Shown: positions 1 to 64,000 of the stretch, in pieces
Position numbering within the stretch: the first letter of the stretch is position 1
Layout: every line of letters begins with the position of its first letter
From: Liolophura sinensis
Lineage: Eukaryota > Mollusca > Polyplacophora > Chitonida > Chitonidae
Direction of reading: 5' to 3'
Length of the DNA: 64,000 nucleotides
Assembly (NCBI RefSeq): GCF_032854445.1
Contig: NC_088306.1
Location: forward strand, 26,445,764 to 26,509,763
Notes under the pieces: model-generated
Seen by the model: only the letters and a program-made list of their open reading frames with translations
The model's database searches: none
Told to the model about the DNA's origin: nothing
Program-made: the position numbers and the translations under genes

Positions 1-135
1 TAAGAATGGATTCTGTGTTCTGGTGTAAATATAAGTGTGGTTGTATATGTTTAACGTATATATGTATAATGTACATGTATGTACATGTACATGTATCTGT
101 GATTCCCTGTTTTCCACAACTCCACATCTGATGGA

Positions 136-590
136 CAGAGCATCCAGAATCTCTGACACTCTGCTTCATGAATCTGTCTGATTCCGGGCTTAACCCGGGG
201 CTAGGGGCCGTTTATTCATCATGTTGAATTAGAACGCCACTTTGGACCTATGAACAGTTGCAATCAATGCGCTAATGAGATACATGTTTTGTTATTGACA
301 ACTTATATATTCTAGCATGGTACATGTACATGATTTGAATAATAATTTCACTCCTTCATCAAAAACATAGATACATGTACCTTGCATCTTTCCAGCATCA
401 TTGAAAGCTGTGGACTGTTTCTCTTTGCATGTTTCCGTCCTATTTTTGTACTTTATATGATTTCTCAGTTCTTTACTAGTTGGTGTTAATTTAAACATTG
501 TTTTGGGAATTGGCCTTGCGATTATTGACCTTGAACGTCCATATTGGGTGATGGCTGGTATATGAATGTCTGTTTGGACGCATATATTCA
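136..590 (+). repeat. dispersed repeat R1, copy 1
   Basis: About 450 bp that align, with substitutions and small indels, to 3525-3960. Shared landmarks are the GAGCATCCAGAATCTC start, TTAACCCGG, GATCGCCACTTTGGA-like, and TTTTGGGAATTGG. Homology stops at TATTGC, exactly where the next minisatellite begins. No coding capacity and no recognisable transposase. Identity of the element is unknown. Confidence 0.6.
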
Positions 591-593
591 CAC

Positions 594-1450
594 TTGTTGG
601 TTGTATTGCTGAGAAACAAAGGAAGTGTAGCATGGAGTTTTGCTGAGGACCAAGTGAAGTCTAGTGTGGTGTATTGCTGAGGACCAAAGGAAGTGTAGTA
701 TTTAGTATTGCTGGGGACCAAAGTAAGAACAATATGGTGTATTGCTGGGTGCCAAAGAAAGTGTAGTAAGGTGTAATCCTGGGGACCACAGGGAGTGTAG
801 TATGGTGTTTTGCTGGGGACCAAAGGAAGTGTAGTATGGTGTATGGCTGGGTACGAAAGGGAGTGTAGCATGGTGTATTGCTGAGGACCAAAGGAAATGT
901 ACTATGGTGTATTTCAGAGGACCAAAACAAGTGTAGTATGGAGTATTAGTGAGGATCAAAGGAAGTCTAGTATGGTGTATTGCTGGGTACCAAAGGGAGT
1001 GTAGCATGATGTATTGCTGAGGATCAAAGGAAGTGTAGTATGGAGTATTGCGAAGGACCAAAGGAAGTGTAATATGGAGTAGTGGTGAGGACCAAAGGAA
1101 GTGTAGTATGGTGTATTGCTGAGGACCAAAGGAAGTGTACTATGGTGTATTTCAGAGGGCCAAAAGAAGTGTAGTATGGGGTAGTGGTGAGGACCAAAGG
1201 AAGTGTAGTATGGTGTATTGCTGAGGACCAAAGGAAGTGTACTGTGGTGTATTTCAGAGGACCAAAAGAAGTGTAGTATGGAGGATTAGTGAGGATCAAA
1301 GGAAGTCTAGTGTGGTGTATTGGTGACGACCAAAGGAAGTGTAGTATGGGGTAGTGATGAGGACCAAAGGAAGTGTAGTATGGTGTATTGCTGAGGACCA
1401 AAGGAAGTGTAGTATGGGGTATGGCTGAAGATCATAGGTAGTGTAGTACA
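594..1450. repeat. 34-bp minisatellite array
   Basis: About 25 degenerate copies of a 34-bp unit containing TGCTGAGGACCAAAGGAAG. The open frames on the minus strand here are products of the repetition and are not genes. Confidence 0.9.
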
Positions 1451-2196
1451 GAGCATTGAAAAATTGCACAATGTCACAGTGGGCTCTGCCTGTGGCATGC
1501 TGGGTTTGTACTCAAACCTTCATGTGCATTCTTCAGATCTTCAAAACATGACAGCTTATAGTGACTGTTCCTTTGCTGTGGAATGAATATTACATGAAGT
1601 AGAGGCATATACCGACGGTGGCAGATGTGAATTATTTTGAACAGGTACTGCACCTTGGAGCATGGTAAATGATTGATATGGCTACTCCGGCAATCACGGC
1701 CTCGATGTCGAAGCTCATCATACGCACGCACACTGTTGTACGTCATGTGTTATACATATAACCTTTTAAGACATACATGTACTATGCATGGTGTGCTTGC
1801 TAAGCTTGATCACTGGTATATATACATATATAGATACATTACCTGGTGATGTGGTGTAGCTATATACATTTACATGTAGTGTAGATTTCAGCTGTATCAT
1901 GGATGTAATGTTGACCTTAACGTTTGTTACTTGTATGCCGTACCAGTCACACGTTGTGGATGTGATAGTACCTTCTGTCTTGTCTATGTAGTCATGATAA
2001 AAGGTGATGTAAATTTCATGTTCGTGCACTAATCAGTTTCTAGAGATAAATCTCCTTTGTTCATGCTTGGGGTGAATGAAATCTGATCTGTGACACCATA
2101 CAGGGCCTCAATAGGATGTAGAGATTATCTGTTCATTAGATATTTACATGTAAATTTACTTATCTACATGTAGCTTACACTGTATCAATGATATAA

Positions 2197-2252
2197 ACCC
2201 CCTACCCCACACCCCACCCCACACCCCACACCCCACCCCCTCCAGCACCCAG
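2197..2252. repeat. C-rich (CCCCACA)n tract
   Basis: A run of CCCCAC/CCCCACACCCC blocks. The minus strand is a series of short G4 runs and could fold as a G-quadruplex. Confidence 0.7.
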
Positions 2253-2639
2253 GATCCCCAACCCAAACTACCCTTCAATCCATTTGTTTGGGACCTTCGT
2301 GGCAATTTATTTCCAGATGTTGACGTGTGGTCATTTGTGCAGTCTTTGTATGTCTGTATGTTCAGTGAAGACGTCTTGTCTTCAACCAATATGGAGTGCA
2401 GTTATCTGTATGCCGCCAGTTACTGAAAAGTTTTCATGTCACTTAAATTATTTCACCAGTGAAAAATTCTTGGGTATGAATTGACATTATGCAACAGTGG
2501 AATAAATAAATAAAATAGTAACCCTTTGGGCTTTTCAACATAAAGACAGCGTATTTACCCACAACAATGGTGTCACTATAAAGAAATTGGTAATATAATA
2601 CAATCAGTACGTGTACATGTATGTACTCACAGTGGTATT

Positions 2640-2790
2640 ATCTAGAGCAAGTAAACATGACTGGTTGGCCCGATGTCGGTGTAATGTGACTGGGTGGGGT
2701 GTCATGTCAGTCATGTCATGTCATGTCATGTCATGACTGAAAAATTGTTAAGAACGACGTTATACCCCAAGCACACACACACAGAGGTAT
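2640..2790 (+). mobile_element. SINE-B fragment (5' truncated)
   Basis: Matches the 3' part of the copies at 28820-29123 and 47656-48008: AGCAAGTAAACATGACTGGTTG, the GTGACTGGGTGGGGT block and the AACGACGTTATACCCCAAGC tail. It carries an internal (CATGT)n expansion near 2704-2739. Confidence 0.6.
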
Positions 2791-3157
2791 AAGGTACACA
2801 TATTATAACCAATATTATGTATTATATTTCAAGTTTGACTCTTCTTAAAGACAGCATTAAATCTTAATCAGTCAATTTAGCATTGCTCATTATTGTCATT
2901 GCTCACTGTATTGCTCATTATGCATGCATTTGCTTCATTTGTGGGTGTTCTCCTAGATAAAAATAAAGGCATCCCGGTGCATGTATGTCTTGTTCGCATT
3001 TGATAAGCAAATTCATGTACTGGTGTTAAGTGCACTTAACAATTATCAGGTTGTTTGCTTGAGTACTTTAAACATCTTTGATGAAGATTAGCATCAGTCA
3101 CATGCGTACATGTAGGTCGACTTCAGTGCATGTTTACCTTAAACTTCTAAATTGTTG

Positions 3158-3376
3158 TACTGTAATTCTTCAACCTTTTCGCATGTTTGCCAGGTGTTTA
3201 TTGGAGCATATTCTGGAGGCATTTCTGTGTTCACTGATTTAATTATACATTTTGTGAAGCCCTGAAACAGGCCAGTCCAACTAATATAGTTTTGTCTCCA
3301 AAATGAAATTAAACATGTGCATAAATTGCATTGAAAGTTGCTCTTTCATATACGAAGAGGTTGAGGAATTAGGGTA
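3158..3376 (+). mobile_element. MITE family 1, copy 1
   Basis: About 219 bp bounded by terminal inverted repeats. The left end reads TACTGTAATTCTTCAACC and the right end, reverse-complemented, reads TACCCTAATTCCTCAACC. A TA sits at each outer edge, as expected for a TA target duplication. Non-coding. Two further copies lie at 4741-4919 and, inverted, 23119-23319. Confidence 0.65.
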
Positions 3377-3524
3377 CATGGAATGGTGACATTTATTTTG
3401 TACATTCTTTCACTATCATTGATAACCCTGTAGTAGTTTATAAAGGACAGTCAGTCTTCAGCAGTGTTCATCAGGCAATTTACACTGTCTTAATACGATT
3501 GCTGAAGTTAAAGACAACACATGT

Positions 3525-3960
3525 CAGAGCGTCCAGAATCTCCTCTCCATGATGCGTCTGATTCTGCTTAACCCGGTTCAGGGGGCCGTATGTTCATTGT
3601 GGTGAATTAGATCGCCACTTTGGATATATGGATAACAGCTGCAATCAAAGCGCAACTGAGATACATGTTTTATTTATCGACAACTTATATTCTAGCATGC
3701 ATGGTACACGATTTGAATACTGATTTCACCCAGTCGCACTAGAGCATATCTTGCATCGTTCCTACACATCACTGAAAACTGTTGACCGCTTCTCTTTGTA
3801 TGATTCTGTGCTATTTTCGTACTTTATATACTTCTTAGTTCTTTCGTAGTTTGTGTTAAACGTCGTTTTGGGAATTGGTCTTGAGAATGTTGACCTGGAA
3901 TGTCCTTCTTGTTTGACAGATGGTATACGAATGTCTGTTTTGGCGCATAGATTCCACCAA
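3525..3960 (+). repeat. dispersed repeat R1, copy 2
   Basis: Diverged partner of 136-590 in the same orientation. Unlike copy 1 it is not followed by a minisatellite. Confidence 0.6.
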
Positions 3961-4740
3961 TATTGCCCTTTAACCCTTTGCTTTCTTTTATGTATTTAAC
4001 ATTTTATTCGTTCGAACATGCAGTGTTTCTTTTGATTTGACTGAAAATTAACATTTACAACATCCTTCACCAATAATAATTATGATCATCAGATTTGTTT
4101 CCAAACGTCAGCCCAAGGCTTTGCTGAGTGAGGTGACTGAAGCAGAGAATAAAACGTTTTATGTCAGTGTAATGATAATGTACATGTACGTCTGTGTGTT
4201 TATTTGTAATGGGATTGTTTGTAGAATGCACATACATTTATGTAGCTTGGTGTTCTTGGATACTTAGTTCACACAGCCAAAATTTAAATGAGATCTAATG
4301 TAAACCAGTTTAAATTTCAGCCAGTTGTGAAATTGTGTGCATTCACATGACCTTGTCATCAAGCTGGTTTCACATGTTAAAGCCAGTTCGGCAATTTTTG
4401 TGTTTATGTGATGTAAAATTTAAACGAGTCTAACAATAGCAAAAATATAGTCAAAAATGTATATATCCAAATGATTCTGTCCAGTTACATGTTGTACTAT
4501 TGACACAGCACATATAGTCCAGTCTCCAGCCCTGTCCAATTAAAGGCATATCAAAATCAGGGCCAACAAATAACTAGATTATACATGTGAAGACTCATGT
4601 TTCACATTCAAATGGGCAACAAAAGGGTTCAAAGTAGTTCAAAGCCACTTTGACATTTAAAACAGCTTATGGCTTTGTGTACCAAATAAATATACATGTA
4701 CATGGAAGGGAGAATTGTAAATCTGTACATATTAAAGTAT
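3961..4740. other. no feature recognised
   Basis: AT-rich DNA without coding signature or clear repeat. Probably intergenic or an upstream intron. Confidence 0.4.
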
Positions 4741-4919
4741 AATTGTAATTCTTCAACATTTTGTGTATTTTAGCAAGGCGTTTTGAAGGCATTATGTAGA
4801 CTGATAAAATTATACTTTTTGTGAAGTTCTGAAACGGACTAGTTCCAATCATTGTAGTTTTGTGCATAAATTGCGCTGGAAGTTGCTCTTTCAAATGCGA
4901 AAGGGTTGAGGAATTAGAG
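4741..4919 (+). mobile_element. MITE family 1, copy 2
   Basis: Same terminal inverted repeats as 3158-3376 (TGTAATTCTTCAAC at left, GTTGAGGAATTAGAG at right). About 27 bp of the interior seen in copy 1 is missing. Confidence 0.6.
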
Positions 4920-7860
4920 CGTGTTTAGAAAACAACCAGACTGCAGCAGCATGTCAGTGAATTCCTGTTGTTCCTTCAAAATGTACATACATGTGCGTTT
5001 TTCCTGCACACAATATGCGTATTAACAGTATATGCATAGAGCTGTTAATGTTGTGGATTTTGTTTTGTCAAAACATAATGTAGAAGCCTCAATAGTGTTA
5101 ATGGGTTGTTTTCAAAACATAGCCAGTGTACTGCTTGTTGTGGTTGACTTTGTTTACATGTGTGTGTCCTTGGTGGCAGCCACATGGAGGCTGCTAGTAC
5201 TCTCATGTAAATCTAGTGATAAAAACAGTTTTAGAAGTTCACCCTTACTGCCACATAAATCCTGGTGTTTTCTTGTAAACAGCATTGCCTTTAGTGCCAC
5301 ATAAACGGTGGTGTTTTCTTGTAAACAGCATTGCCTTTAGTATTCTGGGAATTACCAGTATTTACATATTTTTTATGATCACAGAGTCATATTTACATTG
5401 TACTAAGGTGTAAACTGTATAACAGTGTAGTTTTTAAGTGGCTGTTCCATATCACAGATAATATTTTTGACTGCATGCAATTAAACCATTATATCATTTT
5501 TTTTTTAAACCATTGTTGCAGGAAGTAAGCTCACAGCATTTAAGTTTTTCTCACAGTGATAACCTCCAGATGCAATCCTGTGCAGAAAGTCTTCCATTCT
5601 TTCAAAAAAAAAAAAAGGGATAAAAATTTAATTGAAATATTTTCTCTAGGAACAAATTAGCGGCACAAAAATAGAGGAAAGTGCAATTACAGTGCATATA
5701 CTCTTATTCATGGCCGTAGTTTTCCAACGCTGATCAGACTTGGATACGTTGTCTCAAATGGTGCACAGTCTGAGGGACTTTCCTAATCAAACACATTACA
5801 GTAAGCAAATAAAATGGATTAGAAAATGAGAATTTTTGCGATGATAACACTCTTTACATGTATGTCCCAGTTGAAGGGCAATTTTGACGCTAAAACCTGG
5901 TTTTACGTTGCCTAAACTCAATAGTTTTACAAGTCTCTGGATTTTGCACGGGTACATGCACACATCTATTTCACAAACATTGTCCAGCATACAGTGTATA
6001 GTATGTACATGGTATTTTAGTATATTTGTGAATAACGTGTATAGATACAGATATTTATGATCCGTCACATCACAGTGATTTACATGAACTGGCATATAGA
6101 GTACTTGCTGGTACACAGTCAAACATTTATATTAGTGCCTTTGCATGCACATGTATATATTTTTATCCTTATGCATATACCTGTGCCACATACAGAGCAA
6201 GTACATACATACCATGTCAGAAAGAAAAATGAGAAAATTTACAAAATTGGCTAGTCTAGTATGGCCATAAATTTGTAAAGTTAGCTATCAACTGCCATGA
6301 AAATAGCTGGGTGTTATGAAGGCATATAGATGTAGACATACATGTATATGAAGAGGTTGTTTGTTTGTCAATTTATGATTTCCCACAAGTGTGAGTAACA
6401 TTTATGTGATTACGTGTACATGTGCACCATATTGCTACAAACTTCATGTAAGATTACACGATTAAGTAACATACAGCTGCAACTACAGCAGAAATAACTT
6501 CCGGCATCACACTGCTTCAGGTCAGAGGTTATAGCGCATTGTATATATCATCTACAGTGTGCACAATGTGTATTGTATATACACATTAACTTCAGCAGAG
6601 ATGTATTATGTAAGCTCAACAGAAATATTAGTGTATATGTGGTGAGTACGTATGAACTTGCAGTGTAGTTGGGGACATTCAAAGCACACATGTACAGCTT
6701 CAGCAGAATTACATGTAAGAAAGTACAATGTACACGCCAACTTTGGCAAAGGTAAAGAATACAGTAATCACATCAACTTTTTCTTCGACAGAAATATTTA
6801 TAATAGTACACTATGTACTTTGTTGAACTCTAGGGAAAGAAGGTACAGTACCTGTAGGCTGGTAATTTACTGGTATAGATATGTCTTTTATGGGAAGCTG
6901 CACATATGTGAAAACCATACAGAAGGCTTGAATGGATTGGGAAGTCTGTGGCTGTTGTATTGTACCTATCTTTATATATATATATATTTACATATATCTA
7001 TATAGATGTACATGTAGGCCTAAATTGTATACAGGGCGAAGTATACTATTAACAGAAATTCATGCGACCTAAATATTACAGCTGTACATCATTCAATTCA
7101 CATATTTAAACAACGAACGCATTTTGTTACTGTTGTAGTTTTCAAAAAACTAGAATCGTTATGTAAAAAATCTTGCATTTTAGCTGATACTGATGGAATG
7201 AAGTCCAGCTGGCATTCACACACACTACAGTTGTACAATAGAGATATACATCCATGAATTCAGGTATGTGCCTGAGTTAAGTAAGCCTATAGTGTGTATA
7301 CATGTACATGTCCTAGTTAGAGGCTTTATGTTTTGTATGGTTTGATGACAGAAAACCCGGCTGTCCGTCACCTGATGTTGATTGATGTCAATGTGACAGG
7401 CACGGCCCCTGTCACATACCTGTGGTTTCGGGTCAGCAGGGCAGGTATGCCCGGCTGTTGACTTTACAGGTAAATCCCAGGTGTTATAAACCTCAGCCAG
7501 CTCCGGATGTACGCACAGTACACATAGTTCATTAGCACACCTGTGGAATCTACCTGTTCTGTCTTAATATGTTGAGCTGCTGTTTGTAAGGATGCCCGTA
7601 CATGTGCACAAGTACAGGTAAGGTGAACAGGATGTTAAGGTCCTTGTGAGAAATGGCTTCTGACAGGTCTTAAAATGCTGCGCACATGTACAAACTTAAG
7701 TAGTCTTACAGTTGTATTTAAGATTGTGGTTGATGTTGGTATCACTGACTTGACAGCTGGCTCATAGAAATGACTGTTACATCTTGTAAAGTATTTTTTT
7801 CTGATTTTATGAATTTAAAGGATACATGAAAAAGGACACACTGAAGTTGATTATGTTTTT
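4920..7860. other. no gene recognised
   Basis: AT-rich, rich in TACATGTA words. A GC-richer pocket at about 7340-7560 contains TATAAA at 7485-7490. This could be a promoter fragment, but nothing downstream confirms it. Confidence 0.35.
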
Positions 7861-7867
7861 AAAGGTG

Positions 7868-8780
7868 ATGGGAGCACTGGTTGGTTTGGGGTGATGAGAG
7901 CACCAGTATTGATTTGAGGTGATGTGGGCACTGGTTAATTTGGGGTTATGGGAACACTGGTTAATTTGGCGTTATGGGAGCAGTGGTTAATTTGAGGTTA
8001 TGGGAGCACTGGTTAATTTGGCGTTATGGGAGCAGTGGTTAAGTTGGGGTTATGGGAGCACTGGTTAATTTGGCATTATGGGAGCAGAGGTTAATTTGGG
8101 GTTATGGGAGCACTGGTTAATTTGGGGTTATGGGAGCACTGGTTAATTTGGCGTTATGGGAGCAGTGGTTAATTTGGGGTTATGGGAGCACTGGTTAATT
8201 TGGGGTTATGGGAGCACTGGTTAATTTGGCGTTATGGGAGCAGTGGTTAATTTGGGGTTATGGGAGCACTGGTTAATTTGGCGTTATGGGAGCAGTGGTT
8301 AATTTGGGGTTATGGGAGCACTGGTTAATTTGGCGTTATGGGAGCAGTGGTTAATTTGGCGTTATGGGAGCAGTGGTTAATTTGGGGTTATGGGAGCACT
8401 GGTTAATTTGGCGTTATGGGAGCAGTGGTTAATTTGGGGTTATGGGAGCACTGGTTAACTTGGGGTTATGAGAGCACTGGTTAATTTGGCGTTATGGGAG
8501 CACTGGTTAAGTTGGGGTGATGTGAGCACTGGTTGGTTTGGGGTGATGAGAGCACCAGTATTGATTTGAGGTGATGTGGGCACTGGTTAATTTGAGGTGA
8601 TGGGAGAGCTTTTTGTTTGGGGCAATGGGCGTACTGGTTGATTTGGGGTGATGTCGGGCACTGGTTAATTTGTGGGTGATTGGGGCACTGTTGGGTGTAG
8701 GGTGATGGGGTCCCTGGTGGGTTTGGGGTGATGGATGGAACTGGTTGATTTGGGGTGATGCCAGGCTCAAGTTGATTTGA
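7868..8780. repeat. 26-bp minisatellite array with higher-order structure
   Basis: About 34 copies of a 26-bp unit built on GGTTATGGGAGCACTGG. Two variants, GGGGTTATGGGAGCACTGG and GGCGTTATGGGAGCAGTGG, alternate in 52- and 78-bp blocks in the centre. The flanks drift to GGTGATG forms. Confidence 0.9.
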
Positions 8781-8799
8781 TGTTGTGGTACTGGTTGAT

Positions 8800-9125
8800 A
8801 ACATACTCTATGTGGGTGTACCAGCCAGTCCCAAAGTCCCACATCAGCCCAGCTTTTGGATACATACATGTACATGTGCGTGTACCGGCCAGTCCCAAAG
8901 TCCCATATCAGCCCAGCTTTTGCATACATACATGTACACGTGCGTGTACCGGCCAGTCCCAAAGTCCCACATCAGCCCAGCTTTTGGATACATACATGTA
9001 CATGTGCGTGTACCAGCCAGTCCCAAGTCCCATATCAGCCCAGCTTCTGAATATATACATGTACACGTGCGTGTACCGGCCAGTCCCAAAGTCCCATATT
9101 AGCCCAGCTTTAACATACATGTAGC
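8800..9125. repeat. about 64-bp minisatellite, five copies
   Basis: Five copies of a unit containing GTACCGGCCAGTCCCAAAG, CAGCCCAGCTTTTG and ACATACATGTACA. It directly follows the 26-bp array. All overlapping reading frames are repeat artefacts. Confidence 0.9.
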
Positions 9126-11187
9126 ATTCACAAACTTTCCACTCTTTGGAGAACATGGGCATGAAGATTTGTATATTCAAACACAAATCCTTTTTGCGAA
9201 TTAATATATAAAGCTACGTACAGTGCCCTGTGAGAAAGGGTCGGCACTACAGTGTTGTAATGTACATCATACAGTACATTTAGCTGGAAACTCCCATATT
9301 GTGCTAATGCTTGGGATCTCTAATGAGGTCTACACGTGCACTTAAGATAACAAGGTGCATGCAGGGCAGAGGTTTTATTTTAGTTGTTGAGTTTGCATGT
9401 GAATTAACACATCTTTTGGGCTGTCCTGTAGAGACACGATAGGAATGCAGGCCTATCATGTGGGTATCATTGAATATGTTGAATGTGCATTTGCCGAGTT
9501 GCTTTCTTTTTCTCTCTGAGTTTAAATATCGTCAGACTGAAGAAATGTGACTAACATACTGGACGGTATTAATATTGGTTTATAGATTGATGTGACAAAG
9601 CCACTTTTCTCCGTGTTTAAATATTAACTGTAAAGAGACTGTTCGCTGTTAATTGTTAAGCAAGTGTTATTTTTGTTGCCATTAGCACACTGTTCACTTG
9701 CTGTTTGATAGCTGCATGGACCCAATGCATGGACATAAAAAAAAACTCGTAAATATGCCATTGATTTTCATGACCCTGATCACTCTACATTATGCAGGAC
9801 TTGTGCCATATTACAGTGCCCAGAGAAATCGATAGCAGAGTGATCATATTTCAGTATATTTTGAAATGTGTGGTGAAATATTGATGAGTTTGATACTTCT
9901 ATAGTTGTAGGATACATGTAGGCCTGAATCAGGCTAATAATCTCAACGGGGCTGAGTCGGCAGAACGCGAAATAGTTTGTCATATTTTTATATCGTGGTC
10001 TTCTCCACACGTTAACCGAAATCCGACGGCCAATGTGCATTTTTTTCTTCTTTGTACAATATTGGAATATTCCGCAGTTGTGGCAATACCTCATCAAGAA
10101 CATATTTGACCCTGACCAATCAATGTGGTTGCCAAGCATCAGCCCAAAACTTTAATATCATTGGCTGTTACTGCATTGACACGCCAGCCTTGGGGGTTGA
10201 TTGGCAGTTTGGGTAGGGTAATAATGATGCTAGCGGCTGTCGTAAAATCAGTTAGCACTCAGCTTGTAACATTTCTTGTAAATTGTTTGGCATGTTTTGG
10301 TCATGTAGTTTGGCAGCTGTGTAATAAAGAATGATGGGAGTGCAGATTTTTTCCCCTTATCGCCCTTACTCTTTATACATGGAACTAATATGTTTTCATT
10401 ATTATTAAACTCCAAGATAGCAGTACATGAGGTAAATGTCAAGGTTCTGTCAGTCATTTTAGAGACAGGTAGCTCTTGTAGCGCTTGTTAGCTTTCTGTC
10501 TTATTCTTAAAGCAGTGTTTTTTGAGATTGGTCCAGAAATTGGACTGACTTGAGGTTTTGTGTGGAGAAACCTTTATTGACCATGTGGGTTGCATGTCCT
10601 TATATACTACAGTACACAATATTGTACAGCTACATGTGCACGCATGTGTATCAGTGGTAGCAGGATGGTCCTCTTACATGGAGTATAGGCGTGTAATGAT
10701 TGTAGTAGAATGGTCGGCAACCATCCTAGTGAATGTATAGATGACGGCTGTACTGAGCTGATGTAGCCATGGCAGAGGAACCCTAACACCAACCCTGTTT
10801 CACCATCTCCCTGACATTTCCCACCTTCAGGGTTATTTTTTTTTTCAATCCCTTTTCTTTGTATGAGAAACCACTAAGGGATGAAAGCTGTTTTACATGT
10901 ATAGTTTGAGAACATCCACAACCAGCCATTTTCAGGTCTTGACACATTGCATTTAGCAAAAATGTACATGACTATACAGAGTAAAACCAATACACATATT
11001 ACGTATTCTATGATCTTCTATAATAATTATTCTGTAAGATCTGTCCTATTTAAAAGAAGGTAATGGTATTCGTGTTACGGTTTGTGTTGCACATTCTACA
11101 TTTTTGAGGCTAACAGAGAATTTCCCAAGAAATGTGGACAGGTGACAAAAGTAATGTAGTTTTAGTATTCTTTATTATTTCTTGCAG
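9126..11187. other. no gene recognised
   Basis: AT-rich sequence without recognised exons. An acceptor-like TTTCTTGCAG ends at 11187 and may open the 5' UTR part of the first GDPD5-like exon. Confidence 0.3.
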
Positions 11188-11428
11188 GGGTTGCAGGGAA
11201 TTAATGGAAAAACAGCTTTACCCGGCAACAAGATGTAAATTTTCCTGCATCCTGTAAAACATCTTTAAGAGTGTATCCATCCAAGACTAATGTCTCACAC
11301 CGTGAGTTGAAGAGATGATGAAGGAGAAAACCTTGTGAGCTGTTCATTAGGATGGCTTTTCGTGTTTGCTGATCCCTGTTTCACGATCGCAGTAGAAGGC
11401 AGCCATTACTGGTGGCCGTCATAACACC

Positions 11429-11545
11429 ATGGTCAGCCACCAGCGATTGCAGCACTACCGAGCAAACTACTGCTCCCTCTGTATGACGGGACTCCTGGGG
11501 TGCCGCTGGCATCGCTATAAACAGTCGACACGGGACAGTAGAAAG
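11429..11545 (+). CDS. GDPD5: GDPD5-like exon 1
   Basis: Codes residues 1-39 and starts MVSHQRLQHY, close to human GDE2. Cysteines at 15, 18 and 25 match the human positions. Donor AAAG|GTAAG, phase 0. The 5' UTR lies upstream and may begin at the acceptor ending at 11187. Confidence 0.92.
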
Positions 11546-14500
11546 GTAAGGGTTTCCCTGATAACCCTCTAGAGTGCTCTGTTTCCAGTGTTACCGTTAT
11601 TAGTCCCTAACAGTACCAGGCTGGAGGTGCAGGTGGAGGCACTGTAGGTTTACGCCATGTCTGTCAGCCCCTTCATCTGCCTGTCCATCCATCATGAGCT
11701 TTTCTCTACTTCTTTTTTAGAATGGTTCTTTGTATTTATTGAATTAGGACTTTGTACATGTACATGGCTCCATCATTTTTGGTTCATTTCGTCAGTATAA
11801 CTGCCACAATTAAATGTTTTATTGCAGAAATTTGTTTGAGGTTTTCACCTCCCAATGTGTAATATAAAACACTGCTTTACACATCCATACATACATGTAT
11901 GCTGTGTATAGCACAGCTATTCTTAGTATTGTGTATAGTACAAAGGTACAATGTACATGTCCGTTAATAACCCATTTTATGTAGTTTTAGAACTACATGT
12001 ACTGTAGGCCGTAAGCGGGAAGATCTTCCAGCAACCTGCGGATGGTCGTAGGTTTCCTCCCACCATAATGCTGGCCGCCGTCATATAAGCGAAATATTCT
12101 TGAGTATGGCGTCAAACACCAGTCAAATAATAAACAAATACATGTACTGTATATCACCTAAAGTTTAGCTTTTTTCAAGTGGCATATTTTGCTAGATTCT
12201 GGTTGATTTTATCCACCTTAGAGGGACATCTAAGAGTTACTTGTGAAGAATAATTAATGTCTTAAGAGAAAAACAGTGTTGTCATCAAAGTATCATTTCC
12301 AGACGTTTACATGTATGCCCTTCTGAAAGCACATTTTACATATATTTTTACATGTCAACTGGTAAAATACGGCTGTTCTATTTATAAATTTTAAAATGCA
12401 CCTTTCAGAATGTAATTAATCTTGAGCATGTAAATTGTTCTGAATAAATAAGTGTTTACATGAAAGTGTATTTGGATCATTTGGTGGCCCAATGCCCAAG
12501 TGACTGCTGCAAACATGCTTATTATATACACTGAATAATGATCTAACTCTCACCTGATTTAATGATGCATTTACTATTCATGCTGTGCATTGTTTGTGTT
12601 TGTATTGCACATGGATATAGACCATAAAGTTTGTATTGTGCTTGGATATAGCACGTAAAGTTTGTACTGCACATGGATATAGCTTGTAAAGTTTGTATTG
12701 TACATGGATATAGCCCGTAATGTTTGTATTGCACATGGATATAGCCTGTAAAGTTTGTATTGCACATGGATATAGCATGTAAAGTTTGTATTGCACATGG
12801 ATATAGGCTGTAAAGTTTGTATTGTATATGGATATAGCCTGTAAAGTTTGTATTGTANNNNNNNNNNNNNNNNNNNNNNNNNNNNNNNNNNNNNNNNNNN
12901 NNNNNNNNNNNNNNNNNNNNNNNNNNNNNNNNNNNNNNNNNNNNNNNNNNNNNNNNNNNNNNNNNNNNNNNNNNNNNNNNNNNNNNNNNNNNNNNNNNNN
13001 NNNNNNNNNNNNNNNNNNNNNNNNNNNNNNNNNNNNNNNNNNNNNNNNNNNNNNNNNTATTGTACATGGATATAGCATGTAAAGTTTGTATTGCACATGG
13101 ATATAGGCTGTAAAGTTTGTATTGTATATGGATATAGGCTGTAAAGTTTGTATTGTGCATGGATATAGCATGTAAAGTTTGTATTGCACATGGATATAGG
13201 CTGTAAAGTTTGTACTGTACATGGATATAGCCTGTAAAGTTTGCATTGTGAATGGATATAGCCTGTAAAGTTTGTATTGCACATGGATATAGCCTGTAAA
13301 GTTTGTACTGTACATGGATATAGCCTGTAATGTTTGTATTGTACATGGATATAGCCTGTAAAGTTTGTATTGTACATGGATATAGCCTGTAAAGTTTGTA
13401 TTGTATATGGATATAGCCTGTAAAGTTTGTATTGCACATGGATATAGCCTGTAAAGTTTGTACTGTACATGGATATAGCCTGTAAAGTTTGCATTGTGAA
13501 TGGATATAGCCTGTAAAGTTTGTATTGCACATGGATATAGCCTGTAAAGTTTGTACTGTACATGGATATAGCCTGTAATGTTTGTATTGTACATGGATAT
13601 AGCCTGTAAAGTTTGTATTGTACATGGATATAGCCTGTAAAGTTTGTATTGTGTATGGATATAGCCTGTAAAGTTTGTATTGCACATGGATATAGCCTGT
13701 AAAGTTTGTACTGTACATGGATATAGCCTGTAATGTTTGTATTGTACATAGATATAGCCTGTAAAGTTTGTATTGTACATGGATATAGCCTGTAAAGTTT
13801 GTATTGTGCATGGATATAGCCTGTAAAGTTTGTACTGCACATGCATCTGGCATTGTCTGTGTTCAAGTTCATCTTACCATGAACTTCACTGCACAGTTAG
13901 TAGGCCTGATATTAAACTCACTTATTGGTATAAGTTCATGTATATATATGTTAACAGTACATGTGAATAGGGTGCACATAAATACCAAGGGTCACTTTGT
14001 GTCACCATGTCCCAGATTGTTCATTGCTCTAACTGCCATTGGGATCTAAATGCCAACCAATAGCGTTATACCTACAAGTACATGTACATGTATACCTTAT
14101 TTCGCCTAAAGTTTAGCGTTTATCAAGTGACGCATTTTGCTTGATTCAGGCCCTGGGATCATGAAGCAATCTTATACCTAAGCCAAAATTTCAAATCACT
14201 TTCAAATTGTTATTTCTTACGTAACAAGGGGCCTCCGTGGCTCAGTTGGTTAGCGCGCTAGCGCAGCGTAATGACCCAGGAGCCTCTCACCAATGCAGTC
14301 ACTGTGAGTTCAAGTCCAGCTCATGCTGGCTTCCTCTCCGGCCGTAAGTGGGAAGGTCTGACAGCAACCTGCGGATGGTTGTGGGTTTCCCCAGGGCACT
14401 GCCCGGTTTCCACCCACCATAATGCTGGCCGCCGTCGTATAAGTGAAATATTCTTGAGTACGCCCTGAAACACCAATCAAATAAATCAATAAATCTTACG

Positions 14501-14783
14501 TAACAAGGTCAACATATTGCCTGACATAAATTGTGGGTGAGTTATTGTAAAACGAATCTCAGCTAAAATAATGGAAAGGAACATACCAAATGTAATGACG
14601 GAAATTTTGATTTGAAGTTTAAGAATTCTCTGTGATGCTGAAGCCTGATTTGTATAGGGCCCTATTAGTTTTGCATCCGAAAAACTTAAGTGTTGGCATT
14701 AAAAGGAGCATTTTGATATCTTTATGTATATATTTACATACCAGGTTTTAGGTGCAATACATTACATGTATGTATACTGTATA

Positions 14784-14825
<42 letters not shown>

Positions 14826-16109
14826 ATATATAGTTCCCGTCAAACACTTCTATGGACATGTACAGGAGGCCTTAATTCTGTGCTGCCGTACATTGTACAG
14901 TGGACATTCCAAATGCACACTCATTTACATGTATTCAGATGGGTGATTTTGTTTATAATGGAGTTATGTAAAATAACAATGACCAGTGCTAATTTAAATG
15001 ACAATGGTATTCATTCGAATGGAGTTACAATTCATGTGCTGATAATAAGCTTAGGGAAACCCATCATATCTATAACCATGGGCAAATGCACAAAGAAAAC
15101 ATATTTAGTTGTGAAATGACACAGAATCTTCCTCTCAAATTATTGATGATAAAATTGCATGTTCATCACAAAAACATCAAGTGCCAAAAGATGAAGAGCT
15201 TTACTTAATAGGACATATCATGCAATCAAGTGATATCTGAGTGGACAAGTATGTAAGAATGACGTCAGGTTAACATCAGATTTGCCTAATTATGACTCTG
15301 GTACATGCAGTGTGAAGCTTTTCAGCTGTATGTGGTTGGGTCTATTAAATCCTTAGGACACGATATTGTCACTGATTGTGTGTGGACCACCGTTCAGTCA
15401 TGTAGTCATATGTGAAGCGCCCAATGTAAGCTAGCATTTAATCATTAATATCTAGCTGTGATCAAAATGGCATGCGTGTCTGTCTGCCTGATTTAAGGGC
15501 TACAAATAGGCTGTTTGAAAGATTTATAACCACATGTCTGGCTCTGTTGTAAAAAGCCATTGAGCATGAAAACCACTAAAATCTTGTTCACAATAATGAA
15601 TGGATTAGAAAAGCTGTCACCACACACATACATCTACATAGGCTGTACTTTCAATTCTAAACAAATTTGGCCACTGAAATGTAATTCTGTTTGAAAGCAT
15701 GTAATGCTTATTATGATGTCTGAGACTAAAACGTATTGGATAGATAGGGGTATAGATGAACGTCACAGAAATCAGACGATAATCTGTCCAGGTCAAAGAG
15801 GATTCCTCTAATGTGGCAAACATGTCCTGTGTCTCTGGTAGAATTTATCGAGTATTGAGGTGTACATATTTAAAGATGCACCAGATGATCCATAATTATC
15901 GGATCAGCTACATTTAGGTTATAGTTGTGTGACTGAGCTTTTATTTCTAGAAGATTTCATTCTTTTATGCAAGAAGAGAGAGGGTGTTTTCAGGGATGGG
16001 CAGCTTTTACAGCTGATTTCATCCGATTCTGCAGGGAAATTCTCTTTGTGTTTTATTTGCAGTTATTGAAATAAGGAAAATTGTAATGATCCGTAGGCGT
16101 GTGTATATA

Positions 16110-16155
<46 letters not shown>

Positions 16156-19100
16156 TGTGCCCAAATATTTAGACCTAATACACAGAAGATTCTGGTATTT
16201 GGTATTTAAAGGGTGTGGCATACAATTTACATGTATATCAGTTGAAAGAAGGGAATTCCCGTAATTTAATTACGTGTTTGAAAAAAACAAAAATACAGTT
16301 TACAAATTTTGAATATATACATGTACCTTTACATACACGTACACTGTTAACTCCCATTATTGTCTCGAAATCTTGTGATTGTTGTCTGTTTCATGGAAAT
16401 TATTTCCATGCCATCAATTTGTGAAAGTAAAATGTGAAATCTTCCACATCATTGTAGAACTGCATGTACATAAAACAGTAGATGTCAGTTGCAGGGCCGT
16501 AATGTGTGTGATGAAATGCCATGAAGGAAATATGACATGGACGAGTGTAAATATGACATGGACGAGTGTAAATATGACATGGACGAGTGTAAATATGACA
16601 CGGACGAGTGTAAATATGACACGGACGAGTGTAAATATGACACGGACGTGTGTTGAAGCGTGTTGTTATTTCATGTTATTTCCCTGTGTTTTCAGCGTGA
16701 CTTGTTGAGCTTCACAGTACTGGTGATCACTTTCCTCTACGTACTGTTTTATTTCTACTTCTGGCTGGTTGCAGTCAACGACTACGACGATTTTAATTGG
16801 TGAGTTTCGTGTAATCACATGTACGCCAACATGTATGTACTCACTTCAGGTATTAGAGCATTTTTAATTTCTGTTTGCGGGCAGTAACTAGGATGATTCA
16901 GTTTGTGTGTCGTGATTATTTTATACATCGTAGTTCAAGTCAACTTCAGGTGGGTTTGCTTTCCGGTTGCACGTGGGAATGTCTGCCTGCAACGTGTGGA
17001 TGGTCTGCAGTGATTGTCTATCAAGGTCCCTGTTTTGTTAAATACCACTTGATTTATTTATTTATTTATTTATTTGATTGGTGTTTTACGCTGTACTCAA
17101 GAATATTTCACTTATACGATGGCGGCCAGCATTATGGTGGGAGGAAACCGGGCAGTGCCAGGGAGAAACCCACGACCATCCGCAGGTTGCTTGCAAACCT
17201 TCCCACGTACGGCTGGACAGGAAGTCTGCATGAGCTGGACTTGAACTCACAGCAACCGCATTGATGAGAGGCTCGTGGGTCATTACGCTGCACTGGCGCG
17301 CTAACCAACTGAGCCACGGAGGCCGCCTGAATACCACTTGACTCGCACATATAAACATAATGCAAATCTGTATCTGTAGATCATGTTCATTACAGACTTC
17401 ACAAGGTACATGTACAGTTATGGTGCATGTTTAAACACATGTGTAACTCTTTCACGTCTTCTAGCCATAGGAGTGACTCTCATTGTATTTGAAAAATTCT
17501 TGAATACATGGGTACCAAGAACACAAGCAGCTAAACCACATGTCACGATATGCAATAATCCAGGAGGTATGGCGGAGACAGAGACAGGGAAAACAGAGGT
17601 GGGTAATCACCGGTCACTGTACCGAGTGTGTCCACCGTTAGCATCACAAAAAGCGACCACTCTGTTTTCATGCTGCCATGGCTTCTGGATTATAGCATTA
17701 CAATCTGAATACTTACCCTAATTGTTGAGTTAAGATGCTATTTAATACTGAGAATAAACAATGTAAAATTGCTGTATGCATTTATATTTTCGTTGAGTTT
17801 ACCAAATATTAGGTGATTTTTTTTTACGAAAATTTTTTAAGGATGACATAAATTCCCAGGCGTAAAAACATTAACTGTTAGACAACTAGGAAGGGGATTT
17901 GAATGTATCGTTAACCAATATATTGTCGTTCTGTTGGTCACTTTAATTATCTAATTCATCAATAGGCGAATTTAAGGTAAGTGTTCAATGTCTGCTATGT
18001 AATACATTTGCTGTTGAACATGTTAAACAACGAGTAAGGTAATTTAAATGTGTCATTATTAACCAGTTTCTCATTGCTCTGTTGATCAGGTACATCAACT
18101 TGCTCACCAGATGGTACCCCTGGTATAAGGTTTTCCTGGGCTTCACCTGCGCTATCTTCATTTACTATGCTATACTTATGGTAAGCCTATCACATGCACT
18201 TGCATATTTATATCAATGGCTTAGCCAGGTGGGTGTCTCGGTGTTTTGAGAGGTCTATTCTGACAGGGTGGGAGAGGTAGGCAAATAGGAAGCAAAATTT
18301 GGAAATGAGACAGTCCGGTTTCATGTTCTTACTAAATCTTTGATTTCTTATTACAAGCGTTAAAGAAAAACAAAAAATATTCAAAACTTTTGCCAAAAAT
18401 GTGCATTTTCAGAGGCAAATAAATGTAAGTGTCATAAAATATTCCCTTTGGTGCTGATTGATACTTTAGTTTTTCTAATTTTTTTACCTTCCAAGGTTAC
18501 ATTATATATTTATACATGGGAGGCCAAACTTAGCTATGCAGTTAAAATCTGCAGTAGCTGTACAACTCTCAACTGTCAGCGCAAGAAGTGCAGATTCAAA
18601 CCCACTCATTGACTGAAGGAGTCAAAATGTAATTTACTCATTTTTAGGAATGAAAATAGTGATCTGAAGTTAGGCCAAGGTCATCAAAGAGATGCTTTTG
18701 TAATTATTCATAATTTTATGAATACAGAAATGATAGTCTGTTGTGTCATTAAACTGAAAAGCTCAAAACATCTGACATTAATCAGTTGGACCATTGGAAT
18801 GGGAATTTATTAGGCTGAATTAATGTACTCCAGTTACTTTGTATACACCTACATGTATAGGCAAGGTAATTTCAAGGTTTACATTCTTATAGTTACATGT
18901 ACTATTTCTTTACCTAGTGTTAGATCTAAGTTCCGTGGACTTTATGAAAAGTTGCATACCAGTATTTTAATTGTTAGCATCAGTCTCCAGGATAACAGTA
19001 CATAATTATGTTGACATCTTGTACTGTGTACATATATGTATATGTGTCCAGGCTTACATTTACGTGTGTGTTTCAGTGCCTCACCCTGCTTCATGTCACC

Positions 19101-22100
19101 CACGGTCATCAGCTGTACGTCTACCCCGTCCATCTCATCCTCAGCCTCATCACCCTGGCCTGCTGTGTGGCCGCCACTGTCATGTTTGATAGGCTGTGGC
19201 GTTCAGAATGGACAGTACTGAAGTTATCGCTACAGGTACGTTTTATACATATGTTGCATTCTCAGAAGTGGGCCAACAGCCACGAATCTTGGAATGCTGT
19301 AGATTTATGTCGCTGTTTACAAATAGTATGACTGTGTACTTCATTTGGGTTGAGGGGCATCCATGGCCGAGGGGGTTAGCACGCCAAAGCAGCGCAATGA
19401 CCCAGGAGCCTCTCACCATTGTTGTAGTTCAAGTCCAGCTCATGCTGGCTTCCCCTGCGGGTGTATGTGGGAAGGTCTCCCAGCAGCCTGCAGATGGTGG
19501 CGGGTTTTCTCCAGGTTCTGCCTGGTTTCCTCCCACCATAGTGCTGGCCGCCATCATATAAGAGAATTATTCTGGAGTATGGCGTAAAACACAAATCAAA
19601 TTAATAAGTGAAATTCATTTGGGTTGAGTTATTGTACTTTGTACTTTGTACTCCTAGCTCAGTGAGGAAAGCAGGAGAGTATTGTCATTGTAGGTACGCC
19701 TCTGTCTGTCCATCTCTCACACTACATGTTAGCAAAATATCTGTAGAAATTTGTATTGCATCAATATATATAGCATACACTTTGTTCTTGTACTGTAGGG
19801 GAAAATATGTACACATACCTGTTTATGTCACACATGCAAAAGTTTGTGAGTTGTTTGTCAGAGGCCAGTGGTTTACTCCATCAGGTTTAATACAGTCATA
19901 AAGCTGAACACTGTTCTGTAACTAAACAATTCGCTCTTAAACCCCAACTGGAATTTCCTTCATCCTCAGATCACTGGCCCATTTCTTCATATTGGAGCTG
20001 TAATATTGATGACTCTGATGACATGGATCATTGCTGGCAACTGGCTGCAGCTCTCTCATAAAGGTAAGCGCTACCTACTGTGTCCTTCCTGTAAGAACAC
20101 ATGAACATTTCCAAGACAGTTGAGCATAAAGTACAGTAGGAGACTTGTGAACCTTGGACCCCTTTTCTCAACGCGAACATGTGGACGTGTGCTCTGTGTA
20201 CTGCATGTAAGAGTACATGGACATTTTGTGAACCCCTTATTTTTCACAAAGCACACCTGTATACATGTAGTCTGTGTATTGCATGTAAGAGTACATGAAC
20301 AATTTACTGACGCCTTTTTAGTATGCATGTAAATGTGCAACATGTGTATAAGTTTGGGGCGGGGCCTCCATGGATCAGTTGGTTAGCACGCTAGCGCAGC
20401 GTAATGACCCAGGAGCCTCTCAACAGTGCATTCCCTGTGAGTTCAACTCCAGCTGATGCTGGCTTTCTCTCTGGCCGTACGTGGAAAGGTCTGGCAGCAA
20501 CCTGCGGGTGGTTGTGGGTTTCCCTCAGCCTCTGCCCCGTTTCCCCCCACCATAATGCTAGCTGCCGTGGTATAAGTCAAATATTCTTGAGTACGGCACC
20601 AATCAAGTAAATAAATAAATATAAGCCTGGTGCAGTATTTCACATAGCACGGGTATATACATTGTACACCAGTAGCTTTGTAGTGGTGACACAGTGTGTA
20701 CTACATGTGTCTTGGATACGGGAGGTTATGGTACATATAAATGTACATCTGTGTATACTGGGAATGTTAGGCACATATTTGCCATACCTTTGAAACGTGA
20801 TAAGAGAAGGTTCTAATATACCCACTGAATACATGCCGACATGGCAGATGTACATGTGGATAGCCTGGTCAGTTGGAATTGCCCAGTTTATCAAATGTGC
20901 ATTCTTGTAATTTGCATTAATGATCTGATTATATTGGGGAAAAAACATTGAAGAGATATTTATGACGCTGTTTTTTTTCTGTTAGCTTCTCCCTCTTTTC
21001 ACACCTGGACAGGTAAGTTTGTTAGCCATTGGTGTTTGGGAATCTCCCTCCCCCACGGTTGAGTTTACTTGATTTTTCCCCCAAAACCTTGTTTTGATGT
21101 TTCAGGGTTTCTGAAGTGCATAACTTTTGCATTTACCTTTGTAGACGGAGTCGGCAGTGCTATAGAGCTGAGTCGTTATTGATGAATGTTTTAATACCTG
21201 AATTTTTAAGTTTTTACAGCTTTTAAGTTCATAGAGCCCCTTTTAGTATATGTAGAATCCCTTTCACATACATGACATACGTCTGGCATGGTATAATTGT
21301 GAGAATGATCTTCATTGTGGTTTGCTTTGTTTCCCGATTTGCCCCAGCATATATTTGTCTTTTTGGTGATTGTTTTTTATTCCCTATTATCTAACATGTA
21401 GTGGGTACATTTTTTAACAGGTTTAATATTGTTTTTTTTTTTTTTTACTTTTTTAATATTATTATTGTTTGTTTTTTTTTTGTTTTTTTTTTTGGACATT
21501 GACTGTAATAATCCATGTGTATGTCATAATGCCGTTTAGCCATACAGAATTTGCAGAATGCTCCCAGTGACTAATGATGTGCATGTAGATTATCGAAGTT
21601 GCCATGACAGCGCGTTTTGAGGACGTTCGTTTTTTATGCCAGTGAAGTGAATTTTAGTGTAGTGGTTAATGAACAAGAGGTCACTGTAAGTGGGGCTATT
21701 GGAACAAAATAAATTGCTCTCTAGCTGATTGATTTTATAAGTGAAATGCAGAGGGTGTATGGATTTCCTCCGAGAAATTTAACTGAGATAACACTTGATG
21801 ATGATTTTGTTTACATGGAGATTGTTCCGTTACTCTCTATGGTTTCAGTGTTAATAAATCATGCATGAGGCTTTTGTATAGCTGTCTATAACCTTATGGT
21901 TCACTATGGTCTGTAATTTGTTCAAAAGGCCAGGGCTCGTGTCTCTTTGATGTCGGAATGTCATGCTGTTAATGTTTACTATGTATAATGGCTCTTTTAT
22001 CTGGTAGTAGATTGCGTCATATAGACATGACAGGTAACAAACTGGTACAAATACGGATTATGGAACATGACATTAGACAACTTCAGTCGTCAGCAATAGT

Positions 22101-25100
22101 TTATATACTGTATGTACATGAACATGCAAATAAATATAAATGAACTAAACCAATAGTGAATTGTCTTTATGAAAAAAGCTGCCACAGCCATGTAACCTAG
22201 CTTATAACCCAGCCTGTAGACAATACTTTTGCTTCAGTCGTTCATCATGTTGAGCATTGTTAATTACATGTAACAAAGGGTAAAAAAATTGTTAATTACA
22301 TGTAACAAAGGGTAAAAAATTGTTAAAAATTGTTAATTACATGTAACAAAGGGTAAAAAATTGTTAATTAAACTATCCATGTTTAAATAGGCTGTAGCAG
22401 AGACTTCCGACAAAATATCCATATTCACTATGAAACAATCAAATATATTTTCTATGTTTGACAAGAATAGCTTAAACAATAAGATTTCAGTAAGCGTCAT
22501 ACTTGTAACTATATTACTTATTATAGTCACTGTTAAATGATTCTAAGGGGCCTCCGTGGCTCAGTTGGTTAGCGCTCAAGGGCAGCGTAATGACCCAGGA
22601 GTTTCTCACCAATGCGGTCACTGTGAGTTCAAGTCCAGCTCATGCTGGCTTCCTCTCCGGCCGTAAGTGGGAAGGTCTGGCCGCAACCTGCGGATGGTCG
22701 TGGGTTTCCCCTGGCTCTGCTCGGTTTTCTCCCATCATAGTGCTGGCCGCCGTCGTGTAAGTGAAATATTCTTGAGTACGGCGTAAAACACCAATCAAAC
22801 AAATAAATAAATGACTCTAATGTTTGAATATTAAGCTGTAATGCAACCTGGTTTATATATTATATAAATTTTTGGAATCTTTGCACCAATATTGAATAGT
22901 AATACTTGTATGATACCTGATAAGGCTGGTATTTTATGAAATCTGGCTATTCTGAAATATTTTGGCTAAAATACTTGATTGCACTAATGCACTGGTCAGT
23001 TTTTTGCCAAAAGTCTCTGGTATGCCCTCTTTAATTAACATCGTTTATGAAACAATGCATCAGTTATATCCACTCGTAAAATTATGTACAGATAAATTTT
23101 TTATTTGATAAATATATATACATTAGTTCCTCAACTTTTAGTGCAGTTTATGCACCTTTTTAACTTGATTTTGAGGAAACAGGCAACATTGGCTGGATTG
23201 GCCAAGCTCTGGCCTTCACAAAAGGTATAGTTGTGTCAATCTGTGCAGAATAAAGCCTTCAGAATATGCTTGAATAAATATCTTCCCCAAATATGCAAAA
23301 AGGTTGAAGAATTGCTGTATCATATTATATTTCCCTTTTTATATTTTGAATCATTCTGTTGTTGGTGACTGTAGAAGTTCTCCCCCCCCCCCCCCCCCTC
23401 CCAGCATGAGTGACTTATTTCCGTGTTTCAAATTTCCTCACTTCAACTTTTCCTAGTGTCCATTCTACCCTTTTCTAATGTACAACATTGCGTGTTGACA
23501 CTTTGTATGTCTAGCCACCTTTCAAAATCATTTGAGGAAGAAGGGAAATAGGTTTTGGCCAGGATTGGCAAGATATAGCTATTTCAATGTACATACGGGT
23601 CTTCATGTTGGTCATGATTGTCAAGATATCTGCTTATTTCATGGCGGAATGGCTGTAGTACATGTGCATTAGACATTGCACTAGTGGCATGTGAAGAATT
23701 CCAACCAGAAGTGAAGATAGGGCTACAAAAAATCTCTTTCACTGGACTGGCATCCAGCAGTTATTTCAGGGCTTTTGTTATCTTTTTAAGTAAAAGCTGT
23801 ACCCTGGAATAGCCAGCTACATGCCAGAGAATTGAATGAAGGTAAAATGGGAGCTTGGTCAAAGTAGACAGTCACATGTAGATGCTCAGAGTTTTACAGC
23901 CACATGTAGCTGCTCAGAGTTTTACAGCCACGTGTAGCTGCTCAGAGTTTTACTGAAGTAAACAGCCACATGTAGCTGCTCAGAGTTTTACTAAAGTAGA
24001 CAGCCACAGGTAGTTGCTCAGAGTTTTACTAAAGTAAACAGCCACATGGAGCTGCTCGGAGTTTTACTAAATTAAACAGCCACATGGAGCTGCTCAGAGT
24101 TTTACTAAATTAAACAGCCACATGGAGCTGCTCAGAGTTTTACTAAATTAAACAGCCACATGGAGCTGCTCAGAGTTCTACTGAAGTAAACAGCCACATG
24201 AAGCTGCTCAGAGTTTTACTAAATTAAACAGCCACATGGAGCTGCTCAGAGTTTTACTAAATTAAACAGCCACGTGTAGCTGCTCAGAGTTTTACTAAAT
24301 TAAACAGCCACCTGTAGCTGCTCAGAGTTTTACTAAAGTAAACAGCCACATGTAGCTGCTCAGAGTTTTACTGAAGCAAACAGCCACATGTATCTGCTCA
24401 GAGTTTTACTGAAGTAAACAGCCACATGGAGCTGCTCAGAGTTATACTAAAGTAAACAGCCACATGGAGCTGCTCAGAGTTTTACTGAAGTAAACAGCCA
24501 CATGTAGCTGCTCAGAGTTTTACTGAAGTAAACAGCCACATGGAGCTCCTCAGAGTTTTACTGAAGTAAACAGCCACATGGAGCTGCTCAGAGTTTTACT
24601 GAAGGAAACAGCCACATGGAGCTGCTCAGAGTTTTACTAAAGTAAACAGCCACATGTAGCTGCTCAGAGTTTTACTGAAGTAAACAGCCACCTGCAGTTG
24701 CTCAGTTTTACTATAGTAAACAGCCAGGTGTAGCTGCTCAGAGTTTTACAAGAGTAAACAGCCACATGTAGCTGCTCAGAGTTTTACTAAAGTAAACAGC
24801 CACATGCAGTTGCTCAGTTTTACCAAATTAAACAGCCACATGGAGCTGCTCAGAGTTATACTAAAGTAAACAGCCACATGGAGCTGCTCAGAGTTTTACT
24901 GAAGGAAACAGCCACATGGAGCTGCTCAGAGTTTTACTGAAGTAAACAGCCACATGTAGCTGCTCAGAGTTTTACTGAAGTAAACAGCCACATGTAGCTC
25001 CTCAGAGTTTTACTGAAGTAAACAGCCACATGGAGCTGCTCAGAGTTTTTCTGAAGTAAACAGCCACATGAAGCTGCTCAGAGTTATACTAAAGTAAGCA

Positions 25101-28100
25101 GCCACATGGAGCTGCTCAGAGTTTTACTAAAGTAAACAGCCACATGTAGCTGCTCAGAGTTTTACTAAAGTAAACAGCCACATGTAGCTGCTCAGAGTTT
25201 TACTGAAGTAAACAGCCACATGGAGCTGCTCAGAATTATACTAAAGTAAACAGCCACATGTAGCTGCTCAGAGTTTTACTGAAGTAAACAGCCACATGGA
25301 GCTGCTCAGAGTTATACTAAAGTAAACAGCCACATGGAGCTGCTCAGAGTTTTACTAAGTAAACAGCCACCTGCAGTTGCTCAGTTTTACTAAAGTAAAC
25401 AGCCAGGTGTAGCTGCTCAGAGTTTTACAAGAGTAAACAGCCACATGTAGCTGCTCAGAGTTTTACTAAAGTAAACAGCCACATGCAGTTGCTCAGTTTT
25501 ACTAAATTAAACAGCCACATGTAGCTGCTCAGAGTTTTACAAGTGTAAACAGCCACATGGAGCTGCTCAGAGTTTTACTAAAGTATATAGCCACATGTAG
25601 CTGCTCAGAGTTTTACTAAAGTAAGCAGCCACATGTAGCTGCTCAGAGTATTACTAAAGTAAACAGCCACATGTAGTAGGCTGCAGGTAGCTGATAAATG
25701 TGCCATCTAATAAAGCCTCCTGTTTAGACTTCTTGGCATTACGCTACAGAACTGCCTCATTTGTTCACATTTTATCTGTACGTGTTTGTGTTTGGTTTCA
25801 GTGCTGAAGACAGTGTGGTTGTGTGTATGAGGGTGATGATAGTATTATACCTGTGACTTACTAAACGCTACAGAACTGCCTCATTTGTTCACATTTTGTC
25901 TGTACGTGTTTGTGTTTGGTTTCAGTGCTGAAGACAGTGCGGTTGTGTGTATATGTGGGTGGTGATAGTATTATACCTGTGACTTACTCAACAGGTGTGT
26001 GTTTGGTTTCAGTGCTGAAGACTGTGTGGTTGTGTGTATATGTGGGTGGTGATAGTATTATACCTGTGACTTACTCAACAGGTGTGTGTTTGGTTTCAGT
26101 ACTGAAGACAGTGTGGCTGTGTGTATATGTGGGTGGTGATAGTATTATACCTGTGACTTACTAAACAGGTGTGTGTTTGGTTTCAGTACTGAAGACAGTG
26201 TGGTTGTGTGTATATGTGGGTGGTGATAGTATTATACCTGTGACTTACTAAACACTACAGAACTGCCTCATTTGTTCACATTTTATCTGTACGTGTTTGT
26301 GTTTGGTTTCAGTGCTGAAGACAGTGTGGTTGTGTGTATGAGGGTGATGATAGTATTATACCTGTGACTTACTAAACGCTACAGAACTGCCTCATTTGTT
26401 CACATTTTGTCTGTACGTGTTTGTGTTTGGTTTCAGTGCTGAAGACAGTGTGGTTGTGTGTGTATGAGGGTGATGATAGTATTATACCTGTGACTTACTA
26501 AACGCTACAGAACTGCCTCATTTGTTCACATTTTGTCTGTACGTGTTTGTGTTTGGTTTCAGTGCTGAAGACAGTGTGGTTGTGTGTGTATGAGGGCGAT
26601 GATAGTATTATACCTGTGACTTACTAAACGCTACGGAACTGCCTCATTTGTTCACATTTTGTCTGTACGTGTTTGTGTTTGGTTTCAGTGCTGAAGACAG
26701 TGTGGTTGTGTGTGTATGAGGGCGATGATAGTATTATACCTGTGACTTACTAAACGCTACAGAACTGCCTCATTTGTTCCCATTTTGTCTGTACGTGTTT
26801 GTGTTTGGTTACAGTGCTGAAGACAGTGTGGTTGTGTGTATATGTGGGTGGTGATAGTATTATACCTGTGACTTACTAAACAGGTGTGTGTTTGGTTTCA
26901 GTACTGAAGACAGTGCAGTTGTGTGTGTACATGAGAGTGATGATAGTATTATACCTGTGACTTTCTAAAGTGGTGTATGTTTGGTTTCAGTGCTGAAGAC
27001 AGCGTGGCTGTGTGTGTATGTGGGTGGTGATAGTATTATACCTGTGACTTACTAAACATGTTTGTGTTTGGTTTTAGTGCTGAAGACAGCGTGGTTGTGT
27101 GTATATGTGGGTGGTGATAATATTATACCTGTGACTTACTAAACATGTTTGTGTTTGGTTTCAGTGCTGAAGACAGCGTGGTTGTGTGTGTACATTGGGG
27201 TGATGACAGTATTATACCTGTGTCCTCTGGTCATCAACTCCCCCTGTGTGGTTACAGTCACAGATCTCCCACCCAAGCCTGAGGTCATAGGTCATAGAGG
27301 GGCACCCGCTGTAAGTTTATAATCATATTTATTTGTACAAATTAATTTTCATTTTGTATATTTTTAAGCCTACATCACATTTGGTATTCAACCTGTTCAA
27401 GGTACATGTGAAAGACATCTAAAGTGAAATGCTTCTCTGTATTGCTGAATTGGGATTTAACACGTTATGGCAAAGAAAATTCTAAGTGGAATTAGTTATT
27501 TAACTAAATGTTTGTTACACATTGCCTAGGAAAATAGATGAATATATTTTTTCTCCAGCCAAGTAAACTGTTTGTTATACAACATCAGATGGCCTGGGGG
27601 GCGACCATGGCTCAGTTGGTTAGCGCACTAGCGCAGCGTTATGACCCAGAAGCCTCTCCAATTTGGTTCCTGTGAGTTCATGTCCAGCTCATGCTGGCTT
27701 CCTCTCCAGCCGTAAGTGGGAAGCTCTGTCAGCAACCTGGGGATGGTCGTGGGCTTGCCCCGGTTTCCTCCCACCATAATTCTGGCGGTCGTCGTATAAG
27801 TGAAATGTTCTTGAGTATGGCGTATAACACCAATCAGATAAATAAAAGTAAATAAATCAGATGGTCTGTTGGAACCCTTTGTGGTCGAGTCAATGTACAA
27901 ATCAGTGATGTTGCATTCATATTTTGTGTGTGTAGTTCATTTGAAAGTCCATTCAGTGAGTGCATTCATGGCTTTTTATGTACTCTGTATTTCTGCAATA
28001 TACATGTACTTTTGTTCTGTACTTTCCCACCAGGTGGCTCCAGAAAACACAATCCTCTCCTTCCAATCTGCAGCTAGTCGTAACGTGTGGGCATTCGAAA

Positions 28101-31100
28101 GTGATGTGAGAATAAGGTAAGCTGTTACACTGACTAGAGCAACAATGAACTTTCATGGAGGAAGACATAGTTTTCACTGATTCTCATATGATTGTCTGGA
28201 TAACTGCAGAGCCTTTAAGCAGTGAGGTATTGTTGTGATACAGGGCTCAGTGAGGGCATTTCCCAAGTACATGATTAAGAGATTGATTTATTCCGGCACT
28301 CCAGTTTTCTCCACTTATGAAATTTTACTGACAGCAATGAATATGCTTGTTTACAATACACCAGTGGAATTACAATAAATAAATAATTCAATAAATAAAT
28401 GTGGTTTTGGTTTGACATGTACATATATGTTTAACATCATTGAAATAAGTAAATGAGTGAAAGTGACTTCTGTCTGACATGCTAATTGGCACTAAATACC
28501 AAACAGATTAACACAAATTCTATATGTTTATCAATGTGCTGGGGTGTTTTTTTTTTGGTTTCCAGTTTTGACGGAGTCCCGTTCCTGCTCCATGATAGCT
28601 CACTGAGACGGACCACAAACATATCCTCAGCTGCCTCCAAATACGCGGACGTCAGTGCCTGCTGGTTTAATATATCTGAGATTAAGGTCTTTGATGCAGG
28701 CTCATGGTATTTGACTGTGAGTATTAATGTAGAATGACTTACATGTACACATAAATAATGATGGTTTTGCCTGTTTTTGTTGTCAGAAAAGTAGGTCCCT
28801 TTAATGTGTTTATGTAGAACCAAGATGGTAGGTTAGTGGTTAGAGCGTCCACTTCAAAGTCAGGAGACAAAGGATCAAACCCCAACTGGGTCATACCAAA
28901 AACTTCAAAAATGGTACTTCTCAGAGCCATGCATTGCTTGGCACTTAGCATTGAGAGGTTTGAGCAAGGAAACATGACTAGTTGTCCTGGTGTCAGTATA
29001 TTGTGACCAGGTGGTGTCTGGTGTCTACGGCATGATAGTCCAGTGGCGACAACACTCGTTGTCACATGAATGAACAATTGTCGTGTATGATGTAAAACTG
29101 CAAGCATTCATACATACATACCTGCCTGTAGTTTTAACATAGAATTTATTTGAATTGTGGGCATATATAATAAAACAGCTCCTGCATGCCTGCATTTATA
29201 ATAACTGATGACAAGCATTGTATGCCAAAGAACAAGAAATTCGAACACAGCAAATTTAACCATGTTTCCATGATGGCCTATGGATTTATTAAACGTTTCT
29301 AAAGCATGTTCTTAGCAAGTTGTGACATACCCTCAATCACCTAAAATTTTGCCTACAAAAGTGCATTTTTAGAGGCAAATAAATGTCACAAAATATTATT
29401 ATTGGTGCGGAAACTTACATTTTTCAGTAGAATATCCCCATGTTCCAACAAAAGGCAAAACACTTATTTACAATCAGTGGAACTCTGACAATCAGAAAAA
29501 AATGGGCAAATTAGTCATGGACGAAATTTATGGTCATATAAGACACATGTATTTCAGGACCTTTCCTGCAACACAGAAAATAAGCAGAGCATTTTTTCGG
29601 AGTGGAACATTTTTCAGTTTGACCCCTGTGTCTTAGCCAACTTTAATTGAATCTTGTTTACACAAATTTGGATGTCTTCCTGGATGTTCTGTACAACTCT
29701 GCCAGTCTACTATCAGATTAATGTTATACAGTGTATGCTATTATGGATCATACGGCTTGAAATGGAGCAATTTTGGCGAATTCGTACACGTTCCAGTAGG
29801 TTCCCTTTGAGACATGTAGCTCACTATAACCAAGTATAATTGGACATAAATATTTATCTTTTTGTTGTGGCAAATTTGAACACGTTTCATCATGTACCAT
29901 ATGACAGATTACATCTAATATCTGGTAGACATTATGGAATCATTGAACATTTATAGCGGAACCTTTTTGTTGCAAATTTTAACCTGTTACATGCATTTGC
30001 AATTTGGACAGGTTCCAGAGTGTTCCCTTATACACAATCTGCTCATATCACCAAGACGTTACTAAATTGTTAAGCTTTCATGAAAATCTGCAAATGTTTA
30101 CAAAACTGTTTCAGGATGACCCCTATGGTACAGTCAGTTATCTGTCTGAGGCACAGCGACAGGCCATCTCTCGGCAGAAAGTCCCAACCTTTGCAGAAAT
30201 GCTACAGTTGGCCATATTGGAGGATAGATATGTGATATTTGATCTGTTTACACCTCCAGTGAAGCATCCTTATCATAACACATCAGAGGAGATTGTGGTG
30301 GAGACAATTCTGCGATCAGGGATTGATCAGAAGAAGGTATGGGGTCATTTCTGTGTTGGATGGGTGTTGGATACCCCTTTTGTGTAGTGTGTCAGAATCT
30401 CCTATTTACACTCATGTCAACAGCCAACCCCAGTTGGCTATCATAGCTCCTCCTTCTATACTTGGTTGTCTTTATACTTGGTAGCCAAACATCAGCCTAT
30501 GCACATGTACATGTGCAAGGCATGTACTGTTTCACGCTAAGTTTGGTACGTCCTTTCTGCTTCATGATGTCTGCAGCCCAGATCAGGTGTCAGCTATGAC
30601 TCTTACCTCTCAGCTTGCCCATACATGCATCACCCATGTATATTCCAGGCAGTAACAGTATGCCAGACCCAAATTCATTACAAGGTTAATTGTTTCATAG
30701 CAGATCAGCCATTAGGTTAGTATTTTGATATTTAAGGTGCATACGACGGCGACAACTTTGTCAAGACCGATACCTGTGGTGAAGGCAAAATGGCTACTGC
30801 TTCAGCAATGGTCATGTCTGCTGCTTACATTGTTTAGAAAGGATTTACTGAACTTGGTATGAAATGGGGTTTGCATCATCCAAGTGTAAAGATACATGTT
30901 GAAATATCCACCTGGGGCTAGCTAATCAGTGACTTATCCTCATGTTCACCATAAAGCCACAGATTTCATGTTGGGTATTGCTTCCAACTACATGTTTAAG
31001 CCATTGTGCTTAACTCTGACTGTTAAATAATCCCGGAAAGCATCTATGAATTCATGTATATATGTAAGCCACACAACCAATTTACCAAGTTCCATTTTGT

Positions 31101-34100
31101 TCAGATCTTGTGGTTACGAAGGAATATTCCCAGGGGAGCAGAAAACTTCACCCATACTTCAGGTGAATTTATGCCAGCTGAGGATTTAAAGAGGAATAAC
31201 TTCAGGGCTGTCAATCTCCATTATGACATGATCTCTGAAAAGGACATAAGGTGAGATGCAAGAATGATCTGTCCTTCGATCATATTGACATGGCGTCTTG
31301 GTGACGTTAAGTGTGTGCCACCATTTGATGTTTAACTTTAAACTGCATGTAGCAGCTGCTTCTGATTAATATAGCAGCTAATTTCATGAACACATGCATA
31401 TATTTTAACTTTATGTTATGTATTCTTATCAAAAGTACAGCAATCAAGTATGGATGAAGGGGCCCTCCGTGGCTCTGTTGGTTAGCGCAGCGTAGTGACC
31501 CAGGAGCCTCTCACCAATGCGGTCACTATGAGTTCAAGTCCAGCTTATGCTGGCTTCCTCTCTGGCCATATGTGGGAAGGTCTTACAGCAACCTGCGGAT
31601 GGTCGTGGGTTTCCCCCAGGCTCTGCCCTATTTCCTCCCACCATAATGCTGACGGCCGTCGTATAAGTGAAATATACTTGAGTACAGCGTAAAACACCAG
31701 TCAAATAAATAAATAAATATGAATGACTGCATGTATAAGTACTTGACGTATAGAATGGATGCAACAGTCCATTCCATTCCATAACAATTGGTCAAGTTAT
31801 TGAATGTGTGGACTATTGCAGTATCAAGTCATCCGAGGAAATGGGGAACTAAGAGAAGATAATTGTATATGCAGTTGTATCTGTCATATCACGCTTGCAA
31901 GTGTTGTCTCCCTTTACTGTGCTGGCGTTTTAAACTATTTTATTTCTAAATTCACTCATAGTAATTAACAGCACAGATTGATTGTGACAGTGTTGCTCCA
32001 TTTTGTGATACATTTGTGATACATTTGAATGTCTTGACTGTTAAAACCTGACGAATATGTTTTTTTTCATATTGTACCTTCAGGCGTTTAAACATGGACA
32101 ACATCACAACTAATATCTACATCGTGAACTCTGTGTGGATGTTCTCTCTGTATTGGTGTGTCGGGGTTCATTCCGTGTCTACTGATCAGTGCCAAGTATT
32201 TGCTGAAGTGGACAGTCCAGTGTGGCATATGGTCAGTCCGGGCTAGCATACGTTTCATCCATTGTGGCATGCGGTATTTTGTACTGTATGTGTTAGTGAA
32301 AAATCATGTGAAATTAGGTATTGTTAACAGTAAAATGCATGTAGCGTTCAATGTCCTGCAGCCACTAGCATAAGGTGATTGCAGACTAAGTTGATTGTAG
32401 TTACCGTGGTGACACATGTCAAAAACATACATTGCCATGATAGTTACAATCAGCTCGGGCTGAGTGGCTTTACTTCTACAGTTTGTACAGCAGGCCGATT
32501 ACTTGGTGAAAAATTCCATAAAAATACACGTGGTAAGATGTAAGGCTTACTGTGAGGCTTTGACTTGGTTGCATCTGTAAAGATCTGGTGATGACTAGTA
32601 TTTAGTATGTCCTGTATGTCATAGCCTGTTATCTTGTCAGGATGAGTACCTATTTTTTTTGGAGTGATGCAAAGTATCCATGTCTGAAGAAAGAGCTTGA
32701 GATGAGCTCTGTTCAGCATTTTACCTGTAGTTTTTATGGTACCTGGCTAACGAGAATGCATATGATAAATTATTCACCAAATGCTGTACAGATAGTGCTT
32801 GCTAAGGGGTGGGATATCACCCTATACATGTGACCCAGAACATGGGATGGAAGAAGAGTGGGAAGAATATTGTATATCCCATCTTTTGTCAACAAGTGTT
32901 GAGAGCTACTTGTGCGGCTCACAACAGTTCACTGATAAAGATCAGTCAAATGAAAGCTACATGCGCACCCGACTACTTTGTGTTACTACAAGGCTTTGTC
33001 TCTCCCAGTTGTAATTGTGTAGATGATAATGTAAAATCTTCACCAAGCCTTTGGTCAATAAGGCTAGTTCCAGTGTGGAACTCTTTTGTGTGGCGAGTAT
33101 GGATATTTCCTCCTGCGCAGAAATGTTGCACTTTGGTTTGAGGACGAATGACTGACGTCGCATCCTTAAATTACCTTGTGCTTCTGCATGCGATGCCGTA
33201 AACAGGGACACAAGACAAAAAATAACCTCTCTGACTCAAGGCATAATGGTGTACTTTTTTTTTAGATGTTCCTTATATTGGATAAACGGATTGTCCTACT
33301 CATGACACTGTAGTATCAAATTTATTAAACGCAAGGTAAAAAAATTTGTTTGTTTTGGGCACAGAGAGAAATTTTTGACCCGATTGTAATAAATTTGATA
33401 CCATGGAGTGTTTATTATACGCTCACCATCCCCACCACCACTCCCCCCAAAAGTAAACAACAACAGTGTACTTGCTGGGTTATACCTTAAATCGCTGAAT
33501 GTGATCCACAAGTGGTGGATCTAACCATTGTGTGGTTGTTTACGTGGCAATCAAACAAACGTCAGAAGTCACATGAAGGGAGGTAATGGCAGTAGAATAA
33601 ATGCACATCATCTTTGGATATTAGCTCAAGCTCTATTTCCATGGGCTATTGCCTCATGAACATGGAATATTACCTTAAAAGCATGACATAGCTTTACTTG
33701 AGCATATTTTGATGATCATGTTTAGTAGAATACAATGTGATTGTGTATGAACCATGCAGTGTAAACCACAAGTCATTTTGCTACCCAGCTGCGTATGCCT
33801 AGGTGTAGGCAAGCTATATGATCAAAGCTTAAGCGAAAGGAATGCTCAAGGATATTTTTCTTTTTGATTCCCAATACAGAGCCCCAAGAGTTACCTTATC
33901 CTGTGGATAGCAGTAGATGTCCTGTCAGCTGTCATTGTAGTGTTGCTCTTCATTGTCCAGAGGTAAGAAAGAATGGCTTGTTGTCTAGGGACCACTTTCT
34001 GGGCAATTTGAATTTCTTTTAACTTTTTTCATAAATGATATTGCCTATTAAAGTTATCATGCCCTTAGGCAATATCATTTATGATTAAAGTAATGAAAAC

Positions 34101-35036
34101 GTTATTAACAAGGTTTGCTGAAAGGTTCGCTGCCAAGAATTTTCTTTATTTATGTACATGTATTTCATTTGTGTTTTGACAGCAGACTTATTGCCTCATT
34201 GGGAAACAAGGAGATTTGGGTTCAGACACATGTAAAATTTTGGCTTGCATGGCAAACAACAGCCCCTTGAAAGATAAACCATTATATACTCTGTAGAAGC
34301 CTCGCTGGCTCTGAAGATTAAAGCACTGGCCCATTGCAATTGTCAGGCCCGAGACCAGTAAGGTGGTGTGTTCAAATCTGTCTCTTCCTGCTTCAGCTGT
34401 GGCTTTGTCAGGTAGCTAGCAATGGCCTGTGCTTTACTCTGGGCACCCCATTTTTCTCTCACTGTAAACATGATCATCGTTGTATAGGTGAGAAATTCTG
34501 TGGTGTAAAATGCCAGTGAAATAAAATAAATATATGCTCTGGACAAGAAAAAGGAATTCACATGTTTTGACATTTTGAACAAAAATGTCTGAATTGTAGG
34601 TGCCTGATTGCTGAATTTTACCAAATATTTTGAAGTATAGTAGTGTAACTGGCATTTGAATCCAAGATATGTTCTGTGGTTATTAGCTTACATTTTCTCT
34701 GTAATGATTTCTCTTTGCAGGGTTCGTTTGTATGGCACAAAATTCAACCCAGAAACTCTATCACTGCAGTCAGGACGAACAGACAGCTCTTACGAGGATA
34801 TGTACAAGTCAAAGAACATGAAACAGAAACTGCTACGCAATGGAGATCCCTTTGAAATAGGCTTGGACCAATCCAACGGTTCGTTGAACAGTTCGGAGCT
34901 TCCTGTGGGCAGTTACTGTCTTCACACCATGAACGGAAATGGCGTGACATCGCAAACCACGGACGATGCCCCAGTCACGAACACACACCGACCACCTGTG
35001 ACCAGTCACACAGAAATTCATGCAGATGTCCCGTAA
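11429..35036 (+). CDS. GDPD5: GDPD5/GDE2-like six-transmembrane glycerophosphodiester phosphodiesterase, 13 coding exons
   Basis: Spliced model of 619 residues (human GDE2 is about 605). Exons: 11429-11545, 16696-16799, 18090-18180, 19077-19235, 19970-20063, 27165-27310, 28034-28116, 28566-28716, 30115-30336, 31105-31250, 32084-32231, 33880-33962, 34721-35036. Phases match at every junction. Membrane segments lie near residues 42-64, 85-104, 121-145, 161-180, 194-213 and 492-513. The GDPD domain lies between the last two, so it should be extracellular. Metal and catalytic residues are visible: GHRGAP (His232, Arg233), PENT (Glu241), E-S-D (Glu259, Asp261) and LLHD (His274). Human GDE2 is known to cleave GPI anchors and drive neuronal differentiation; the same role here is inference. 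The start ACCATGG is an ideal Kozak context and aligns with the human start. Paralogues GDPD2/GDPD4 are possible alternatives; the conserved N-terminal GCRW and Cys25 favour GDPD5. Confidence 0.93.
12007..12141 (+). mobile_element. SINE-A, 5'-truncated
   Basis: Starts within the body (GCCGTAAGCGGGAAG) and keeps the conserved tail with AATATTCTTGAGTATGGCG and the A-rich end. Lies in intron 1. Confidence 0.8.
12600..13845. repeat. 31-bp minisatellite array, interrupted by a gap
   Basis: Roughly 40 copies (gap included) of a 31-bp unit built on ACATGGATATAGCCTGTAAA. Because 31 is not a multiple of three, all minus-strand frames stay open by chance repetition, giving spurious 420-436 residue frames. 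Confidence 0.95.
12858..13057. other. assembly gap of 200 N
   Basis: Exactly 200 undetermined bases inside the 31-bp array. The true array length is therefore unknown. Confidence 0.99.
14155..14660 (+). repeat. dispersed repeat R3, copy split by a SINE
   Basis: The sequence on both sides of the SINE at 14230-14494 aligns continuously to 41397-41580: ATCATGAAGC, TTGTTATTTCTTACGTAACA, then CAACATATTGCCTGACA and TATTGTAAAACGA. This copy is the filled site. Confidence 0.7.
14230..14494 (+). mobile_element. SINE-A, full length with target duplication
   Basis: tRNA-like head with A box TGGCTCAGTTGG and B box GAGTTCAAGTCC, a unique body, and the tail TATTCTTGAGTACG...ACACCAATCAAATAAAT. Flanked by the 14-bp direct repeat CTTACGTAACAAGG at 14216-14229 and 14495-14508. 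Confidence 0.9.
14788..14830. repeat. (TA)n microsatellite
   Basis: Uninterrupted TA run of about 30 bp extended by TACATGTATATATA. Confidence 0.95.
16104..16155. repeat. (TA)n microsatellite
   Basis: TA repeats with one ATGTA interruption, in intron 1. Confidence 0.95.
16530..16650. repeat. 21-bp tandem repeat, six copies, just before exon 2
   Basis: Six copies of a 21-bp unit, ATGACATGGACGAGTGTAAAT, with CATGG changing to CACGG in the last three. It ends about 46 bp before the exon 2 acceptor. Confidence 0.9.
16696..16799 (+). CDS. GDPD5: GDPD5-like exon 2
   Basis: Residues 40-74. Encodes the first membrane segment (FTVLVITFLYVLFYFYFWLV) followed by NDYDDFNW, which matches the human NDYDEFNW. 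Acceptor TTTTCAG, donor TTG|GTGAGT. Trp74 is split by the intron. Confidence 0.93.
16931..17015 (+). mobile_element. SINE-A fragment
   Basis: Old degenerate piece starting at the B box (AGTTCAAGTC) and running through the GTGGGAATGTCTGCCTGCAAC body. Confidence 0.55.
17053..17328 (-). mobile_element. SINE-A, full length, inverted
   Basis: Complete element on the minus strand. The tail is (ATTT)n at 17053 and the tRNA-like head ends near 17325. Target duplication AATACCACTTGA at 17041-17052 and about 17330-17341. Confidence 0.9.
18090..18180 (+). CDS. GDPD5: GDPD5-like exon 3
   Basis: Residues 74-104. Encodes the short extracellular loop RWYPWYK and membrane segment 2. Acceptor GATCAG, donor ATG|GTAAGC, phase 0. 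Confidence 0.9.
18395..18475 (+). repeat. dispersed repeat R2, copy 1
   Basis: About 80 bp containing GTGCATTTTCAGAGGCAAAT and CATAAAATATT. It matches 29345-29425, which carries GTGCATTTTTAGAGGCAAAT. Family unknown. Confidence 0.45.
19077..19235 (+). CDS. GDPD5: GDPD5-like exon 4
   Basis: Residues 105-157, 53 codons. Encodes the end of segment 2, a loop, and segment 3 (LILSLITLACCVAATVMF). It finishes with LWRSEWTVLKLSLQ, matching human LWEDEWEVLLISLQ. Phase 0 at both ends. Confidence 0.93.
19354..19611 (+). mobile_element. SINE-A, full length
   Basis: Diverged head (CATGGCCGAGGGGGTTAGC) with a standard body and tail. TTCATTTGGGTTGAG is duplicated on both flanks (about 19340 and 19614). Confidence 0.88.
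19970..20063 (+). CDS. GDPD5: GDPD5-like exon 5
   Basis: Residues 158-188 plus one base. Encodes membrane segment 4 with GPFLHIGAV and TWIIAG, matching human APFLHVGAV and SWIVAG. Joined directly to the exon at 27165, the segment 4-5 spacing equals the human protein exactly. Confidence 0.92.
20356..20621 (+). mobile_element. SINE-A, full length
   Basis: Head CCTCCATGGATCAGTTGGTTAGC, complete body, shortened tail. A probable imperfect duplication TATAAG-C/T-TGG lies on the flanks. Confidence 0.85.
22255..22372. repeat. ATGTAACAAAGGG tandem repeat
   Basis: Three copies of a unit of about 36-46 bp containing TTAATTACATGTAACAAAGG, followed by a poly-A stretch. Confidence 0.85.
22547..22811 (+). 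mobile_element. SINE-A, full length
   Basis: Good A and B boxes, complete body and (AAAT)n tail. Flanking duplication close to AAATGACTCTAA. Confidence 0.9.
23119..23319 (-). mobile_element. MITE family 1, copy 3 (inverted)
   Basis: About 200 bp in reverse orientation to copies 1 and 2. Ends read TACATTAGTTCCTCAAC and GTTGAAGAATTGCTGTA, with TA at both edges. Lies in intron 5. Confidence 0.6.
23382..23398. repeat. poly-C tract
   Basis: Seventeen consecutive C residues. Confidence 0.95.
23870..25690. repeat. 38-bp minisatellite array in intron 5
   Basis: About 47 copies of a 38-bp unit containing CAGCCACATGGAGCTGCTC and AGAGTTTTACTGAAGTAAA. Shortened variants (CAGTTGCTCAGTTTTAC) recur in the same order at about 24685-24830 and 25370-25510, which points to block duplication. 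Confidence 0.95.
25740..27164 (+). repeat. tandem array of 13 decayed copies of the exon 6 acceptor plus exon start
   Basis: Each unit has a branch-point-like TTACTAAAC, T/G-rich tract, TTTCAG (TTACAG in one unit, TTTTAG in another), then TGCTGAAGACAGTGTGGTTG, the start of real exon 6. Copied exon starts: 25802, 25926, 26013, 26100, 26187, 26313, 26437, 26563, 26689, 26815, 26902, 26991, 27078; the true exon is at 27165. Spacings fall into two classes, 87 (89 once) and 124-126. The copies stop resembling the exon after about 55 bases and are frameshifted or contain stops (for example TGTGTATGA in copy 1), so they look like pseudo-exons. Confidence 0.92.
27165..27310 (+). CDS. GDPD5: GDPD5-like exon 6 (membrane segment 5 and start of the catalytic domain)
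   Basis: Residues 189-237. Encodes segment 5 (WLCVYIGVMTVLYLCPLVI), NSPC, and then PPKPEVIGHRGAPA, the hallmark of the GDPD family with His232 and Arg233. Acceptor TTTCAG, donor GCT|GTAAGT. It is the last, intact member of the acceptor array. Confidence 0.94.
27597..27855 (+). mobile_element. SINE-A, full length
   Basis: Head ACCATGGCTCAGTTGGTTAGC with the complete body. Flanking duplication ATCAGATGGYCTG at about 27584 and 27856. Confidence 0.88.
28034..28116 (+). CDS. GDPD5: GDPD5-like exon 7
   Basis: Residues 238-264 plus two bases. VAPENTILSFQSAA holds Glu241, and FESDVRI holds the metal ligands Glu259 and Asp261. Acceptor CACCAG, donor AAG|GTAAGC. Confidence 0.93.
28566..28716 (+). CDS. 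GDPD5: GDPD5-like exon 8
   Basis: Residues 265-315. SFDGVPFLLHDSSLRRTTN contains catalytic His274 and is nearly the human SLDGVPFLMHDTTLRRTTN. It ends FDAGSWYLT (human LNAGQWFLK). The poly-T tract and TTTCCAG acceptor are strong. Confidence 0.94.
28820..29123 (+). mobile_element. SINE-B, near full length
   Basis: tRNA-like head with TAGTGGTTAGAGCG (A box) and GGATCAAACCCC (B box), a body with CATTGAGAGG and GGAAACATGACT, and a tail ending TGTAAAACTGCAAGC plus (CATA)n. Same family as 47656-48008. Confidence 0.7.
29345..29425 (+). repeat. dispersed repeat R2, copy 2
   Basis: Pairs with 18395-18475 over about 80 bp, including GAGGCAAATAAATGT. Confidence 0.45.
30115..30336 (+). CDS. GDPD5: GDPD5-like exon 9
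   Basis: Residues 316-389, 74 codons. Middle of the GDPD barrel: PTFAEMLQLA (human CSLAELLELA) and FTPPVKHPYHN (human RDPPREHPYRS). Phase 0 at both ends; donor AAG|GTATGG. Confidence 0.93.
31105..31250 (+). CDS. GDPD5: GDPD5-like exon 10
   Basis: Residues 390-437 plus two bases. Starts ILWLRRN (human VMWLPSR) and ends NFRAVNLHYDMISEKDI (human HIQRLNLRYTQVSRQEL). Confidence 0.92.
31460..31718 (+). mobile_element. SINE-A, full length
   Basis: Head CCCTCCGTGGCTCTGTTGG with an internal deletion (GTTAGCGCAGCG), complete body and tail. Flanks share TATGRATGA. Confidence 0.85.
32084..32231 (+). CDS. GDPD5: GDPD5-like exon 11
   Basis: Residues 438-487. NIYIVNSVWMFSLYWCVGV and HSVSTDQ match human NLYTVNAPWLFSLLWCAGV and PSVTSDN, the end of the GDPD barrel. 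The donor ATG|GTCAGT is weaker than the others, but phase and homology fix it. Confidence 0.9.
33303..33413. repeat. short inverted-repeat element
   Basis: GTATCAAATTTATTA at 33313-33327 is perfectly inverted at 33387-33401, with further partial pairing outside (CACT...GTATC). Hairpin or small MITE; no second copy seen. Confidence 0.5.
33880..33962 (+). CDS. GDPD5: GDPD5-like exon 12 (last membrane segment)
   Basis: Residues 488-514 plus two bases. SPKSYLILWIAVDVLSAVIV and LLFIVQR form membrane segment 6, matching human YCLMWVTADLVSFTLIVGIF. Acceptor ATACAG, donor AGAG|GTAAGA. Confidence 0.92.
34030..34083. repeat. perfect 17-bp inverted repeat
   Basis: CATAAATGATATTGCCT at 34030-34046 and its exact complement at 34067-34083, 20-base loop, 67 bp after the exon 12 donor. 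Confidence 0.85.
34298..34533 (+). mobile_element. SINE-C, tRNA-derived, single copy
   Basis: tRNA-like head GCCTCGCTGGCTCTGAAGAT, B box GTGTTCAAATC, a body that includes CACTGTAAACATGATCATCG, and a tail GTGGTGTAAAATGCCAGTGA plus AATAAATA. The tail resembles SINE-A but the body differs. Confidence 0.5.
34721..35036 (+). CDS. GDPD5: GDPD5-like exon 13 and stop
   Basis: Residues 515-619, then TAA at 35034-35036. Cytosolic tail starting RVRLYGTKFNPETL. It is polar and Ser/Thr-rich, and its only cysteine is Cys581. Strong TTTGCAG acceptor. Confidence 0.93.
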
Positions 35037-38000
35037 GCTGATTCCTCCAATCTTGGCCGGGGTTCACAATGTCATGGGCAAAGCCTAATGTCTGACTTTT
35101 CCTGGAACTAAAGGTTTTGAGACCCAAGGAAGAGACAATCAAGTTCTTGTATGTGAACTTAACTTTACACACTTGAAATCCTGAAGGTATACGGTATTTC
35201 TACATGACACTTGTGAAAGCAGTTATTATGTCAGGTTTTGTTTCAGGGCATTAGGAAAATGATAAATAATGTTTTGCCCTGCCACTTGACGTGGTGCGCC
35301 AGCTCTGTTCCGTTGCAATACTGTCCAAATCATTCTACAGGTATCTGCAAAAATGGCCTATCTCTTTTGCATGTTGTTTACTTTTATTTATTTTTTTTTT
35401 GTTTGCAGCAATTCACTTTAGCAAATTGTTTTGGTTTTATTTTGCAGATATTTAGACAAAAAGTTCTATGTAAACTACATCTGATATAATCATTAGATTA
35501 GACAATAATTTCTGCAATGTTCCTGCAGTTTATAATCATTATATTCATATTATAAACTGAAGGATGGGCCACCAGGTTAATACTGAAATTCCTTTTAAGT
35601 GAAACTTCAGCAGATATGAAGTGAATTTTATTGAAATAGGCAGGATGTGTCAAGTATGTGATATAGGTGTTTGCAAACATATGCATTTCCACAGATATGC
35701 AGGATGCACCGTTTTAGTGCCTTGTGTGATAGTTGCCTGTGTATGGTGGTGTTGAGATGCTGATTACAGGTTACCTGATTTGTTACCTATTGAATGGTGT
35801 ACAGTTTGTACTGCGGTAATGACCGGGCATACTGGGCGACCAGAAAGCTAATCCCACCAAAGTGTCACAAGTAAAGTTTCCATGTTTTATACGGAAACTT
35901 TGTGAAGCAAACCTGCTGTTGAAGGATTTATGAGATTCATTTGAAGCCTTTTTGCTGATAGTAGTTGCCACAAGACTGTTTTAAGGGATTTTGTTATGTC
36001 GTGTATCTATTCACATGACTACATTTAATACCTGCAGGAGCGTTTTTGATATAAATGATTTGGATCGGTACTTAATGTTGGCAAATATCTGTACTTATAT
36101 TAAGTGCAGATGTGCCAAAAAAAAAAGAAAAAATGAATGAACAAGACTGCTTTTCAAATATGGCCAATCATACATTCAACTATATATGAAGGGAAACCCT
36201 ACAGTTAGATATACATGTAGATTGTATTAGTCCAGATTACCGGTCTGTTTTATTTAAACATATTTATGTGTGTAGCCAAAGACTAGTTTGTGTTGGTTAA
36301 ATGTAGTTTCCCGTTTTGAGCAAGTTTTTAATAAAGATAAATGCACATGCGCATTCCCTTGTACAGCAACATGTACAGCTTTAAATACATGTATAAAGCT
36401 GTACATGTAGCTGTACACATGTATAAAGCTGTTTACATGTAGCTGTACACATGCATCAGGCTGTACATGTACATGTAGCTGTACTGTTGAGTGATGTAAA
36501 AATTGCTCGAATTTATGCCCAAAGAAAGAGTCACTGTGGTACAAGTGTATAAATGTTTACAAATCCGACTTATATTAGAAGGAACTGAGAGAAGTATGGT
36601 TGTGAAAAGGTTAAGTTCTACATGATTTTATTCTTAACTGTGAATTACATGTAACTGTACACAGTCCACTGATCTGTCCATTATACACTGTTGCCACGTA
36701 GATGAAATGATTCTGGACAAGTTGACCTACATGCATGCTGAATATGAGCGTTGCTGAGGCATTTGTAACACCATAAAACTAAGCTGACCTGGGCTCGCTT
36801 AAGGGATTTAAACATTCATGAGTGAAGACAGAGAAGACATTGCGAGGTATCTTTTTTTTCTGGCTGTGTCTGAATGATGAAGAATTCATTGAGACTGTTG
36901 ATCCCAAGAATGTCCACACTCACATCACAAACTGTGATCATAATCAAATGTAGTATAATTTTAGATTAACGATATTCTGTGACACACAATTTCGTACCAC
37001 CTAGCTAGATCACAATTTATTGAAATCAACAAAGTTGTGTCTTTCTTCTTCCTAGAATTTTGAAGGCTATTTGCATCGTTGAAAAGCAACCATGTGGCAA
37101 CATTGCCATTGTCTTATGTCTTGTAGCAGGTGGCTTTGCTTGACCTTTCTGTAAACAGATGATTGTTGGTAACCACGGCAAAGCCTGAAAGCCAGCCACA
37201 GCCCATGCTGTTACGGCCAAATGCATGTGGAAATATTTGGGTGTAATATGTATATCTAGAAATGAAAACAAGCCATGTTTTGTTTTAAGAAATCATTCTG
37301 CATAACTCCACCAAGAATGGTAACATTTCACGTTTGTATTAAAATTTGAACATAATGTCAGTTTTTGGGGTAATGCCAGTTAGTCAGATTTGGCCATATT
37401 TACCCAAAGGTCATTAGCTTATATCCAAAATGATTGGATATATTATCCCTTATCCCTGTTCTGATGACAATAATCATACTGGTGCAATACTACATGTATC
37501 TTACACTGGGAGAATCCCAAGATAGCTAGATTCTGGTCAAATTTGGAAGTTTTCTGTAGACCTTCTAATGCATTTTCCCTTCTAAACAGTGATGGTTAAT
37601 ACAGAAAAACCGGCTGTCCTTGATACACAGGACTAGCCTTTTGAGCTTTCATCCATGTTTGGTAAGGCCAATCCTTATGCAACAAAGGTAATCAGGTTTA
37701 GCTTTTACATAAAACTGCATACTGGTACGTGCACACGACTTTTTTTCCATACAATAGTGACACAGGTCCATGTGGTTAATGATCAATTTGTTACCAGTTT
37801 ACACTCAAAACGTCATTGCAAAGAAAGGTGTGAACTTAAAAACTTAACACCTTGGGCCTAAAATTTCTTTGGGTTCAGGAGATTCCCAATTGGATTGACA
37901 CAGACCTATGTTTATCAAAATACACGCATGTATACAGTGATAATAAGCGGTTTATTCATTTTGTTGAAATGTCAGTGTTACTCAAGATACCCGGATATAA

Positions 38001-39829
38001 TAAACAAGTCAAGAGGCATAATTCGTTTATTTGTAGACATATTACAATATAATTGATTAATGGTGCATACTGAATAGCATAATCACAATACTGACACTGG
38101 CTGAGGAAACAAACGTGGCATAAATGCTGAAGGTTTGCTTTTGTTATGCGGAGATATTCTGCGATTGTTAAGGAATTCCCTGTATGATTTTGTAATTTCT
38201 GTTTATTTAATTTGAAAGCAGAGAGAATAATTTTGTACATATTAGTCAGTATTCAAAATATTTAGTATTTGGTATTTAGTATGACAAGTATTTGGCTTGT
38301 CATATGTATGCAGCTGACTGATATACTTTCAGAAATTTTGTAGTACACGTATTTCCAAAATTGAAAAGTCTTGGAGGCTTGAACAAGTATTACTTGACCC
38401 AAATAGAAGCCTGGAAGCATTTTGAACGTATTCATGTTTGCTCGCGTGAATACGAGAAATGACAGGTGTTGTGTTGTCATTTTAATGTTAACTTTCAAAA
38501 ATGTATTTATTTAGCTTTATTATATACGTCATGTGTATATATATTTTACTCTATCAATAAGAGTTTAATTTGTACCGCCATACAAATGTTGTGTTTATTA
38601 GCATTTATTTCTCCATTTTCGGCACGTAAAAATGTGTAATACATCTGCTCTGTGATGGAAACTTGGTCAATTTGTCTGAGTATTGGAGGGCAATCTTGTG
38701 CAATGTTCAAATTCTTTAGTCACAGAATTCCATGTCATAATTATGTATATTTGTATACCCCCCAGCTCCTGATTGTAAATGTATTAAACTTAGCGTGAAA
38801 TCCCAGTAGATTATTATCTTTTTCACAAAGACCTACTATATTATCAAGAGGAGTTTATTTAATTGGCGAGTTTTGTGTATGTGACATCACTGTCTTGTTA
38901 AAGCCGAACGAGAGCTGATGTGGTTTTGTTAGAGACCAAATTAACTTTGGGTTGTGTGAGCTGTGTTCCAAAAACGGTCGGCTGCTGAAAAGGAGGTCAG
39001 TGTGCCAACCCTGATTTAACACATCATATTACCAATATATTTGTATATACGCGTATATCATATTTGTTCGTGTCAAGTGTAATACATTGCTACTACGATT
39101 AGCGTCAATGCTGTAATAAATTTAATTTTGTAAATTCATTCTTGTCAATAGCGAATGGAGACATCGTTAAGTGTAACGGTATAATAGATGCTGTTTTTCA
39201 GTATGGCGCCCAGCTCATATTATTGATACATTATTGCCCTGTGATAATGATGGGTTTTGATGTGACTATTTTGGAAAGCCTTTAAAAGGGATAGGTTGTA
39301 ATGTGCTTCGCTTAGGTTAAAGTAGGATGTGTGTGTATTACGCTGCGGAATCTATCTACATGCATTTTATGTTATGTCCACTAAATATATATTGGTTGCC
39401 ATAGGTTAATGTAAGCTGGTGTGACTCGTGCAACGTCATTCACGTGACGTGGCATGACGTGTATTCACGTCAGCTAAGACTAACGTATTCGGTTCAGGAT
39501 ATAGGAAGGTTTGTCACGTTCCCACGTTGAAGGTTTGTTACGTTATTGACAAGTAATTTTAGGTTACCACAAGTGAGGTTCTTTTGTGCGTGTTTTCACA
39601 CTTAAGCAGTTGGTTAAATTTTGAAATGTGTTTTTTATTCTGTGAAGCAAGCCCTCTGGTACCACACATTCCGTGCCTATTTCACACTGCATCTTTGACG
39701 CTCTTTTTGACAGCACTCTCAGAAGTGTCCGTCAGCGATTGTGATATAAATACTACGTAAACTATTCACAAATTTCTATCTATATACGTTTAAATGTCTA
39801 TACATGTTTCTCTGCGTGTGTGTGTGTAA

Positions 39830-39830
<1 letters not shown>
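35037..39830. other. probable 3' UTR followed by AT-rich intergenic DNA
   Basis: No exon of a further gene is recognised. AATAAA hexamers at 36330-36335 and 39115-39120 are candidate polyadenylation signals for the GDPD5-like transcript. Near 36360-36480 there are repeated GCTGTACATGTA words. Confidence 0.45.

Positions 39831-39891
<61 letters not shown>
39831..39891. repeat. (TA)n microsatellite
   Basis: About 55 bp of TA repeats, preceded by a short (TG)n. Confidence 0.95.
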
Positions 39892-39894
<3 letters not shown>

Positions 39895-39984
39895 ATAAAA
39901 TCTGCACATTTTAAGAAAACTCAAATATGCAGCGTTGTGTAATTTCGTGCAATTATAAATTATACACTAGTTTATCCCACAGGT

Positions 39985-40240
39985 TTGGACGCACTAGTTG
40001 CTGGTTCAGTTTTGGGCTTGGACAAAAATTCCATCCGCTCTCACTATTGCTGCAGCTCGGTGACAATCGTTTGATTGTTTGCGCAGTCTAACGCTCGTTG
40101 AAGACCATTTGTCCTCCACCAGTATGGCGGGCATATGTGCCGCACATGTGACAAAGATCGTCTTTAATTTGCCAAAGCTCGGTGCATGGATTACACCGGG
40201 CACTAAGTCCACTCAGGTCCCTACGTCCATAAACTGATCG
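39985..40240 (+). mobile_element. SINE-D-like repeat, copy 1
   Basis: Matches 58978-59300 at GCAGTCTAACGCTCGTTGAA and the GACCATTTGTCCTCCACCAGT block. The tRNA-like head is too diverged to be certain. Confidence 0.45.
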
Positions 40241-40444
40241 TCAGCGTATGAGTAAAAAATTCTTGTATCACCATAAACAAAAATCAAATCCAGTAGGTTT
40301 AGTTGCTGTCTTGTGTGAAGAGGTGTCTCGGATGCTGGGCCCTCTCCTCTACCCATGTGTACCAATCAATAAACTGGATATACGGAACCAAATAAACATT
40401 TTATGTGGGAGTTTAATTTCCTACAGCGTCCTTTCGTTGATACC

Positions 40445-41110
40445 ATCACAGGAAATCCAGAGAACAAATCACCTTTAAATGAAGAACTCCTCATCTAACT
40501 GCCATTTTGTGCGGATTTCAAATATGGTTTTTCTTTTTCTTTTTGGACGATGCAGCTATTCTTTTTAGCTGCTAAGCTTGCTCTGGTGGCGAAAATTCAA
40601 CGTTCAACATGAAGATTTATGCACCAGTAGTACTTTTTAAAAGACAATTGTTTAAAAGAAAAGACAAAAAACAATTCAACAATAGTTTGTTTGGAAGCAG
40701 TGTGGAAACATACCTGAAGGACAACATCCATTTTTTTCTGACGAGCTTTGTTACTCTATGCAATTTAAAGTGGAATTCTAACGAGGCCATCGGCTGCGCC
40801 ATGTTGGAGAAACCGAGAGCACGACTGGTTAAAGATAAAATGGGTGTCGGGTGACGTCAAAGGAAACAGAGCAAATCACCTTTAAATGAAGAACTTCTCA
40901 CCTAAATGCCTTTTGGTGCGGATTTCAAATATGGTTTTTGTGATTTTTGTTTTGTATTTATTATTTTTTACACTGATGAAGATGAAGATCTGGGGGTTGA
41001 ACATTTTGGACAAAATTGCACAGGCTGAAGTACAGTGACGTCACCTATTCTTTTAAGCTGCTAAGCTTACTCTGGTGGCGATAATTCCACGTCCAACATG
41101 AAGATTTATT
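40445..41110 (+). repeat. duplicated block, copies 1a and 1b
   Basis: Two tandem partial copies (about 40465-40620 and 40871-41105) share AAATCACCTTTAAATGAAGA, GCGGATTTCAAATATGG and AGCTGCTAAGCTT. The piece between them (40630-40850) is repeated at 42260-42430. No coding potential. Confidence 0.65.
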
Positions 41111-41396
41111 CACCTGTAGTACTATATCTATATCTGCAGTTACCGTGGAAATTCTTGATATAACGAACTATCAATTAAAGAAATAAATAATAAATGAGGA
41201 AATATTAAAGTCAGAGCATGGTTAAAGATTAAAATTAACTCATGACGGCGCTATGCTTCAGTCTGATAAATATGGGCCGAAAAGTCCACCTTAGATCTTC
41301 AGTAATTTCCGCACTTGTTTACACCAAAAAGTTTAAAAAATGAAAACCATATACGGAATCAACATCATGTAGCCTCTTAGATGATGCTCTGGCCTC

Positions 41397-41580
41397 CGAG
41401 ATCACGAAGCTTAAACCTGATTTAAAATTCAGATAACTTTAAAACTGTTATTTGTTACGTAACAAAGCCAATATACTACTTGACAGCATAAATTCAGGGT
41501 AACCTATTGTAAAACAATTTTTAGCTAAAATATCGCAAGGAAAATGCGAGGTTAAAGAACTGAAGTTCTGATTTAAGGCT
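41397..41580 (+). repeat. dispersed repeat R3, empty-site copy
   Basis: Continuous version of the repeat that is split by a SINE at 14230-14494. It reads TTATTTGTTACGTAACAAAG straight into CCAATATACTACTTGACAG. Confidence 0.7.
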
Positions 41581-41764
41581 TAGATCGCTTCTTGATCAGG
41601 GGGCCTGCTCTTTTAAAGAAATCCGCTGATTTTTTCTCCTGTAATTTATCCCTAAATTCGTATTTCTTTGGCATAATGTCCCAACAGAATTTTCCGTTTA
41701 GACTGTTACTCATGTAATTTCTCAGTCTCTTGCACATTGCCTTTCTGAGTGAACATCTCATGAA

Positions 41765-41999
41765 TCACATGTCCGACAATATCTGAGCTATTGTGACATT
41801 CCCTTGCAGAAGATGTCCAAAGAAAATGTCCTCTATTAGATGACGAGGTACTGTTTTCAGACACGGCAGCGTTAAGAGCATTTTGCCGAATCGTGCGGGT
41901 TGTGGGGCTGAGCTTGTGACACATAATGCGCAAGCGCGAGTTGGGCTTGGTCCTGTAAGGTTTCTATCTTCGTTCTGTCAACTAGGTCCCGTTTGGAAT
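41765..41999 (-). CDS. NR2E: nuclear receptor last exon (helices 9-12), frameshifted
   Basis: Acceptor TTGTTTCCAG. It continues in phase as [20 protein letters not shown]...[10 protein letters not shown]. Homology then jumps frame to [13 protein letters not shown]...[10 protein letters not shown]...ILSDM and TGA at 41767-41765. The length (235) is one short of an in-frame exon. A base lost in the assembly or a real lesion would both fit. Confidence 0.82.
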
Positions 42000-44900
42000 C
42001 TGGAAACAAGATGGCGGGGTCAGTTAATATCAGGATGCTGCGTGGTCCTCAACTGTTATAAACCTTAGTTTTAATTTTCCTCAGATAAATAGTGCTTAGT
42101 TTCACAAGGTTTTATTATTTACAAGTGAACTTTGCTGTTTGTAGGGGAAACTCTCTTGTTTGCAGGTTTATGTCTCCATGTTTGTTTATAGAGTAAAATA
42201 TTGTTTCTGCCTTCAACACATCTAGACAAGCTACTATCAATCTGTCTCCGACCAGGAATAGATTCCGACAAGGCAATTGTTTAAAAGAAAATACGGAAAA
42301 TAATTTAACAATAGTTATGTCGGAAGCGGTGTGGAAACATGCCTGAGTTACCACAGCCATTTTTTTTTCTGACGTGCTTAGTAACTCTGTACGTTTTAAT
42401 GTGGAATTTTAATGAGACGACTGGATGCGCCATGTTAGAGAAACCGAGAACACGACTGTCCATCACCCGTGCTCCGAGCTCATATGGTTAAAGATAATGT
42501 GGAATTCTAAAGAAACATAGGATGCGCCATGTTGGAGAAACCGAGAACTCAAATGTCCGTCACCCGTGATCTGAGCTCATATGGTTAAAGATAATGTGGA
42601 ATTCTAACAAGGCAAATGGATGTGCCATGTTTGGGAAACCGAGAACACGACTGTCCGTCTCCTGTGCTCCGAGCTCATATGGTTAAAGATAATGTGGAAC
42701 TCTAACGAGGCCATTGGATGCGCCATGTTGGAGAACCGAGAACACGACTGTCCGTCACCCGTGCTCCGAGCTCATATGGTTAAAGATAAAATGGGCGTCG
42801 AGTGATGTCTGCGGGCAACAGTTACTTCTTAGGTTGTGGAAATAATAGTTTAAAATCTATATTCTATAAATTTTAAATATCTCGATATAAGTAATTTTCC
42901 TTCTCTGATCTTCGATATCTCTGTTATCTCGCAGCATCACGAAAATAAAAAAAACATACTTTTTAAACTTCATGTGGAATGCTTCATCGATGCACACATA
43001 CATTTGTTCTACAGCTGTCGTTTCTTTTAAATGATTTTTGACACTGGGGATAATGCCTAAGGCTTTATAAATAAAAATCTTCGTACTTTCTCGCTTGACT
43101 GTGAACACGCTGTCAAGAATATATCTAAAGGCGTGTTAGCTCTGGAAAACCTGTGCGCCTCGAAAGTGTTGGACGTTCTGACATACACCATGTATGTGGA
43201 TAGGTCTACTTCTGTTCATTATATACAGCGATTGGGCATGACTAATGTCATGTCTCATGTTTCCTTTATGTCAGTGTTAAGACCGGTCCACTTGAAGATT
43301 ATGAGCATGCTACGACTGAGACACTGTTGACAGTGGCGTTATCTTGTAGAAGAATAAAAGAGAATCTACCATTGCAAGGTAGAGGGAAGGAGACTTGGAG
43401 ATATTTGTGGGTCTTCGAGAATTAAATGTCTAATTTTCCAGATGCCCGTTTAGGTAGTTGTTCGTTGTTTTTAGGATACACACAACATATACTCAGGCTG
43501 TCTCTATGGGAACAGCGTTGGCATGCATATATCAACAAATCTGACCTTGTTTTAAGAGAACAATTGTCTCCAGGAACGACAACTCTGTACCGTCGGCGTT
43601 CAACATTTGACAGGCAATTATGGCGCTGTGCAGGCGATGGATGTTTTCCACAGCGGATCTCTGCAAATAAAATTAAATGCATTTAGTAAATCGATTACTG
43701 TCAAGGGATTGGCTGTTCAGCATCGATTTACTTTATATTTATTTTCATCTGTGGGGCTCAGGTGGTTAAAGAGATAGTTAGCTTGTCCGGTATACGCACA
43801 GGTCGGAGGTTTTCTCCCAGCAATTCCGTTTCCCTGAGGGCGTCGCGTAAGTGAAAAATTCAAGAGTAGCCAACGGCATTGAACGCCAATCAGTCCAATA
43901 CATAAAATCACTGAACACCAGCTGTACAATACTTGTGTTACACAGTTCGCCTCGTATGGATGCAGACATATTTTTTATGCAGAGACAGATAGATGCAAGC
44001 TCCTCGCCACGAGAGTATTTTACAGTTCCCGTGCGATATGTTGCCAAGAAACTGTTTCAGTTTCCGAATTATAATGATGTCACATGGCCTACCCTATTAG
44101 AGTCCGTCTTCCCTGCCCGGATGCTCAGCATAGCAATGTCAACAGGCCAGTAGGCGGCGCTCAGAAGGAATAGATCCCCCCACGTGTCCCGTAATAGACT
44201 CTTCTGATCATGTGGATGGATTGATCCAAATATGTAATTGACACGAGCTCTCCGCACAGCGGCGCAAAGTATTTGTGTGGAGACTTCCTGGAGAAGACTA
44301 ACGGAGTTCTGGTTAACACCTGGAAGGAGGAAAAACATAAAACTATATTTGGGGGGAGGGGGACTAATTATATAGATTTCAATAGTGCCAGATGTTTATC
44401 ATGTAGAAATATGCAACTGTTATCTTTCGAAAATCTTGACAACACGTCTGTAAATTTTCACAGCCCATAAACATCGCAGACTCGATGCCAGTTCTTCAAT
44501 CAAAAACTATTTCACATGGAAGCCTACCTACAGGGCGAGGCATCGAGCTAGTGAAGAGAGGTAACAAGGTAGAGAGGTAGCGAAGTCGTGAGACAAGGCT
44601 ATGTCGCTGCCTTGCATCGTTACCTCGCTGTCTGGTTACATCTCTATGTGGCTACCTCGCTGTCTGGCTACCTCGCTGTCTACCTCGCTGTCTGGCTACC
44701 TCGCTGTCTGGCTACCTCGCTGCCTTACTACTTCGCATCGCTGCCTCGCTACCTCGTTGCCTGACTACGTAGATTGATAGCGAGGAAGCGAGGTAACGAG
44801 GTAGCCAGGCAGCTACAAAATAACTTTTTCTTGGTCAGTCAGTGGGTTGCGACCAGGGTTCTTCCGTCAGTGTGCTTACATGGACGCGACAATTCCGCTC

Positions 44901-47900
44901 CAATAGGCTGAATCTAGGACAGAAGCCACACGGAGAAAAGCACCGAGGACAACAATCCCGGCGGACCAAAACTTTGGCGGACAAAGTCTGAATTAACCGA
45001 CAAAACATATCTGTCAGTATAACAAACGTGATGTTAAATATTTGTTGACGGGAATTCATATGGTGTGACTTTGTTTTTCATCTAAAAATTTGTCATCAAA
45101 GCGTATCCCAGTCTGTCAGTCGGGTTTAACAGCTTTCCTCTCATAAGCGTTGTACACTTACGCCCTGCACGGAAAGAAACCGTGCAGAGCGTGGGGGGAA
45201 ACCCACGACCATCCGTAGGGTGTTGGAAGTATTTCCAAATCATTGCTACACTTATTTGGAATGAACCATTTTCTTTAGAGGTGTTAGGCTATAGCATGAA
45301 AATTATATTTCCGGGATAGGAAACACAAGCTGCAATACAGCAATTGTTTACCACACTTGTAGACTTCTTTAGTTTTCAGATAAGCCTGGAATGGAGGCTG
45401 ATCCTTCTGTACACCGCTGAGAGATATAGCTCTTTCCGATGTCGTAAAAAACGGCTAGAATACGTGGACATTGAACGAGTGTAAGAAAGGTTCTGATGAT
45501 TGAAATAATGTATTGGAATCTGAAAGGTCACTTTAGGGAGATTGTTTTAAGTTTCTCAAACAAGAAAACAGCTTATGCCATGCACCATATGCACCAAATA
45601 CTGCTGGAGGGGTTTATGTCCGCCGGGGTTTTGTCTGCAGGGCGTTTTCTGCGGCTGTTTGTCCGTCCCCCCAATATGCCACCCTAAATTTATTCACAGT
45701 TCATGTATTACATGTATGTCATCAAATAGCACTGTTACGACCAGTACTTACCAACTGGTAACTGCAGTGCTCGGAAAACAGTCGGTAGGCGGACTGGAGA
45801 ATTGGGGAAGGGACTGAAGCAGCACAGGGTGTTATTAGTATGTTGCCACCCCACGGGGATGGTGGGACCGTACCGAGGGCCTACGGGTTTGAAAGCACTG
45901 AATGGCAAAATACCGGGGGTAGACTGCTGGCTGGACCGAGTAGAGAACTGCGTGAAGCCATCTGTATGATGATCGTGCTCTGGTTGCGGTAAGGTTGACG
46001 CGGCCTTTGTCTGGGTTGAACATGCGCTCTTTTTGCCTTTATTTTTCCGTGGTCCTCGCTCCTCTTGGACGGCTGCACGGCAAGAAAAAAATGTGACAAA
46101 ATAACCGACGTGCATCCGTAGCCTGTGAGACATGCGCAAAACTAACCCAAAGACAAGAACAACATGGACTTCCGCCACAACAAAAACATTCTGATTAATT
46201 CTTTGACAGAGTTGATTAAGCAGCACAGTAGTATCTTTCCATTGAAATGCATGCGGTCCAAGCTGTGCCTCCACCCATAAACCAGACTGCCCTCGCAAAG
46301 CTAACCATTTTGTCTTAAGACGGCGTTCAACGATGGATGGATGTTTGATTTTGCAGCTTCGGGTGTGTTATATAACAGTAGAAAAAAAGCGTAGAAATGG
46401 TTTGAAACAAGGCCTAGCGGTCAGTCAGGAAATTAAGTAGTCTGCAGCAGAGATGCCAGCGGTGATAGCTGTCAAAACAACTTTCCTAAGAGGGGTGTCC
46501 GAATAGGGAGCGGAAACTCTTCCGTTTTCAGAGTAAGTTCATTGATGCAGTCATTTCCAAAAATTACTGATGAGGTCCAAAAATATGTATTAAGACATAT
46601 AAAATATGCCTCAAAAGGAATTTTGTTTTGAATTTGAATTTCTGGCATGACTTTATCCTTTTAACACCAAACAATCAATTTAAATTTAGATAGGCCGTTG
46701 TTCTGTTGGTATATGCGCATGTACATAACCAGTTGGTTTTACAATGTCATCAAAAGCCGTAGGAGTGAACAACAGCTATACTCTGATTTGGCCCGAATTA
46801 AATTTGGCCCGAATTAGATTAGACGAGAAAAGTCCTCTGTTATAAGATGTCACATGGGATTTAAGAACAGTCATCTCGAAATTAGTTCTTCAAATGATTT
46901 TTAATCTTCTCTCCGTCTCCAAGCTGAAGTCATTCATCTCCATGCTGAAGTCATTTACACTAACTTTTACACAGAAAAAAATTGGCCTGCAACATCTATA
47001 TGGGAGCACGCCAGCGCGGAGCAATGACCCTGCAGCTTTACACCAATGCGGTCGCCGTGGGTTCAAGTCCAGCTCACGCGAGCTTCATCTCTGGCCGTAT
47101 GTGGGAAGGTGTGGCAGAAATCTGCGGATGAACGCAGGTTTCCCCCTACCATAATGCTGGCCGCCGTCGTATAAGTGAAACATTCTTGAGTGCGGCGTAA
47201 AACACCAATGAAATAAATCATACTATAGATTTCTGAATAAAAAAATGTATCTACTTACCATTTTTGTTCATCTTGACAGAGAAGCATTTCTGAAGTCGAC
47301 AATAAGGGCACCAATTACGGCGAGCCTTGTCGATAGCACAGTTCCCTTTACCTGTGACAGAAACCACCCATTAACTAATTCGTCAACTTGTCCGTGACCA
47401 TTTTTAGTTAAAGTTATGCCGAAAATGTACATACATTTTACCAAAATATGTGTGACTGGGCTCTCGCTGATCTTGTGATCTGTCCAAATAACGTAGCTAA
47501 TTAAACATATGACCAAACTAATGTTGGGAGCCTTGTTAAACCCCATGGAAACACATAAAGATGGTGGGACATCGTGTCGTCAATGCTACATACTTCAATC
47601 AAGCAGGTGGTGAATGACGTGGTCACATTTGGATTAACTGCAGTTTATTTGTTTATTAATACCGCCTAATGGCCTAATGGTTAAAGCGTCCTCGAAGTCG
47701 GGAGACCCCGGGATCAAACCCGGGTCGCGTCACGCCAAAGATCTTTTAAAAAGGTACTTGCTGCTGCCTCTCTTGGCGCTCAGCGCTGAGAGGTTAGAGC
47801 AAGGAAACGTCACTGGTTGATCCGACGTAAGTATAATGTGACTGGGTGGGGTATCATGAATGGTGTCTTCAGCATGCACTTGCCCTGCCACAAGAAGACA

Positions 47901-48376
47901 CAATATATGTATACACACACCTCATGACTCTTCATTTTCATTTGACTGAATAATTGATAACTACGACGTAAAACCCCAAGTATACATACATACATACATA
48001 CATACATATTTCTTTATAATTTTTTACCTAATTCTACTTAGTCAACACTGCCATGAAGCGTATCATTTTCAGCCATTTAAGCATTTACAAGAACAATTGG
48101 TTTTGAACCACAACTCAAGTAAACTGACAAGAGGCTAGATTCCTCCAGTCACACGTGACCATTTTTCAACCATTAAACCGTCGTGACTTTACGCTCTATG
48201 CAGCAGACTATTATACTTCATATAGCAGTTCTCACCGATACAAGTGTAGACCATCTTCCTCCTGATAGAACGCTTAAAGAAACAGCTACAGCCGTCACAG
48301 CAGAACACTCCATAGTGCTTCCCGTAACTCTTGTCACCACAGACCTTACAGGACACAGGCACCGGCAGCGTTCGTC
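41765..48376 (-). CDS. NR2E: NR2E-type nuclear receptor, six coding exons (5' end uncertain, frameshift in the last exon)
   Basis: Ligand-regulated or orphan transcription factor of the TLX/PNR group. Exons in coding order: 48236-48376, 47259-47351, 45752-46072, 44093-44319, 43546-43660, 41765-41999; phases agree at every junction. Finger 1 is [14 protein letters not shown]...C-x2-C and finger 2 spans exons as C-x5-C-x9-C-x2-C. Next come an AVQEERGPR hinge and a Pro/Ser-rich linker. The ligand-binding domain shows [16 protein letters not shown] (helices 4-5), [22 protein letters not shown] and [13 protein letters not shown], ending ILSDM. The P-box reads CDGCSC where most relatives have CDGCSG. 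As I recall the family, CDGCSC and [13 protein letters not shown] are closer to NR2E5/6 than to TLX or PNR. One base appears missing near 41890-41900. The start codon is not in these exons. Confidence 0.88.
42250..42805 (+). repeat. duplicated block, copy 2, with roughly 96-bp tandem expansion
   Basis: 42260-42430 repeats 40630-40850. Then about four units of roughly 96 bp follow, containing GCGCCATGTTGGAGAAACC, CACGACTGTCCGTCACCCG and GAGCTCATATGGTTAAAGA. A single unit is present in the other copy. Confidence 0.75.
43546..43660 (-). CDS. NR2E: nuclear receptor exon 5 (ligand-binding domain, helices 6-8)
   Basis: [20 protein letters not shown] and [18 protein letters not shown]. Acceptor TATTTGCAG, donor CAAG|GTCAG, phase 0 in and phase 1 out. 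The motif [11 protein letters not shown] matches the TLX TEFACLKCIVT region. Confidence 0.88.
43740..43905 (+). mobile_element. degenerate SINE-like element
   Basis: Head GGGGCTCAGGTGGTTAAAG and a tail GAGGGCGTCGCGTAAGTGAA...AACGCCAATCA that shares the SINE-A 3' module. The body is unlike SINE-A. Confidence 0.4.
44093..44319 (-). CDS. NR2E: nuclear receptor exon 4 (ligand-binding domain, helices 1-5)
   Basis: [20 protein letters not shown] and [20 protein letters not shown], followed by [12 protein letters not shown]. This is the nuclear receptor signature region. Acceptor CCTTCCAG, donor AGG|GTAGGC. Confidence 0.9.
44530..44815. repeat. CTACCTCGCTGTCTGG tandem repeat inside an inverted repeat
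   Basis: Several copies of CTACCTCGCTGTCTGG at about 44650-44720. They are flanked by purine-rich arms (GAGGTAACAAGGTAGAGAGG at left, GAAGCGAGGTAACGAGGTAG at right) complementary to the centre. Confidence 0.75.
45159..45226 (-). mobile_element. SINE-A fragment
   Basis: Short inverted piece: GTGGGGGGAAACCCACGACC and ATCCGTAGGGTGTTG. Confidence 0.6.
45752..46072 (-). CDS. NR2E: nuclear receptor exon 3 (C-terminal extension and hinge)
   Basis: Starts [16 protein letters not shown], the C-terminal extension of the DNA-binding domain. A Ser/Thr/Pro-rich linker of about 90 residues follows. Acceptor TGCCGTGCAG, donor GTTG|GTAAGT, 321 nt, phase 1 to phase 1. Confidence 0.88.
47003..47219 (+). mobile_element. 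SINE-A, head truncated
   Basis: Begins GAGCACGCCAGCGCGGAGCA. B box GGGTTCAAGTCC, body, and tail GCGGCGTAAAACACCAATGA. The 3' end lies 40 bp from the nuclear receptor exon 2 donor. Confidence 0.8.
47259..47351 (-). CDS. NR2E: nuclear receptor exon 2 (second zinc finger)
   Basis: [18 protein letters not shown] and [13 protein letters not shown]. It supplies the last three cysteines of finger 2. Acceptor TGTCACAG, donor ATG|GTAAGT, 93 nt, phase 1 to phase 1. Confidence 0.93.
47656..48008 (+). mobile_element. SINE-B, full length
   Basis: tRNA-like head with CTAATGGTTAAAGCG and GGGATCAAACCCGGG, body GCTGAGAGGTTAGAGCAAGG, and tail ACTACGACGTAAAACCCCAAG plus (CATA)n. It lies within the receptor intron. 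Confidence 0.75.
48236..48376 (-). CDS. NR2E: nuclear receptor DNA-binding exon (first zinc finger)
   Basis: [36 protein letters not shown] and [10 protein letters not shown]. All four finger 1 cysteines are present. Acceptor TTATTCTAG, donor TCG|GTGAGA, 141 nt, phase 1 to phase 1. The same splice site plus exon start is repeated upstream at 48377-49190. Confidence 0.94.
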
Positions 48377-49190
48377 CTAGAATAACAAAATACAAATCAT
48401 TACAAAGTCCTCCTCGTAACTCTTGTCTCAACAGGCCTTTTTAAAAGACAGAGGCATCGGCAGAGATGGTCCCTGCAACAACAAAACAAAAACACCACAA
48501 AGTGCTTCCCGTAACTCTTGTCTCAACAGGCTTTTTACAAGACAGAGGCATCGGCAGAGATAGTCCTGCAACAACAGAACAAAAACACCACAAAGTACTT
48601 CCCGTAACTCTTGTCTCAACAGGACTTTTACAAGACAGAGGCATCGGCAGAGATAGTCCTGCAACAACAGAACAAAAACACCACAAAGTGCTCCCCGTAA
48701 CTCTTGTCTCAACAGGCCTTTTACAAGACAGAGGCATCGGCAGAGATGGTCCTGCAACAACAGAACAAAAACACCACAAAGTGCTTCCCGTAACTCTTGT
48801 CTCAACAGGCCTTTTACAAGACAGAGGTATCGGCAGAGATAGTCCTGCAACAACAGAACAAAAACATCACAAAGTGCTTCCCGTAACTCTTGTCTCAACA
48901 GGCCTTTTACAAGACAGAGGCATCGGCAGAGATGGTCCTGCAACAACAGAACAAAAACGCCACAAAGTGCTTCCCGTAACTCTTGTCTCAACAGGACTTT
49001 TAAAGGACAGAGGCATTGGCAGAGATAGTCCTGCAACAACAGAACAAAAACATCACAAAGTGCTTCCCGTAACTCTTGTCTCAGCAGGCTTTTTACAAGA
49101 CAGAGGCATCGGCAGAGATGGTCCTCCAACAACAGAACAAAAATGCCACACAATGCTTTCCGTAACTCTTGTCTCCACAGACCTTAGAGG
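48377..49190 (-). repeat. 93-bp tandem array of the zinc-finger exon acceptor plus exon start
   Basis: Each unit on the minus strand carries TTCTGTTGTTGCAG followed by a degraded exon start (CTCTGCCGATGCCTCTGTCT, then GAGACAAGAGTTACGGGAAG). Copied exon starts map to 48472, 48565, 48658, 48751, 48844, 48937, 49030 and 49123; the real one is 48376. The period is 93 after a first step of 96. A two-base insertion after TCTTGTAA shifts the copies out of the finger frame. The outermost copy (49162 on) keeps CCACAGACCTTA as in the genuine exon. Frames of 241 and 300 residues on the two strands are by-products of a 3n period. Confidence 0.92.
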
Positions 49191-50931
49191 CACCTTTGAT
49201 TTTTTGCTCTTTTTATTATTTAATTATAACTATTTGTCTGTTTTATTTCCATTTCACATAAGGTTTTTGATAATTCGTTCAGATGTTTTTGTTTTAGCCA
49301 TTTCATGTTTGGCATTCATGACCGAAATGGTACATAAGGTTGTTCTGAATCTATTTGCTAATTTATAATACCTGAAGTGCTATATAAAACTTTTACAATG
49401 CTATATCCAGCAGGGAAAGCATTTGCAATGTCAAGGTAACACTTCCCAAGGTGTGAGAAGTTTGAATATTAAAAAATTGGAAAAGCTTACAAAATGTTAT
49501 AATGTAACACTTAAAACTCTCTTGTGAAATGAACACTCTCCGATGTGTGCCGCATTATAAATGCTGTAACATAACACACACAGCCATAACTTGTAAACAT
49601 TTTATTTGATTGGTATTTTAAGCCGTACTCAAGAATATTTCACTTGTACGGCGGCGGCCAGCATTATGTCGGGAAACGGGGAAGAGCCTGGGGAAAATAC
49701 GCGACCATCCGCAGACGTAAGATTTTAAGAGTATTGGCACATTTGCATGCTGTATCATTTTAACACTTAGAAAATTATGCTACTATTACATTTACGTTGT
49801 AAAAGTGTCTAATCATTGCTGCTTTATTTTTTACCCAATTGTGCTTAAACTATGGTTCTGTTAAAATAAAACCCTGACGGCATTAAGAGAATTAAAACAT
49901 TATCCAAGGCATGGAGCATAGAGAGTAAAACCAAAGGAGCTTTCGATTACAAAGTATCTACATTCACATACCATTAAATAACTGAAAATGAATCGAGGCT
50001 GTTATTGCATGTCCATGAGAGAAGCCCAGGAGATGTGTCAAACGTTTGCCATGACGCACACGTCAGAAACATCCTCATAAATATCCAGTTATAAACTCAC
50101 CATTATCATAAAGAAAATTTGAAATTCGACCTAGAGCATACAACACATACATACTTGGAGAATTTTGAATTCAAGTTCGTACACATCTAATTATTCATTA
50201 ACAAATCAGTTTCTCTTACGAGTATATATTTGAAACTATTTTATAGATACTTAAGAAAAAGTATATATATATAAAAAGGGAAAAGCAATTAGGCGCCTTC
50301 TTTGGGATGAGTGAGTGAGTCCTTAGGGTTGAACGTCTGCTTAGCAATTTTTCAGTCATATGATGGCGTAGGCGCCCTTAGAGTGCATGTACATGCAATG
50401 TACCGCCTTGTTGCAGGATGGATTTCCACTGCTTTTTTATATAGTGCTGCTTCACTGAGACGACTTACCGAAGGCAAGTAAGTTGCCCCACCCGAGCCAT
50501 TATACTGATACAGGTCAACCAGTTGTTGCACTATCCCCTTCTTGATGAACGTAAAGCCAGGGAGCTACAACTTCTTCTTTTAAGGTCTCAAGTGTGACCC
50601 AACACAGGGTTGACCCTGGATCTATTTGACTTCGGCCTGGATGTACATTTTTGTTTTCTAAATTATAAACAACTGTGAATATTATCTATTAATAGCCATA
50701 TCCACGGTTTTAAAAACATATTTTTACAAAAATACTTCTAGCAAAAAATGCTAGGGAAGGCCTTCTTTTTCCATCTGAAGTACAAATTTGTTATAATATT
50801 TCGTAGCATAGTAAGGATCCTTCACTGTAAAATTAAATATTTGACAAAGCGTTACAAATCATTGCAATACACCTCTCTTTCCGAAATGTCAAATTAAAAA
50901 AATCCTTTCATAGTTCTTTATTTGTTACATC
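49191..50931. other. no gene recognised; one SINE-A fragment
   Basis: AT-rich DNA. An inverted SINE-A fragment occupies about 49597-49717. No upstream receptor exon could be identified here. Confidence 0.4.
49597..49717 (-). mobile_element. SINE-A fragment, inverted
   Basis: Tail and part of the body: TTTGATTGGTATTTTAAGCC, ACTCAAGAATATTTCACTTG, GCGACCATCCGCAG. Confidence 0.75.
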
Positions 50932-51493
50932 GGCGTTAAAGGTGGAGAAAATATAAAAATGACATAAAATTCAGGTGAAAGAGTGTGAATAATTAGTTGT
51001 ACATGTGGTCTTCAAATTTTTTTTCGAGTTTTCTTTAAAGAGAAAATGACACTTGAAAATAATTAGTGTATTGGGGGTATTTGGGACCACATTTTGATAT
51101 ATATAATAGTTCTTTAGTTATGTTAAAAATGACTTAGTGACACATGTTTAATAAATATGTTTGCACTAGAATTTGGCCTTTCCAGCTAACAAATGAGTTC
51201 AACTTGGTTTATGGTCATATTTATGTTTTTAATAAATTCATAAATTTTATGAATACATTTGGATATAATCAAATTTGCATTCAAATAAATTTATTCGATA
51301 TGAATTACATCCTTATTTAGGACATCATTATGCACTAACGATAAATGCCAAAAGGTGGTCCCAAACACCCAGCATACAAAACTGTGTTCAAACACAATTT
51401 TCTCCTTAAAAAAAGACCATAAATGCAAGTAAGTTTTCACGCTCTTTACTTTGATTTTGATATCATTTTTGTGTTGTCTTCCCCTTTAAGCGC
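50932..51493. mobile_element. MITE family 2 (long inverted ends), copy 1
   Basis: About 560 bp. The left end GGCGTTAAAGG...AAAAATGACATAAAATTCAG and the reversed right end GGCGCTTAAAGGGG...AAAAATGATATCAAAATCAA align over roughly 55 bp. Non-coding. Second copy at 53435-53930. Confidence 0.6.
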
Positions 51494-51928
51494 CTCATTC
51501 AAGAATTGCAAACTTTACCTGTCGTCCCCGTTAATTTTCTTTTTGTGATAGACAAAGCGTATTACCATAAAAAATGTTATTACGCCATTAATGCATTGCT
51601 CATGTTATTCCCAAATAGTCCTTGATTTTACTTGTCTCCTTATTGTAAGAGATAGAGATAAGAATATTGTATATCTTACCATTTATCTTATACCTTTATC
51701 TTTGAATAAAAGCCCTTGTGGGTTAATGTTTATTGTACACACTCTTCTCAAAATGCAGCGTCTTGAATCTTGAAAGGTATTTAAATGCGCTATGTAATAC
51801 ATGGTAAGCTAAGATACACTCCACATGAAAACCTAGCGTAACCGTCTATAGCCTTTGTGTATAGCATGCTAAAAGTTATAATTTAAACGTTTTCATAGAT
51901 GCTTAAAATAAAGATCACTTATCCGACC

Positions 51929-52056
51929 TTACGTGGGAATGTATTCCAACAATTTGTGGCTGGTCGTTTCCTCCCACAATAATGCTGACCGACGTCGTAT
52001 TAGAAAAATATTCCAAACTATGACGTACAACAGCAATCAAATAAATAAATGAATAA
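51929..52056 (+). mobile_element. SINE-A fragment
   Basis: Degenerate 3' half (CTTACGTGGGAATGTATTCC to AGCAATCAAATAAATAAAT). Confidence 0.65.
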
Positions 52057-52109
52057 ACCTAAGAATACAGTATTTTATAAGGTATACATGTTTATGAAGA
52101 AATACTTAC

Positions 52110-52113
52110 CCAT
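52110..52113 (-). CDS. NR2E: candidate four-base start exon of the nuclear receptor (ATGG|GTAAGT)
   Basis: On the minus strand, ATGG directly precedes a strong GTAAGT donor. Spliced to 48376 it would give [11 protein letters not shown] in phase 1, as the zinc-finger exon requires. A short stretch before the first finger is normal in TLX-like receptors. There is no other support. Confidence 0.25.
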
Positions 52114-52639
52114 CGTCAAGATCTGGTGGCTCTGCACTGGATATTTTAGCAAAGATCGGCCAAGTCTACCAAAGTATGGCGATACTGATTTATGGCTAAA
52201 ATCGTTGAAAGTGTGTTGTAAAACGTTTTTCTTCCGTAACTAAATAATTTCGTCCAAAATGTATTGGGAATTCAAATAAAAACATCAGTTTTCCAAAAGT
52301 TATATTAAGAGCAATAGGCGTTAAACTCAGAACACAATTGTAGTAAAAATGACCAAAGTTTCGTTCTTATCTATACCCAGGAACAGGAAACTCTATAAAA
52401 GGAACCCTTTGGAATCTGAACCAACATCAACTACCAAAAAATTCCTCGGTTAGAACTCAGTTACCGTACCGGGAGGGAAGTGATTTTTGTAGTCGATTCA
52501 ACCATGTGGGCGGGGTCGTAACTTTATATCAAAGGGTAAAGGAATAAAAACGAGCTATTATTGGGAACCTTCTAAATGGTCGACTTAGAGACGCTGATGA
52601 CTGGCTAAGGAGGAATCTTCTCCCACCTGTCACTCGGCA

Positions 52640-53330
52640 CACATCTGATCTCAGAGACTTAGACATTTTCGCCTGTTTACCGCTGAAAAACTTTTCGAAC
52701 GCGCGCACCGTGTTGATTCAGATGCCCCCTATCGACCACAACGATCGTTTAATCCCTCATTAAGCGGGCACCGTTTTCCAGCGAGGGGTTCGATAGGCGA
52801 GATCGAGACTCTGTGGCAGAAGGAGGGATGCCGGCAAGACGGCGGGGCAAATGCCATGGGATGAGCTCGACTGACACGCCGTGCTTGGAACAGGCAGCGT
52901 TTCCGAAGTCTCAAGGAGTTGCGCGTTTATTCAGTTGGCGTGAGACGCATCAATAGCGATCTGTCTTCTCGCAATCAGCCGACTTAGCGAACTTTGCCAT
53001 TGACGGAGGAGAGGCAAATCGCCGTATTTCATTTCGCGGACACGTGCCCTTGCTCTTCGGTACCGCTCAGAAAAGCCAAACACATCTTGTAGATCGATTA
53101 ACTTGCCATGAGAGTTATTTGATCAAGGATCCTCTCCATACAGATCCGCCTAACCATTTTCTACTCTATTGTTTTCCGCGATGACGCCTGAGCGACATTA
53201 ATAACTCTTGAATTTCAAATCATCGATCGCATCAGCCATTGGTTGTTGAATGAGTAAATCACGATCTCGCGCGAGTTTGTTCATTACCATGGTTACGTTT
53301 GAGTGACACAATCCTTTCTAAGCAGTGTTT
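52640..53330. promoter_or_regulatory. CpG-rich stretch between the divergent receptor and ALDH genes
   Basis: GC- and CpG-richer than its surroundings (AACGCGCGCACCG, CGATAGGCGAGATCGAGA, TCACGATCTCGCGCGAG). It lies 0.5-1.2 kb upstream of the candidate receptor start and may be its promoter or 5' UTR. No TATA box was identified. Confidence 0.3.
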
Positions 53331-53434
53331 TAATTTCCATAAATGAATACAAGCAGATTTAAATAAATTAGTTATGACTTGTCACGGCCGCTAACTAATA
53401 CCCTTTAATGGCTGACGCACTAAAACTACTGCCT

Positions 53435-53930
53435 TATAGATGTGGAAAATATAAAAATCAAGAAATGTTCAGATGAAAGAATCTGTAAGTTTAGTTGTAT
53501 ATATGACCTTCAATTTTTTTACTCTTCTTGAAAGAGAAAAAATATTTGAAAATAATGTTTGCATGCATATTTGGGACTACTTCGTGGCGAGCAATAATAT
53601 TCTAAATGAGGACGTAGAATTTGGTATTTTAAGTTCAACCTGAACTTAGTTATCTTTTTATTTTTAATGTATTCATACACATTACCAAAATTCAGATTAC
53701 ACGCATGCGTTTGGATATAAATCATAAATTTACATTCCAATAAATAGATTAGACATGCATCACTTCCTTGTGCCAAATACCCACCCCGTACAAAAATATT
53801 TCCAAACACCCTATTATCATAAAGAAAACATCCCCAAAATATTAATATTTGCAAATAAGTTTCAATGCTCTTTCACTGGATATTTGCCTTATGTCATGTT
53901 TTCTTTTCCTTTAAAACATTTCGCCTTACC
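53435..53930. mobile_element. MITE family 2, copy 2
   Basis: Collinear with 50932-51493, diverged: GGAAAATATAAAAATCAAGA at left, CAATGCTCTTTCACTGG and TTTTCCTTTAAAACATTTCG at right. Confidence 0.55.
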
Positions 53931-54358
53931 TCGCGCTCTCAGTGCACAAAATAGGCTCAAACTGTTACATACAGACATCTAAGCAAATGTTGCTCTAAGT
54001 TTTTTGTTTTATTTTATTCCCTTTATATTTAATTATTGGCTTATTTACTTCCCTAATACTTCCCTACATATAAATTTATTTCTTTGGTGATTTATTTGTT
54101 TGTTTTGATATTTGAGGTTTTACTTATACGACAGCGGTCAACTTTATGCGAGCAACCCGAAAGTAACCAGTTACTTGTACATGGTACCATTCCTGTACCT
54201 CAACCGTAAATAACTCTCTAGTTCCGTGTAATGCCAACAGATTTTTTTTGTTATTCTATGATAATCGCCATATAAATATAAGTTCAAAGAAAACGTATAC
54301 AATATAGTTAATCAGTTTGAATGTTGGAATTTTAAGATGAAAATCATAGACCAAAATA

Positions 54359-54565
54359 ATTTATTTATTTATTTATTTGAATGAAGTCTCACGCTGTACT
54401 CAAGGATATTACACTTATACGACGGTGACCAGCATTATATGGTGGGAGGAAATTGGGAGACCTCAGGTGAAACCCTCGACCAACCGCCGGCTACAGCCAT
54501 ATCTTTCCACGTATGACCGGAGAGATAGCCAGTATGAGCTGGACTTGAACTCACAATAACTGCAT
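54359..54565 (-). mobile_element. SINE-A, inverted, head truncated
   Basis: (TTTA)n start, ACGCTGTACTCAAGGATATT, body, and B-box complement GGACTTGAACTC near the right end. Confidence 0.8.
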
Positions 54566-55727
54566 CTGGGAAAGGTTACTTAGTCTTTGTGCCAAAATAA
54601 TTACTCTTACATCCGATTGACGTCACATGGAGAATTTTCTTCCTATACCGGTCATAAACATAAGCCTGTTCCCTTTTATTCATTTTCTTCAGGCATAGAA
54701 AAGAATTGTGAGATACTCTATTTACGCTGGACCTCGGATCTTACACTGTAAACTTTATTTATAAAATTCAGGCTAGAATTCTGCAGGCAAAAACAAAATG
54801 TGAAAAAGGAAAGGGTTTCCTGCCACAGGTTTTCGTGGCTAATGATTTATCCTTGTTAGGAAAGCAATAAGAATACGTCACTTCATTAATAGGTCAACGA
54901 TGCAAAGCCGCATCCCATACGGTATGAGTTTTATTCGAATACGTGACGTTGATGGCCAAGACCAAGAGATCTGCTGGAACAGGAGAACGCCATGCTGACG
55001 ACATCATACTTAACATATATACACAATGTTTATATGTAGGTAATTGTATGGGGTTACATATAGGTAAATGTACGACCTGTAGTGGAATTGAACCCGGTTC
55101 TCCCCAGTTACAAAGCGGTGACTCAGTGTCGTCGGCAACGGCATTGTGCTATATGATGTATAGGATAATCTTTCCATATAATAATATGGGATTCAGCATA
55201 GATGTAGTTCAAATACTGATTGCTTTCTCGTGTACACAAACCTATGACCCGGGCCATCCTGGTGGGACTTAAGTGTCAAGTCGCGCGAGAAACTCTCGTA
55301 AATGTGACCTGGGGATTTTATGCATGATATGTTTATATTACTTCTGAGTCTACTTAGTTCAGATTCCCACATTTTCAAGGTAAGTAGTAGCTGGGACAGT
55401 AGACGGTTGGCATCTTTCATATTGTACTGAACTCAACAAAATCACGTCTTGCCGGTTCTCTTCAAATTTTAACAAATACGTGGGCGTGTCCGCTTTGACT
55501 CTATATCTCTAGAACGTTGACCGCTCTTGTATGACTAAAATATTCTTGAGCACGACATAAAAAACCAATCACACAGCTATATCGATACCCTATACCACAG
55601 TGTAAGTATCTAGAGTGGCGCTTCACGTATAACAGAGATATGTGTATGCCTTTTTATTGTAATTTTTTATATTATTTACTCTTATATTTTAGTGACATGC
55701 ATTTTGTTTCCTGGTAGAACATATGTA

Positions 55728-55832
55728 TTTATTTATTTGACTGGTGACTGGCTGCACTCAAGAATATTTCACTTATGCAAACGCCGCCAGTATTATGGTG
55801 GAAGTAAACCAGGCAGATCTCGGGGGAATCGT
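55728..55832 (-). mobile_element. SINE-A fragment, inverted
   Basis: Tail and start of the body: TTTATTTGACTGGTGACTGG, CACTCAAGAATATTTCACTT, AGTATTATGGTGG. Confidence 0.7.
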
Positions 55833-56905
55833 CACACTGTAATCTTGAGATAAATATCTTATACACTGTGCCGTATACTAGATAGGGCCTGATAGTACCA
55901 GATCAGTCTGACCACATAGGTCATGTTGTCTACTGGTATGGTTATGCAGGAGTTAATATCTTTAAGTTAAACAGTCGGCTACTGATAAGTTAGATATATA
56001 ATTCTGCAACTGGTTCATTTCAGACTGGTCTTACCTGAGCAAGATAGGCCTACGAGTGTGAAGGTGGGAAGGTCTACTGCTCCATATCTGCAAGGTAAGT
56101 TAGATGTCGGTGTCAAGGCTTTTTAGATTAATTTCACAGCGCTGTGTATCTCTGAAGGTAAGGCGAACCTCTGAAAAATGTACATGTGTATTGCCGATAT
56201 TGTTGAATACTATTGCAAAATGTTCTCTATAAACTGGAATCAAGGTTCTATGTGCGTGGTCTGAAAAGAGGACCTACTGTACAGTTTAGCAGAATTTTGC
56301 AGAATTTGTATTATTCTTCATGTATTTGATTAGTGAAACCGCGCAGAGCCCGGCTTAAGCGGGCTTTTCATGACTTAAAGGGAGTTTACGCGATTCTGGG
56401 ATTATCAAACCCTTGGCAATGTCAGGTGTTAGAATCTAGCTCTGGCGACTTTGACTGTGGTTTTAAGTCAGGAGACCACGATCATACAAGTAAAACATTC
56501 TTGAGTATGGTTTTACATAAGTAAATAAATAAATAAAGTATGGTTTTACATAAGTAAATAAATAAATAAATAGACATGGCGTGAGTAAGTTTTATTTTAA
56601 ACGCGAGAATAGCATTTCCCTACAGATGTTATGTTTATATGTATAGAGTATACCCAATTATGATGCCTTTAGCATAAAGCATAGCAACGTTGTCAGAAGT
56701 AGGCCATCCCATAGCTGATGAGGGTCGGGTCACTGGCACAAGAGCCAAGCCAGTGAGGCAACCCTTACATGTAAGTATATGATGCCAGTCTCTCCTGTCT
56801 ACATTTACATACGCAGGCTTTACCACTGTACCAGGATGTCCCAATCGTTTTATTTTGTCTGCTTCTTGTTTCAAGGTTTGGTAGTCCACATACAAGTCTG
56901 TCGAC

Positions 56906-56947
56906 ATGGGAGACCCTATCAGAAATCCAGAGGTGAAATATACCCAG
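56906..56947 (+). CDS. ALDH1A: ALDH1A-like exon 1
   Basis: [14 protein letters not shown], 14 codons, donor CAG|GTAAGG, phase 0. GACATGG start context. VKYTQ corresponds to the IKYTK that precedes IFINNEW in ALDH1A proteins. Confidence 0.82.
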
Positions 56948-59900
56948 GTAAGGGATATGCCGGCGCTAAGGTCATGCATAACAAGGTCATGCATGCCAAG
57001 CGCAGAGCGCTGCTTTGTATTGTGGCATAGTATACACGTACGTGCAATACATGTACGCTGTAGCTGTACTTGTAAAGCTTGTGCTACAGAATGCGCACGT
57101 CATCCGGTAGTCCCCAAACCTACGCTTGAGCGCGCTTCATTTAAAAACCTGATGCGGTTATCTACCCTTGACAAATATGTCGTGGCTGTCAGCACAGCCG
57201 TTCGCTTCAAGCATCCCCAAGGAATTTCGGATCCATGTGGCGCAGGAAATAAGAGATCGGCATTGTGCTTACGATAAATCGATTGCCAAAAAGATAAGGA
57301 ACACAAGCGTCTGCAAACGTAAGGCCACATAGACGTATTTGATAGATAATTTTTGTCTCATACGCCGTGACACTTGCCCCGGCAAATGCATCAGGTTTTC
57401 AAACGGAGTGCGTTCTGACGTTAGTTTGGGGCCATCCTTGGCCGAACAAAAGTTTTGCTAAACCTAACGTCAGAGCAATCTCGGACTAATCATGTGGCAT
57501 ATTTTGAGCCATATTGTTTTGTTGAACGAAAAACTCCATACCAGCCGTCTAAGAAGTTGTAAAGACTAGGGTAATATTTACGCGTAACTTTCTGCGTCAC
57601 TACTTAAGCCAATTCATTCATGCTTCCCTGAATGAGGCTGGCCAGATATGGAGGAGACCCTTTTCAGATGTAGTCCACGTGACAAAACGTGACAGAACAG
57701 CCAAGCAGCTGTAAATGATAAAGTCGGTGCCCACGCTGCCAACCCCCGCGTACTGAATGGCGAAGCAGCTGAGTAACCAAGCAGCTGATTAACCGTGTAA
57801 ATGATAGAGTCAGTGCCCACGCTGCCAAACCCCGCGTACTGAATGGCCAAGCAGCTTAGTAACCATGTAAATGATCAAGTCAGTGCCCACGCAGCTGAGT
57901 GACCATGTAAACGATAAAGCCAGTGCCCACGCTGCCAAACCCCGCGTACTGAATGACCAAGCAGTTGAGTAACCATGTAAATGATCAAGTCAGTACCCAC
58001 GCAGCTGAGTAACCAGGTAAATGATAAAGTCAGTGCCCACGCTACCAAACCCCGGGTACTGAATGACCAAGCAGCTGAGTAACCATGTAAATGATCAAGT
58101 CAGTGCCCACGCAGCTGAGTAACCATGTAAACGATAAAGTCAGTGCCCACGCTGCCAACCCCCGGGTACTGAATGACCAAGCAGTTGAGATTTACGTTCA
58201 TAACGCGAGACATAATATGAGAAATGTGTCCAGCATATAGAAGCCAAGGGCTAAGCCGTGAAATCTATTTGAACTTCCCCGTGTTCTATATATATATATA
58301 TATATATATATGGACCGATTTGGAGGAATATCCTGGATATGCACTAAACACACGAAGACTTACAGTTATAATTCTAGCACAGGTAAGTTCTCTTCCAGTA
58401 TTGGAATAGTTTCATGGACATTTTCCACAGCTGTTTACATCAAAATTTTACATGTCTTAAAAATGTTCAGCAGGCTATAAGAAAAGTAGGTCACAAGTTT
58501 TATCAAAAGTAGAGCGAAATGCCATTAAATGTAGGTTAAGTCGCCTTATTTGTATAACGGATAAAAGCCTGCCGTTAATAATCCTTGTTTGGGCACATGC
58601 TGTTCTTCATAGTATCCAGGCCTTTTGGATGTAATAGTTACATGTGCAAAATTCCACTTAAAAACTTAATTTTACCTACTGTTTTCTCACAATCCTGTGT
58701 TTTTATGGAATTCTTAGCAAGGTAAAGGTATTTTCAAACTATCTTTCAAGAAAATGAAGCAAAACACAACGTTTTGCTTAGGTAACCATATCGTAACACA
58801 AATGAATGATAACCGGGTAATGTATCTATATTTGTACACACATCGACCATGCATTCTGATGTCAAAATAGGCCGTAAAGATGTAGTCTGATCAACGTATA
58901 CATCGTATCGCATTGCAGGCTTGTTTAACTGGGAAACCCTAGAACATGATACGCAAGTTTATCAAGCACAGCAGAATAGCTAGAGGTGCTTGCCTTTAAA
59001 TCGCCGTGACACAGGAGGTGTGGGTTCAAACCTGGCCTTAGCAACCTACTGATTTGTAGATCTCACCGCTCTCACTAGTGGGGGCTAAGCATAGTGACAA
59101 TAAGTGGTGGGTTACGCAGTCTAACGTTCATTGAGGACCACTTGTCCCCCATTAGTGTGGGAAAGTGTGTAGTAAATTTCCCAAAGCCCGGTAGTTTACT
59201 TGTTCACTACGCTTTCATCCAACAATAAATCTGTTCGCCATCTTATAAGGGAAAATTTTTTAGCACGGCTCGCCATAAACAACAATCAAATGAATTAATC
59301 AAATTAAAATCTTGCAGTAATGCACAGAATTACCGAAGTAAGAATACTTTTGGCAAAACTAATCCGATAATTTAAAAAAATTTCCGCATGTATGCTCATT
59401 TTTTGTTTGCTGCTGCCTTTAAACACAATCACTTCATGATTATATTGGATAAATAACTCTAGCAGGGCTGGGCTGCGGCTAACGTCACAGGAGGACGATA
59501 CTCTTCCATAGTAACTCTGTATATCTGAGGAACTGTGCACTCCCAATCGTACATTCTTCAACAAATATTATCGTTTAACCCAGATTTTCATCAACAATGA
59601 ATGGCACAATTCCATCAGTGGGAAGACGTTTTCCACCATCAATCCGTGTACAGGAGAGGTTATCTGCCAAGTGCAGGAGGCAGATAAGGTTTGTATAATT
59701 TAAACTTCGTTTTGTTACTTTAACGGATTTGAAAAAAAATATAATAGATATTTAAAGCAGACTAACTGTGTAAAACAGGCAAATCGTTTTATCTGAATAT
59801 TTTTTATGTACATATATACAAATCTTGTGCACAAAAAATCCTACCGTTTTGACCTTTTTCTGTGCAAGAAAGTCATGAATAATTTTCTCATAGGCCTGCT

Positions 59901-62900
59901 AAGTGGTGTTGAATGCAGGTTTGTGAGAAACAGCTGTGTACAAAGTTTTGCCAGACTAAGCTATCTTTAGGTAATTACGATCAAATATCTGAAAAATGTT
60001 TTTGAATGGGAAAAATGTTAAAATGTTAAAGCATAGTTATTCGATATAGGCCCTGTGGGATTACAAGTGAGAAAAATTTTACGGTGTATAATTCGCTTGT
60101 TTATACACTTTTACCATGTTATAATCTGTTTCTCTTACCTTTTGACTTTTATTGTATTCACTGTCAACATTGCCTTATGTGAGTCACATGTAACACCGCA
60201 AGCTCTACACATTGACATGCTGGACTTCCATATTATTGTAAGCAAAATGCGGAAATGGTACTTTTCTAATTCATTATGTTAATGTCCGTAGGCTTGGTTT
60301 GTTAATAATAAACATAATGATTTATTATGGTTATCTAGATAATGATTCGTCATGTATTGCTCTTTAATTAGGCTGACGTTGACAATGCTGTTAAAGCGGC
60401 TCGAGCCGCCTTCCACCGAACTGCCCCCTGGCGGACAATGGACGCATCTCAGAGAGGACAACTCCTGCTAAAATTCGCCGATCTTGTGGAGAGAGATATC
60501 ATATATTTGTCTGTAAGTTCATATGAGTGGTATTTATTGATTTATTTAAAATTTATCGAAACAAGCCTTTCAATGCATAGCAGGCGCCATACCAGTGAGA
60601 GGTTATAGTTCCAACTGGCGTTGTGAAAGTTAGTTTTCTGTAGCCATCGATCATGTATTTAACTCTGCAGTAAATGTACCAATAATACTCACAGCTGTAA
60701 CATTCTATTTTATTGGTGATTTGATTTGTCATCAAAACTTGAGATAGTTAACACACTGACTGACGATAGGCGTAATTCCTTTGTTTGATTATTTTATACA
60801 GAGTCTTGAAACACTGGACAACGGAAAGACCTTCCTCGACTCCAAAGCGGACATTGAGCAGTCGATTTCAGTTTTGCGGTACTATGGTGGATGGTGTGAT
60901 AAAATCACTGGCAAGACTATTCCTGTTGGTAAGTTTAAAGACTACAGTACAGAAATTCTGAAGGAAACCAAAAACGTATGTGCCACAATGTAGTTGTTAC
61001 ATTCTTTATTCGAGGGTTTGCTTTGAGCCTACTGACGGGAAAGGTATATTTGCAGCATTTACTAACCATAAATTAGCCTAATACTAATTTATTAATACCG
61101 CGGCGATGTGGATAGAGTAAATAGGAGTGTGCAGAATAAACCACCGACCTTTGACAAGTAACTCACGAACTTTACCACAATCATACCTGCTAAGCAAGAT
61201 TAAAATGTACGCTGTATAAGTTGAGTCAACCTTTCAGAAGTTTAGTGAGTGAAACGCAGTTTTCAACAAGACAAGGTTGCGGGTGAAAGGCGGTAGCTGG
61301 CGCTACGAGCCGACAGACCCGACTGTGTAGGGTGCATATTCATTCTAGCAACTAAGATGAAATCTTGCCCTATATAGCCACGCTAGTTTGCGAGAGCCTC
61401 CACCTTATCTTGTCCAGACTAGCGTGAAATTGTAAGACTCGTAAACTGCCTAGTCCGCTTATGTGGTCAAAGACGTGCAAGTAATCTCTAATGAACTTCA
61501 TTTCAGATGACCTAAACGGTCCTAGCCGTTCAATCGACCGCTTTTACCATACCGTTGCCCCGAGATCTGATGTAGAGAAATCTCGTTAAAGGACAAGACA
61601 GCACTTGGCTAAAACACATTTCAGTCGAAAGCAAGATACGCAAGCTTTCTTAAAAGTATCATACTTTATTATTTGAATGAGATTTCACCGTATAACATGT
61701 ACAACAAAATGACAATGCTGCACAAAAGGCTTGTGTGAATCGAGGCAGCCTTCTTGAGAATTTTATCCAATCAAACACGTTACTATCAGACATGTCAGAC
61801 TGCGCAGCCTATGCTGTGATGTGGCCTTTACCCATTTACTCCATGAGGTGACATATGATAACACAGAGCTACCGCATTTGAGATCGTTTACACGGTTTAG
61901 TTACGTGTAGCCGAAGGGTCATTAACACAGTGTTGTGGGACAGGTCTGTATTATTCACGGACAACCACAGACGTAAAATAAGTTGATTTTTTTAAGAAGG
62001 GTAACATTTAACGACGCCAAATTTTGTCAGACACTAGCATACCGTCTCAGCTCAAACCGCATTCATCTCCCCAGTAGACTCTGTAGGCCTACATAGTTAC
62101 TCTGCTCAAATTATATAAGTACATTTTTGTCGTTCATTTAGCGTTTAGTCAGCAGTTTCTAAATAACAAAATTCATTAGGGTTGCCGAAGGTTTATGGAA
62201 ATGAGAAGACGGCATCTCATCGGACAACACTTGAAATTAACTAAATCTTATGATAAAATAGATTAAATCTTAATGATAAATTTTTTTTCTCTGAATGTAT
62301 TACAACTACCATTTAAACAGCGTCTCTGGAGTTCCGTGTAAATGATATAGTAAGTCTACTGTATCAACAGTTCAAGTAGTGGAAGAAAATTCTTCCAGTA
62401 TGTCCAATTTTCGAGAAAGCTATATTTATCACTTGGGCCTTAATCGCCAAAGTCCAGGTATTTTAGGTAAAACACCGTCGACGTCAAAGAGCTAGAGTAA
62501 ACATGACGTCACTTTTCCCTCGATAATGGAGACTTAGTTGAAGTGAAAGACAGCACCTGACTAATATTTATACATATATAAGTACAGGGTGATGACACGT
62601 CAAATGACCCACCCCCGGAGTAACGATATCCCGTAAATATTAACTGACACGACGGTTATTTGTAGAACAAAGTTCCTTGGAGACCACTTGGTTAGGGCTA
62701 ATACACATACATGCCATTTGTCACACTTGCAAGGTCCCCCCCCACCCCTTAACTCACCTAGGCTACGTGGTCAATTGAGGACACTCTAGTGTCCATCCAT
62801 AAAATTAGCCGCCGTCGTGTGAGAGAAAAATACTTCAGTATCGAATTAAACAATTAATAAATTCCGTACTCAAGAATATTGCTGACAGACCTTCTCACGT

Positions 62901-63111
62901 ACGGCCGGAGAGGAAGTTGGGCTTGGACTCACAGCAATAAATGAATAAATGCCTGCTATAGGATACGTGTGACTTATAGAGGACAGTATATGTACCGTCA
63001 GTTCTGTCAGTTAGATGTAACTTACGTATTTTTATTATCTGTCTTTCAGATGGCAATTACTTCACCATGACGCGACATGAACCGATTGGAGTCTGTGGGC
63101 AAATTATTCCT
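56906..63111 (+). CDS. ALDH1A: ALDH1A-like cytosolic aldehyde dehydrogenase, first five exons (3' end outside window)
   Basis: NAD(P)-dependent oxidation of aldehydes; vertebrate ALDH1A members make retinoic acid from retinal. Exons 56906-56947, 59584-59688, 60372-60512, 60802-60928 and 63050-63111 give 159 residues, phases consistent. Readable motifs: [75 protein letters not shown] and [14 protein letters not shown]. The exon lengths 105 and 141 are, as I recall, those of vertebrate ALDH1A genes. An in-frame TAG at 56882-56884 precedes the ATG. Only 14 residues precede IFINNEWH, so there is no mitochondrial leader, which argues against ALDH2. The next expected block (WNFP), the cofactor-site glycines and the catalytic Glu and Cys lie beyond the window, so the isozyme cannot be fixed. 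Confidence 0.92.
57415..57473. repeat. short inverted repeat
   Basis: CTGACGTTAGTTT at 57415-57427 pairs with AAACCTAACGTCAG at 57460-57473 (one unpaired base). In ALDH intron 1. Confidence 0.6.
57695..58190. repeat. composite tandem array in ALDH intron 1
   Basis: Alternating long and short units (about 76 and 41 bp) sharing GTAAATGATAAAGTCAGTGC, CCACGCTGCCAAACCCCG and CAAGCAGCTGAGTAACCA. About five composite copies. Confidence 0.88.
58288..58312. repeat. (TA)n microsatellite
   Basis: About 24 bp of TA in ALDH intron 1. Confidence 0.9.
58978..59300 (+). mobile_element. SINE-D-like element, copy 2
   Basis: tRNA-like head with B box GTGGGTTCAAACCTGG and a body with GCAGTCTAACGTTCATTGAG. The tail ATAAGGGAAAATTTTTTAGC...AACAATCAAATGA is reminiscent of the SINE-A 3' module. 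Related to 39985-40240. Confidence 0.6.
59584..59688 (+). CDS. ALDH1A: ALDH1A-like exon 2
   Basis: [20 protein letters not shown] and [15 protein letters not shown], 35 codons, 105 nt. Acceptor AACCCAG, donor AAG|GTTTGT. Confidence 0.95.
60372..60512 (+). CDS. ALDH1A: ALDH1A-like exon 3
   Basis: [20 protein letters not shown], then [20 protein letters not shown] and RDIIYLS; 47 codons, 141 nt. Acceptor TTAATTAG, donor TCT|GTAAGT. Confidence 0.95.
60802..60928 (+). CDS. ALDH1A: ALDH1A-like exon 4
   Basis: [20 protein letters not shown], then [20 protein letters not shown] and PV. Acceptor TTATACAG, donor GTTG|GTAAGT, phase 1. Confidence 0.95.
60929..63049 (+). other. ALDH intron 4
   Basis: 2.1 kb with no further exon recognised. 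Near 62790-62935, a plus-strand SINE-A tail remnant and a minus-strand SINE-A piece abut. Confidence 0.7.
63050..63111 (+). CDS. ALDH1A: ALDH1A-like exon 5
   Basis: [20 protein letters not shown] plus P. Acceptor CTTTCAG, donor CCT|GTACGT. The next exon should start WNFP and is not in the window. Confidence 0.94.
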
Positions 63112-63171
63112 GTACGTTATACCCCCGTATTTTATTAAGATTTTTTGAGATTTCTGTGGTGTACAGGTTTA

Positions 63172-63404
63172 GCGTGACAGAGCAGCACAATCACTAAGGA
63201 ACATCTCACCCGTGCGGTCGTTGTGAGTTTAACTACACCTCATGCTGGCTTCCTCTCCGGCGGTACGTGGGAAGATCTGCCCACAGCCTGTGGATGGTAG
63301 TGAGTTTCCTCTGGGCTCTGCGGTTTCCTCTTACCATAATACTGGTTGACGTCGCATAAATGACACATTTTTTAGTACGGCGTAAAACACTAAATAAATA
63401 AATA
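63172..63404 (+). mobile_element. SINE-A, head truncated
   Basis: From CACAATCACTAAGGAACATC through CTCATGCTGGCTTCCTCTCC to the TAGTACGGCGTAAAACAC tail and (AAAT)n, in ALDH intron 5. The sequence after it (to 64000) shows nothing recognisable. Confidence 0.8.
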
Positions 63405-64000
63405 TTACGATTTTTATAGTAATTTATACAGTCATTTCAATTTGCACCTAACTAGTTTTGTATTTTATGCAACAGAAGCTCTTACTAAAAATGGGATTAG
63501 TGAGAAAGTATATTTAAGATTATATTTGGTGGTAGATTACAGTATCATTAAAACTAAAATGTGTCAGAGTGACAGGATCGTTGTTATAGTCTAGCAAACG
63601 TGCAGTGTTTAGAATTCCTCGTAACACTATTTGCGTTCAAACTGCTGAAGGCTTTCACTGTTTCTAATTTCGATAGGCTCTTTTTTTGATCATCCTACTT
63701 TTTGTCTTTTCCTGGTTTTGTACCTGGGCATTGGCGCTCTCAGTAGGCTAAAAAGTCGCGTTGTGGATATTTCAGTATTTCTACAAAAACTTGTATTTGA
63801 TGAATTACGTACCTTAAAGATAAGAAAAAAAGAAAAATACTGAAACATTGCGACTTTTCCGTTTATCCAAATTATCTATACCTTTTTTCACACAAACATT
63901 CACGACTAATTCTACAGGAAAAGGAGAGATTTTTATGCGAAGTGAAAAAGAAAGAATCGAGAGTAAAACCAGAACAGCGACGACAGTGTGGTATCTGGCA

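Follow-up and report, generated by a model that had tools for sequence, protein, structure and literature searches.

A minisatellite on the intron 5/exon 6 boundary of a GDPD5-like chiton gene carries 13 decoy splice acceptors and is probably passive

Mirages are minisatellite-like duplications of exon-intron boundaries described from amphioxus globin genes, in which they copy the 3′ splice boundary (BflGb6) or the 5′ splice boundary at the exon end (BflGb9) (PMC3087553). In the accessible part of that report, the BflGb6 copy numbers are 6 and 3 with units of 150-160 bp, and RT-PCR suggests regular splicing of the lancelet globins. Further lancelet mirages, according to the sections at hand, are those of PGBD5 (PMC3902484) and Adh3, and one has been reported for troponin C. 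A literature search for mirages, with most subscription papers lying outside its reach, returned cephalochordate cases only. Minisatellites have been connected with splicing in other animals as well: in the human 6-16/IFI6 gene a pair of repeat units lying downstream serves as splice donors (PMC4526556), and in C. elegans intronic minisatellites (CeRep25B) have been linked to multiple alternative splicing (PMC4039745), as far as the available portions of these two papers go.

The gene described here lies in a window of 64,000 nucleotides, which is the whole stretch of Liolophura sinensis DNA that was analysed (Table 1). Pieces of five of its exons, when joined, gave a computed match to the GDPD family at 65.8 bits, beginning at the HRGAP motif of exon 6 (HR onwards), while the more specific label GDPD5 is one that we presume for this gene. 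The reading frame of exon 6 is open and intron 5 preserves the phase; the donor of exon 6 scores only 2.3, owing to the CT at positions -2/-1. Of the 7.1 kb of intron 5, about 3.3 kb is tandem repeat, namely a 38-bp minisatellite and the decoy array that follows it. Since tandem repeats are error-prone and the HiFi coverage is 14x according to the accessible text of PMC11068029, an assembly artefact has to be weighed, as does a non-functional gene. However, the mean HiFi read of 8,347 bp given in the same text exceeds the 1.5-kb array and most of the copies differ from one another, and the open exon, the conserved phase and the family match argue against loss of function, so that we judge this explanation to be extremely improbable. 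A single match was obtained in the genome (609,464,459 bases in 632 contigs; one purged haplotype).

Table 1. Positions of the features discussed, numbered from the first letter of the window (a slash marks the exon-intron boundary)
Feature	Positions	Strand	Description
Exon 5, GDPD5-like gene	19970-20063	+	31 codons + 1 nt; donor AAAG/GTAAGC
Intron 5, GDPD5-like gene	20064-27164	+	Phase 1, 7101 nt
Separate 38-bp minisatellite	23868-25676	+	About 46 copies; adjoins the decoy array on its upstream side
Splice-boundary minisatellite	25741-27222	+	Acceptors of 13 decoys and of the true site; unit length about 87 or 126 nt
Stop-free 69-nt pseudo-exon	25926-25994	+	From decoy acceptor to CAG/GTGTGT
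Second stop-free 69-nt pseudo-exon	26013-26081	+	
Intronic end of the decoy closest to the true site	27049-27077	+	TTTTAG; 1.3 bits vs 6.1 for the true site
True exon 6, GDPD5-like gene	27165-27310	+	Acceptor TTTCAG/TGCTG, donor CCCGCT/GTAAGT; HRGAP motif at the end
Second acceptor array	48377-49185	-	93-nt units, 8 decoys; before the nuclear-receptor DBD exon
Last intron bases of the nuclear-receptor decoys	49124, 49031, 48938, 48845, 48752, 48659, 48566, 48473	-	
True nuclear-receptor DBD exon	48236-48376	-	141 nt; zf-C4, 51 bits

The first-pass annotation of this DNA had described the boundary as copied 13 times in front of the intact exon 6, and this was borne out: 13 decoys and the true acceptor were located, with the decoy copies ending at 25801, 25925, 26012, 26099, 26186, 26312, 26436, 26562, 26688, 26814, 26901, 26990 and 27077 and the true one at 27164 (27164/27165). 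Its motif counts were also reproduced, TTTCAG being found in 11/13 decoys, TTACAG in one (26814) and TTTTAG in one (27077). The acceptors are spaced by 124, 87, 87, 87, 126, 124, 126, 126, 126, 87, 89, 87 and 87 nt; the claim that these spacings are mostly multiples of three holds for 10/13 of them and breaks down over the array as a whole, as the first decoy is 1363 nt from the true site. The 87-nt unit consists of 31 intronic and 56 exonic nt, and in the 126-nt unit the intronic part is 39 nt longer (70 in total). The duplicated part of the exon is 58 nt long (27165-27222; 56 in most copies), likeness to the decoys ends at 27222 and the last unit is continuous with the intact exon 6. As in mirages, the unit thus spans the boundary of a real gene, with 31 or 70 intronic and 56-58 exonic nt, and the splice signal is retained, the AG being kept in 13/13 decoys. 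The branch-like TTACTAAAC is exact upstream of 9/13 decoys and of the true acceptor; it is replaced by TTACTCAAC at two decoys and by TTTCTAAAG at one, and the first decoy has none of them. The distance from the branch-like motif to the AG is 61 nt in the 124/126-nt copies vs 22 nt in the others, and TTACTAAAC occurs 10 times on the + strand of the window, always inside the array. Tandem Repeats Finder (TRF) scores of 624-1413 exclude a chance origin.

The inner copies are the most homogeneous: copies 6-9 are 99-100% alike, a near-identity that points to recent exchange among them. The largest differences are those of copy 11, whose likeness to the others is 81-90%, and of the true copy, at 81-86%, a figure that a few columns outside the unit pull down; copies 12-13 are intermediate, at 82-94%. 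The concerted evolution with divergent edge copies that is known from mirages is therefore found in this array, with the exception that copy 1, which lies at the opposite edge, has not diverged and is 100% identical to copies 6 and 7.

The strength of the sites was computed with splice-site matrices re-estimated from this genome's surveyed exons (92 acceptors and 108 donors); these sites were called by script beside protein-family matches, and the percentiles are accordingly approximate. At 6.1 bits the true acceptor stands at the 35th percentile, and 12/13 decoys score 5.3-6.3 bits and are at most 1 bit away from it, the decoy at 27077 alone falling short by more than 1 bit, whereas upstream of the array, in 20100-25740, just one site attains the score of the true acceptor. 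As predicted from the local motif, intron 5 has a dozen comparable acceptors thanks to the array. When the decoys are read straight on, an in-frame stop is reached in 13/13 frames, in 10 of them as a TAA within TTACTAAAC (two of these ten cross one or two further units before stopping), and the alignment showed that 12/13 copies are 2 or 4 nt short of the true exon sequence, with loss of the exon frame. The variant N-termini of exon 6 that had been put forward from the first reading thus find no support in the case of direct read-through, and were rejected for it. The same numbers could be read as those of a regulatory decoy, that is, an array which acts as a competitor for the splicing machinery and sends part of the transcripts into NMD-prone forms carrying a stop, with copy number tuning the output of the GDPD5-like gene: the AGs are intact, the strength of nearly all the decoys is comparable to that of the true acceptor and, with stops in every frame, their use would be either damaging or regulatory. 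We consider such a role unlikely, in view of two results detailed below, namely that the same architecture is present at acceptors and donors of unrelated genes and that the splice dinucleotides are not significantly conserved.

Four copies have a CAG/GTGTGT 69 nt past the decoy acceptor, of which two are stop-free and keep the phase and two hold a stop. The stop-free ones might be cassettes that are spliced in and add 23 residues before exon 6, all the more as their acceptors rank at the 25th-37th percentile, and the CAG/GTGTGT donors at the 31st, of the called sites. Nevertheless, the frame within the copies differs from that of the true exon and is opened solely by the change of TTACTAAAC to TTACTCAAC, which looks like one copied mutation, and the presence of a stop in the two other 69-nt copies also counts against the cassettes, whose use we regard as very improbable.

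The GDPD5-like gene is not the only one in the window with such an array, since a second one precedes the DNA-binding exon of a nuclear-receptor gene. Here, the true acceptor scores 5.8 bits and is outscored by 7/8 decoys (11.5-13.6 bits): six are at 11.5, the nearest, 48473, is the strongest with 13.6, and the outermost scores 3.9. One of these copies was missed by the ungapped probe and was added from other analyses; it is absent from the dinucleotide test reported below. Just upstream of the true exon a stop closes its open frame (48189-48440), which means that a working receptor requires the weaker, true acceptor. The idea that the decoy nearest to the true site is weakened was rejected as a general account: it fits the GDPD5-like gene (27077, 1.3 bits) and fails at the nuclear receptor, where the nearest decoy is the strongest.

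The frequency of boundary arrays was surveyed with TRF in 128 stretches (220,220 bases, with about 700 nt of flank on each side) containing 152 matched exons, and the array calls were then read by sequence. The exons were chosen by protein-family match, using 58/65 nuclear-receptor rows (the two in the window, the decoy-copy row of L027 and the four weakest were omitted), 62/138 kinase rows, in which short open frames were favoured to avoid single-exon genes, 18/19 ABC rows and 14/14 ALDH rows. Two arrays were dropped before counting: that of L112, which begins 12 nt inside the intron, and that of L123 (G000:C11:29421743-29423892, - strand), which covers the coding end and the stop codon and no splice site. 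The latter is a 79-bp array running from the last ALDH coding codons across the stop codon and beyond, and it indicates that boundary arrays are not limited to splice sites. Chaperonins were added as a fifth family with 16 of 18 loci (L133 and L134 were omitted as long single-exon matches); of 57 rows, 30 were taken as lying within the used loci and 26 had enough flank.

In the first four families, arrays crossed the donor at 7/152 exons (L023, L027, L035, L070, L079, L093 and L127) and the acceptor at 2/152 (L055 and L058), with no significant difference between the two kinds (Fisher P 0.17). In the chaperonin set there were donor arrays at 3/26 exons (L139, L147 and L150) and an acceptor array at 1/26 (L148); counting an extra row, C1:56786587-56786745 in the array-free L145, would add a miss and give 4/27. 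Overall, boundary arrays are present on 13/178 sampled exons (9/152 and 4/26, about 1 in 14), a figure that holds for these five families rather than for a random sample of genes. The largest ones are those of L023, with 19 decoy donors (18 with GT), and L035, with 17 (17 with GT). The GDPD5 array is therefore neither unique nor the record in its own genome, and the earlier suggestion that its copy number has no precedent does not single it out, the lancelet mirages being of the same kind (BflGb6, with 6 and 3 units, in the accessible part of PMC3087553).

In L150 (G000:C1:72036829-72039978, - strand), the last ~90 nt of a CCT-like chaperonin exon and its donor are repeated six more times with spacings of 88-111 nt, and 3/6 decoy donors match the true donor at 9.2 bits. 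In L148 (G000:C8:53410569-53413982, - strand), a short chaperonin exon is flanked by two arrays: upstream, 41-bp units run to the acceptor AG and barely enter the exon (12 probe hits, 11 with AG), and downstream a 27-bp array of about 43 copies lies just past the exon.

The scores of decoys and true sites were compared over 11 arrays with 85 hits, a set that includes a few off-register hits: 12 exceeded the true site by more than 1 bit, 31 fell short of it by more than 1 bit and the other 42 differed from it by no more than that. Decoys of the weaker class were found in L055 (8/8), L035 (10/17) and L023 (6/19), among others, while at L079 the true donor (4.0 bits) was outscored by 5/6 hits (5.9-7.9). 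Strong decoys are thus common, yet they are not the rule in every array. The decoys of the nuclear receptor and of L079, being stronger than the true sites, show that motif strength alone cannot set the choice of site; in some genes, as the 31/85 weaker decoys suggest, it may do part of the work. A frame-keeping design was also ruled out, as the units are mainly multiples of three in 5/15 arrays (GDPD5, nuclear receptor, L023, L139 and L147), the third that is given by chance.

As for the placement of tandem arrays (period of at least 15, length of at least 50 bases), they cover 7.2% of the survey stretches. Coverage is about 8-10% at 300-700 nt from the exon matches vs 0.95% of the matched exon bases, and in the 60-nt flanks it is 1.3-1.5% upstream and 6-8% downstream of the matches. 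The sparseness in coding sequence and the density in distant flanks fit a wide landing of arrays followed by purging from coding sequence. With 92 called acceptors, the acceptor-crossing edges correspond to the density of edges in introns (2 seen, 1.03 expected, P 0.28), whereas with 108 called donors there are more donor-crossing starts than this density predicts (7 seen, 1.71 expected, P 0.002), which speaks against a plain random landing. This excess is a lead, given that the 60-nt span used in the test was picked after the cases had been seen and that edges may be stacked at exons because growth into coding sequence is blocked.

By the same definition of arrays, the window itself (1-64000) contains 8,780 bases of tandem array, or 13.7%, vs the 7.2% of the survey. 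A 31-bp minisatellite in it (12598-13843) is split in two by a run of 200 N (~12856-13057). Elsewhere in the genome, contig C99 (G000:C99:8348-102844) matches COX1 seven times at intervals of about 15.5 kb, which amounts to mitochondrial genomes joined head to tail and is probably an assembly artefact, and contig C632 (15,209 bases) has one COX1 match. In the mitochondrial contig, ND3-ND2-COX1-COX2-ATP6 share a strand and CYTB-ND4L-ND4-ND5 are read from the opposite one, where COX1 was matched by a model and the other genes are putative assignments; such a gene order is that of chitons and vetigastropods, and on its account a lancelet origin of the DNA was rejected.

Conservation of the splice dinucleotides was compared with that of random neighbouring columns in 8 arrays with 82 hits. 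There were 4 minority bases in the dinucleotides vs a mean of 9.2 in the random columns (a fraction of 0.12 of the draws had 4 or fewer), and 2 vs 7.1 (fraction 0.10) when four off-register hits were removed. Retention thus leans to conservation, and as the difference is not significant, neither erosion nor selective upkeep is demonstrated. The possibility that decoys erode and so protect the gene found no support in the dinucleotides, which are well kept, though 31/85 hits are more than 1 bit below the true site.

Among the options raised in the first-pass annotation, that of a passive minisatellite seeded at the splice site was the best supported, given that the same architecture recurs in the survey and in the second gene of the window, that units in multiples of three are at chance level and that the dinucleotides are not significantly better conserved. 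We think it probable that the array is a passive minisatellite which was seeded where intron 5 meets exon 6 and is tolerated, with the innermost site winning by exon definition. A tandem duplication across the boundary would start the minisatellite, and further duplications would push the duplicate acceptors into the intron, with the last unit staying joined to the intact exon. The acceptor would be chosen jointly with the exon 6 donor: with 27165 the exon is 146 nt long, while the decoys would give 233, 320, 409 nt and more, and the sole decoy yielding the 233-nt exon (27077) is weakened. The shorter exon (146 nt vs at least 233 nt) and the weakening of the nearest decoy both favour 27165, and transcripts are expected, as judged from the DNA, to use it almost always. 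The order of transcription is opposite in the two kinds of array, true acceptors coming last and true donors first; together with the stronger decoys, this implies that neither motif strength nor a rule of first transcribed, first used fits both kinds. Pairing across the exon would instead select the innermost site at acceptor and donor arrays alike. On the other hand, exon 6 has a low-scoring donor, which counts against a strong exon definition. The array is most likely without a selected function; it is one case of a process that is common in this chiton genome and is of the same kind as the lancelet mirages.

Two broader readings go beyond this. According to the first, chiton minisatellites would grow preferentially outward from splice boundaries, splicing would be almost wholly by exon definition and the arrays would act as heritable tuners of expression. 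Several per cent of the exons would then have 2-20 near-exact decoys, some stronger than the true site, and arrays of the GDPD5 type would leak low, copy-number-dependent and fast-changing amounts of poison or 69-nt cassette transcripts. It is the excess of donor-crossing starts that suggests it, and we see it as a long shot. The second, proposed for the lancelet globins in the accessible part of PMC3087553, takes the arrays as intermediates of intron gain or exon creation, with copies that are later recruited or leave new introns. It concerns an evolutionary consequence rather than a present function; some copies do have both acceptor- and donor-like sites, but no recruited copy was seen at the GDPD5 locus, and for this array we find it quite improbable.

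The passive boundary minisatellite, which remains our preferred reading, has consequences for the study of splicing. The choice of the spliceosome among near-identical sites has mostly been studied with engineered duplications. The chiton genome offers many natural duplicated sites: they lie in genes that are unrelated to one another, affect acceptors as well as donors, and include decoys that are equal to the true sites or stronger. Since exon definition, transcription order and motif strength make different predictions at these arrays, they could be separated by RNA-seq. Repeat growth seems to have left the boundary arrays as tolerated by-products, which provide a natural test of splice-site choice. 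Mirages may more widely be a consequence of minisatellite-rich genomes, which bears on intron gain and on differences in copy number among individuals.

Compared with the systems described so far, the GDPD5 array resembles C. elegans CeRep25B in that intronic minisatellites lie close to splicing decisions; in the accessible part of PMC4039745, the CeRep25B repeats carry regulatory motifs and are not described as copies of an exon boundary. With human IFI6 it shares a minisatellite that gives one exon repeated splice sites, which are used donors in that gene, as far as the available text goes, and candidate acceptors here. The likeness is closest with the amphioxus mirages, which, in the portions of PMC3087553 and PMC3902484 at hand, are tandem boundary copies, many with AG/GT kept; as in BflGb6, the inner copies are homogenised and the edge copies are not (PMC3087553, same portions). 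The chiton arrays differ from what these portions describe in their mollusc host, in their copy number (13 in the GDPD5-like gene and up to 19 elsewhere, vs 6 and 3) and in their unit length (37-126 bp vs 150-160 bp in BflGb6), and regular splicing is backed by RT-PCR in the lancelet, whereas the chiton arrays are known from DNA sequence. The kind is therefore already known from lancelets and the chiton adds a new phylum and an unusual number: what is new is the occurrence of mirages in a mollusc, their commonness within one genome and the presence of decoys stronger than the true sites.
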